Source: Bacteroidales bacterium (lineage in GTDB: Bacteria > Bacteroidota > Bacteroidia > Bacteroidales > BM520). Taken from it: a stretch of DNA of 41,408 nt. The position numbers and the translations under genes are program-made. The stretch is taken from the NCBI GenBank assembly GCA_017538085.1, contig JAFYJP010000195.1, forward strand, positions 1 to 41,408, given 5' to 3'. Numbering within the stretch: the first letter of the stretch is position 1; every line of letters begins with the position of its first letter. The notes under the pieces are model-generated. The model did not search any database. It was not told where the DNA came from and saw only the letters and a list, made by a program, of their open reading frames with translations. This document shows positions 1-41,408 of the stretch, in pieces.

Positions 1-51
1 AATAGTATAGCGCTCGGCTTCACGGATTTGAGGAACGGACAATATTTTCAT
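1..51 (-). CDS. nnr: NAD(P)H-hydrate epimerase/dehydratase, N-terminal fragment
   Basis: Only the first 17 codons lie in the window, reading MKILSVPQIREAERYTI from an ATG at 51-49; the rest runs off the left edge. This opening resembles the YjeF N-terminal (epimerase) domain of Bacteroidetes Nnr proteins, where a short strand and the I-R-E-A/E-R helix begin the domain. Nnr repairs damaged NADH and NADPH hydrates. It starts 6 bases after the coaX stop on the same strand, so the two are probably co-transcribed. The call rests on a very short stretch, and whether the C-terminal dehydratase domain is present cannot be seen. Confidence 0.6.
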   Translation of the reverse strand, partial: MKILSVPQIREAERYTI

Positions 52-57
52 AGCAAA

Positions 58-828
58 TTATTTTGTCAGGTCGTAAATCTTCCTCATGCCGGAAACGGTC
101 AAATGAATGTCATAGTCGAACTTGGTTTTGCAATATGGCATAATCAACGCCCCCATTCCTCCTGTGGCAAACAGTTTCAAATCAGAACCCACTTCTTCAA
201 TAATTTTTTCTACGATTCTGTCAACCAGACCGCCGTAACCGTAGAACACACCGCTGTTAACAGCAGCGCAAGTATTTTGGCCTATGACTGATGAAGGTGG
301 GTTAATCTTTATTTTTGGAAGTTGTGCGGTCTTTTCAAACAATACATCGATGGCTGTTCTTACTCCAGGGACGAAAGTCACACCTTTTATTGCCTTGTCA
401 GAGACTGTCGTAAAAGTTAAGACCGTACCGAAATCAACTATTATACATCCATCAGGAGCTTTGTCATATCCCGCTATGGCATTGGCCACGAGGTCTGAGC
501 CGATGATATGCGGCTGAGGGATACTGAGCGGAAGCTTGTTGTAAAGTTTATAGTTGATGATATATGGATCTTTATTGAAGAGTTCATGGCACAACTGGAT
601 ATAGAATCCGTTCAGATTTGGGACAACAGAGCTGAGAACTATTGTTGACACCTTATCGAAATACTCGCTGAGATTATAGTTCATATCAATGAGACAGTCG
701 GTGTAAGTTAACTTATCGGCTGTTTTCACTCTCATCACTTCAAGATAATTTTCAGGTTGCTCAGCGGTTGCCGGCTGATAAATGCAGCCTACAATATTGC
801 TGTTTCCGATGTCTAATATTAATATCAT
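58..828 (-). CDS. coaX: Type III pantothenate kinase (CoaX family)
   Basis: At 256 residues it has the usual CoaX length. CoaX phosphorylates pantothenate, the first step of coenzyme A synthesis, in the cytoplasm. Visible motifs are the N-terminal phosphate-binding DIGNSN (residues 6-11), a second acidic motif VDFGT (131-135) in the ASKHA fold, and the PSSVIGQNT and GVFYGYGGLVD segments typical of the family's C-terminal half. The usual G-[AK]-D-R motif reads GSDL here (110-113), so the normally conserved arginine is leucine; substrate binding may differ or the protein may be a CoaX-like paralogue. Transcription probably starts from the TACCTTTG box just upstream, and nnr follows in the same direction. 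Confidence 0.88.
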   Translation of the reverse strand: MILILDIGNSNIVGCIYQPATAEQPENYLEVMRVKTADKLTYTDCLIDMNYNLSEYFDKVSTIVLSSVVPNLNGFYIQLCHELFNKDPYIINYKLYNKLPLSIPQPHIIGSDLVANAIAGYDKAPDGCIIVDFGTVLTFTTVSDKAIKGVTFVPGVRTAIDVLFEKTAQLPKIKINPPSSVIGQNTCAAVNSGVFYGYGGLVDRIVEKIIEEVGSDLKLFATGGMGALIMPYCKTKFDYDIHLTVSGMRKIYDLTK

Positions 829-850
829 AACTTTGTAAATTTCAGAGATA

Positions 851-858
851 CAAAGGTA
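851..858 (-). promoter_or_regulatory. Bacteroidetes -7 box for coaX
   Basis: On the minus strand the bases read TACCTTTG, an exact match to the Bacteroidetes primary-sigma -7 consensus TAnnTTTG. It lies 22 bases before the coaX start codon. No clear TTTG -33 box is seen at the expected distance. Confidence 0.6.
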
Positions 859-925
859 ATAGAAATCCCGTGAAGATTATCAAAAAAATTTTCAAAAAAA
901 TAACCCTCAATTCAAAATAAAGTAT

Positions 926-933
926 TACTTTTG
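926..933 (+). promoter_or_regulatory. Bacteroidetes -7 box for the tRNA-Leu pair
   Basis: TACTTTTG matches TAnnTTTG and lies 23 bases before the first base of the first tRNA-Leu, as expected for a stable-RNA promoter. The -33 region is A/T-rich without a clean TTTG. Confidence 0.6.
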
Positions 934-956
934 CAACCGCTTTGAAAAAGATTATT

Positions 957-1040
957 GCCCAGGTGGTGAAATTGGTAGACACGCCACTTTGAGGGGGTGG
1001 TGCTCGTTCGGGCGTGCAAGTTCGACTCTTGTCCTGGGCA
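957..1040 (+). tRNA. tRNA-Leu (anticodon GAG)
   Basis: An 84-base class II tRNA. The acceptor arms GCCCAGG and CCTGGGC pair fully and leave discriminator A. The anticodon stem CCACT/GGTGG closes a loop TTGAGGG whose anticodon is GAG, reading CTC and CTT. It has the long variable arm of leucine tRNAs and the T-arm motif GTTCGACTC. The 3' CCA is not encoded. Confidence 0.95.
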
Positions 1041-1073
1041 CAATAATTCTAAAAAGCCTGAAAAAAACAATTT

Positions 1074-1157
1074 GCCCGGATGGCGGAATTGGTAGACGCG
1101 CTAGTTTCAGGGACTAGTTCTCGCAAGGGAGTGCAAGTTCGATTCTTGTTTCGGGCA
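1074..1157 (+). tRNA. tRNA-Leu (anticodon CAG)
   Basis: A second 84-base class II tRNA, 33 bases after the first. Acceptor arms GCCCGGA and TTCGGGC pair with one G-T wobble. Stem CTAGT/ACTAG closes loop TTCAGGG with anticodon CAG, reading CTG. It has a long variable arm and T-arm motif GTTCGATTC. It is probably processed from one transcript with the GAG tRNA. Confidence 0.95.
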
Positions 1158-1188
1158 CTACAGTTACACATATTAATACAAAAACCGT

Positions 1189-1214
1189 TTCCGTTCATCC
1201 AACGGAATTTTTTT
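1189..1214 (+). terminator. Rho-independent terminator of the tRNA-Leu pair
   Basis: A perfect 7-bp stem, TTCCGTT and AACGGAA, with a five-base loop, is followed directly by seven T residues. It lies 31 bases after the second tRNA-Leu and ends that transcription unit before the secreted-protein gene. Confidence 0.75.
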
Positions 1215-1319
1215 TATACTTTTTTTCCAAAAAACCGGTAACAAAAACAGTTTTTCTGCAATATATAATTAAAGCCGACAAGGCAGATATTATGTATTCC
1301 AACTTAAAAACTGTTTATT

Positions 1320-4300
1320 ATGAAAAAAAATGTATTATTCATTTCAGTGGCCATAATGTTAATGGCATTATCGGTTTCAAATCTTTTTAGTCAGTCCACT
1401 TCATTGGTTATCAATGAAATATTCTACAATCCGCCCAATTCGAGTGACGATTCGTTGGAATTTATAGAGTTATACAACCCTTCATCAGTTGCAATAAACA
1501 TTGAGGGTTATGTGCTTAAATCACCGAGTGTGGGAACCAGCAACATCAACTTCACCTTTCCCGAATCGACGTTCATTGCACCCGACGGTTACATTGTTAT
1601 CGCAGCAAATTCAGCCACAATTAACAATCTATTTAATATCAGCGCATTACAATGGAATTCGGGAAAGACTCTAAACAACACATCAAAAGACATTGTTCTT
1701 TTTAACAGCGAGCAGCAGGTCATAGACAGCGTTACATATTACAATTCGGCACCATGGCCTGTTATTTCGTCAAAAGGCGGACCGTCAATAGAATTGTTGA
1801 GCCATACCGTTGACAATACGATAGGTACAAACTGGGAAAAATCACAACAGAGCAAGGATATCGTATCAGGTCAGGACACACTGACCATATTTTGTTCGCC
1901 CGGGTCGGCCAATATCAACCAGCGGCCAATTGTGGATTTCACAAATACCGAGAGAATAATCTCACTTAACGGCAGCGTGACTTTCACCAACAACTCAGTA
2001 AACTTCACAAATCTTCTTTGGAACTTCCAAGGTGGAAACATAACCTCGTCACAGGAGAACAATCCAACAGTAACATATAATAACAATGGTATGTTCGATG
2101 TAAGCCTGTATGTTGAAAACGCATACGGTAACATCACCCTGACAAAGGAGAAGCACATTGTGGTAATTCCTGAATGTGAGACGATTACAGAGTTGCCATA
2201 CGAAACAGATTTCAATTCGCTACCCGACTGCTGGTTCTCCTATCCCGCTGCAGGTGAAACGAACAGTTGGACAATAGATGCCACCATAGGTCGCAATGGT
2301 GGCGGTTCAGTGAAATACGATTGTGCCAACTCACCGGACAACGGCACCGGATATCTTTACACAAGGAGATTCGATGTAAGCAGTACCAGCCAGCCATCAC
2401 TTACATTTTACTACTATTGTCCCAACAATCAATCAACTGCAAGCAATGCACCGGTTTTAAAAGTCGAAACTTTCGATTCGGATTATACCTTGATACAGTC
2501 GATTTCCATACAGGCAAAAAAGGTCACAACATGGAAGAAATACACCATGCAGCTTGAGCAGTCGGAAACAATCTGTGTCATTTCTGTAATAAACAAAGCA
2601 AACAATGATGCAGTATATATCGATGATTTCTCGATTCAGAGCAGACCAGACAATTCATTCAGTCTGACCGGAAGAATAACCGAGAACAACGCTGCCCTTG
2701 AAAACATCCTGATTAAGATACAACCAGGTAACATGACTGCACTGACAGACCAGAACGGAGAATTCACGATTTATGTTGAGAGCGGATGGTCAGGGACTGT
2801 CACACCTGCAAATCCGCAATACATCTATACTCCGGCATACAGAGAAATCTACAGTATTGACGAAGACATGCCGAATATTGATTTCGATGCCAAACGTCTT
2901 CCAAGCGGATGGATTTATAACATAACCAACAACAGTCATACCTTCTGCATACCCAAATCTGCACTGAATCTTGACGACATTGGCAACGGAACATGGATTG
3001 GGACATTTTACAGCAATAACGACAACTTCTACTGCTGTGGCGCAATGTATGTTGACACCACCATTTCGCAGTGCATGAGCTCATGGGCTGCAAATCCCGA
3101 CACCCAAGACTCACTCGGATTCACCGAGGGTGCTGAAATCTACTGGAAAATTTACGATCCATCTACAGAAATGGAATATGATGCCGATGTGGAATACGCC
3201 TCCGGTCCTGAAATATTCACCATAGACGGAATAACCATGTTGGATTTCATAGGCATGGAAAAAATGACACAAATGATTATCATACCGAAAGGCTGGTCTG
3301 GAATTTCAAGCTATATAGTCCCTTATCAAGATGAACTCGAAACACTTTTAGAAAATTATGAAGATGAAGTGTATGTATTGATGAATGATGACGGATTTTT
3401 CTTCCCGACGGATGTATCCACTTCCACTATCACACAATGGGATGCCGAAAAAGGGTACAGTATCAAGACTGCGAGCAGCATTGTTCTGAACTTTACAGGA
3501 AAAGTGAACTCAAACACATTTATAGATTTTCCCGAAGGATGGACCTCATTTCCAGTCAAATCAGACAAACCGGTGAGCATTGACAGTTTGTTCGGCAATA
3601 CCGACAAACTTGATATCATAAAAGGTTTCGGCAACAATGAAATCTATGTTCCGGGAGTTACTGAAAGTTTCGACCTGTTACCCGGGAAATCATACAAAGC
3701 GAGATTCAATGCCCCATATACCGTAAATTTCGATTTCACAAAACAACCAGACATTATTCAGATTATAAACATAGACTCCACTCCTGACATAGTCTTTGAT
3801 GGCAAAACTATCAAACAAACTCCCATCGACCATATAGTGGCAATGGAAGATACATGCTCAATTTTCATCGGTGACACAATCGTAGTCTTCTCAAATTCAG
3901 GCAGATGTTGTGGATTCGGAGTGGCTTCAACAGATGGAAAGATGTTTGTAAAAGTCTATGGAGATGACCCGACCACTGCAGAAACAGACGGAATGACCGA
4001 TAGTGAAAAAATGTTTTTTTATCTGAGACGAGCCCGAGCAGATTACTCTTTGGGTTATCTTTTCAGCAGAAACACAATCAACTACGATTTGTTCGTTGCT
4101 GATGGTTTCACATTAATCGACAAACTGTTTCTGACACCGGTCGGGATTCCGGATTCGCATAAAAGCCAATTCATTGCATACCCAAATCCGGCAGATAAAT
4201 ATTTACACATAAAAGTCGGCGGCGACATGATTCCATACCATTGTCAGCTTATCGATGTCATGGGCAGAACCATGAAGGAATTTAAGCTCAATGAACTTTC

Positions 4301-4403
4301 GGAAAGCATAGACATCTCAGACCTTGAACCAGGAATGTACATAATCAGGATAACAGGTCGGAATGGGGTGATTACCAAGTCGATAATAAAAACAAAGAAC
4401 TGA
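1320..4403 (+). CDS. Secreted multidomain protein: lamin-tail, PKD-like, adhesin-like, T9SS sorting domain
   Basis: The 1027-residue protein begins with a signal peptide ending near residue 25 (NLFSQ). Reading along it, I see a lamin-tail-like domain (about 26-155; LVINEIFYNP then EFIELYNPSS), a PKD-like Ig fold (about 200-282; VDFTN, WNFQGG), a jelly-roll or cleaved-adhesin-type module (about 285-440), a carboxypeptidase-regulatory-like fold (about 446-520), and a long middle with two GWSG/GWTS-like segments. It ends in a T9SS type A sorting domain (about 950-1027; YPNPADKYLHIK, then GMYIIRI). It is therefore likely exported across both membranes and cell-anchored or released. No catalytic motif is evident; adhesion or matrix binding is a guess. 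It is a single-gene unit with a terminator behind it. Confidence 0.8.
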   Translation: MKKNVLFISVAIMLMALSVSNLFSQSTSLVINEIFYNPPNSSDDSLEFIELYNPSSVAINIEGYVLKSPSVGTSNINFTFPESTFIAPDGYIVIAANSATINNLFNISALQWNSGKTLNNTSKDIVLFNSEQQVIDSVTYYNSAPWPVISSKGGPSIELLSHTVDNTIGTNWEKSQQSKDIVSGQDTLTIFCSPGSANINQRPIVDFTNTERIISLNGSVTFTNNSVNFTNLLWNFQGGNITSSQENNPTVTYNNNGMFDVSLYVENAYGNITLTKEKHIVVIPECETITELPYETDFNSLPDCWFSYPAAGETNSWTIDATIGRNGGGSVKYDCANSPDNGTGYLYTRRFDVSSTSQPSLTFYYYCPNNQSTASNAPVLKVETFDSDYTLIQSISIQAKKVTTWKKYTMQLEQSETICVISVINKANNDAVYIDDFSIQSRPDNSFSLTGRITENNAALENILIKIQPGNMTALTDQNGEFTIYVESGWSGTVTPANPQYIYTPAYREIYSIDEDMPNIDFDAKRLPSGWIYNITNNSHTFCIPKSALNLDDIGNGTWIGTFYSNNDNFYCCGAMYVDTTISQCMSSWAANPDTQDSLGFTEGAEIYWKIYDPSTEMEYDADVEYASGPEIFTIDGITMLDFIGMEKMTQMIIIPKGWSGISSYIVPYQDELETLLENYEDEVYVLMNDDGFFFPTDVSTSTITQWDAEKGYSIKTASSIVLNFTGKVNSNTFIDFPEGWTSFPVKSDKPVSIDSLFGNTDKLDIIKGFGNNEIYVPGVTESFDLLPGKSYKARFNAPYTVNFDFTKQPDIIQIINIDSTPDIVFDGKTIKQTPIDHIVAMEDTCSIFIGDTIVVFSNSGRCCGFGVASTDGKMFVKVYGDDPTTAETDGMTDSEKMFFYLRRARADYSLGYLFSRNTINYDLFVADGFTLIDKLFLTPVGIPDSHKSQFIAYPNPADKYLHIKVGGDMIPYHCQLIDVMGRTMKEFKLNELSESIDISDLEPGMYIIRITGRNGVITKSIIKTKN

Positions 4404-4432
4404 TTGGTTATGCAAAAATAATTATTTTGACC

Positions 4433-4466
4433 AGCCGGCAGGATATGAATCCTTGCCGGCTTTTTT
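4433..4466 (+). terminator. Rho-independent terminator after the T9SS cargo gene
   Basis: The stem arms AGCCGGCAGGAT and ATCCTTGCCGGC(T) pair with one bulged base and are followed by six T residues. It lies 30 bases after the stop and also separates this gene from the convergent rseC gene. Confidence 0.85.
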
Positions 4467-4477
4467 GCATACTCCGG

Positions 4478-4933
4478 CTATTCTCCCTTATTGCGAATGC
4501 GAAAAGTGAATTCCTTGTCAAGTTTTTTTGAGAAAAACAATTTCAGACACAAATAATAAAGCGAGACTGCAGCGATTGTTATCAGGGCTGATATCCATTC
4601 CGTCTTGATAGTGGAAAGGGTTATCACAAGCACAACCATAAGAATGACAAAAGGATAGAAATAGCCATAAAGGACTGCTTTTGCTCCCTTTGAGGAACTC
4701 ATATAGACTTCCACCGACTGCCCGACATGATAATCTGAAGGTTCAATATGCTGGCCGTATTCACCACCGTTTTTGGTATATATGTCAATGGATTTGTTTT
4801 TCATCTCCGACATGCCACAAGATGACTTGATAGCACAACCACCACATGCCGCTTTCGAAGTGATATTCACTTTTATCAGTTCGTTGCTGACGCCAACTAC
4901 TATGCCTTCATGGGCAATCTCATCCTCTTTCAT
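4478..4933 (-). CDS. rseC: SoxR-reducing system protein RseC/MucC family
   Basis: A 151-residue inner-membrane protein. The N-terminal cytoplasmic part carries the family's cysteine cluster (CGGCAIKSSC, with three cysteines in CxxC-x4-C order) preceded by V-x-V-N-I strands. A VGQSVEVYM segment precedes two transmembrane helices (around 85-105 and 110-130). RseC/MucC proteins are usually linked to the Rnf electron-transport complex and to SoxR reduction or sigma-E control. Here the partner genes are absent and it follows glmM. I chose the ATG at 4933, which has AAGGA about ten bases upstream and clears the glmM stop by 7 bases; an in-frame TTG at 4951 would overlap glmM and is less likely. Confidence 0.82.
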   Translation of the reverse strand: MKEDEIAHEGIVVGVSNELIKVNITSKAACGGCAIKSSCGMSEMKNKSIDIYTKNGGEYGQHIEPSDYHVGQSVEVYMSSSKGAKAVLYGYFYPFVILMVVLVITLSTIKTEWISALITIAAVSLYYLCLKLFFSKKLDKEFTFRIRNKGE

Positions 4934-4940
4934 TGAAATG

Positions 4941-6317
4941 TTATCCTTCAATCAATCTAACAATACTATGTGCCAGTTCCTCAGCCTCATCCTGAGACTT
5001 TGCCTCGGAATAGACTCTGATGATAGGTTCAGTGTTGGAAGTGCGAAGATGCACCCACGAATTATCAAAGTCAATCTTCAGACCATCTTCTTCGTTATAG
5101 AATCCCTGAACAGTATCTTTCACCTTTTGCTTGACATTTTCGAAATTGATTGAGCCGTCGAGCGTTATCTTGTCCTTTGCCATATAATATTTCGGATATT
5201 TTTCACGCAGTTCGGTCATCTTCAATCCAGTTTTTGCCAAATAGGTGAGCAACAGTGCTATGCCAAGCAAGGCATCACGTCCGTAGTGAAGGTCAGGAAG
5301 AATAACGCCGCCGTTGCCTTCACCACCGATAACTGCATTGGCTTCCTTCATTTTGTGAACCACATTCACTTCACCGACAGGGGAAGCATAATAATTACCG
5401 CCATGCTGAATTGTCACATCCTTCAATGCACGTGACGATGAAAGATTTGACACAGTGTTGCCTTTTTTCATTGAAAGAATATAGTCAGCACAAGCGACAA
5501 GAGTATATTCCTCACCGAAATAGACTCCGTTTTCACTCATGAAAGCAAGTCTGTCAACGTCTGGGTCAACAGCAATGCCGAGATTACAGTGATGGCTTGT
5601 AATAGTTGAACTTAAACCAGTGAGATTCTTTGCCAAAGGTTCGGGATTATGTGCAAATTCGCCGCATATATCACCATTTTCAATGAATATGTTTTCTTTC
5701 TTCACTCCCAATTTTTCAAGCAAAAGCGGAACTGAAATGGCACCTGTGGAGTTAACGGTATCAGCACCAATTCTGAAATCAGCGGCAGCTATTGCATTTC
5801 TGTCAACGTATGGCAGTTCAAGTATCTTATTTATATGATAATCAATCATATCGTTAACAGATTCAACTTTTCCCAGATGAGTATATTCCTCGTATGTAAA
5901 ATCTCTGTTTTCGGCAAGTGCCTTTATTCTTTTCCCATCTTCGGCATTAACAAATTCGCCGTTAGGGTCAAAAAGCTTAAGAGCATTCCACTGCATGGGA
6001 TTGTGGCTCGCAGAAATCATAATTCCACCATCGGACTTGAATCTGATGATAGCCATTTCGATTGTTGGAGTTGTGGTATAGTCAATGTCAATCACATCCA
6101 CACCCATCAACTGCAAAGTGCTTATTATTATGTTTTTCACTGTCAGTCCCGTTGATCTTCCGTCTCTGCCTACCACAACTTTAGGACAGGATTTTTTTTC
6201 TTTTATTACGGTTGCGTATGCAGATGTATAGTTTACGATATCCTGCGGGGTCAGGTTATCACCGGGCTTTCCGCCAATAGTTCCACGGATTCCGGATATT
6301 GATGATATTAATGTCAT
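4941..6317 (-). CDS. glmM: Phosphoglucosamine mutase
   Basis: A 458-residue alpha-D-phosphohexomutase of normal length. GlmM converts glucosamine-6-phosphate to glucosamine-1-phosphate for UDP-GlcNAc, peptidoglycan and lipopolysaccharide synthesis. Motifs in order are the start SISGIRGTIGG, the phosphoserine loop SASHNP (serine at 104), the metal-binding DPDVDR (aspartates 251, 253, 255), the sugar-binding GEGNGG (332-337) and the phosphate-binding RTSNTEP (425-431). The opening sequence is typical of Bacteroidetes GlmM; a phosphomannomutase role cannot be excluded by sequence alone. It has its own promoter with both boxes and probably carries rseC downstream. Confidence 0.92.
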   Translation of the reverse strand: MTLISSISGIRGTIGGKPGDNLTPQDIVNYTSAYATVIKEKKSCPKVVVGRDGRSTGLTVKNIIISTLQLMGVDVIDIDYTTTPTIEMAIIRFKSDGGIMISASHNPMQWNALKLFDPNGEFVNAEDGKRIKALAENRDFTYEEYTHLGKVESVNDMIDYHINKILELPYVDRNAIAAADFRIGADTVNSTGAISVPLLLEKLGVKKENIFIENGDICGEFAHNPEPLAKNLTGLSSTITSHHCNLGIAVDPDVDRLAFMSENGVYFGEEYTLVACADYILSMKKGNTVSNLSSSRALKDVTIQHGGNYYASPVGEVNVVHKMKEANAVIGGEGNGGVILPDLHYGRDALLGIALLLTYLAKTGLKMTELREKYPKYYMAKDKITLDGSINFENVKQKVKDTVQGFYNEEDGLKIDFDNSWVHLRTSNTEPIIRVYSEAKSQDEAEELAHSIVRLIEG

Positions 6318-6336
6318 AGTCTTTAGTTATTTTTCG

Positions 6337-6368
6337 CAAAAATAAATCAAATAATGGAAAATATCAAA
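6337..6368 (-). promoter_or_regulatory. Bacteroidetes promoter for glmM
   Basis: On the minus strand, TTTG (6368-6365), a 20-base spacer and TATTTTTG (6344-6337) match the Bacteroidetes -33/-7 promoter. It sits between the aroE stop and the glmM start, so glmM-rseC can be transcribed apart from the nusB-aroE run. Confidence 0.75.
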
Positions 6369-6371
6369 ATT

Positions 6372-7121
6372 TTATTTCATCTCTCTCAAAACCCTCTCAT
6401 AGAAAAGGTCGGCCTGAAGGTGCAGCATTCGAAGACCGTTTTCCACAACACAGCCTTTTTCCACACCTCTACGCTGAAAAACCGTTACCGGCGGGTTATA
6501 CACCAAATCAAAGAGTAAAGAATGGTCATTATATGGCACTTCTGGGACATCAGAACATTCAAAACCCTCAGTACCACAAGGAGTTGCGTTTATAATGATG
6601 TTATATTCGTCCATATTGATGTCCTTCAGCTGGTCATAGCAGACAGTCGATTCGTTTCGTTTGGTGCGCGAAACAAACATATATGGTATAGACATGGTTT
6701 TAAGTGCAAAAGCCACGGCCTTTGACACACCGCCGGTTCCCAAAATCAGAGCCGACTTGTGCTCCGGTCTGATTATTGTCTGCAACACTTGACGAAACGC
6801 AAGATAATCTGTATTGAAGCCATGAAGCAGCGGCCTGTTGTGTCTGCGGCTGATAAAAATGCAGTTAACAGCCCCCATTTCAGCCGCATCATCATCAATT
6901 TCGTCAAGAAATCCGATAACGGAAGACTTATACGGAATAGTGACATTCAGACCGCACAAATTGCTGTTATTATGGATGATATCCATAATTTTGGCAACAT
7001 CATCCATCTCAAACAGACGATATTCGGCATCCATGTTGTTTCTCAAGAAATAATCGTGAGCATAATCAGCTGAAAATGAATAGCCGAGCTTAGCGCCGAC
7101 AAGACCAAACAGAAGTGACAT
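6372..7121 (-). CDS. aroE: Shikimate dehydrogenase
   Basis: At 249 residues it is slightly shorter than E. coli AroE (272). AroE reduces 3-dehydroshikimate to shikimate with NADPH in aromatic amino acid synthesis. The substrate-binding N-terminal domain shows LGYSFS (12-17) and NVTIPYK with the catalytic lysine at 65; GFNTD (101-105) supplies the partner aspartate at 105. The Rossmann domain has the glycine-rich LGTGGVSKA (127-135). The start codon overlaps the stop of the upstream TPR gene by one base (TAATG), which suggests translational coupling. Confidence 0.92.
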   Translation of the reverse strand: MSLLFGLVGAKLGYSFSADYAHDYFLRNNMDAEYRLFEMDDVAKIMDIIHNNSNLCGLNVTIPYKSSVIGFLDEIDDDAAEMGAVNCIFISRRHNRPLLHGFNTDYLAFRQVLQTIIRPEHKSALILGTGGVSKAVAFALKTMSIPYMFVSRTKRNESTVCYDQLKDINMDEYNIIINATPCGTEGFECSDVPEVPYNDHSLLFDLVYNPPVTVFQRRGVEKGCVVENGLRMLHLQADLFYERVLREMK

Positions 7122-8572
7122 TATGATTTGTTTAGATTCATGAAATCGCTGAGGACTTCACGCATATTCGAATCTTCAAGCAAATCCGGATAATAATCAC
7201 GAATATCCTGGATTATGTTTTTCTTGGCGTTTATGGCGTCAGCGGTGTTGGAATCGAAATTAAAAGTGCTGATGGTATTGGCGATGCTGACGTATGCCTC
7301 CTGTTTTGCGCCGCGATAATATTCGGAAATGCCAACCAAAAAATGCAGTCTCGCATCGTTGGGATTGATTTGTATCGCATCGTAAAGCGGTTCTATTGAT
7401 TCCTTTGGCTCTCCTGTTGAAATCAGGAAATGCACGTAATCAATGACATTGTCGGCATTTGAAGGCTGTAACGAAACCGACTTGCCAAGGTCGATTTTGG
7501 CACCGACATTGTCTTCAGCAAGCATACGGAGATTACCACGAAGGTTGTAATAATCAGGATTCGATGAGTCTATTCTGATAGCCTTTTCCACATACTGCAT
7601 TGACTTCTTATTATCATACATCACGTAGTAGCACTGTGCCAACCAATAATTTGCCTCAGCAGATCCAGAATTAAGGAACAGACTTTTACGGAAGCACTTG
7701 ATAGCATCATTGAGTTTGCCTGCGTAATACAGACTTTCGCCCTTGTAAAGGACAGTCAGCGAATCCTCCCCTTCAAGCCTAATTACCTCATCATACATCT
7801 TAGCCGACAAATCGTATTGTCCGGTCTGCGAATAGATATTTCCAAGATTAAAGAATGCCGAAGAGCTGTCGGGATTGATAGCGATAGAATATTTCAAAGC
7901 CCTTTCAGCCTCCTTATAGTTGTTAAGGACCAGGTAATTGACTGCCAGAGAAAACCATGCTGCAGCTGAAAACGGTTGGCTACCATAAACCAAAGACTGG
8001 TAGAAGTTCACTGCATCCTGTGAATTTCCAAGTTTTTCCCAGCATTTGTTCATGTCATAAATAACATCATCAGCCTCCGAAAGTTTTTCTTCCGGAATCA
8101 TCCTGTAAAAAGTTTTGTAATAATCCAAGGCCTTATCGTAATCGCCAAGACAATAGTAGCAGTGTGCAAGATGGTATGCTGACATCCTGCTTTCCTCAAA
8201 TTTCATCGCTTTGCGGTACCATTTTATTGCAGTATCGTATTGGTGCATCGCACGATAGATGTCACCTTTCAAAGCGCATATCGGCCCTTCGTATTCAGGG
8301 ACAATATCAATATTCTTGGAAGAGATTATCCGCATTGACTTCTTGTAGTTTTTTTTCAGGTAGTAATATTTTGCCAGATAAATCATTATGGCACAGTCAC
8401 GAGGATATGTCTCCACAGCCTGGAACATGGCATATCTGAACTTGTTTTCATCATAAGAGGTATAGAAGAAATAATCAAGAATGACGAGAAATTCATTCTC
8501 GGTCCATTCATGATAAGTCTTACTTTCATAACACTTATTGAAATAGCTTATTAATTTTTTCACATAACTCAT
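7121..8572 (-). CDS. Tetratricopeptide repeat protein
   Basis: A 483-residue cytoplasmic protein without signal peptide, made almost wholly of TPR-like helical pairs: repeated A-x-x-x-Y/F-L-x-G/N patterns such as AFFNLGNIYSQTGQYDLSAK, AWFSLAVNYLVLNNYKEAE and ANYWLAQCYYVMYDNKKS. TPR solenoids bind other proteins; no enzymatic domain is visible and the partner is unknown. I start at the ATG at 8572 (MSYVKK) and not the TTG two codons earlier. It lies between the DUF1573 lipoprotein gene and aroE, overlapping aroE by one base, and seems part of the nusB transcription unit. Confidence 0.85.
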   Translation of the reverse strand: MSYVKKLISYFNKCYESKTYHEWTENEFLVILDYFFYTSYDENKFRYAMFQAVETYPRDCAIMIYLAKYYYLKKNYKKSMRIISSKNIDIVPEYEGPICALKGDIYRAMHQYDTAIKWYRKAMKFEESRMSAYHLAHCYYCLGDYDKALDYYKTFYRMIPEEKLSEADDVIYDMNKCWEKLGNSQDAVNFYQSLVYGSQPFSAAAWFSLAVNYLVLNNYKEAERALKYSIAINPDSSSAFFNLGNIYSQTGQYDLSAKMYDEVIRLEGEDSLTVLYKGESLYYAGKLNDAIKCFRKSLFLNSGSAEANYWLAQCYYVMYDNKKSMQYVEKAIRIDSSNPDYYNLRGNLRMLAEDNVGAKIDLGKSVSLQPSNADNVIDYVHFLISTGEPKESIEPLYDAIQINPNDARLHFLVGISEYYRGAKQEAYVSIANTISTFNFDSNTADAINAKKNIIQDIRDYYPDLLEDSNMREVLSDFMNLNKS

Positions 8573-8588
8573 TGTCAAACTTTTAAAC

Positions 8589-9050
8589 TCAAAGGGTACC
8601 AGTTTTCACATTGGCTCTTACATATAGGTTGACAATATTAGGCTGTGCATTGGTGACGACTTTCACCACCTTATTCTGGAATCCGACTACACCTGTAGGG
8701 TCAAATGACACCTCAATTCTCCCCTCTTCTCCAGGTTTGATGACGTTCTGAGGAATCTTGGCACTGGTGCATTTGCATCCCGATGTCGCTGATGAAATGA
8801 GGAGGTCGGATTTGCCTTCATTCTTGAATCTGAAAGCATACATAACCGTTTCTCCCTGTTGCAGTTCCCCGAAATCATGCGATGTGGTATTGAAAGTGAT
8901 TACAGGCAATGATGTGGTGTCGCCCGAACCATTGGCAGTGTTAGGATTGTTAACCAATGACGGGGACAGTTTATTGTTTTTCGGGCCGCAACCGGCAACA
9001 AGCAGGCATACGGAAATCAGGACAATAATATTAAATATTTTTCCATTCAT
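8589..9050 (-). CDS. DUF1573 lipoprotein
   Basis: A 153-residue protein with a lipoprotein signal ending LLVAGC (cysteine 21), so the mature protein should be lipid-anchored in an envelope membrane. A low-complexity linker leads to one DUF1573 domain (about 50-150), recognised by HDFGELQQGE, FRFKNEGKSDLLI, GCKCTSA and PGEEGRIEVSFDP. This Ig-like fold is very common in Bacteroidetes and of unknown function. It lies 15 bases after nusB, the usual gene pair in this phylum. Confidence 0.9.
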   Translation of the reverse strand: MNGKIFNIIVLISVCLLVAGCGPKNNKLSPSLVNNPNTANGSGDTTSLPVITFNTTSHDFGELQQGETVMYAFRFKNEGKSDLLISSATSGCKCTSAKIPQNVIKPGEEGRIEVSFDPTGVVGFQNKVVKVVTNAQPNIVNLYVRANVKTGTL

Positions 9051-9065
9051 AGCAATATCAACAAA

Positions 9066-10022
9066 TTACATCAGGCCACGTCCTGTCTTGCGAATTTCAC
9101 CTGATTCTGTAAGATCGGAAATCAGCTTATCAAGTACGCCATTTATAAAAATCTTACTTTTAGATGAGCTGAAAGCCTTTGACATTTCAATATATTCATT
9201 AATCGTAACTTTTACTGGAATCGACGGAAATTCGGTAAGTTCGGTAATAGCCATCTGCAGGATTATGACATCGGCCGTAGCGATTCTGTCCATTTCCCAG
9301 TTTATAATCTTACCTTTTATTAGTTCCAACGTATGTTCCCTGATTTTAATTGTGTTACACAAAAGTTCACGCGCAAAGACCTTATCTTCCTCATACTGAG
9401 TGGATTCCTTCTGCATCATGGAATTTTCTATCTTTGCATCGGTTCCAAAATTAGGCGTAAGGTTGTCAAAAAACTTCATCAAAGTGAACTGTGAAAGGAA
9501 GAAGTCGGTGTACCAGTAAATATTTTTTGTTTCATATAAATCAATGAGAAAATCGTCTTCGAAGATAAAATTCTGAAAAATGTCAACGACGAATTTTTTG
9601 TCATCAGCGTAATTATCGGATGAGGCAAGATAAGCGGCATAATCCTCTGAAGACTTGATGGCGTTGAAGATACGGCGAATAGCCTCCCCGTGTTCCAGCC
9701 ATGAAACGTGGAAATCATCAAGCAGCTGCTTATAGTTTCTGTTATCATTCAGCTGAAGGATGACGCGGTTATTCAGGAAACGGAGGTTGGGATTGAGGTC
9801 TTCTTCCGTAGGCATAAACTTGTTCTTGGCATCTTCCATACGTCTTTCGGCATGATAATGGAGTTCTGTAAGAAGGGAGAGCTGCCATATCATGAGCTCG
9901 AATGTTGCATTGATGCACTTGTTAAGCTCTTTTTCAGCAACCGCCACATTGGTTTCGCCGGAGCAGAAATATGCGTACAAACATTGAAAAACTTTTATTC
10001 TGAGTTGTCTCCTGTTAAGCAT
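9066..10022 (-). CDS. nusB: Transcription antitermination factor NusB (extended form)
   Basis: At 318 residues it is more than twice as long as E. coli NusB (139). The first strand of evidence is the RNA-binding start MLNRRQLRIKVFQCLYAY; the classical C-terminal half is DRIATADVIILQMAITEL, then VTINEYIEMSKAFSSSKS and FINGVLDKL. The helical region between them (about 60-200) is the insertion normal for Bacteroidetes NusB. NusB with NusE (S10) binds boxA in rRNA leaders and prevents early termination. It is the first gene of the minus-strand run; a -7 box lies 25 bases upstream. Confidence 0.92.
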   Translation of the reverse strand: MLNRRQLRIKVFQCLYAYFCSGETNVAVAEKELNKCINATFELMIWQLSLLTELHYHAERRMEDAKNKFMPTEEDLNPNLRFLNNRVILQLNDNRNYKQLLDDFHVSWLEHGEAIRRIFNAIKSSEDYAAYLASSDNYADDKKFVVDIFQNFIFEDDFLIDLYETKNIYWYTDFFLSQFTLMKFFDNLTPNFGTDAKIENSMMQKESTQYEEDKVFARELLCNTIKIREHTLELIKGKIINWEMDRIATADVIILQMAITELTEFPSIPVKVTINEYIEMSKAFSSSKSKIFINGVLDKLISDLTESGEIRKTGRGLM

Positions 10023-10046
10023 AAAGTTTCAAAATTTTATATTTGG

Positions 10047-10054
10047 CAAAAGTA
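10047..10054 (-). promoter_or_regulatory. Bacteroidetes -7 box for nusB
   Basis: TACTTTTG on the minus strand matches TAnnTTTG, 25 bases before the nusB ATG. The -33 region is a poly-purine run without TTTG. It is divergent from the promoter at 10074-10104. Confidence 0.6.
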
Positions 10055-10073
10055 CAACTTTTTTTCTTTTTTT

Positions 10074-10104
10074 TTTGTTATTAAATCGAAGTATTATATT
10101 TTTG
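10074..10104 (+). promoter_or_regulatory. Bacteroidetes promoter for the DUF3276 gene
   Basis: TTTG (10074-10077), a 19-base spacer and TATTTTTG (10097-10104) match the Bacteroidetes promoter exactly in both boxes and spacing. The leader to the ATG at 10131 is short. Confidence 0.8.
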
Positions 10105-10130
10105 CAGTTGAATATAAACTTTATATATGT

Positions 10131-10496
10131 ATGGATAATTTTGATAAGTATGACAAGAGGGATAGTGCCGACAGAGAAGAGGTGTTGTCCATTCCGGTAC
10201 GTGCCGGCAAAAGAACTTATTTCTTTGACGTAAAGGCCACACGTTCCAATGAGTTTTACCTGACGATAACAGAAAGCAAGAAACATTTCAACAATGATGA
10301 CGGACGTGTGTCATACGAAAAGCACAAGATCTTTCTTTACAAGGAAGATTTTGAGAAATTCTCTAATGCTCTATCCGACAGCATAACATTCATGGAGACA
10401 GGAGAGAAGCCGGATATGAGCCGTTACGCGCCCAACAGAGAGTACCAAGACTTCAGCCAAGATGTGAATTTTGATGATTTAGGCAACGACTATTAA
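10131..10496 (+). CDS. DUF3276 / PUR-alpha-like nucleic-acid-binding protein
   Basis: A 121-residue acidic cytoplasmic protein. The core VRAGKRTYFFDVKATRSNEF and the segment FLYKEDFEKFSNAL form the beta-beta-beta-alpha PUR repeat seen in Bacteroidetes DUF3276 proteins and in Borrelia BpuR. Such proteins bind single-stranded DNA or RNA; the target here is unknown. The reading frame stays open upstream into nusB territory on the other strand, but the ATG at 10131, just after a full promoter, gives the normal family length. It is monocistronic, followed by a hairpin and then parA. Confidence 0.87.
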   Translation: MDNFDKYDKRDSADREEVLSIPVRAGKRTYFFDVKATRSNEFYLTITESKKHFNNDDGRVSYEKHKIFLYKEDFEKFSNALSDSITFMETGEKPDMSRYAPNREYQDFSQDVNFDDLGNDY

Positions 10497-10527
10497 ACAT
10501 AATTTCAACATAATCAATAGAATACAT

Positions 10528-10552
10528 TAGAGACAGGCAAAACCTGTCTCTA
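10528..10552. repeat. Perfect palindromic hairpin, possible REP-like element
   Basis: The arms TAGAGACAGG and CCTGTCTCTA pair over 10 bp around a CAAAA loop, 15 bases before the parA start. No T-run follows, so it is a poor intrinsic terminator. Hairpins with GTAGAGAC...GTCTCTAC ends recur between genes in many bacterial genomes, so this may be one copy of an interspersed palindrome; no second copy is in the window. Confidence 0.55.
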
Positions 10553-10567
10553 CGTGTTTATTTAAAT

Positions 10568-11365
10568 ATGGCAAAGATAATAGCAGTATCAAATCAAAAA
10601 GGAGGTGTCGGCAAGACCACCACAGTTCTCAATCTTGGGAGCAGCCTTGCCGTCCTTGAATACAAGACACTTGTAATTGACGCCGACCCACAAGCCAATG
10701 CCACCACAGGATTAGGGCTGGATGCACGAACCATTACCAAAAGCATCTATGAATGTATAATTGAGGACATTCAGCCTCAGGACGCCATAGTCCATACTGA
10801 AATACCTCTTTTCGACATCATACCTGCCCATATCGACCTGGTGGGCGCTGAAATAGAACTCATTGACCTTGAGGACAGAGAATTTAAGATGAAAAAAGTC
10901 ATAAGCAAAATCAAAGACCAATACGATTTCATCCTCATCGACTGTTCACCTTCACTAGGGCTTATCACCGTCAATGCACTCACCGCCGCCGACTCGGTTA
11001 TAATCCCAGTCCAGTCGGAATTCTATGCTCTCGAAGGTCTCGGAAAACTCCTCAACACAATAAAAATCATTCAAAACCGTTTAAACAGAGACCTTACCAT
11101 TGAAGGCATACTCGTTACCATGTACGACAAACGCGAACTCCTTCGACGCAACGTGCTTGAAGAACTGAAGACGCACTTCAAGGATATTGTCTTCAGCACC
11201 ATCATCAACAGAAACACCAAACTGGGCGAGGCTCCGAGTTTCGGAAAACCTGTCATCCTGCACGACGCAAACAGCACAGGCGCAATAAATTATCTGAACC
11301 TCGCAAGAGAAATTCTGAAGAAGAACAACATGCTGAGAGATGCAGAGGAAGAAAGTAAAAAGTAA
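10568..11365 (+). CDS. parA: Chromosome-partitioning ATPase ParA/Soj
   Basis: A 265-residue protein of usual Soj length. It opens with the deviant Walker A KGGVGKTTT (11-19), followed by Walker A' VIDADPQANAT and the Walker B strand FILIDCSPSLG; the C-terminal KLGEAPSFGKP is typical of chromosomal ParA. The protein dimerises with ATP, binds the nucleoid and moves ParB-bound origins. parB follows after 14 bases, giving the usual Bacteroidetes order parA-parB-DUF5683-dapB-lepB. The preceding hairpin leaves its promoter uncertain; no TAnnTTTG box is seen between it and the start. Confidence 0.95.
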   Translation: MAKIIAVSNQKGGVGKTTTVLNLGSSLAVLEYKTLVIDADPQANATTGLGLDARTITKSIYECIIEDIQPQDAIVHTEIPLFDIIPAHIDLVGAEIELIDLEDREFKMKKVISKIKDQYDFILIDCSPSLGLITVNALTAADSVIIPVQSEFYALEGLGKLLNTIKIIQNRLNRDLTIEGILVTMYDKRELLRRNVLEELKTHFKDIVFSTIINRNTKLGEAPSFGKPVILHDANSTGAINYLNLAREILKKNNMLRDAEEESKK

Positions 11366-11379
11366 AAGACTATAGAAAA

Positions 11380-12249
11380 ATGAGCAAACAGAAGAAGGCA
11401 TTAGGCAGAGGATTGGACTCAATTCTGGAACGTGAAAGCTATGAAGGCAACGACTACCTTGCGACCAATAACATTTCCGACATACCGGTAGCACAAATAG
11501 ATACAAACCCATACCAGCCCCGTAACGAATTCGAGGAAACAGCATTGCAAGAACTTGCAGAATCAATCAAGGAACATGGACTGATACAACCCGTCACCGT
11601 CCGCAAAACCGACAGCGGCAAATACCAGCTCATCTCCGGAGGAAGACGTCTCAAGGCTTCCCAGATGCTCAATTTGGAGACAATTCCGGCATACATCCGC
11701 AGCGCAAACGATGAGGAAATGCTCGAAATGGCTTTGGTAGAAAACATTCACAGGAGAAACCTCAACCCGATGGAGATAGCATTCAGCTACCAACGCCTGA
11801 TTGACGAATGCAGTCTGACCCAGGAAGAGGTCAGCAAAAAAGTCAGCATGGACCGCTCCACCATTTCCAATTTCCTGAGACTTCTGAAACTTCCGGAAAT
11901 AGTACAATGCGCTCTGAAAGAAGGCAAAATCTCAATGGGGCACGCCAAATGCCTGCTCTCAACCGACGATGAGACGAAAATGGTTGATCTGCTTCGTACC
12001 ATCCTAGAGAAAAACCTCTCAGTAAGAGAAACCGAACACCTCGTCTCAAACAACAAGTCAAAAAACGCAAAAAAATCCACAAAATCACCACAAGTGCTGC
12101 CAGTGAGAATGGCCAACTTCCGCCAGAACTTCGAAGAAAGGACAGGACTAAGTCCTAAAATACAACTGGGCAAGAACGGCAAAGGCGTCATCACCATTCC
12201 TTTCAATTCCAAGAACAATCTTGACGAGTTTTTCAAAATGTTCGAATAA
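11380..12249 (+). CDS. parB: Chromosome-partitioning protein ParB/Spo0J
   Basis: A 289-residue protein. The N-terminal KALGRGLDSIL is the ParA-stimulating peptide. The CTP-binding ParB domain shows NPYQPR, GLIQPVTVR, SGGRRLKAS (the GERRxRA box, with glycine for glutamate) and ENIHRRNLNPMEIA. The helix-turn-helix is EEVSKKVSMDRSTISNFLRL, and the short C-terminal dimerisation domain ends at FFKMFE. ParB spreads as a CTP-dependent clamp from parS sites near the origin. No parS-like palindrome is apparent in this window. Confidence 0.94.
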   Translation: MSKQKKALGRGLDSILERESYEGNDYLATNNISDIPVAQIDTNPYQPRNEFEETALQELAESIKEHGLIQPVTVRKTDSGKYQLISGGRRLKASQMLNLETIPAYIRSANDEEMLEMALVENIHRRNLNPMEIAFSYQRLIDECSLTQEEVSKKVSMDRSTISNFLRLLKLPEIVQCALKEGKISMGHAKCLLSTDDETKMVDLLRTILEKNLSVRETEHLVSNNKSKNAKKSTKSPQVLPVRMANFRQNFEERTGLSPKIQLGKNGKGVITIPFNSKNNLDEFFKMFE

Positions 12250-12255
12250 TCCTCC

Positions 12256-12903
12256 ATGGCATTGCACCGATACATAACATTCATATTAATCTCATTCGCT
12301 GCCCTGTCAAGTATTAATGCCCAGGAAGTCAATGGCAATCCATACGACACATCAACCGTCATCACTAATGACACTATTATAGACAACACCAAAATATCCG
12401 GCAATATTTCAGTTGCAGATTCAGTACAGAAAGAAACACACTCACCGAAAAGAGCCGGCATCTATTCTGCCATACTTCCCGGATTGGGTCAGGGATACAA
12501 CCACAAATATTGGAAAATACCTATAATATGGACTGGTTTCGCCGCAACCGGATATCTTATTTACTACAATGCCGTTCCCATGCAGAAGGCATATAACGCC
12601 TACATCTGGATTGACCAAGGCTCCATAGGGGATCCCCCCAACGAATACGCCACACAATACCCTTCTCTCACCAAACTCGAAAGTCTTTACAACCAATACC
12701 GCCACAATGTGGAACTATTTGGACTGGTATCCGCGGCATGGTATGTTCTCAACATAATCGATGCAATCGTAGATGCACATCTCATGGATTTCGACATCAG
12801 TGACGACTTGTCATTAAACATATCCCCCGAGTTCACTCCGATTACAATAAGCGGAATCCCACAGAACTACTATTCGGGAATCACAATGCATATACACTTC
12901 TAA
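12256..12903 (+). CDS. DUF5683 exported/membrane protein
   Basis: A 215-residue protein with a signal peptide ending near SINAQ (residue 23). The DUF5683 core begins at PKRAGIYSAILPGLGQGYN and contains two hydrophobic segments (around 93-107 and 158-172), so the protein is likely exported and held in a membrane. The function of the family is unknown. In Bacteroidetes it lies between parB and dapB, as here; it starts 6 bases after the parB stop and ends 18 bases before dapB. Confidence 0.85.
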   Translation: MALHRYITFILISFAALSSINAQEVNGNPYDTSTVITNDTIIDNTKISGNISVADSVQKETHSPKRAGIYSAILPGLGQGYNHKYWKIPIIWTGFAATGYLIYYNAVPMQKAYNAYIWIDQGSIGDPPNEYATQYPSLTKLESLYNQYRHNVELFGLVSAAWYVLNIIDAIVDAHLMDFDISDDLSLNISPEFTPITISGIPQNYYSGITMHIHF

Positions 12904-12921
12904 CAATAAAATAATTAACGC

Positions 12922-13635
12922 ATGAAATATATTTTGATGGGCTACGGAAAAATGGGCAAAACCATTGAAAAGACGCTCAAGACAGAGGAAAATCAGCTCA
13001 TTGCAACCATTGACAATCCTGACGAGCTTACCGAGAAAGAAGATTGTCTTGACGATGCGGATGTGGCTTTCGAATTTTCCACTCCCGAATCAGCATACGA
13101 CAACATACTTGCCTGCTTCAAGCACAACCTTCCGGTAGTATGCGGGACAACAGGCTGGACTGACAGGCTTCCTGAAATCGAAACAGTCTGCCTAAATGAA
13201 GGCAAAACCCTGATGTATGCCCCAAATTACTCCATTGGCATCAATATTTTCATTGCCCTCAACAACCAAATTGCCGATATCATCTCCAACCTTAACATGT
13301 ACAGTATATCCATGTCTGAAACCCATCATGTCCATAAGAAAGATGCACCAAGCGGCACTGCACTGCAAATCAAGAATCAGATTCTCCAGCATTTGTCAAA
13401 CAGCAGCATGAAAGACACCGACATACCTATTTTAAGCATAAGAGAAGGTGAAGTGACAGGCATTCATGAAGTAAAGTACACTTCTGATTTAGACACCATC
13501 GAGCTCAAGCATACCGCAAAGACGAGAGATGCCTTTGCATACGGCGCGATTCTTGCCGCAAAATGGATAAAAGATAAAAAAGGCTGCTTCAAAATGCAGG
13601 ATATTATAAAATCTTTATATCTTTGTAAGTTTTAA
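12922..13635 (+). CDS. dapB: 4-hydroxy-tetrahydrodipicolinate reductase
   Basis: A 237-residue DapB, of the short Bacteroidetes length. It reduces the DapA product with NAD(P)H on the route to diaminopimelate and lysine. The Rossmann motif is GYGKMGK (residues 7-13), the cofactor loop is CGTTGW, and the catalytic signature ETHHVHKKDAPSGTA carries the family's histidines (135, 136, 138) and lysine pair (139-140). The C-terminal half returns to the nucleotide-binding domain. It lies in the parA-lepB run, 17 bases before lepB. Confidence 0.94.
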   Translation: MKYILMGYGKMGKTIEKTLKTEENQLIATIDNPDELTEKEDCLDDADVAFEFSTPESAYDNILACFKHNLPVVCGTTGWTDRLPEIETVCLNEGKTLMYAPNYSIGINIFIALNNQIADIISNLNMYSISMSETHHVHKKDAPSGTALQIKNQILQHLSNSSMKDTDIPILSIREGEVTGIHEVKYTSDLDTIELKHTAKTRDAFAYGAILAAKWIKDKKGCFKMQDIIKSLYLCKF

Positions 13636-13652
13636 ATTTATTGAAATCAAAC

Positions 13653-15179
13653 ATGGACAGTGTTATATTATCAGGATTGATTGTAAAATGGTTTATGCCA
13701 ATATTCGCATTCAAGATTTTTGAGAATGCGGGATACAAATGGTGGCATACACTTATACCTATATACAATTACTACGTATGGATAAAAATAGTAGGAAAGC
13801 CGTGGTGGTGGCTTATAATAGCAGCAATACCATTCATAGGTTATTTCATCATGTTCCTGCTGCTTGTCGAAACCGCCAAGGCTCATGACAAACACTCATT
13901 GTGGCAAGAGGCACTGGCAGCCATTGTACCTTTTGTCTATCTGCCTTACCTCGGTTATAAAGCCACATATTATCCGCCTGACAAACGGCCGGAATTTAAG
14001 AAGAGTTCTCTTCGCGAATGGGTTGATGCGATAATTTTCGCCGTTGTCGGTGTGGGTATTCTAAGGATGTTTATGTTTGAAGCCTACACCATTCCTTCAT
14101 CTTCCATGGAAAAGACTCTGCTGGTGGGTGACTATCTGTTTGTCAACAAGATGACATACGGTTCAAGAAGGCCGATGACACCTTTATCCGTGCCTTTCAT
14201 CCATAACACTCTTCCTCTCAGCAAGCGCAATTCATATTGCGACAAGGTACAGCTCAAATACTACCGCTATCCTGCCCTGAAAAAATTGAAGAACTACTCG
14301 CCCATAGTTTTCAACTACCCGGAAGGAGATACCGTATGCACGGCGTTCCAGAGCAATGCAAGCTATTATTCGCTTGTACGCAACTATGGAAGAAGAAATG
14401 TAATCACAAGGAAGGACATGTTCGGTGACATAATTTACCGCCCCGTCGATAAAAGGGAAAACTACATAAAACGCTGCATCGCCATTCCTGGTGACACCAT
14501 GCAAGTCATTGACGGATACGCATATATCAACGGCATAAAGGAAAATCATAAGGGAAAACTACAGTTCACCTACACTGTCAAAACCAATGGCAGCCAATTT
14601 AGACCGGCAATACTCAAGGATGAGCTCAAAATCACTGAAAAATACGCCTTCAACGCAGCCGACAGCACTTATAACCTTACCCTTACCGATGAAGCAGTTG
14701 AAATTCTGAAAAAGAATCCTTCAGTTATCTCCATCACCAAAAACATTCAGCGCAAAGAAGACTATTTTGCTGAGAATTGCAAAATGTATCTGTTCCCGTA
14801 TGATACCGCATATCAGTGGACTGTAGATAATTACGGGCCTTTGTACATTCCAAGGAAAGGCGACACATTGCACCTGACCTTAAAAAATATCTGTTTGTAT
14901 GAAAGACTTATTGACGTTTATGAAGACAATGACATTGAAGTCAGAAATGGCAATATTTACATAAACAACGAACAGACAGACACCTACGTCACAAAAATGG
15001 ACTATTATTGGATGATGGGCGACAATCGTCACAATTCAGCAGACTCCCGTTTCTGGGGTTTCGTCCCCGAAGACCATATCGTGGGTAAACCCGCCTTCGT
15101 ATGGATGTCCATTGACAAAGAGAAAGGACTCTTCAACGGAAAAATCAGATGGAACAAAATGTTCAGAACTATACATTAA
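13653..15179 (+). CDS. lepB: Signal peptidase I with extra N-terminal membrane domain
   Basis: A 508-residue peptidase, larger than E. coli LepB (324). The N-terminal 115 residues hold three hydrophobic segments and WWHTLIPIYNYYVWIKIVGK, resembling a DUF5684-type domain. A transmembrane anchor (about 125-143) precedes the S26 core: the serine box PSSSME (serine 151), YIKRCIAIPGD with the general-base lysine at 273, and box E GDNRHNSADSRFWG. A long insert lies between the lysine box and box E. It removes signal peptides of exported proteins at the outer face of the inner membrane. The ATG at 13653 is preferred over a TTG four codons earlier. Confidence 0.92.
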   Translation: MDSVILSGLIVKWFMPIFAFKIFENAGYKWWHTLIPIYNYYVWIKIVGKPWWWLIIAAIPFIGYFIMFLLLVETAKAHDKHSLWQEALAAIVPFVYLPYLGYKATYYPPDKRPEFKKSSLREWVDAIIFAVVGVGILRMFMFEAYTIPSSSMEKTLLVGDYLFVNKMTYGSRRPMTPLSVPFIHNTLPLSKRNSYCDKVQLKYYRYPALKKLKNYSPIVFNYPEGDTVCTAFQSNASYYSLVRNYGRRNVITRKDMFGDIIYRPVDKRENYIKRCIAIPGDTMQVIDGYAYINGIKENHKGKLQFTYTVKTNGSQFRPAILKDELKITEKYAFNAADSTYNLTLTDEAVEILKKNPSVISITKNIQRKEDYFAENCKMYLFPYDTAYQWTVDNYGPLYIPRKGDTLHLTLKNICLYERLIDVYEDNDIEVRNGNIYINNEQTDTYVTKMDYYWMMGDNRHNSADSRFWGFVPEDHIVGKPAFVWMSIDKEKGLFNGKIRWNKMFRTIH

Positions 15180-15203
15180 TTTACAAACAACATTTTCATA
15201 GAC

Positions 15204-17183
15204 ATGGCAGAACAAAAACAGCAACTTACAGAAGAACAACTTAAATTCCTGAAACTGTTATCCGACAAGTTTCCCACAATACAGGCAGCTTGTACAGAAA
15301 TAATCAATCTGGAATCAATTCTCAACCTACCTAAGGGAACCGAGCATTTCTTGACCGATATTCACGGAGAATACGACACATTCAGCCATATTCTCAGAAA
15401 CGCATCAGGAATGGTAAGGAAAAAAATAGACGATGTTTTCGGCAATACCATCAGTGAGAAGTCTAAACGCCAACTGGCGACCTTGATTTATTATCCTGAG
15501 CAAAAACTTGAGATAATAATGAAAACCGTTGATGATTTGGAGAACTGGTATTCAGTAACTTTACGCCGTCTTGTTGACGTATCACGCGCCGCTGCCGACA
15601 AATACACAAGGTCGAAGGTCCGTAAGGCCATGCCTAAGGATTATGCGTATATCATTGACGAGCTTCTTAACGAAAATCCATCCAAGAAAGAGCCATACTA
15701 TGACAAGATTATACAGACCATAATTGACATAGGCCGCGCAAATCACTTTATCATTGCCATCAGCTATTTCATCCAGCGTCTGCTCATCGACAAACTGCAT
15801 ATCATAGGAGACATCTATGACAGAGGGCCTTATCCCGACAAGGTGATGGACAAGCTCATGGAGTTCCATGATGTTGACATCCAGTGGGGCAACCACGATA
15901 TCCTATGGATGGGCGCCGCATCAGGCATAAAGGCTTGTATTGCGACAGTAGTCAGGATATCAACAAGATATGACAACCTTGACACTCTCGAAGATGTCTA
16001 TGGTATCAATATGCTTCCTCTCGCAACCTTCGCCATGAAATATTACGGCAACGACCCATGTACCGTATTTACCCCTAAGACATCGGGACCGGTGGACAAC
16101 TACGATTCCTCAAACATCCATCTCGTAGGCATGATGCACAAGGCCATTTCCATTATACAATTCAAAATCGAAGGTCAGATTATCAAAAGAAATCCCGACT
16201 TCAAGATGGAAAGCCGACTGCTGCTTGATAAAATCAACTTCGAGAAAGGAACTGTCATGATTGGTGACAAGGAATACCCGTTGCTTGACACGAATTTCCC
16301 GACAATTGACCCCAAAAACCCATACCAGCTTTCACCTGAGGAAGATGAACTCATGGAAAAACTGAAGTTCTCGTTCCTCAACAGCCAGTCCTTGCAGCGT
16401 CATATCAAATTCTTCTTCTCATCAGGCAGCCTATATCTCAAATGCAATGGCAACCTGCTGTTCCACGGCTGCATACCTCTCAATGAAGACGGTTCGTTCA
16501 GAGAGACTGAGCTCGACAACGTAAAATATAAAGGCATGAGCCTTTGCGACAAATTCGAGACTATGACCCGTGCAGCATACATCAACAGATGGTCGCTCGA
16601 TGACAACTCCAAGGAATTCGCCTACGTATGGTATATGTGGTGCGGTCCGGATTCACCACTGTTCGGTAAAGACCAGATGACCACATTTGAAAGATATTTC
16701 ATCGAAGACAAGGCCACTCACAAGGAGCACCTTGACCCGTTCTACACTTTCCGCAATGACAAGGACATCTGCATAAATATCCTCAAGGAATTTGGCCTGC
16801 CGGTTGAAAACTCACATATTATCACGGGTCACGTACCTGTTAAAGTTATTAAGGGTGAAAGTCCTATCAAAGCCGACGGAATGCTTCTTGTAATAGACGG
16901 AGGCATGTCGAAACCTTACCAGAAAGAAACCGGTATTGCAGGATTCACGCTGATGTACGACTCCTACAAACTGACCGTTATCGAACACCATCCTTTCGTC
17001 TCACCGCAAAAGGCCATAGAAGAGGAACTCGACATCAAATCCACAAGGGCTCTCGTCGCTCAAAGCGCTTACAGAATAAAAGTCGGAGACACCGACAAAG
17101 GTATAGAATTAAAACAACAAATCAAAGACCTTAAAATGCTGCTTGAAGCCTACAAGTCAGGAGAAGTCATCGTTAAAGGTTAA
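15204..17183 (+). CDS. fbp: Fructose-1,6-bisphosphatase class III
   Basis: A 659-residue class III enzyme of the Firmicutes/Bacteroidetes type. It hydrolyses fructose-1,6-bisphosphate to fructose-6-phosphate in gluconeogenesis. The metallophosphatase motifs are TDIHGEYDTF (near 49), GDIYDRGPYPDKVMD, WGNHDILWMGAASG and, late in the protein, ITGHVPVKV and VIDGGMS. The long middle region (about 250-500) is the family-specific insert. It starts 24 bases after lepB and may be read through from that operon; the next gene, a secreted protease, is 32 bases on. Confidence 0.95.
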   Translation: MAEQKQQLTEEQLKFLKLLSDKFPTIQAACTEIINLESILNLPKGTEHFLTDIHGEYDTFSHILRNASGMVRKKIDDVFGNTISEKSKRQLATLIYYPEQKLEIIMKTVDDLENWYSVTLRRLVDVSRAAADKYTRSKVRKAMPKDYAYIIDELLNENPSKKEPYYDKIIQTIIDIGRANHFIIAISYFIQRLLIDKLHIIGDIYDRGPYPDKVMDKLMEFHDVDIQWGNHDILWMGAASGIKACIATVVRISTRYDNLDTLEDVYGINMLPLATFAMKYYGNDPCTVFTPKTSGPVDNYDSSNIHLVGMMHKAISIIQFKIEGQIIKRNPDFKMESRLLLDKINFEKGTVMIGDKEYPLLDTNFPTIDPKNPYQLSPEEDELMEKLKFSFLNSQSLQRHIKFFFSSGSLYLKCNGNLLFHGCIPLNEDGSFRETELDNVKYKGMSLCDKFETMTRAAYINRWSLDDNSKEFAYVWYMWCGPDSPLFGKDQMTTFERYFIEDKATHKEHLDPFYTFRNDKDICINILKEFGLPVENSHIITGHVPVKVIKGESPIKADGMLLVIDGGMSKPYQKETGIAGFTLMYDSYKLTVIEHHPFVSPQKAIEEELDIKSTRALVAQSAYRIKVGDTDKGIELKQQIKDLKMLLEAYKSGEVIVKG

Positions 17184-17215
17184 TTGAACTGATTATTAAT
17201 CCCAAATATAACATC

Positions 17216-19339
17216 ATGAAAATCAAATCATTACTCACCATTGCAATCGCAATATTAGCATCAATGCTCACACAGGCAAAAACTGTGGATATTATCACTG
17301 CTGAAAAAGTGGCAAGGAACTACTATTATCAGGAACAGAACTTTTATGCCACACCTATTAATTACAATGAAATAAATATAATTAACAGATTTGTTGAATC
17401 AAGAAACGGTGCCAATCTTCTGTACATCTTTGAAATACAGGGAGATGGTTTCATTGTCGTTTCTGCGGAGGATGTCATGACTCCTGTCATCGCACACATC
17501 ACCAAGAACGAGCCATGGAATCTGGAAAATGCCAATCCGGAATTCAAATATGTTATGGACGAATATCTCGACATGGTAGAATACACCCGTGAGAATTCGC
17601 TGCCTCAGGAAGCCGAAGTGGCAGCCGCATGGGCTTTATACACAACCGATGACGTTGCAACACTTATCTCCTCAAAAGAAGACAGAGACGAAATCAGCCC
17701 GTTACTGCATACCCTTTGGAATCAAGATTATCCATACAACTATTACTGCCCAGCTGCTTCAGGCGGTCCCGGAGGAAGATGCTACGCTGGATGTGTGGCT
17801 ACTGCAATGTCGGTTCTGATGGAATACTGGAGATGGCCGGAACATGGAAGAGGAACAACAACTTTCTATTCATCAATCGGCGGTTTTCTTATTGCAGACT
17901 ACGAGAACACCTATTACGACTGGGATGGAATGCTGACATCAATATCCCAAAACAGTGAAGATTGTGCAATATTTGCCAATGCACTACTTCAATATCATTG
18001 TGGTATCGGGGTGCAGATGAATTACGGTCCGGACGGTTCCGGTGCTTACTCATTTACTGTTCCTTATGTTATGAAGACTTTCTTCAGGTATTCGGAAGAC
18101 ATCGACATTATATCAAAAGATAACGGTTACACACAAGAGCAGTGGAACGAAATAATCTATGATGAACTATCACAGAAGCATGTACTCTACTATTCCGGTT
18201 GCAGTGAAAGCGGCTGTCATGCCTTCAACTGCGATGGATGGCGTAACACGTCCGGAACAGATTACCACCATTTCAACTTCAACTGGGGCGGTTCGGGCAA
18301 CGGCTGGTATGTCTCAACCAATCCAGGCGGGTTCAACACCAGTAACAACCTTATCATCAACGCCGTACCTGACACCGTCAACGAAACCTACCCGATGTAT
18401 GCATCCGGCCAGAAAGTTCTGACCGACAGAGTAGGCAGAGTCATGGACGGAAGCGGTCCTGTCAACAACTACATTCCTACTGAAGCTTCATGGCTAATCG
18501 ACCCGGCAAACGACCCGGCCGATTCAGTGGTAAACATTACAGTATCATGGGAATTCTTCAAACTTGCTGCGGGCGACTATGTAAGGATTTATGATGGTGC
18601 CACTACCGATGACCAGTTACTCGGCGAATACACTGGCACATCGCTGCCAGGCTCAGTAACTTCAACCGGCAAACAACTCCTCATAACCTTCTCGGCAGTA
18701 GGCTCAGGTGAAGGCTTCACTTTCATATACACTTCAACACGTCCTACATACTGCTCCGGACTGACTCAGATAACCGATGACCCATGTACAATTGAAGTGG
18801 CTCCTGAAGGAATGTACTACCAGCCCTTATCATTGTGCAGATACAAAGTGAATTATGGTAAACTTGGTGTTAAAATAACATTCGACTACATCGACACATA
18901 CGACGAAGACGACATCCTTCAAATTTATGACAGCAAAACCGATGAACTGTACACATTCTACGGAAGTGAAAAACCTGAAGACCTGTACATTGAAGGCTAC
19001 GCTCTAATAACTTTCAAATCCGACAATTTCAACTCAAGCAATTACGGATTCAGACTCACATGCACTTCATGGGACGGCATTGAAGTCTGTGACGATCAAT
19101 CTTCCGATATTGTGCTGTATCCTAACCCTGCTTCTGAGACAGTAAGAATTGACCTGACTGCCAATAACGATTTTGAATGCAAATTAATCAATCCGCAGGG
19201 TGCCGTAGTTTATTCCGAAATGTTTGAGGCGTCAACCAGCAATATCAACCTCAACATCTCAAACCTCCCAAAGGGCGTTTATGTTTTGCAACTAATTAAT
19301 AATGAGGGCGTTTTAACAAAGAAGCTCATTATCGAATAA
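17216..19339 (+). CDS. C10-family (streptopain-like) cysteine protease, T9SS cargo, copy 1
   Basis: A 707-residue protein with a signal peptide (cleavage near LTQAKT), an inhibitory Spi-like propeptide (about 25-150; TAEKVARNYYYQ, GDGFIVVSAEDVMTPV), and a C10 peptidase domain (about 155-390). The catalytic cysteine is C193 in RCYAGCVATAM and the histidine H335 in GCHAFNCDGW, followed by FNWGGSGNGWY. Two CUB-like beta domains follow (about 395-510 and 520-620; WEFFKLAAGDYVRIYDG). A T9SS sorting domain closes the protein (about 635-707; YPNPASETVRID, GVYVLQL). It should be secreted and surface-attached or released. The paralogue lies 57 bases downstream. Activity is inferred from the intact catalytic pair. 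Confidence 0.92.
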   Translation: MKIKSLLTIAIAILASMLTQAKTVDIITAEKVARNYYYQEQNFYATPINYNEINIINRFVESRNGANLLYIFEIQGDGFIVVSAEDVMTPVIAHITKNEPWNLENANPEFKYVMDEYLDMVEYTRENSLPQEAEVAAAWALYTTDDVATLISSKEDRDEISPLLHTLWNQDYPYNYYCPAASGGPGGRCYAGCVATAMSVLMEYWRWPEHGRGTTTFYSSIGGFLIADYENTYYDWDGMLTSISQNSEDCAIFANALLQYHCGIGVQMNYGPDGSGAYSFTVPYVMKTFFRYSEDIDIISKDNGYTQEQWNEIIYDELSQKHVLYYSGCSESGCHAFNCDGWRNTSGTDYHHFNFNWGGSGNGWYVSTNPGGFNTSNNLIINAVPDTVNETYPMYASGQKVLTDRVGRVMDGSGPVNNYIPTEASWLIDPANDPADSVVNITVSWEFFKLAAGDYVRIYDGATTDDQLLGEYTGTSLPGSVTSTGKQLLITFSAVGSGEGFTFIYTSTRPTYCSGLTQITDDPCTIEVAPEGMYYQPLSLCRYKVNYGKLGVKITFDYIDTYDEDDILQIYDSKTDELYTFYGSEKPEDLYIEGYALITFKSDNFNSSNYGFRLTCTSWDGIEVCDDQSSDIVLYPNPASETVRIDLTANNDFECKLINPQGAVVYSEMFEASTSNINLNISNLPKGVYVLQLINNEGVLTKKLIIE

Positions 19340-19344
19340 TTTTA

Positions 19345-19352
19345 TAAATTTG
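19345..19352 (+). promoter_or_regulatory. Bacteroidetes -7 box before protease copy 2
   Basis: TAAATTTG fits TAnnTTTG and lies 44 bases before the second protease start, in the 57-base spacer. No TTTG -33 box is seen. It would allow copy 2 and the thioredoxin to be transcribed apart from copy 1. Confidence 0.4.
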
Positions 19353-19396
19353 CAAATTCTTAATTATAAAAATTATTTAATCAAAACAATATTAAA

Positions 19397-21523
19397 ATGA
19401 AATTCAAATCATTACTCACATTCAGCTTAATTGCGTTATCGGCAATAGGTGTATCAGCAAAAAGCGTTGACAAGACAACAGCCGAAAAAGTCGCAAGAAA
19501 TTATTATTTTCAGCAGGCACATTATTTCGATACTCCAATATCGATTGATGCCATCAATTTTTCTGATTCATACGTAAAAAGTATTGATGACATACCCGTT
19601 ATGTATGTTTTCGACATTGAAGGCGGCGGTTTTGTTCTTGTATCTGCCGATGATGCCATGTATCCTGTATTGGGATATTGTTATGAAGAAGGTGTTAAAT
19701 TTGACATCGAGTCCCAGGGACACAATTACAAGTCATTTATTTCCAGTATGATGTATGGAATAAAAGATCTTATTACATCAAAAGCAAAGCAGGAGCCGGC
19801 AGTTGCTGAAGAATGGAAAACTTACTCAACTGACAATGCAACAGAATTAATTACTGCAAAAGACGATATTGAAGTAGGTCCTCTAATCACAGCCACATGG
19901 AATCAGGATTATCCTTACAACTATTACGCTCCATTATGCAGTGCAGGCGGCTCAGGCGGAAGATGTTACGCAGGCTGTGTGGCTACTGCTATGGCCGTTC
20001 AGATGTTCTACTGGGGTTATCCATACGTCGGTGAAGGGTCTTCAAATTACTATTGCAGCGGTTATGGTATGCAGAGCGCTTACTACAATGAAGCATATTA
20101 TGACTGGAAGGCAATGCCTACATCAATTACCAAGAACGATGAAACTGATGCAGTGCTGAACATAGCTCTCATACAGTATCACTGCGGTGTTAGTGTAAGA
20201 ATGCAGTTTGACCCGAATGGTTCAGGTGCTTATTCCGGTGATGTTCCTGGAGCTCTGCACGATCACTTCAAATATCCGTACGCAACATACGTCCAGAAAT
20301 CCAATACTAACACATGGGAAACCATGCTGATTGATCAGCTTGACAGCGGTTATCCTTTATATTACAGCGGCCATAGTCCTTCAGAAGGCGGTCACGCATT
20401 CAATTGCGACGGATATCGTGTGGTTGGAAACAACAAAACTTTCCACTTCAACTTCAACTGGGGTGGATATAAGAATTCCTGGTACACTTCAAGTTCTCCA
20501 GACGGTTTCTCACAGGACCAGGCTGTTGTTAAAGATTTCTACCCTGACGCTACAGATTATCCAACATATTTCGAAAACGTGGAAGTCACCTCCAAAGTAG
20601 GAAGAATCGATGATGGCTCAGGCCCTGTAGAAGACTATCTTCCAGGAACATACAACACTTGGCTCATCAATCCGCAATCAGACTATGACACCATCAAAAC
20701 CATCACACTGTCATGGGAATCATTTAACATTGCAGAAGGAGATGTGGTAAACGTTTATGATGGCAGCGATACTAACGCAGAACTTCTCGCTTCTTACACA
20801 AGCGGTGAAACACCAGGCTCGGTGACTTCAACAGGAAACAAGATGTTCGTTGAATTCTACGGCAATAATTCAGCTCCGGGATTCGTATTCACTTACACTA
20901 CCTCCAGACAGAAATATTGCAATACCTCTACTCCTTTAAGTTCAATTTACGGTACCATCGTCAGCAATCCTGATGACAAGCACTACAATCCTAAAACCCT
21001 GTGCCGTTGGAACTGTGTTTATCCTGAATCAACAGACGGTGGATATATCAAGTTCAACTACCTTAACACTTACGATGAAAATGATTTCGTATCCATAACC
21101 GATTTTGACACAGAAGAGACCTACATATTCTACGGCAATACAACACCGGATGAACTTATAAACTATGGGAATAAAGGCTTCCAGCTGGTATTCAGAACCG
21201 ATGGCTTCATCGAAGAAGGCAACGGATTCTCAGTTTATTTTGCCGACTGGAGTTACGATGGCATGAGAGAATTCGGGCTTGATGATATCAGAATATATCC
21301 GAATCCTGCAACAGACAAACTATACATCACCATTCCAAATATAGAGGAACAGGAAATCAAATACCAGATAGTCAACTCCAATGGCATGATAGTTGCTGAA
21401 GACACTTTATGCAGCTCTGACATTACAAGCAGCATAAATATCAGTTCATTACCGGCAGGTGTTTATGTCGTCAGATTCAGCAGCAACACTGGTGTGGCCA
21501 CAAAGAAATTTGTTGTAGAATGA
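19397..21523 (+). CDS. C10-family (streptopain-like) cysteine protease, T9SS cargo, copy 2
   Basis: A 708-residue paralogue of the preceding gene with the same order of parts: signal peptide (ending near VSAKS), Spi-like propeptide (TAEKVARNYYFQ, GGGFVLVSADDAMYPV), C10 domain with C194 in RCYAGCVATAM and H333 in GGHAFNCDGY, then NFNWGGYKNSWY, two CUB-like domains and a T9SS sorting domain (YPNPATDKLYIT, GVYVVRF). The two are clearly diverged in the propeptide and C-terminal half, so this is not a recent duplication. Its stop overlaps the start of the thioredoxin gene as ATGA, which suggests coupled translation. Confidence 0.92.
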   Translation: MKFKSLLTFSLIALSAIGVSAKSVDKTTAEKVARNYYFQQAHYFDTPISIDAINFSDSYVKSIDDIPVMYVFDIEGGGFVLVSADDAMYPVLGYCYEEGVKFDIESQGHNYKSFISSMMYGIKDLITSKAKQEPAVAEEWKTYSTDNATELITAKDDIEVGPLITATWNQDYPYNYYAPLCSAGGSGGRCYAGCVATAMAVQMFYWGYPYVGEGSSNYYCSGYGMQSAYYNEAYYDWKAMPTSITKNDETDAVLNIALIQYHCGVSVRMQFDPNGSGAYSGDVPGALHDHFKYPYATYVQKSNTNTWETMLIDQLDSGYPLYYSGHSPSEGGHAFNCDGYRVVGNNKTFHFNFNWGGYKNSWYTSSSPDGFSQDQAVVKDFYPDATDYPTYFENVEVTSKVGRIDDGSGPVEDYLPGTYNTWLINPQSDYDTIKTITLSWESFNIAEGDVVNVYDGSDTNAELLASYTSGETPGSVTSTGNKMFVEFYGNNSAPGFVFTYTTSRQKYCNTSTPLSSIYGTIVSNPDDKHYNPKTLCRWNCVYPESTDGGYIKFNYLNTYDENDFVSITDFDTEETYIFYGNTTPDELINYGNKGFQLVFRTDGFIEEGNGFSVYFADWSYDGMREFGLDDIRIYPNPATDKLYITIPNIEEQEIKYQIVNSNGMIVAEDTLCSSDITSSINISSLPAGVYVVRFSSNTGVATKKFVVE

Positions 21524-21972
21524 AAAAAGCATTAATAACACTTGTTACAGTTTTCGTATGTCTGACATCAAACATTGCCTTCGGGCAAGATGTCAAAGAC
21601 GTTGAAATAGTGCATCTTACAAAAGAGATGTTCCTGAAGGAGATATGGAATTATGAGAAGAATCCTCAGGAATTCATATATGAAGGCAAAAAACCATGCA
21701 TCATAGATTTCTATGCTTCGTGGTGCGGCCCTTGCCGTATGTTTTCAACCACCCTTCAGCAAATAGCCAACGAATACAAAGGAAAAGTGATTTGTTATAA
21801 AGTCAACACCGAAGAACAAAAAGAACTATCCGCCATATTCGGGGTAAGAAGCATTCCGGCTATTCTCTTCGTCCCCAAAAAGGGCAAACCGCAGATGGGC
21901 ATGGGAAATCTCCCAAAAGAAACTGTAATTCAAGCCATCAACGAAGTTCTACTGACTGAAAACAAAAAATAA
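21520..21972 (+). CDS. Exported thioredoxin-fold protein
   Basis: A 150-residue protein with a signal peptide ending near NIAFGQ (residue 23), so the thioredoxin domain works in the periplasm or is lipid-free in the envelope. The fold is recognised by CIIDFYASWCGPCRMF, with the redox pair WCGPC, and by the cis-proline region VRSIPAILF. It is likely a thiol-disulfide oxidoreductase; its partner is unknown. Its ATG overlaps the stop of the C10 protease gene by four bases, which may mean it acts on that cysteine protease, though this is inference. The WbqC-like gene follows after two bases. Confidence 0.88.
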   Translation: MKKALITLVTVFVCLTSNIAFGQDVKDVEIVHLTKEMFLKEIWNYEKNPQEFIYEGKKPCIIDFYASWCGPCRMFSTTLQQIANEYKGKVICYKVNTEEQKELSAIFGVRSIPAILFVPKKGKPQMGMGNLPKETVIQAINEVLLTENKK

Positions 21973-21974
21973 TT

Positions 21975-22550
21975 GTGACTATCTTACCAGTTACATATTT
22001 TGGACCTGTCGGCTGGTGGAACAAACTCGATGTCTCAGACTCAACAGTATTTGACATCAACGAAAACTACATCAAACAAACATATCGCAACCGTTGCAGG
22101 ATTCTTTCCTGCAACGGTTTGCTTACTTTATCAATACCGGTAAAAAAAGTTGACGGAAACCACACACTGCTGAAAAACATGCGCATCGACAACAACCAAA
22201 ACTGGCAAATACGGCACTACAGAGCAGTGTTAAGCGCATACAAGGCCTCGGCCTTCTTCGATTACTATATTGACGACATCATACACATCTGGCAGAAACA
22301 TTACGATTTTCTTGCAGATGTCTGCATAGACTCCTACGAAACCATCTGCAATATCATGGACAAACATTATGAAGCGACATTTTCCCCATCATATATAATT
22401 CCTGATAAAACAGATATCGATTTACGCAAAGACGAGGAATTTGATTTCGGACCATTTGACGAATATTGTCAGGTTTTTTCCGACAGATTCAGTTTCTTCC
22501 CAAACTTAAGCATTATTGACTTATTATTTAACAATGGAACCTCAAAATAA
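21975..22550 (+). CDS. WbqC-like family protein
   Basis: A 191-residue protein starting with GTG two bases after the thioredoxin stop. The opening ILPVTYFGPVGWWNKL and the segments YRNRCRILSCNGLLTLSIPV and WQIRHYRAVLSAYKASAFFDYY are those of the WbqC family, which occurs in polysaccharide loci and near signal peptidase or HD genes in Bacteroidetes. The biochemical role is not settled. Its 3' end overlaps the start of the 7TM-HD gene by 17 bases, so the two are probably co-translated. No signal peptide or membrane segment is seen. Confidence 0.85.
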   Translation: MTILPVTYFGPVGWWNKLDVSDSTVFDINENYIKQTYRNRCRILSCNGLLTLSIPVKKVDGNHTLLKNMRIDNNQNWQIRHYRAVLSAYKASAFFDYYIDDIIHIWQKHYDFLADVCIDSYETICNIMDKHYEATFSPSYIIPDKTDIDLRKDEEFDFGPFDEYCQVFSDRFSFFPNLSIIDLLFNNGTSK

Positions 22551-24654
22551 CAACAGCACAACTAACAACGACACAGAAAAGTCGGAATTATCATGGAAGG
22601 ATTTCCGCGACAGAATGCAAACCGGAACTTTAGGTCTGGTCGTCAGAACCATAATACTTCTGACCATAATTGCCATTGCGATGAACGTTATTCCTGACAT
22701 AACCACATTCAATTACAAATATGAAATCGGCGGCACATGGAATTATCCGACTCTCGAAGCACCTATAAGTTTCCCGTTATACAAGTCAAGTGAACAACTG
22801 ATAAGGGAAAAGAAAGAAATTTCAAAAAACGTCAAACCTTTCTATATTTTTGATGAAAATCTGACAAACCAACAAATAAACAATTTCAGAACCGCCATCA
22901 GAACAGTTGACAAAAACAACCATCACACCACCCAAATTGACAATATTATATCAACTTTCACCGACATACTCAATACAGGTGTGATTAAACTGGATGATGA
23001 AATTGCCTACAAAGATTCGACTTATATAATCTGTCTTGAAAAAGGAAAAAACGTATCTTACTCATTCTTAGGACAATTATATACTACCGAAAAAGCTTAT
23101 TCACATATCCTATCCAAAGCCAAAAACCTTCCAAATGACATTGCACTGTCGATTGAAAAGATAGTTCTTGAAAACCTCCGTGAAAATATAACTCTTGACA
23201 AAAACAAGACGGATGCCATTATAAATGAAAGATATAAAAATCTTTCCGAGACTTACGGATTAGTGTCGAGAGGTTCCCTGATTGTCACAGAAGATGAAAT
23301 AATAACGTACGACACATACAACAAACTCAATTCTCTTAAGACCTACTACGAAAATAATCACAGAAAAAACGATTCGATAAATGTCCGTATTGCCAACTTC
23401 CTGTTTTTTAGCATCATCATCCTGGCATTCTACCTATATCTGTACATCTACGAGAAGAATTTGCTGTTAAACTGGCAAAACTTTCATCTGATTACCATCG
23501 TAATAGGTGTAACTGTATTTCTCGCAGTCTTACTCCAATGGTTCAATCACAAGTATGTGTATATAGTCCCGATATGTATCATACCAATCATACTACGAGC
23601 GTTTTATGACAACAAAGTTGCCTTATGGGGACTTTTACTGACGACTTTGCTGATAGCGGTTGTAACCTCAGGCGGATTCAATTACATAATAGTGACCATA
23701 GTCACAGGAATCATCACGATTGCATGCATTTCCAAAATCGAAAGACGCGGACAATATTTCGCAATTATCTTTCCAATTGTCATGTCATACGTTGGATTGA
23801 CAATCCTCAGCGAAATCATTACAACAGGCAAAATTATTCATCTCAACACCCCTATTCTTTTATACTATATCATTAATGCAGGGTTGACTCTGACGGCAAT
23901 GCCGCTCGTTTTTTTCATCGAAAAGCTGTCGGGAAAAACCACCGACATAAGTCTCATAGAGTATGCCAACACCAACAACAAGCTATTACGGCAGTTCAGT
24001 GAAGTGGCTCCAGGCACGTTTGAGCACAGCATACAAGTTGCAAACCTCTCAGAAAGAGCCGCACGCAAAATAGGCGCAAATGTCCTTATGGTTCGCGCAG
24101 GCGCATTGTATCATGATATAGGCAAAATGTCCCGTCCGAACTATTTTACAGAAAATCAAGCCAAAAGCAGTAATCCGCACGATGAGCTCAATGACCCTAA
24201 GAAAAGCGCAGACATCATATTCAAACACGTATCAGATGGAGTTGAAATGGCGAAGAGGAACCGCATTCCGAAAGACATCGCAGGTTTTATTTCCACACAC
24301 CACGGAACACGCCTGCACCGCTTCTTCTACAATAAAGCAGTTGAATTGTACGGAAAGGAAAATGTGAACGAAAACGATTACCGTTATCCTGGCAACAATA
24401 AGCCAAACTCTCGCGAGACGGCTATCGTAATGATGGCTGATTCAGTTCAGGCAGCATCGAAATCCTGGGACGACATAGCCGACTCCAATGCCGCCATACA
24501 GCGGATTAAAAACACCGTCAATTCAATCATTGACGCTCAAATTGCTGAAAACCAATTCATTAATACCGAGCTCACATTCAAGGACATCAATGAGATAAAA
24601 GCGACATTCATTGATTATCTGATAGATATTATGCATAAAAGAATTAGATATTGA
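22534..24654 (+). CDS. 7TM-HD domain phosphohydrolase (PgpH/YqfF type)
   Basis: A 706-residue membrane protein. One transmembrane helix (about 35-55) leads to an extracytoplasmic 7TMR-HDED-type domain (about 60-285), then a cluster of transmembrane helices (about 287-475), and a cytoplasmic HD domain (about 490-640) with H498 in EHSIQ, H527-D528 in YHDIGKM, and STHHGTRLHRFFY. This order matches PgpH, which degrades cyclic di-AMP; that substrate is an inference here. Cyclic di-AMP commonly controls potassium and osmotic balance. I start at the ATG at 22534, inside the end of the WbqC-like gene, and not at a TTG six codons earlier. Confidence 0.9.
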   Translation: MEPQNNNSTTNNDTEKSELSWKDFRDRMQTGTLGLVVRTIILLTIIAIAMNVIPDITTFNYKYEIGGTWNYPTLEAPISFPLYKSSEQLIREKKEISKNVKPFYIFDENLTNQQINNFRTAIRTVDKNNHHTTQIDNIISTFTDILNTGVIKLDDEIAYKDSTYIICLEKGKNVSYSFLGQLYTTEKAYSHILSKAKNLPNDIALSIEKIVLENLRENITLDKNKTDAIINERYKNLSETYGLVSRGSLIVTEDEIITYDTYNKLNSLKTYYENNHRKNDSINVRIANFLFFSIIILAFYLYLYIYEKNLLLNWQNFHLITIVIGVTVFLAVLLQWFNHKYVYIVPICIIPIILRAFYDNKVALWGLLLTTLLIAVVTSGGFNYIIVTIVTGIITIACISKIERRGQYFAIIFPIVMSYVGLTILSEIITTGKIIHLNTPILLYYIINAGLTLTAMPLVFFIEKLSGKTTDISLIEYANTNNKLLRQFSEVAPGTFEHSIQVANLSERAARKIGANVLMVRAGALYHDIGKMSRPNYFTENQAKSSNPHDELNDPKKSADIIFKHVSDGVEMAKRNRIPKDIAGFISTHHGTRLHRFFYNKAVELYGKENVNENDYRYPGNNKPNSRETAIVMMADSVQAASKSWDDIADSNAAIQRIKNTVNSIIDAQIAENQFINTELTFKDINEIKATFIDYLIDIMHKRIRY

Positions 24655-24662
24655 ACAAAAAA

Positions 24663-25412
24663 ATGTTAGGAATATCACTTCTCCCCCAAATACCAATGCG
24701 CGCAGAAAAATCACATCGCGCAGAAATGGTCTCACAGATTCTCTTCGGTGAAACATACGAAGTAATTGAATACAGCGAAGGCTGGATGCATGTCAAAACA
24801 TATTTCGACTCATATAAAGGCTGGATTGATGCACGACAGTTCACCAATTATACCGACAACCGACAAGAATCCATGACCGTCAAAGACAAGATGATAACTG
24901 TTGCTGATGAAAACAACAATGAGTTCATAATATCTGCCGGCAGCATAATTACAGTCCCTGACAAAAACGGACGCTTCAATGTCAACGGACACAATTTTAC
25001 TGTTAAAGGTACCTTTAGCACCATATCGGGGACAATTCTGGAAACGGCAAAAAAATTCATCGGTTGCCCATATCTTTGGGGCGGTAAAACATTCATGGGA
25101 TTCGACTGTTCAGGTTTCGTTCAGACTGTCTTTAAATTATGTGACATAAATCTTCCGAGAGATGCATCACAACAAGTGAACATAGGTGAAACTCTAAGCA
25201 TAGTCCAGGAAGCCAAAGGAGGGGAACTCGCATTTTTCGGTGATGAGGAAAGCATCACTCATGTGGGAATACTCGTGGACTCTGAGAACATAATTCACTG
25301 CAGCGGTAAAGTAAAAGTGGAACGCATCGACAACAATGGTGTTTTCAATGGCAATGAATACACTCATTTGCTAAGGACCATCAAGGTTATTAACAGCATT
25401 ATTAACATTTAG
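24663..25412 (+). CDS. NlpC/P60 (C40) cell-wall peptidase with SH3-like domains
   Basis: A 249-residue protein. The N-terminal half has one or two bacterial SH3-like folds (MRAEKSHRAEMVSQILFG, then GWMHVKTYFDSYKGWID). The C-terminal C40 domain begins at AKKFIGCPYLWGGKT, with the catalytic cysteine at 149 in DCSGF and the histidine at 200 in THVGI. No signal peptide is visible, so it resembles the cytoplasmic dipeptidyl-peptidase VI type that recycles muropeptides. It lies 8 bases after the 7TM-HD gene. I start at the ATG at 24663; a TTG four codons earlier overlaps the previous stop. Confidence 0.9.
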   Translation: MLGISLLPQIPMRAEKSHRAEMVSQILFGETYEVIEYSEGWMHVKTYFDSYKGWIDARQFTNYTDNRQESMTVKDKMITVADENNNEFIISAGSIITVPDKNGRFNVNGHNFTVKGTFSTISGTILETAKKFIGCPYLWGGKTFMGFDCSGFVQTVFKLCDINLPRDASQQVNIGETLSIVQEAKGGELAFFGDEESITHVGILVDSENIIHCSGKVKVERIDNNGVFNGNEYTHLLRTIKVINSIINI

Positions 25413-25518
25413 CCCCCTATTTTAAATCAAGAATCTAACATTCAATGTATTACAATTAGCACACCCCTTGTTAATAATGATTTTAAGACAAAACAACAAT
25501 TTTTTTTTAAATTTTAAC

Positions 25519-25526
25519 TACTTTAG
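25519..25526 (+). promoter_or_regulatory. Possible -7 box for the TonB receptor
   Basis: TACTTTAG matches TAnnTTTG with one mismatch in the 215-base spacer 25413-25627, about 100 bases before the receptor start. The spacer is very A/T-rich and otherwise shows nothing I can name; there is no clear terminator for the upstream operon. Confidence 0.3.
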
Positions 25527-25627
25527 CGACCAAAGAAATAGGGCTTAAAAAGTATTCAATAAATAAGATAAGTAATTCAAAAATAAAGAGTTAGAAAAAA
25601 GTTTAAGTATTAATTAAATCTTTAAGT

Positions 25628-28600
25628 ATGAAAAGAATTTTACGATTTGCCTTAGTGGCAATTTCAATGTTGTTAAGTGTTGCAGTAAGTGCACAGGTAA
25701 CAACATCAGGTATTTCTGGTAAAATCACCGGAAGCGACGGCACATTACCAGGAGCAACTATCGTTGTAAGACATGTTCCTTCAGGAACAACCTATGGAAC
25801 AACATCAAACAGTGAAGGCCGTTTCAATCTTCAAGGATTACGTTCCGGTGGTCCTTACAAAGTTGATATTACTTTCGTAGGCTATCATCCTGCATCTTTC
25901 GAGAACGTAACTCTCAAATTGGGTGAAACATACGTATTGAATGCAAATCTTAAACCGACAAACGTAAAAATCAATGAAGTTGAAGTCGTTGCCATTCAAG
26001 AGAATTCAATTATGAATTCAGAAAAATCAGGTACATCCACCAATATCACCTCCGAGGAAATTGATATGCTTCCTACCATTGAACGTAGCATTAACGACCT
26101 CGTAAAAATGACCCCTCAGTCAACAGGCATGTCCTTCGGCGGTCGTGACAGTCGTTACAACAACTTCACAGTCGATGGTGCAGGCTTCAACAACAATTTT
26201 GGTCTGAGCAGCGATCTTCCTGGTGGCAGCAATGGTCCTATAAGCATTGATGCTCTTGAGCAGATCAGTGTTAACATCGCTCCATACGATGTTCGTCAGT
26301 CACGTTTCACAGGTGCTGCCATCAATGCCATCACAAAATCCGGTACAAACGAAATTAAGGGAAGCGTTTACACTTTCCAACAATTCCCTGGCTTACACGG
26401 ATACAAGGTTGCTGGTGACTCTGTAGCAAACGCAGTCAACATCAGTTCACAGACATACGGCTTAAGCGTTGGCGGTCCTCTCATTAAGAACAAATTATTC
26501 TTCTTCATAAACGGTGAATACTCTCCTATGGTAAATGCAGGTCCGTCATGGAAGCCATACGAAGGTGACGACCCAACTTTCGACGGCGATGCAACCACCA
26601 ACACTTCACGTACAACCGTAACTGACCTTGCAAGAGTTAAAAACTATCTTATTGAAAAATATGGTTACGACCCAGGCGAATATGGTCAGGGCGGATGGAC
26701 AGCTTTCAACGACTACAATTACAAGATTATGGCTCGTTTGGACTGGAATATCAACCGTAACAACAAGTTAATGTTCCGTTTCAACAAGGTTCAGAACTCC
26801 GTCATGAACCTCACAAATGCAAGCTCCTGCCCTTCAGGACTTTATCGTGACAGAAACTACAGCCGTATGGGTGTCTATTCAATTGCATTCAGCAACAACT
26901 TCTACAGAATGAACAATAATGTCACATCATTTGCATTAGACTGGAACTCACGCATAAGTGACAGAGTTTCCAATCAGTTACTTGCTTCATACAATATGAT
27001 TGGTGACCAGCGTTCAACCCCATCATCAACAGTTTTCCCACACGTTGATATTTTCAAAGACGGACATCAATACATGTCATTCGGTACTGAACTTTTCTCA
27101 TATCACAATGAAGTCATCAACAATACTGCTGACATTATCGACAATGTAACCATTGACCTTGGTAATCATACTATTACAGCAGGTTTCGCTTTCGAATGGA
27201 TGTATGTTCGTAACTCCTATATTCGTGAAGGCACATCATACTATCGTTACGAAAGCGTTGACGATTTCCTGAATAACGCAACACCTATAGGAATGGGTAT
27301 CACATACGGATACAATGGCAACGACGCTCCTGGCCAAATGCTCACATACGCACAAGAAAGCTTGTATGCACAGGACGAATGGAACATCACTGACAATTTC
27401 AAGTTGACATACGGCATTCGTTTTGATCTTCCTAACTATCTTGACAAGGACATGGTTAAGAACAATGTTATTGACAGTATTGCTACAGCAAATAATTTTG
27501 CAGGTGGTGAATGGAACACTGGAACATGGCCAAAATCAAATATTTCAATCAACCCACGTTTAGGTTTCAACTGGGACATCAACGGTGACCGCAGTCTCCA
27601 GCTCCGTGGTGGAACAGGTCTCTTCACCGGTGTCAACCCATTTGTATGGTTCACCAACCAGGTAGGTAGTGCAGCATTTGTACAATCTCCTGAAATGAGT
27701 TTTGCCGAAGCTGACATAGCATCAAAGCTCCCTGGCATAGTATTCTATAAAGACTACAAGGAGCTTCTTGCTAAATATCCTGACGTCTTCCCAAAAGAAC
27801 CAGATGCTGATTATCTTCCAAGCGGCTCAACAATATGTCTCGTTGACAAAAACTTCAAGTTCCCGCAGGTATGGAGAAGCAATCTCGCTCTTGACGTTGA
27901 ACTCCCATGGAACATGGTTCTCACTCTCGAAGCTCTCTACACTCGTGACGTCGTAGGCGTTAAACAGTTAAATGTCAACCAGACAGATTCCGATCTTCAA
28001 ATGTATGGTGCAGACAACCGTACAGTTTGGGAAGGCAGTCCTAAGGTATCAAACGATATTGCAGCAGCAATGCTCTTCACCAATACCACAAAGAAAGGTT
28101 ACTCAACTCAGCTGACAGCTCAACTCACTAAGAACATGACAAAGGGTTTCTCAGGTATGGTAGCTTATACCTATTCTATCTCTAAGGACCTCACATCAAA
28201 TCCTGGTTCAGCTGCTTACTCAGCATGGACATCAAGCACAGCTGTCAACTCTCTTAACGATGAAGAACTCGGATACAGCGTATTCTCTGTTCCTCACCGC
28301 GTTGTAGGTGACATCTCCTATCGTATTGACTATGCTAAGCATTTCGCAACAACAATTTCCCTCTACTATGAAGGTCAGCACAACGGTCGTATCAGCTACG
28401 TTTACAACAATGACGTCAATGGCGACGGTATCAGCGCTGATTTAATCTATGTTCCTAAGTCTGCTGATGAAATCAATTTCGTTGATATGACTGACAAAGA
28501 CGGTAACGTCCTTATGACAGCACAAGCACAAAGTGATGTCTTCATGAACTATATCAACAACAACAAATACCTCAAATCACGCATGGGCAACTATGCTGAA

Positions 28601-28942
28601 CGTTTCGGCGGTCTCCAGAGATGGGTCAACGAATTCAATGTAAAACTTGCTCAAGATATTTACACCACTTCCAGAACTGACCATCGCTATGGCATTCAGA
28701 TTACAGCCGACATCCTCAATATTGCTAACATGATTAACAGCAACTGGGGTTGCTACTACACCAACAAATGGCTGAACTATCAGAATCTTGCTCTCCTCAA
28801 TGTGGTTGACAAGGGCACAAGCACAACTGCTCCTACATTCACACTGAGAAGCAATGACTTTGAAAACGATGTTGAATGGACTCCTGCTAAGGTCGCTTCC
28901 AACTGCTGGGGCGTCTTATTAGGTCTTCGTCTGATATTCTAA
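25628..28942 (+). CDS. TonB-dependent receptor, Oar-like
   Basis: A 1104-residue outer-membrane protein with a signal peptide ending near VSAQV (residue 23). A carboxypeptidase-regulatory-like domain (about 27-115; SGKITGSDGTLPGATIVV) precedes a plug domain (about 125-245; TFxxVDGAG-type turn at FTVDGAGFNNNF, INAITKSGTNEIKGSVY) and a long barrel ending in the aromatic C-terminal strand GVLLGLRLIF. The plug and barrel resemble Oar, an abundant outer-membrane protein in Myxococcus and Bacteroidetes. No SusD partner follows, so it is not a standard glycan-uptake pair. Arginine is encoded mostly by CGT, unlike neighbours that favour AGA and mixed codons, which suggests high expression. Ligand unknown. 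Confidence 0.9.
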   Translation: MKRILRFALVAISMLLSVAVSAQVTTSGISGKITGSDGTLPGATIVVRHVPSGTTYGTTSNSEGRFNLQGLRSGGPYKVDITFVGYHPASFENVTLKLGETYVLNANLKPTNVKINEVEVVAIQENSIMNSEKSGTSTNITSEEIDMLPTIERSINDLVKMTPQSTGMSFGGRDSRYNNFTVDGAGFNNNFGLSSDLPGGSNGPISIDALEQISVNIAPYDVRQSRFTGAAINAITKSGTNEIKGSVYTFQQFPGLHGYKVAGDSVANAVNISSQTYGLSVGGPLIKNKLFFFINGEYSPMVNAGPSWKPYEGDDPTFDGDATTNTSRTTVTDLARVKNYLIEKYGYDPGEYGQGGWTAFNDYNYKIMARLDWNINRNNKLMFRFNKVQNSVMNLTNASSCPSGLYRDRNYSRMGVYSIAFSNNFYRMNNNVTSFALDWNSRISDRVSNQLLASYNMIGDQRSTPSSTVFPHVDIFKDGHQYMSFGTELFSYHNEVINNTADIIDNVTIDLGNHTITAGFAFEWMYVRNSYIREGTSYYRYESVDDFLNNATPIGMGITYGYNGNDAPGQMLTYAQESLYAQDEWNITDNFKLTYGIRFDLPNYLDKDMVKNNVIDSIATANNFAGGEWNTGTWPKSNISINPRLGFNWDINGDRSLQLRGGTGLFTGVNPFVWFTNQVGSAAFVQSPEMSFAEADIASKLPGIVFYKDYKELLAKYPDVFPKEPDADYLPSGSTICLVDKNFKFPQVWRSNLALDVELPWNMVLTLEALYTRDVVGVKQLNVNQTDSDLQMYGADNRTVWEGSPKVSNDIAAAMLFTNTTKKGYSTQLTAQLTKNMTKGFSGMVAYTYSISKDLTSNPGSAAYSAWTSSTAVNSLNDEELGYSVFSVPHRVVGDISYRIDYAKHFATTISLYYEGQHNGRISYVYNNDVNGDGISADLIYVPKSADEINFVDMTDKDGNVLMTAQAQSDVFMNYINNNKYLKSRMGNYAERFGGLQRWVNEFNVKLAQDIYTTSRTDHRYGIQITADILNIANMINSNWGCYYTNKWLNYQNLALLNVVDKGTSTTAPTFTLRSNDFENDVEWTPAKVASNCWGVLLGLRLIF

Positions 28943-28960
28943 CTTTATCATTGCATTATG

Positions 28961-28997
28961 AAAACGTGGGGATGATTTTCATTCCCACGTTTTTTTT
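28961..28997 (+). terminator. Strong terminator after the TonB receptor
   Basis: The arms ACGTGGGGATGA and TCATTCCCACGT pair over 12 bp with one G-T wobble around a TTT loop, followed by eight T residues. It lies 18 bases after the receptor stop. Confidence 0.9.
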
Positions 28998-29069
28998 GCT
29001 CAAAAATCAATTCATTAACGTAATTATTTTTATTTTCGCATTTTGTTTAATTTCAAATATAATTTCAAA

Positions 29070-29822
29070 ATGAAAAAGATAATTCTTACAGCTCTTGCAA
29101 TACTCATTTACAATATCGGCTTTGCGCAATATCCGCGTATTTATGGAGTTACCACATACGAATTGATTTTTTCATCAGCCCAATATAATGTTTTCGACAG
29201 CAAAAGCGGCAACGTCCTGCGATTCTCCCCATGGTTCAATCTTGAGGAATCAGTGAACTTCGACATAGCGACTGTTGTCGGATTCACCGCCGGAATATCA
29301 GTGAAAAACATTGGTATCATCCATAAACTGAGTGACCCTTCCACAATTGACCCAAAATTTGATAGCACACCCATCAAGAAAGAATTCCGCTCATATAATA
29401 TAGGTATCCCCGTAGGTTTCAAACTCGGCAACCTGTCACAATTTTTCATATACGGAGGTTATGAGTTCGAAATCCCAATCAACTTTAGGGAAAAAACTTA
29501 TATAGATGGAGCAAAGACAAAATACGAAAGCGAATGGTTCAGCAACAAAACACCGAGATACATGCAATCGCTGTACCTTGGACTGAAGTTCCCATATAAT
29601 TTAGGTATAAAAGCCAAATACTACCTCACCAACTTCTTCGCAAACGATTGTGAAGACTATGTGCATGACTATCCTGCAATTAAATACAAGGATTTTGAGG
29701 CACGGCCTTTCTACTTGAGTCTGACCATTGATTTGTTCAACAAAATGGATACAAGAATTTCCATTCCATCACTGAACAGCAAAAGCAAAAAAAATAGTGA
29801 GCCGCAGTATTATTACGATTAA
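29070..29822 (+). CDS. Predicted outer-membrane beta-barrel protein
   Basis: A 250-residue protein with a signal peptide ending near IGFAQ (residue 20). The rest shows alternating hydrophobic strands with aromatic girdles and turns (GFTAGISVKNIGIIHKL, IGIPVGFKLGNLSQFFIYGG, SLYLGLKFPYNLGIKAKYYL, FYLSLTIDLF), as in small 8-10 strand barrels. No specific family is recognised, and a 30-residue polar tail follows the last strand. I start at the ATG at 29070, which gives a normal signal peptide, rather than a TTG nine codons upstream. The next gene, the SLC12-NTPase fusion, begins two bases after its stop, so the two are probably translated together. Confidence 0.72.
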   Translation: MKKIILTALAILIYNIGFAQYPRIYGVTTYELIFSSAQYNVFDSKSGNVLRFSPWFNLEESVNFDIATVVGFTAGISVKNIGIIHKLSDPSTIDPKFDSTPIKKEFRSYNIGIPVGFKLGNLSQFFIYGGYEFEIPINFREKTYIDGAKTKYESEWFSNKTPRYMQSLYLGLKFPYNLGIKAKYYLTNFFANDCEDYVHDYPAIKYKDFEARPFYLSLTIDLFNKMDTRISIPSLNSKSKKNSEPQYYYD

Positions 29823-29824
29823 TA

Positions 29825-32800
29825 ATGACAACACACAGAAACAGTAAATTAGGCACTACATCAGGAGTATTTCTGCCATCGCTTCTGACCATCGTCGGGG
29901 CAATAATGTTCCTGCGATTGGGTTGGATAATCCAACATGGCGGGCTGATACAGTCAATTTGGATAGTCATCACTGCCTTCGCAATGTCCCTGATTACAGG
30001 ATGTTGCCTGTCGTCAATTGCAACCGACAAGAAGATACAGGATGACGGCATATATCATATACTTACGAGAAGTCTGGGGCTGCCGATGGGAAGCACCATC
30101 TGCATTATGATGACTCTTGCCCTGATTTTCAGTGCCGCATTGCAAATAATAGGTATATCCGAATCCCTGCTCGACATTTCAAAAGCAAGCAATTTTCTGC
30201 ATATTGCACCATCAGCCGCATCATACAGGATTATCGGTTCGATATTGCTACTACCTGTCTTCGCATTGGTGATGATATCCCGTAAATCCACATTAATTCA
30301 GAAATTCAAATATGTGGTCGTCATCACCATCATCCTTGCAACCATTTCCATAATTGCCGGTTTATTTACAAAAGAAGACATTCATCCTCTTGTGCCAACT
30401 ACAGGAACCGCATACGACGGTCACTCATGGATTTATATTTTCAGCATATTTTTCCCTGCATTATCAGGTTTTGCCACCGGCCTCGCCAATTCAACAGGTT
30501 TGAAGGACGCTAAGAAATCCATTCCGAGAGGGATGATTCTCGCAATAATCACAAGTGCCGTCATATATCTTTCAGTAATAATACTGCTTGCGTATGAAGT
30601 CAGACCCGACATTCTCAAGACGACCAATTATCTTCCTTCAATATCATGGAATGCCACGATAACATTTATATGCTGTTGGATATCACTTGTCTTCATAGCC
30701 ATAAATGCTCTTACAATCGGATCCGACATAATTCTATCCATGGTTCATGACAAGGTGCTGCCAGAGTTCTTCGCCCATTCCTCTGACAATTCTGGTAAGC
30801 CGGTCATTAACATTGTAATCATGTTTGTCCTCACCGAATGTGCAATACTCATCGGTGATTTCAACACCTTAGCTCGGATAACAACATTTTTCCTGCTTGT
30901 TTCATACGCGCTCATCAATCTTGCGCTGATGCTTGAGAAATGGACTAACCCGGATTTCCGGCCCACATTCGATGTTAGCAAATATATAGGTCTCATCGGA
31001 TTGTTTATATGCAGTGTTGCCTTATACGACATTAATCGCTATGGGATGCTGGGAACAGTAATTGCCGTAATTCTGCTCTACTTTTTCATCAGACGCAAAA
31101 GACTTCAGCTCGAATATGATGATATATGGCAAAACGTACTCCTCGCCATCACAAAAACATCTATTTCAAGAATAAACAAAAGAAAACTCGAAAACAGAAC
31201 GTGGCAGCCCAACATCATCGTTTTCAGCGGTGACAAAGACCAGCGGCCGTATCTTGTAGATTTCGGAAAATGGATTGCAGGCAAACATGGATTTGTAAGC
31301 AACTTCAACATCACAACATCAAAAGAAAAAAAGAACGCATACAAAAATTCACGTCGTGACAGCAATGTCATTGAAAACAAAATATTTCCGTCAAACGACA
31401 TATACAGCGGAATAGAGACTGTGGCAAGTGTATATGGGTTTGCCGGAATCGAACCCAATACCGTATTGTTAGGGTTTAACAGCACCGCCAAGAATCGCGA
31501 GAGATACATTACCATGCTCGCCAACATTTCCAAACTCGACAAAAATATCCTTCTTATCCATTACAACGAAGACAACGGCTTTGGAAACAAGAAGAATTTC
31601 GACGTTTGGGTTACTCCGGGTGAAAGAGACAGCCTCTTCGCGCTCAATGTTATCAAGCTGATTAGCAATTCAACCGAATGGTCACAATGCTCGCTCAGAA
31701 TCAAGGTGGTGAACAGCAACAATTCCTCATACAATCTTGTGTATAACAAAGTTGAGGAAATAATGGCACAACTTCGAATAAGCGGCGAAATCCTAATCAT
31801 CAACAACGAACTCGAAGACAAACCAGTAAAAGACTTAATCGCCTCACATTCGACCGATGCAGATGTCATCTTCATTGCCGTACCACCTACTGGAAACTAT
31901 AACGAGAAATACGACTACATGTCCAACCTCTCACAAATCAACAAGACAATCATATTCGTCAAGGCCTCAACCGAGTTCCAGTCAATAGGCAACCTCGACA
32001 TCATCACCAAACAGCTATTGCAACCAGAACAGACAGCAGTCACAGAAGAGGATGTCGAACTGCAACTTCCTATACGTCAGGAAGCAGCATCATTCTTCGT
32101 TGACCTTGACAAACAGGTCCAGACAGCCATTGACAAATCATTGAACAACCGTTTTGACCTGATTTCCAAATATTTCAAAACCAATATCGAGTACATACTC
32201 GAAACTGTAAAAAACAACTACGTTCAGACAAATTCCCCGGGAAGATTCCGTCACATTGCACATATTTCAGGAAAAACCATCAAACAAAAGTTTCTGGAAT
32301 TCATCAATAACATACTGCCCGAGATACATAATCTAATTTTAGGCAGCAGCAGGGATTTCCTAAACGAAATGTCAACAATATGTGCTTCTGTACCTAAAAC
32401 ATTCACAGTGTTTTACGAGGAAAATCTATCCTACCCCTCTGATAACGACACTCACGACATCATCAAATTCAAGAAGAAACTCGCACGTTATTTCAAACAC
32501 AACAGAGAAGGATTCTACCCTTACGAAGTCAAAATCGACAAGTTCATAACCAACAGGTTGGATGCCATGTACAACGAAATGATGACCAAAGCATTCGACC
32601 AATTCAAGGATTATTGTCTTTCGTATTATTTCAATGTCAACAACATCATCAATTCCATCGATGACACTAATGCAATAATAAACGGTTCCTGCAACATTGA
32701 AGGCTTCAATTTCGATAAGGCAGTTGAGAACATATATTCTCACATTGAGACTTCCAATGACAAAAACAACAAGACTGTCAATGAAATAAAGAACACTCTT

Positions 32801-34864
32801 ACCGCTATAAAGAACAAATATTTTGATGAAATACGCAATTATTTTGACGTTCTCAACTTCGGTGAAATCAAAGTCAAATCCAATGCTGTTAACTGTAACA
32901 GCTGTTCAGACGCAGTAACTGACAAATTCGACAGACTCAGCACAATACTGCCGGCATTGTTTAACAGACTGGTACTCAACACCGACCTCACAATCTTCAA
33001 AATAAAACTCAAGAGTTACTGTTCTGAAACGCTATCCCTCATAACTGATTTCATCAACAATAAAGTCATCCCGTTCCATGAGGCATTCATCAGCGCAATC
33101 AAGGAAAACAACAACATAGAGCTCGTTGAGACATCCTCCGAATATGACATGAAATCCGACATGTTCTCACATTTCAGTGAAATCAACGACAAAATAAACA
33201 AGAGTATTCTTCGTTTTCCGTCCGAAATAACAATTCTCGACAATCAGGCAGTGGCATGCCTTGGGGATGAAAACATCCACTCAGTGCATTCATCCAACTT
33301 CGCCGCATCGCGACTGCTTGACAATTCAGTGATCTACTATTATTCCAACAACATAAAGAAACAACTCAACCTCCTCGGTTCCAAAGTTGACAGTTCGCTC
33401 GACAAGCACAAGGACATCATCACACAGCTGTCATTCACCAATGAAGACAATGACGAGCAGAAAGATGCCATCATTCTTAACATCTACAATCTGATAATTG
33501 ACCTCAAGACATCGCTGAGCGAAACATGCCACGAAATACAGTCAACAGAAACCATTACTGACGAACAGCTGCAAATCGAACAGTTCATTGACTCTTCCCA
33601 CAATCTGCACAACATCATCAGCACTAACATCAACGATAAGAAAAAGGAGAAAATTCTTTCACTGCGTGAAAAGATATCCGTTTCATTCCACAAGACACTG
33701 TCGAAAATCTTCTATCGCCAGAACTCAAGCATCAAATTTGCCAAGAATCTTCAGCAGAGAAATTCCGACAATGAACTTCTGAAACTTTATATCAACGCAA
33801 TCAACAAAATATCGCTGAAACCTGAAGTTGACCAGACTCTCCCATACTCCTACAAACAGTTATTCATCAATAACCAGCAGTACAACAAGGAATTATGGGT
33901 CGGAAGAGTCAGGGAAACAAACGACTTCAACATTCTTCTAGGTCAGTACAACAGTCTGAAGGCAGGAGCGATTATGGTTACCGGAGGCATAGGCTCAGGC
34001 AAAACCTTCTTCTCGTATCACGTTGCCAAGACTGCATTTCCGGACCAGCAGATATTCACCATAAAATCCGTTACCGGCGGAAGTGCATCTGTAAGCAAGT
34101 TCGAGACCTCATTTCTCAGAGCCATCGAAATGCAGAATATATCTTTATTCAAGGCTATCCGCGAAATCCCTAAAGGCTCAATTTTCATCCTCGACAACAT
34201 TGAACAATGGTGGCACCGCGGTGACAAAGGCAATGATGTGATAAAACTGATCACCGAGTTGGTAAACAAATACAGCGAAAACTATCTGTTTATTTTGAAT
34301 TCAAACACCGAAGGCCTTAACGCTCTGCAACTTACCACCAACATACGAGATATAATAATCGGTACTGTCAATCTGCTTCCGTTCAGCGCTGAAGAAATCG
34401 AAGCCATCATCACAAGACGTCATAAGGCAGGAAACATGCATATATGCATTGACAACAAGAATGAAAAACTTCTGCGTCCATGGCACTATGCACAACTGTT
34501 CCTGCAATATGACAAACTAACGACTGGCAACATCAAATCAGCCTTAAGCACATGGCTCGCATGTATCGACAAAGTAGAAAACGACACTATTTTCGTACAT
34601 CATCCTGAAGTTCCGAAGTCATTGCCGTTCAATGAATTAACAAAACAACAGATTATATTTCTCGTACAGTTCATAATACATAACAACATGTCATACGAAA
34701 GGATGCAGGCAATTTACAATCGCCCGATATCAAGTCTGAAACAGGATGTCAACGTGCTTATCAGGTTAAGGCTTCTTGAAAAGAAGAGCGAGAATGTTAT
34801 CGGAATAAACAATATCCTATATCCATTTATTATAGAGGAACTTAACAACATAGAAATGATTTAA
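29825..34864 (+). CDS. SLC12-type cation-chloride cotransporter fused to helical region and P-loop NTPase
   Basis: A 1679-residue protein. Residues 10-420 hold about twelve transmembrane helices matching the cation-chloride cotransporter family: GVFLPSLLTIVGAIMFLRLG (first helix), DDGIYHILTRSLGLPMGS, FFPALSGFATGLANSTGLKD and TTFFLLVSYALINLALM. Residues 440-760 match the family's cytoplasmic C-terminal domain (WQPNIIVFSGDKDQRPYLVD). Residues about 770-1340 are unassigned, helical and charged. The end is a P-loop NTPase: Walker A GGIGSGKT (1387-1394), Walker B FILDN (aspartate 1457), then EEIEAIITRRHKAGN and a likely winged helix (about 1595-1679), like STAND or AAA+ proteins. Known cotransporters are near 1000 residues and lack an ATPase. 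Likely ion transport controlled by nucleotide state; ion specificity and function are inference. Confidence 0.82.
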   Translation: MTTHRNSKLGTTSGVFLPSLLTIVGAIMFLRLGWIIQHGGLIQSIWIVITAFAMSLITGCCLSSIATDKKIQDDGIYHILTRSLGLPMGSTICIMMTLALIFSAALQIIGISESLLDISKASNFLHIAPSAASYRIIGSILLLPVFALVMISRKSTLIQKFKYVVVITIILATISIIAGLFTKEDIHPLVPTTGTAYDGHSWIYIFSIFFPALSGFATGLANSTGLKDAKKSIPRGMILAIITSAVIYLSVIILLAYEVRPDILKTTNYLPSISWNATITFICCWISLVFIAINALTIGSDIILSMVHDKVLPEFFAHSSDNSGKPVINIVIMFVLTECAILIGDFNTLARITTFFLLVSYALINLALMLEKWTNPDFRPTFDVSKYIGLIGLFICSVALYDINRYGMLGTVIAVILLYFFIRRKRLQLEYDDIWQNVLLAITKTSISRINKRKLENRTWQPNIIVFSGDKDQRPYLVDFGKWIAGKHGFVSNFNITTSKEKKNAYKNSRRDSNVIENKIFPSNDIYSGIETVASVYGFAGIEPNTVLLGFNSTAKNRERYITMLANISKLDKNILLIHYNEDNGFGNKKNFDVWVTPGERDSLFALNVIKLISNSTEWSQCSLRIKVVNSNNSSYNLVYNKVEEIMAQLRISGEILIINNELEDKPVKDLIASHSTDADVIFIAVPPTGNYNEKYDYMSNLSQINKTIIFVKASTEFQSIGNLDIITKQLLQPEQTAVTEEDVELQLPIRQEAASFFVDLDKQVQTAIDKSLNNRFDLISKYFKTNIEYILETVKNNYVQTNSPGRFRHIAHISGKTIKQKFLEFINNILPEIHNLILGSSRDFLNEMSTICASVPKTFTVFYEENLSYPSDNDTHDIIKFKKKLARYFKHNREGFYPYEVKIDKFITNRLDAMYNEMMTKAFDQFKDYCLSYYFNVNNIINSIDDTNAIINGSCNIEGFNFDKAVENIYSHIETSNDKNNKTVNEIKNTLTAIKNKYFDEIRNYFDVLNFGEIKVKSNAVNCNSCSDAVTDKFDRLSTILPALFNRLVLNTDLTIFKIKLKSYCSETLSLITDFINNKVIPFHEAFISAIKENNNIELVETSSEYDMKSDMFSHFSEINDKINKSILRFPSEITILDNQAVACLGDENIHSVHSSNFAASRLLDNSVIYYYSNNIKKQLNLLGSKVDSSLDKHKDIITQLSFTNEDNDEQKDAIILNIYNLIIDLKTSLSETCHEIQSTETITDEQLQIEQFIDSSHNLHNIISTNINDKKKEKILSLREKISVSFHKTLSKIFYRQNSSIKFAKNLQQRNSDNELLKLYINAINKISLKPEVDQTLPYSYKQLFINNQQYNKELWVGRVRETNDFNILLGQYNSLKAGAIMVTGGIGSGKTFFSYHVAKTAFPDQQIFTIKSVTGGSASVSKFETSFLRAIEMQNISLFKAIREIPKGSIFILDNIEQWWHRGDKGNDVIKLITELVNKYSENYLFILNSNTEGLNALQLTTNIRDIIIGTVNLLPFSAEEIEAIITRRHKAGNMHICIDNKNEKLLRPWHYAQLFLQYDKLTTGNIKSALSTWLACIDKVENDTIFVHHPEVPKSLPFNELTKQQIIFLVQFIIHNNMSYERMQAIYNRPISSLKQDVNVLIRLRLLEKKSENVIGINNILYPFIIEELNNIEMI

Positions 34865-34868
34865 CGTC

Positions 34869-35600
34869 ATGGAAGGGACTGAAATTCAATACAATCTGAC
34901 GCAAACGATAATCATTATAATCGTTGTCACACTGATTCTTTTGCTCATACTGAGGCTGCTGAAATACATATTCCCGCTGCTTCCGCGTAAAGAACGCACC
35001 AGAGAATGGATAAAAAAGAATTTCGTTTATGCCGAAAGTTTCATTTGGATGATTTACCTCGCCATCATCATTCCCTACCTGCACAAGACCAACATCATTT
35101 TTGAAATAGTTGCAGTCTCCATCATCCTGATTGTAATCATATTGATAGGATATTATTTCGGAAGGGATTTCTTTGCTGGAATTGTTTTCAAGTTTGCCTA
35201 TAAAATAAAGGAAGGAGACTTCATACAATACAATGACACTGTCGGGAAAGTCAAGAAACTCGGAATACAGAACATAGAAATGGAATCAGATGACAACCGA
35301 CTGATATTCATTCCATACACATCAGCCAAACGCGGTATCTTCAGCAAGATATTCAACAATGAACAAAGTCTGACCTGCACTTTTTCATTCACCATTGACT
35401 CTCCAGCCGTTAGCAAGGAAACGATTTCCTCAATCAAAACGTATCTGTTATCCCACCCTTCTGTCTCCACGCAATATGAACCGGTAATAAAATTCAATCA
35501 GGACGAAAACATGAAGACTTTGGCAACTATCTCATTTACAACGCTTGACGAATCAATGGATGACACCATAATAGAAAATGTTAAAAACAAATTCAAATAA
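34869..35600 (+). CDS. Small MscS-type mechanosensitive channel protein
   Basis: A 243-residue membrane protein with three hydrophobic helices (about 13-33, 50-70 and 75-96), then the MscS pore-lining and beta-domain sequence YYFGRDFFAGIVFKFAYKIK, EGDFIQYNDTVGKVKKLGIQ and IEMESDDNRLIFIPYT. The C-terminal alpha-beta domain (about 165-240) is present but short. MscS channels open under membrane tension and release solutes in hypo-osmotic shock. The usual glycine/alanine packing of the pore helix is not clear, so gating may differ. It starts 4 bases after the SLC12-NTPase gene, so the two are almost surely co-transcribed, which points to a shared role in ion or volume balance. Confidence 0.85.
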   Translation: MEGTEIQYNLTQTIIIIIVVTLILLLILRLLKYIFPLLPRKERTREWIKKNFVYAESFIWMIYLAIIIPYLHKTNIIFEIVAVSIILIVIILIGYYFGRDFFAGIVFKFAYKIKEGDFIQYNDTVGKVKKLGIQNIEMESDDNRLIFIPYTSAKRGIFSKIFNNEQSLTCTFSFTIDSPAVSKETISSIKTYLLSHPSVSTQYEPVIKFNQDENMKTLATISFTTLDESMDDTIIENVKNKFK

Positions 35601-35689
35601 TTCCGGTTTACAAAACATATTAGCACGATTTTTGAGAAAAGGATTTACAAAGACAAGATAATATTAACAATTAATCTATTTATATCATT

Positions 35690-36664
35690 ATGAAAAGAAT
35701 CGCTTTATTAGTATCGGTGTTGATTTTTTCAACATTTATGGTATCAGCACAATCAATTAACGATGCAGGTGCAAAATTCAACGAAGCCAATGAATCTTTC
35801 AAAGCTAAAGATTACGCCAAAGCAATAGAGAGTTATACTGAAGCTCTGAACATGTGTGAAGCTCTCGGTGAAGAAGGGGCAGAATTGGGAGAAAAAATCA
35901 AGAAACAGATTCCAAACGCATACGTGAATCAAGGTAAAACTCAAATGCAGAACAAGGATCTTGACGGAGCAATCACCACTCTGACCACTGCAATATCAGA
36001 GGCACAGAAATACAATAATGAGAAGGCTGAGAAAAGTGCCAACAAACTCCTGAGCAATGCTTATCTTGTAAAGGCAGGCAACGCATATCAGGCAAAGGAC
36101 TTTGACAATGCCCTTGACATGTGCGGAAAAGCAATAGCGAGCAACGCAGCAGCCACAAAGGCATATCTTTATGAAACCCTCATATACAGCGAACAGAATG
36201 ATGAAGAAAAGATGATTGAAGCTGCCAACCTGACAATCAAATATGCAATGGCATCCAAAGAACCAGATGAAAAAACAGCATCACAAGCCAAATCAACAGC
36301 TTACACATATTTCATCAACAAAGCTCAAGAAGCATTTGGAAAGAAGAAATATGCTGATGCCGTTACCGACCTTGACAAAGCATTACAATTCGACGAACAA
36401 AGTCAGACTGCCTTTTACCTCAAAGCTTCCAGCCTCAACTTCCAAGGGAAACACGATGATGCCATTGCAACAGCACTGCTCGGTCTCGAAGCTCCGGACA
36501 ACGACCACACACAGTTCCTCGGCATCAACCTCGAACTTGCAAGGGCTTACGAAGCTAAAGGTGACACCGAAAACGCTTGCAAATACTACAAGATTGCTGC
36601 ACAGTCACCTAACTTCAAAGCTGAAGCTGAAGGAAAAATGAAAGATGTTCTCAAATGCAACTAA
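35690..36664 (+). CDS. Exported TPR protein
   Basis: A 324-residue protein with a signal peptide ending near MVSAQS (residue 21). The rest is a TPR solenoid: FNEANESFKAKDYAKAIESY, VNQGKTQMQNKDLDGAITTL, VKAGNAYQAKDFDNALDMCG, AQEAFGKKKYADAVTDLDKA and YEAKGDTENACKYYKIAAQ. It is likely periplasmic and serves as a protein-binding scaffold; no catalytic domain is seen. It lies 89 bases after the MscS gene, far enough to be separate, and 19 bases before the RNA methyltransferase gene. A link to the upstream module is possible but unsupported. Confidence 0.85.
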   Translation: MKRIALLVSVLIFSTFMVSAQSINDAGAKFNEANESFKAKDYAKAIESYTEALNMCEALGEEGAELGEKIKKQIPNAYVNQGKTQMQNKDLDGAITTLTTAISEAQKYNNEKAEKSANKLLSNAYLVKAGNAYQAKDFDNALDMCGKAIASNAAATKAYLYETLIYSEQNDEEKMIEAANLTIKYAMASKEPDEKTASQAKSTAYTYFINKAQEAFGKKKYADAVTDLDKALQFDEQSQTAFYLKASSLNFQGKHDDAIATALLGLEAPDNDHTQFLGINLELARAYEAKGDTENACKYYKIAAQSPNFKAEAEGKMKDVLKCN

Positions 36665-36683
36665 CATATTATCAAAGGAATAA

Positions 36684-37214
36684 ATGCGCAAGCTTTTAAA
36701 TTCCGAACTGAACCGAATCGATATTAAAACCTTCAAAAGTGCCGAGAAGACTCCTGTCGCAGTAGTCCTCGACAACATAAGAAGCCTCAATAATATCGGT
36801 TCGGTTTTTCGTTCGTCAGATGCCTTCCTTATTTCAAAAGTATATCTGTGCGGCATCACCTGCTGTCCGCCTCACCGCGATATCCAGAAGACAGCATTAG
36901 GGGCAACGGAATCAGTGGATTGGGAATATTTCCCCACTACCGTTGAGTGCATAAAAAAACTCAAATCAGAAGGCGCCTTGATAGCTTCCATTGAACAAAC
37001 CGATGAAAGTGTAACCCTGCAAGATTTCACCCCCGACAGGGACAGGCTTACTGCCGTGGTCATGGGCAACGAAGTAAAAGGTGTTGAAGATGAGGTAATC
37101 GACCTCTCTGATGTCTGCATCGAAATACCTCAAGCCGGCACGAAACATTCACTGAACGTTGCAGTCTGCACCGGCATCGTTCTGTACGATTTGTACAATA
37201 AATTGAAAGTCTGA
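36684..37214 (+). CDS. TrmH/SpoU-family RNA 2'-O-methyltransferase
   Basis: A 176-residue SPOUT-fold methyltransferase with the three family motifs: NIRSLNNIGSVFRSSDAF (motif 1, near 32), VVMGNEVKGV (motif 2, near 127) and IPQAGTKHSLNVAVCTGIVL (motif 3, near 148), which form the trefoil knot that binds S-adenosylmethionine. It should methylate ribose in tRNA or rRNA in the cytoplasm. The short form without an N-terminal substrate-binding domain is like TrmL or TrmH-type proteins; the target nucleotide is not predictable. Its stop codon lies within a 14-base tandem duplication, and a terminator follows. Confidence 0.9.
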   Translation: MRKLLNSELNRIDIKTFKSAEKTPVAVVLDNIRSLNNIGSVFRSSDAFLISKVYLCGITCCPPHRDIQKTALGATESVDWEYFPTTVECIKKLKSEGALIASIEQTDESVTLQDFTPDRDRLTAVVMGNEVKGVEDEVIDLSDVCIEIPQAGTKHSLNVAVCTGIVLYDLYNKLKV

Positions 37215-37234
37215 CACAAAAAGTCTGACACAAA
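37207..37234 (+). repeat. 14-base perfect tandem duplication over a stop codon
   Basis: AAGTCTGACACAAA occurs twice head to tail (37207-37220 and 37221-37234). The first copy contains the TGA stop of the methyltransferase gene. It looks like a slippage duplication and does not alter the protein. Confidence 0.9.
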
Positions 37235-37257
37235 TTGAACAACTAACTTTCAAAAAA

Positions 37258-37295
37258 AGAGAGGGTGACTAAAAAGTAGTCATCCTCTTTTTTTT
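37258..37295 (+). terminator. Terminator between the RNA methyltransferase gene and tRNA-Pro
   Basis: The arms AGAGGGTGACTA and TAGTCATCCTCT pair over 12 bp with one G-T wobble around AAAAG, followed by eight T residues. An A-run on the left side would give a T-run on the minus strand, so it may also end the tRNA-Pro transcript. Confidence 0.9.
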
Positions 37296-37301
37296 GTACA
37301 G

Positions 37302-37375
37302 TCGGGATGAGAGGACTTGAACCTCCGGCCTCTTCGTCCCGAACGAAGCGCGCTAGCCAACTGCGCCACATCCCG
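37302..37375 (-). tRNA. tRNA-Pro (anticodon CGG)
   Basis: A 74-base tRNA on the minus strand. Acceptor arms CGGGATG and CATCCCG pair fully with discriminator A. The anticodon stem CTTCG/CGAAG closes loop TTCGGGA with anticodon CGG, reading CCG. The D arm has GTTGGCTAGC and the T arm GGTTCAAGTCC. CCA is not encoded. Confidence 0.95.
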
Positions 37376-37388
37376 ATTATTTACGCTG

Positions 37389-37396
37389 CAAAATTA
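37389..37396 (-). promoter_or_regulatory. Bacteroidetes -7 box for tRNA-Pro
   Basis: TAATTTTG on the minus strand matches TAnnTTTG, 13 bases before the tRNA 5' end. The upstream side is an A-run with no clear TTTG. Confidence 0.55.
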
Positions 37397-37429
37397 CTCT
37401 TTTTTTTCATTTATATCCATTTCATTTTT

Positions 37430-37437
37430 TATTTTTG
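37430..37437 (+). promoter_or_regulatory. Bacteroidetes -7 box for the ECF sigma gene
   Basis: TATTTTTG matches TAnnTTTG and lies 31 bases before the sigma factor ATG, divergent from the tRNA-Pro box. Confidence 0.55.
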
Positions 37438-37468
37438 TAACCAATTGAAAAAATTGCGTCAAAAGGTA

Positions 37469-38011
37469 ATGGACAGTATTAATGAAAACGATATAATTGA
37501 AAGAATAATCGGCGGCGACACCGAAGCTTTCTCATATATAGTTGACAAATATAAAGATATGGTTTTCAATATTGTACACAAGATTATCCCAGACTGTCAG
37601 GACGCTGAGGACATCACCCAAGACGTATTCATCAAGGTGTTCCAGAAACTTGACAGTTTCAAATCCAAGTCGAAACTGACGACCTGGATTTACACTATAG
37701 CATACAACGAAGCCATAAGCGCAACTCGCAAAAAGACACATGATTTCATCGCAATACCAGACAACTTTGAAATTAAGGACAATGACCCAGTTGAAGAAGT
37801 CACATATTCCGATGAACTGCTTGAAATTCTGAAAAAGGAAATGGAAAATCTCGACCCACTCGACAACCTGATCCTTACTCTTTACTACAACATGGAAAAC
37901 TCTATTGAAGAAATAGCTGAAATCACAGGACTGACCCAGGCCAATGTGAAAGTCAAACTCTTCAGGACCAGAAAAAAACTATTGAATAAATTAAAAGATA
38001 AAACTCATTAA
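37469..38011 (+). CDS. ECF-type RNA polymerase sigma factor
   Basis: A 180-residue sigma-70 of the ECF group with regions 2 and 4 only. Region 2 includes FSYIVDKYKDMVFNIVHKI and the core-binding and -10 recognition part QDAEDITQDVFIKVFQKL, then TWIYTIAYN. Region 4 is IEEIAEITGLTQANVKVKLF followed by RTRKKLLNKL. The open frame extends upstream through the tRNA-Pro gene, so I start at the ATG at 37469, after the -7 box. A small membrane protein follows after two bases, in the usual place of an anti-sigma factor. The regulon and signal are unknown. Confidence 0.9.
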   Translation: MDSINENDIIERIIGGDTEAFSYIVDKYKDMVFNIVHKIIPDCQDAEDITQDVFIKVFQKLDSFKSKSKLTTWIYTIAYNEAISATRKKTHDFIAIPDNFEIKDNDPVEEVTYSDELLEILKKEMENLDPLDNLILTLYYNMENSIEEIAEITGLTQANVKVKLFRTRKKLLNKLKDKTH

Positions 38012-38013
38012 AA

Positions 38014-38418
38014 ATGCAGAACGACATAAATAACAATACTGAGAAAGATTCATTAAAAGAATTCTTTCAACATATTGAACTTAAAAAACTGCCTGACAGT
38101 TTCACCGACAATGTCATGCAAAAAGTCAGAGAGGAGGAAAGTCTGTCTGTAAACCGTAATAAATCATTACTCGTTTTGTTATTGGTTTCAGCCGTCATGT
38201 CACTGTTACCTGTAATCGTTCTTGTTATCATCTTTCATACAAACATAGCCTCATTTTTCACTTCGTTGGCTATAAACATGTTAACGCAAATATCAAAGCT
38301 TCTAAGACCTAATTTTCTAATCCCGTTCATATATATATCGGGCATTGTCATTAGTGGTATGTTGCTCTACTCCATTCTGAAGTATTTGAATTATTCGAAC
38401 AGAGAAAGCACAGTCTGA
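38014..38418 (+). CDS. Small membrane protein, possible anti-sigma partner
   Basis: A 134-residue protein of no firmly recognised family. The N-terminal 45 residues are charged and cytoplasmic-like, with LPDSFTDNVMQKVREEE, a segment often seen at the start of small membrane proteins encoded beside ECF sigma genes. Two hydrophobic helices follow (about 51-75 and 97-118). It lacks a visible zinc-binding H-x3-C-x2-C anti-sigma motif. Its position two bases after the sigma gene suggests it controls the sigma factor or belongs to its regulon; this is inference. Confidence 0.7.
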   Translation: MQNDINNNTEKDSLKEFFQHIELKKLPDSFTDNVMQKVREEESLSVNRNKSLLVLLLVSAVMSLLPVIVLVIIFHTNIASFFTSLAINMLTQISKLLRPNFLIPFIYISGIVISGMLLYSILKYLNYSNRESTV

Positions 38419-38452
38419 CCTTTGTATGGGTACATCTGAAACCTGCCACGAC

Positions 38453-39604
38453 TCATATACGTGTTATGCCCATAGGCCATTCATGCGAAATGATATCTAA
38501 CATGTAACGATAATCCCCATCATTATTCACAAAATCAAGAGAACTGGTATTTACAATTACTATTCTCTTTCCGCTTTCCTGACGGAAATAATCAAGATAC
38601 CCATCCTGTATCGACTGCAGATAGTCATCGGATATGTTACGTTCATAGCTGCGGCCGCGTTTTCTGATGTTACTCTGCAAATTTTCAACCGGCAGATGAA
38701 GATATACCAACAAGTCGGGTTCCGGCAATTTTGTCTTTATGATATTGAACAGCACGGAATAAAGACGGAAGAGGTCGTCAGACAAAGTCTTTCCGGCAAA
38801 AATATAAGACTTGGACAAAAAATAATCCGATACCACAAGATTATGGAACAAGTCCATATTTATCAGATTATCAGTCAATTGTCTGTATCTCGCAGCAAGA
38901 AATGAGAGTTCCACAGGAAAAGCGTACTTATCTTTATCAGCATAAAACATTGGGAGAAACGGATTGTCGGCAAACTGTTCAAGAATCAATTTTGCATTGA
39001 GGTCTTTTGCAATACGAGTTGAAAGCGATGTTTTTCCTGCGCCTATGCAGCCTTCTATGGCAATATAAGAATAAATATGTTCGATATTATGCTGTAAATC
39101 AGCGCCATAATTATCGCGGTCTATTTTTTTGACTTTCAGTGAATCAGTGCATTCAAGATATAGCTGACGGACAGTTTTATGAAGTACTGGGTGCATGAAA
39201 TCAGGGATGATGTCATTAAGCGGTTCCAATACAAATCTGCGTTCAGTAAGCTGGTGATGGGGAATTTTCAGATACAGTTCATTTACGACCAATTCGCCGT
39301 ATAGGATTATATCCACATCAATTATTCTGTTTTCATACCTGCGGTCGAAAGTCTTCCTGCGTCCCATTTCAATCTCAACAGACTTGCATACGTGCAGAAT
39401 CTCAAAAGGCAGCAGGTCGGTGGTGTAAACTACCGCACGGTTATAGAACATTTTGTCGGTGTCATATCCCCAAGGTTCCGTTTCATATATGGCACCAATC
39501 AGCTTGGGTGAGCCGAAAAAAGCATTCAGGCGATGAATGGCAGTGCTTATATTTGATTCCCTGTCGCCGAGATTTGTTCCAATCATTAAAACTAAGTCTC
39601 TCAT
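38453..39604 (-). CDS. folK: Fused HPPK (FolK) and deoxynucleoside kinase
   Basis: A 383-residue two-domain protein. The N-terminal part (about 1-160) is 6-hydroxymethyl-7,8-dihydropterin pyrophosphokinase of folate synthesis: MIGTNLGDRESN, YETEPWGY, FYNRAV and RRYENRIIDVDIILYG. The C-terminal part (about 175-383) is a deoxynucleoside kinase of the dCK/dGK type with P-loop EGCIGAGKTS (lysine 191), VVSDYFLSKS and RGRSYERN. One enzyme thus feeds folate synthesis and the other nucleotide salvage. I start at the ATG at 39604 because the sequence upstream is A/T-rich and non-family. It is convergent with the sigma operon and divergent from sppA. Confidence 0.9.
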   Translation of the reverse strand: MRDLVLMIGTNLGDRESNISTAIHRLNAFFGSPKLIGAIYETEPWGYDTDKMFYNRAVVYTTDLLPFEILHVCKSVEIEMGRRKTFDRRYENRIIDVDIILYGELVVNELYLKIPHHQLTERRFVLEPLNDIIPDFMHPVLHKTVRQLYLECTDSLKVKKIDRDNYGADLQHNIEHIYSYIAIEGCIGAGKTSLSTRIAKDLNAKLILEQFADNPFLPMFYADKDKYAFPVELSFLAARYRQLTDNLINMDLFHNLVVSDYFLSKSYIFAGKTLSDDLFRLYSVLFNIIKTKLPEPDLLVYLHLPVENLQSNIRKRGRSYERNISDDYLQSIQDGYLDYFRQESGKRIVIVNTSSLDFVNNDGDYRYMLDIISHEWPMGITRI

Positions 39605-39658
39605 TTTCAAAAAAATTCTTTTACGGAAATATTTTAGCAATATTACAAAAAAAATATA

Positions 39659-39666
39659 TATCTTTG
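39659..39666 (+). promoter_or_regulatory. Bacteroidetes -7 box for sppA
   Basis: TATCTTTG matches TAnnTTTG and lies 45 bases before the sppA ATG, in the divergent spacer from folK. A weak TTTA lies near the -33 position. Confidence 0.6.
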
Positions 39667-39711
39667 TGGTTTGAATCATAACTTTATAAACAAAAAAATA
39701 GTATTTTTATT

Positions 39712-41408
39712 ATGAAAGGATTTTGGAAGTATGTTCTTGCTACGATAGTTGGAATAATCATTTTGTGTATTATCTCCACTATAATGTTCTCACTCATAGC
39801 ATCGTCCGCGATGAAAAGAAGCAACAAGGGAGCAGAAGTCAAGCCGAATTCAGTGCTATATCTCAATTTCGACAAGACGATGTATGACAAAGCCCCATCA
39901 GACATTATGTCCATTCTCAACAGCAAATCCCAAGACATACAAGGCATGAACACTATCCTTGAATGCATTGAAAAAGCCGGAAGAGATTCAAATATAGACG
40001 GAATATTTATAGAAACGCTGACCTTCAACGGAGGTATCGCATTAAACGAGGAAATCAGGGAAGCACTTCTGAAGTTCAAGAAGGACCATCCTGAAAAGTT
40101 CATTGTTACCTACTCGAAATCAATGACAACAAGCGCATACTATCTTGCAAGCGTATCTGACAAGATTTTCCTGAACCCGGCAGGGTCAATAACCTTCCAA
40201 GGGCTGAGCGCATCAATAATGTTTTACAAGAACCTTCTTGATAAATATGATATAGAAGTTAATGTCTTCCGTCCTGAAGGATGCAAGTTCAAAAGCGCTG
40301 TGGAGCCTTATATCTTGGACAAAATGAGCGATGCCAACAAAGAACAGATGAACAGATATGTCTTCAACATCTGGAACAGGATGGTTAACGGCATCTCCGC
40401 CCAACGCAACATTTCCCCGGAAAAGCTCAATGAAATAGCCGACAACCTGCTTATAGGCAATGCCGAGAATGCAAAGCAATACGGATTAATTGACGAGGTT
40501 GCGCCATACGATGTGGCAATCGATTATATGAAAACTCTCACATCAACCGAATCTGACAAGAAACTCAAAATGGTAAATGTTGAAAACTACAAAAACAATG
40601 ATGTAGATGATGGAAAGAGTTTCACAAAAGACAGAATAGCAGTCATTTATGCTATCGGTCAAATCTCAGATGGCAAAGGAACCGACACACAGATTGGGGA
40701 TCAGACACTGGTGAAGTCAATAAGAAAAGCCCGTGAAGACAAGAATATCAAAGCTGTCGTTTTTAGGGTAAACAGTCCTGGTGGCAGTGCACTTGCGTCA
40801 GAAGTCATTCTCAGAGAGATAGAACTCCTCAAGAAGGAAAAACCTGTTGTAGCATCATACGGAAATTACGCAGCATCAGGCGGATATTATATTTCCTGTC
40901 TCTGTGACAAGATTATTTGCAACCCATATTGCCTTACCGGCTCCATCGGCGTTTTCGGCATGTTCCCGAACTTCCAGAATTTCCTCAACAAAAGAATCGG
41001 TATAACCACCGACAATGTTCAGACCAACAAGAACGCCATGGGTGTAAACCTGATGAATGAACTGACTGATGACACCAAGAACTATTGGAGCAATCAGGTC
41101 AACGACATATACAAGACATTCATAGGCCACGTTTCAGAAGGCCGCAATATGACCACCACGGCAGTTGATTCCATCGGCCAAGGAAGAGTTTGGACCGGCG
41201 ATGATGCCATAAACATAGGACTTGTTGATGAACTTGGTGGTTTAAACAGAGCTATTGAGGTTGCTGCCGAAATGGCAAAGATTGACAATTACAGAATCAC
41301 CAATTTCCCAAAAGAGAAAGATATGACCGCCATATTTGCAGAGTTAATCTCCAACAACTCTGATGACGAAATATTTTTAACTTCATCACAACTTGGCATA
41401 CTTTTTGA
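39712..41408 (+). CDS. sppA: Signal peptide peptidase SppA, 67K type (C-terminus cut by window edge)
   Basis: 565 complete codons are visible and the frame is still open at the window end. A signal anchor (about 7-30) precedes two tandem S49 domains. The first holds the general-base lysine at 151 (YYLASVSDKIFLNP); the second holds the serine at 389 (YAASGGYYIS) and RVNSPGGSALASE, GSIGVFGM. This long two-repeat form matches E. coli SppA. It should degrade cleaved signal peptides in the inner membrane. The last bases TGA at 41406-41408 are out of frame, so the protein continues. Only a few dozen residues are likely missing, judging from the family's length. Confidence 0.93.
   Translation, partial: MKGFWKYVLATIVGIIILCIISTIMFSLIASSAMKRSNKGAEVKPNSVLYLNFDKTMYDKAPSDIMSILNSKSQDIQGMNTILECIEKAGRDSNIDGIFIETLTFNGGIALNEEIREALLKFKKDHPEKFIVTYSKSMTTSAYYLASVSDKIFLNPAGSITFQGLSASIMFYKNLLDKYDIEVNVFRPEGCKFKSAVEPYILDKMSDANKEQMNRYVFNIWNRMVNGISAQRNISPEKLNEIADNLLIGNAENAKQYGLIDEVAPYDVAIDYMKTLTSTESDKKLKMVNVENYKNNDVDDGKSFTKDRIAVIYAIGQISDGKGTDTQIGDQTLVKSIRKAREDKNIKAVVFRVNSPGGSALASEVILREIELLKKEKPVVASYGNYAASGGYYISCLCDKIICNPYCLTGSIGVFGMFPNFQNFLNKRIGITTDNVQTNKNAMGVNLMNELTDDTKNYWSNQVNDIYKTFIGHVSEGRNMTTTAVDSIGQGRVWTGDDAINIGLVDELGGLNRAIEVAAEMAKIDNYRITNFPKEKDMTAIFAELISNNSDDEIFLTSSQLGILF

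Follow-up and report, generated by a model that had tools for sequence, protein, structure and literature searches.

An SLC12-type transporter fused to an AAA+/STAND-like P-loop NTPase and paired with an MscS-family channel gene in Bacteroidales

Introduction

The closest described relatives of the protein analysed here are the SLC12 cotransporters (KCC, NKCC and NCC) and their prokaryotic CCC homologues, which share its membrane core and its cytoplasmic C-terminal domain. To our knowledge, the bacterial SLC12 homologues are almost unstudied. MscS channels are usually regarded as safety valves that open passively under membrane tension, and the TrkA/KtrA proteins (RCK/KTN) are nucleotide-gated regulators of bacterial K+ transporters. 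In human NKCC1 the K+ ligand is Tyr383, the Na+ site contains Ser613 and Ser614, and Arg307 and Glu389 constitute the gate pair (PMC7889885). Human KCC1 binds ATP/ADP through its C-terminal domain (PMC8280820), though not by means of a P-loop ATPase. Hence nucleotide control of SLC12 proteins is not unprecedented, and the statement in the initial annotation of this DNA that SLC12 proteins have no ATPase, although valid for P-loop ATPases, was overstated. A P-loop NTPase attached to an SLC12 protein is, as far as we found, unprecedented. In models of haloarchaeal osmoadaptation, uptake by Trk is combined with efflux through Kef and MscS (PMC4230888).

Organization of the fusion gene

The window, that is, the whole stretch of 41,408 nucleotides of Bacteroidales bacterium contig JAFYJP010000195.1 that was analysed, carries at positions 29825-34864 of the forward strand a single uninterrupted open reading frame of 1679 codons. 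According to domain borders set from an alignment of 91 full-length fusions, the protein begins with an SLC12/APC-type membrane core of about 12 transmembrane segments, predicted by hydropathy (residues 1-430; 29825-31114), continues with an SLC12-type cytoplasmic C-terminal domain (residues 431-735; 31115-32029) and a long helical region (residues about 736-1330; 32030-33814), and ends with an AAA+/STAND-like P-loop NTPase followed by a C-terminal winged helix (residues about 1331-1679; 33815-34861), all on the forward strand. The K-Cl cotransporter model TIGR00930 matches residues 5-674 (E=3e-77, below its trusted cut-off) and AA_permease residues 14-423 (E=1e-29). A PDB search retrieves the solved KCC/NKCC structures (KCC4, E=7e-46), and the SLC12 family PF03522 matches the cytoplasmic domain with E=4e-5, below cut-off. 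Compared with SLC12 proteins, the fusion adds about 940 C-terminal residues, comprising the helical region and the P-loop NTPase, and an MscS partner.

Walker A is located at residues 1387-1394 (33983-34006, forward strand) and the Walker B region at residues about 1453-1458 (34181-34198, forward strand). AAA_14 matches residues 1382-1525 (E=6e-6; 26.7 bits, the cut-off being 27), while the homologous domain of locus L036 exceeds the curated cut-offs of AAA_16 (34.5 vs 32.6 bits), AAA_22 (29.2 vs 27) and AAA (25.7 vs 21.2), and all 14 homologous domains scanned match AAA_16 at E<0.01. The nSTAND, AAA_16, AAA_14 and ORC matches of the NTPase domain are all weak as a basis for choosing between STAND and another AAA+ clade, and Pfam and NCBIfam return only generic AAA models for the C-terminal part. 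The initial annotation had described an SLC12-type transporter joined to a nucleotide-binding P-loop domain, with the cytoplasmic domain of the family and a long helical stretch in the same frame. The TIGR00930, KCC/NKCC, AAA_14 and AAA_16 matches agree with that reading, as does the assignment of the C-terminal region to the P-loop class by the models that pass their cut-offs in homologues; the alternative raised with the annotation, that the C-terminal 330 residues would match no P-loop class, is thereby refuted.

The AlphaFold model of residues 741-1679 has a mean pLDDT of 82.5, and a separate prediction for the helical region, made from 85 sequences, gives the same value. The NTPase domain, with pLDDT mostly between 80 and 93, is predicted to contain the lid and winged helix of the AAA+ fold, and its Foldseek matches are ORC/Cdc6 proteins (ORC2/Cdc6, E~1e-7), RuvB and the archaeal Paby2304 ATPase; a plant NLR ranks lower. 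P-loop, lid and winged helix are common to this domain and to the STAND/AAA+ NTPases (ORC/Cdc6, Paby2304-type, nSTAND and NLR resistosomes), from which the protein differs in being attached to an ion transporter via a helical region without a solved relative. The best Foldseek match of that region in the PDB has E=0.25, so that no function can be assigned to it from its fold. In this family the Walker B region often reads [DE/N]D and is then followed by an E-x-W-W signature.

The Walker A sequence GK[ST] is kept in 90 of the 91 fusions. At least one Walker B acid is present in 88 of them, the acidic residue alternating between two positions, and in the other three there is none. Nucleotide binding thus reads as conserved across the fusions, while hydrolysis is uncertain, and in some members doubtful, because the Walker B acids vary and may be missing. 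This bears on the idea that ATP hydrolysis drives the transporter directly, converting a secondary cotransporter into an ATP-driven pump. The covalent joining of transporter and NTPase and the nearly invariant Walker A would suit such a pump; however, the catalytic acids of Walker B are not conserved, the NTPase part also exists without a transporter, and a helical region of 600 residues separates it from the membrane core, and we consider direct driving very improbable.

The fusion start codon lies 2 bases after the end of a probable outer-membrane beta-barrel gene (29043-29822, forward strand), the product of which matches OMP_b-brl_2 with E=0.005, below cut-off. This gene is found beside the fusion only in L031-L033, i.e. 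inside the genus, and is for that reason peripheral to the system.

Distribution of the fusion

A second genome of the genus encodes a fusion 96% identical over all 1679 residues (L002/L031), many genomes of the order have full-length frames of comparable length, and the three-part protein is present in at least 90 other loci. When 295 genomes of the order were surveyed, the NTPase domain was found in at least 41 open frames of 1654-1777 codons; a broader profile, A5, also recovers about one frame per genome at E~1e-6, which we take from its length to be ClpB-like, and such frames were ignored. The 80 best loci of a scan of public genomes belong to Bacteroidota, Chlorobiota/Ignavibacterium, Calditrichota, Latescibacterota, a myxococcal MAG and Desulfoluna limicola, and 72 frames in them contain both the transporter and the NTPase parts. 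The copy of D. limicola sits in a closed isolate genome, where the fusion and its MscS partner span 10001-15876 of L093. An assembly error joining two genes, a test that accompanied the initial annotation, is practically excluded by the 96% identical copy, by the homologues of the same three-part order and by the closed genome.

An MscS-family gene as the most constant neighbour

Four bases past the fusion stop codon begins a gene for an MscS-family mechanosensitive channel of 243 amino acids (34869-35600, forward strand; PF00924, E=4e-9). The family profile built from the MscS partners aligns with the E. coli MscS structure over residues 30-243, nearly the full length (E=2e-10), and both the MscS beta-domain and the last pore-lining transmembrane region are found in the product by PF00924 and the profile alignment. 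Compared with the known MscS channels the partner is a minimal homologue.

The pairing, which escaped the initial annotation, recurs in most of the family. Among the 80 best loci, 69 are informative, i.e. have the fusion away from the contig end, and in 54 of these an MscS-like gene follows the fusion, often with an overlap of 4 bases; the other 15 have no adjacent MscS gene. The 859 open reading frames of the 80 loci include 59 MscS-like genes, and all but two of them (57/59) flank the fusion. The adjacency holds in 13 of 14 informative loci in the order of the window and in 6 of 6 in the class. No MscS neighbour was seen beside the non-fused bacterial SLC12 genes (about 740-760 amino acids) of L043, L045 and L049. 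Gene adjacency is in itself no proof of contact between the fusion and the MscS protein.

The helical region and the NTPase as a portable module

The helical region and the NTPase form a separable module of about 900 residues. Profile searches with the NTPase retrieve stand-alone proteins of about 750-1130 amino acids, and the two regions align as one unit between these and the SLC12 fusions (hhalign, E=7e-79, 903 columns). With the helical region alone, hmmsearch finds L164 (E=3e-62) and L166 (E=9e-50, the latter without compositional bias), and the similarity in CPA fusions is weaker and accompanied by high compositional bias.

An MscS gene adjoins the stand-alone module in 28 of 38 loci; of the ten exceptions, six are members of a single subfamily of 1120 amino acids, which has lost or changed partners; the proteins of L161, L163 and L165 are of this kind and lack any MscS neighbour. 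CPA-type antiporter genes lie beside the stand-alone module in L164, L173, L174, L177, L178 and L179, their CPA identity being given by Pfam for L164, L173 and L179 only, and in L044 the neighbours are TrkH, TrkA and a CPA antiporter. Variations of the arrangement include two tandem MscS genes after the stand-alone NTPase in L168, L171 and L172, and one MscS gene followed by CorA in L169; similar genes of about 370 amino acids follow in the former three loci.

In a second class of fusions, of about 1500 amino acids, the N-terminus is a CPA2 antiporter (L246: PF00999, E=7e-19; TIGR00932, E=4e-9), and the gene shares an operon with MscS, TrkH and TrkA in L246, L247, L248 and L253. The tree of NTPase domains groups the CPA fusions in a single clade (support 0.98), within a half (support 1.0) from which SLC12 fusions are absent; the two kinds of fusion therefore arose independently. 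The stand-alone proteins of L044 (support 0.999) and L161 (0.98) nest among the SLC12 fusions, which indicates a later separation or change of partner. The initial annotation was right about the fusion, but the NTPase is not specific to SLC12, occurring also alone and on CPA2.

A gene for a multi-transmembrane protein of 414-422 amino acids precedes the CPA-NTPase fusion in four loci (L246, 12688-13956; L247, 12797-14041; L248, 5021-6265; L253, 3243-4487). The L246 copy has no match in Pfam; in three of the four loci the product is weakly similar to the fused CPA core and is perhaps a paired antiporter. The 1465-residue protein of L249 (9062-13459) combines a multi-transmembrane N-terminus with the NTPase module, its gene lying in an operon with TrkH/TrkA and MscS. 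Its N-terminus matches no Pfam family, and the protein was not counted as a CPA fusion; it is possibly a third fusion type. The N-terminal extensions of L250 and L251 were rejected as fusion partners, having no transmembrane segments and resembling spurious extensions of a high-GC frame.

As a cytosolic nucleotide-binding regulator of a bacterial ion transporter, the module would be analogous to TrkA/KtrA and Kef. It differs from TrkA/KtrA in its fold, an AAA+/STAND P-loop with a winged helix instead of a Rossmann RCK, in being MscS-paired and covalently fused to a transporter, and in being present in addition to TrkA, as it resides within Trk operons in L044, L246-L248 and L253. The combination of Trk, Kef and MscS in the haloarchaeal osmoadaptation models fits the gene company in which the module is found.

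The same company could be that of a chaperone, the module serving for assembly or quality control by inserting or remodelling MscS and the transporter, with no role as a gate. The AAA+ fold, the ORC/RuvB-like lid and the winged helix are compatible with it, as is the constant position beside membrane proteins of unrelated fold, but regulation accounts more naturally than a catalytic chaperone would for a covalent one-to-one joining with two unrelated transporters, and the Walker B acids vary, which makes this function unlikely. STAND-like NTPases are often used by defence systems, and channels can serve as effectors; an anti-phage or conflict system, in which a STAND sensor triggers ion leakage via MscS or the transporter, was therefore considered. 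PADLOC models match neither the fusion nor the stand-alone module nor the MscS protein, no plasmid or phage matches were found for the system, the neighbours are conserved across genera and the co-located Trk, CPA and CorA genes are housekeeping genes. We give a defence function hardly any credit; a housekeeping role fits the stable neighbours and the lack of plasmid, phage and PADLOC matches.

Transport residues and rapid change in the window lineage

Most fusions resemble NKCC1 in their ligands and gate pair, while the window copy lacks the cation ligands. The K+ ligand tyrosine is kept in 85 of the 91 fusions and is Gln107 in the window protein, in which Pro211 of the TM6 part of the K+ site is retained and Ser214 replaces the threonine. 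The two serines of the Na+ site, required in Na+-coupled SLC12 members only, are kept in 88 and 85 of the 91 fusions and are Phe290 and Ile291 in the window. The extracellular gate, Arg31 of TM1 and Glu113 of TM3 in window numbering, is invariant (91/91). In the relatives of the same genus, L032 and L033, the K+ tyrosine is replaced by Gln and His, and Ser-Thr is kept at the Na+ site. Since the ligands for both cations and the Arg-Glu gate are NKCC1-like in most of the family, most copies are probably working cotransporters. The window copy may no longer be a normal one, its transport being altered or lost, because Gln107, Phe290 and Ile291 stand in place of cation ligands.

In the membrane core, the window protein and L032 are separated by a tree distance of 1.42, compared with 0.41 for L032 and L033; the NTPase gives 0.76 and 0.51, respectively. 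The mean distance to the rest of the family is about doubled for the window in the membrane core (2.46 vs 1.29) and equal in the NTPase (2.78 vs 2.78). By these distances, only the transporter part has changed quickly in the window lineage, its membrane core several times faster than in the relatives of the genus, with the NTPase conserved. The window transporter may move other ions or serve as a sensor.

A sensor of this kind is expected if the protein were a membrane-anchored transcription factor, with the transporter sensing ions and the AAA+-winged-helix part binding DNA and controlling neighbouring genes, as in ORC/Cdc6 or MalT-like proteins. The top structural matches are indeed DNA-binding ORC/Cdc6 proteins with winged helices, and the loss of ligands next to a conserved NTPase in the window lineage is what a sensor might show. 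Transport residues are nevertheless kept in most family members, and the winged helices of STAND proteins usually do not bind DNA; we therefore judge a transcription factor quite unlikely.

Proposed model

Taking into account that: (i) transporter, helical region and NTPase are arranged in one protein; (ii) the fusion and MscS genes are paired in an operon-like manner; (iii) the module is mobile among unrelated transporters, and (iv) its nucleotide motifs are conserved, we propose, with somewhat better than even confidence, that the module is a regulator under nucleotide control and links an ion transporter to an MscS channel in ion or turgor homeostasis. The strongest functional evidence is that unrelated transporters have repeatedly joined one module whose most constant neighbour is MscS. 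In the model, the fusion would be an ion transporter with a built-in regulatory module, consisting of the helical region, the AAA+/STAND NTPase and the winged helix, that acts together with, and presumably contacts, the MscS channel encoded by the next gene. Binding of ATP/ADP would switch the shape or assembly of the module, and the switch would set MscS and the transporter, which is SLC12 in this protein and CPA2 or Trk in others, in opposite or coordinated states. Ion loading and release would then not oppose each other when turgor or energy shifts. The module could sense the ATP/ADP ratio, turgor or ions, and it may control its partners in either direction. The coupling of the transporter to MscS is what we infer from these arrangements; the 15 fusion loci and the 1120-residue subfamily without an adjacent MscS gene, together with the variable Walker B acids, speak against it, as do the lost cation ligands of the window copy and the compositional bias behind the mid-region similarity of the CPA fusion.

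In a more far-reaching form, the portable module of about 900 residues would physically couple exchangeable transporters (SLC12, CPA2, Trk, CorA) to MscS as one nucleotide-controlled unit of a widespread, undescribed system, in which the transporter of the window lineage would be a non-transporting sensor; we hold this form to be possible but rather doubtful. The initial annotation had suggested that nucleotide binding by a STAND/AAA-like domain gates or senses ion flux, giving a bacterial cell-volume or chloride regulator. A regulatory role in ion and volume control is still the best fit, but the suggestion was incomplete in lacking the MscS pairing and the portability, and chloride regulation through normal cotransport is uncertain for the window copy, which has lost the cation ligands.

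The open-access papers searched contain no prior description of an SLC12-NTPase-MscS arrangement, in line with the initial annotation, which knew of no described system of this build, and they describe no dedicated NTPase with the known MscS channels. The system may well be categorically new by virtue of its coupling to MscS. The repeated attachment of a conserved module to unrelated transporters, beside an MscS gene, suggests that some bacteria run a valve and a loader jointly through a nucleotide switch, raises the question of an enzymatic control over MscS gating in these bacteria, and may help to explain how SLC12-type transporters were regulated without the animal kinase pathway.

Other features of the window

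On the reverse strand, one gene (38453-39679) encodes both the folate-synthesis enzyme HPPK (PF01288, E=9e-31) and a deoxynucleoside kinase (PF01712, E=3e-32) as a fusion; HPPK-deoxynucleoside kinase fusions have been described in Bacteroidota. The listed start of an ECF sigma factor frame (37307-38011, forward strand) is overlapped in antisense by a tRNA-Pro gene (37301-37375, reverse strand), and because of this overlap the true start of the sigma factor is probably located about 150 bases downstream of the listed one.
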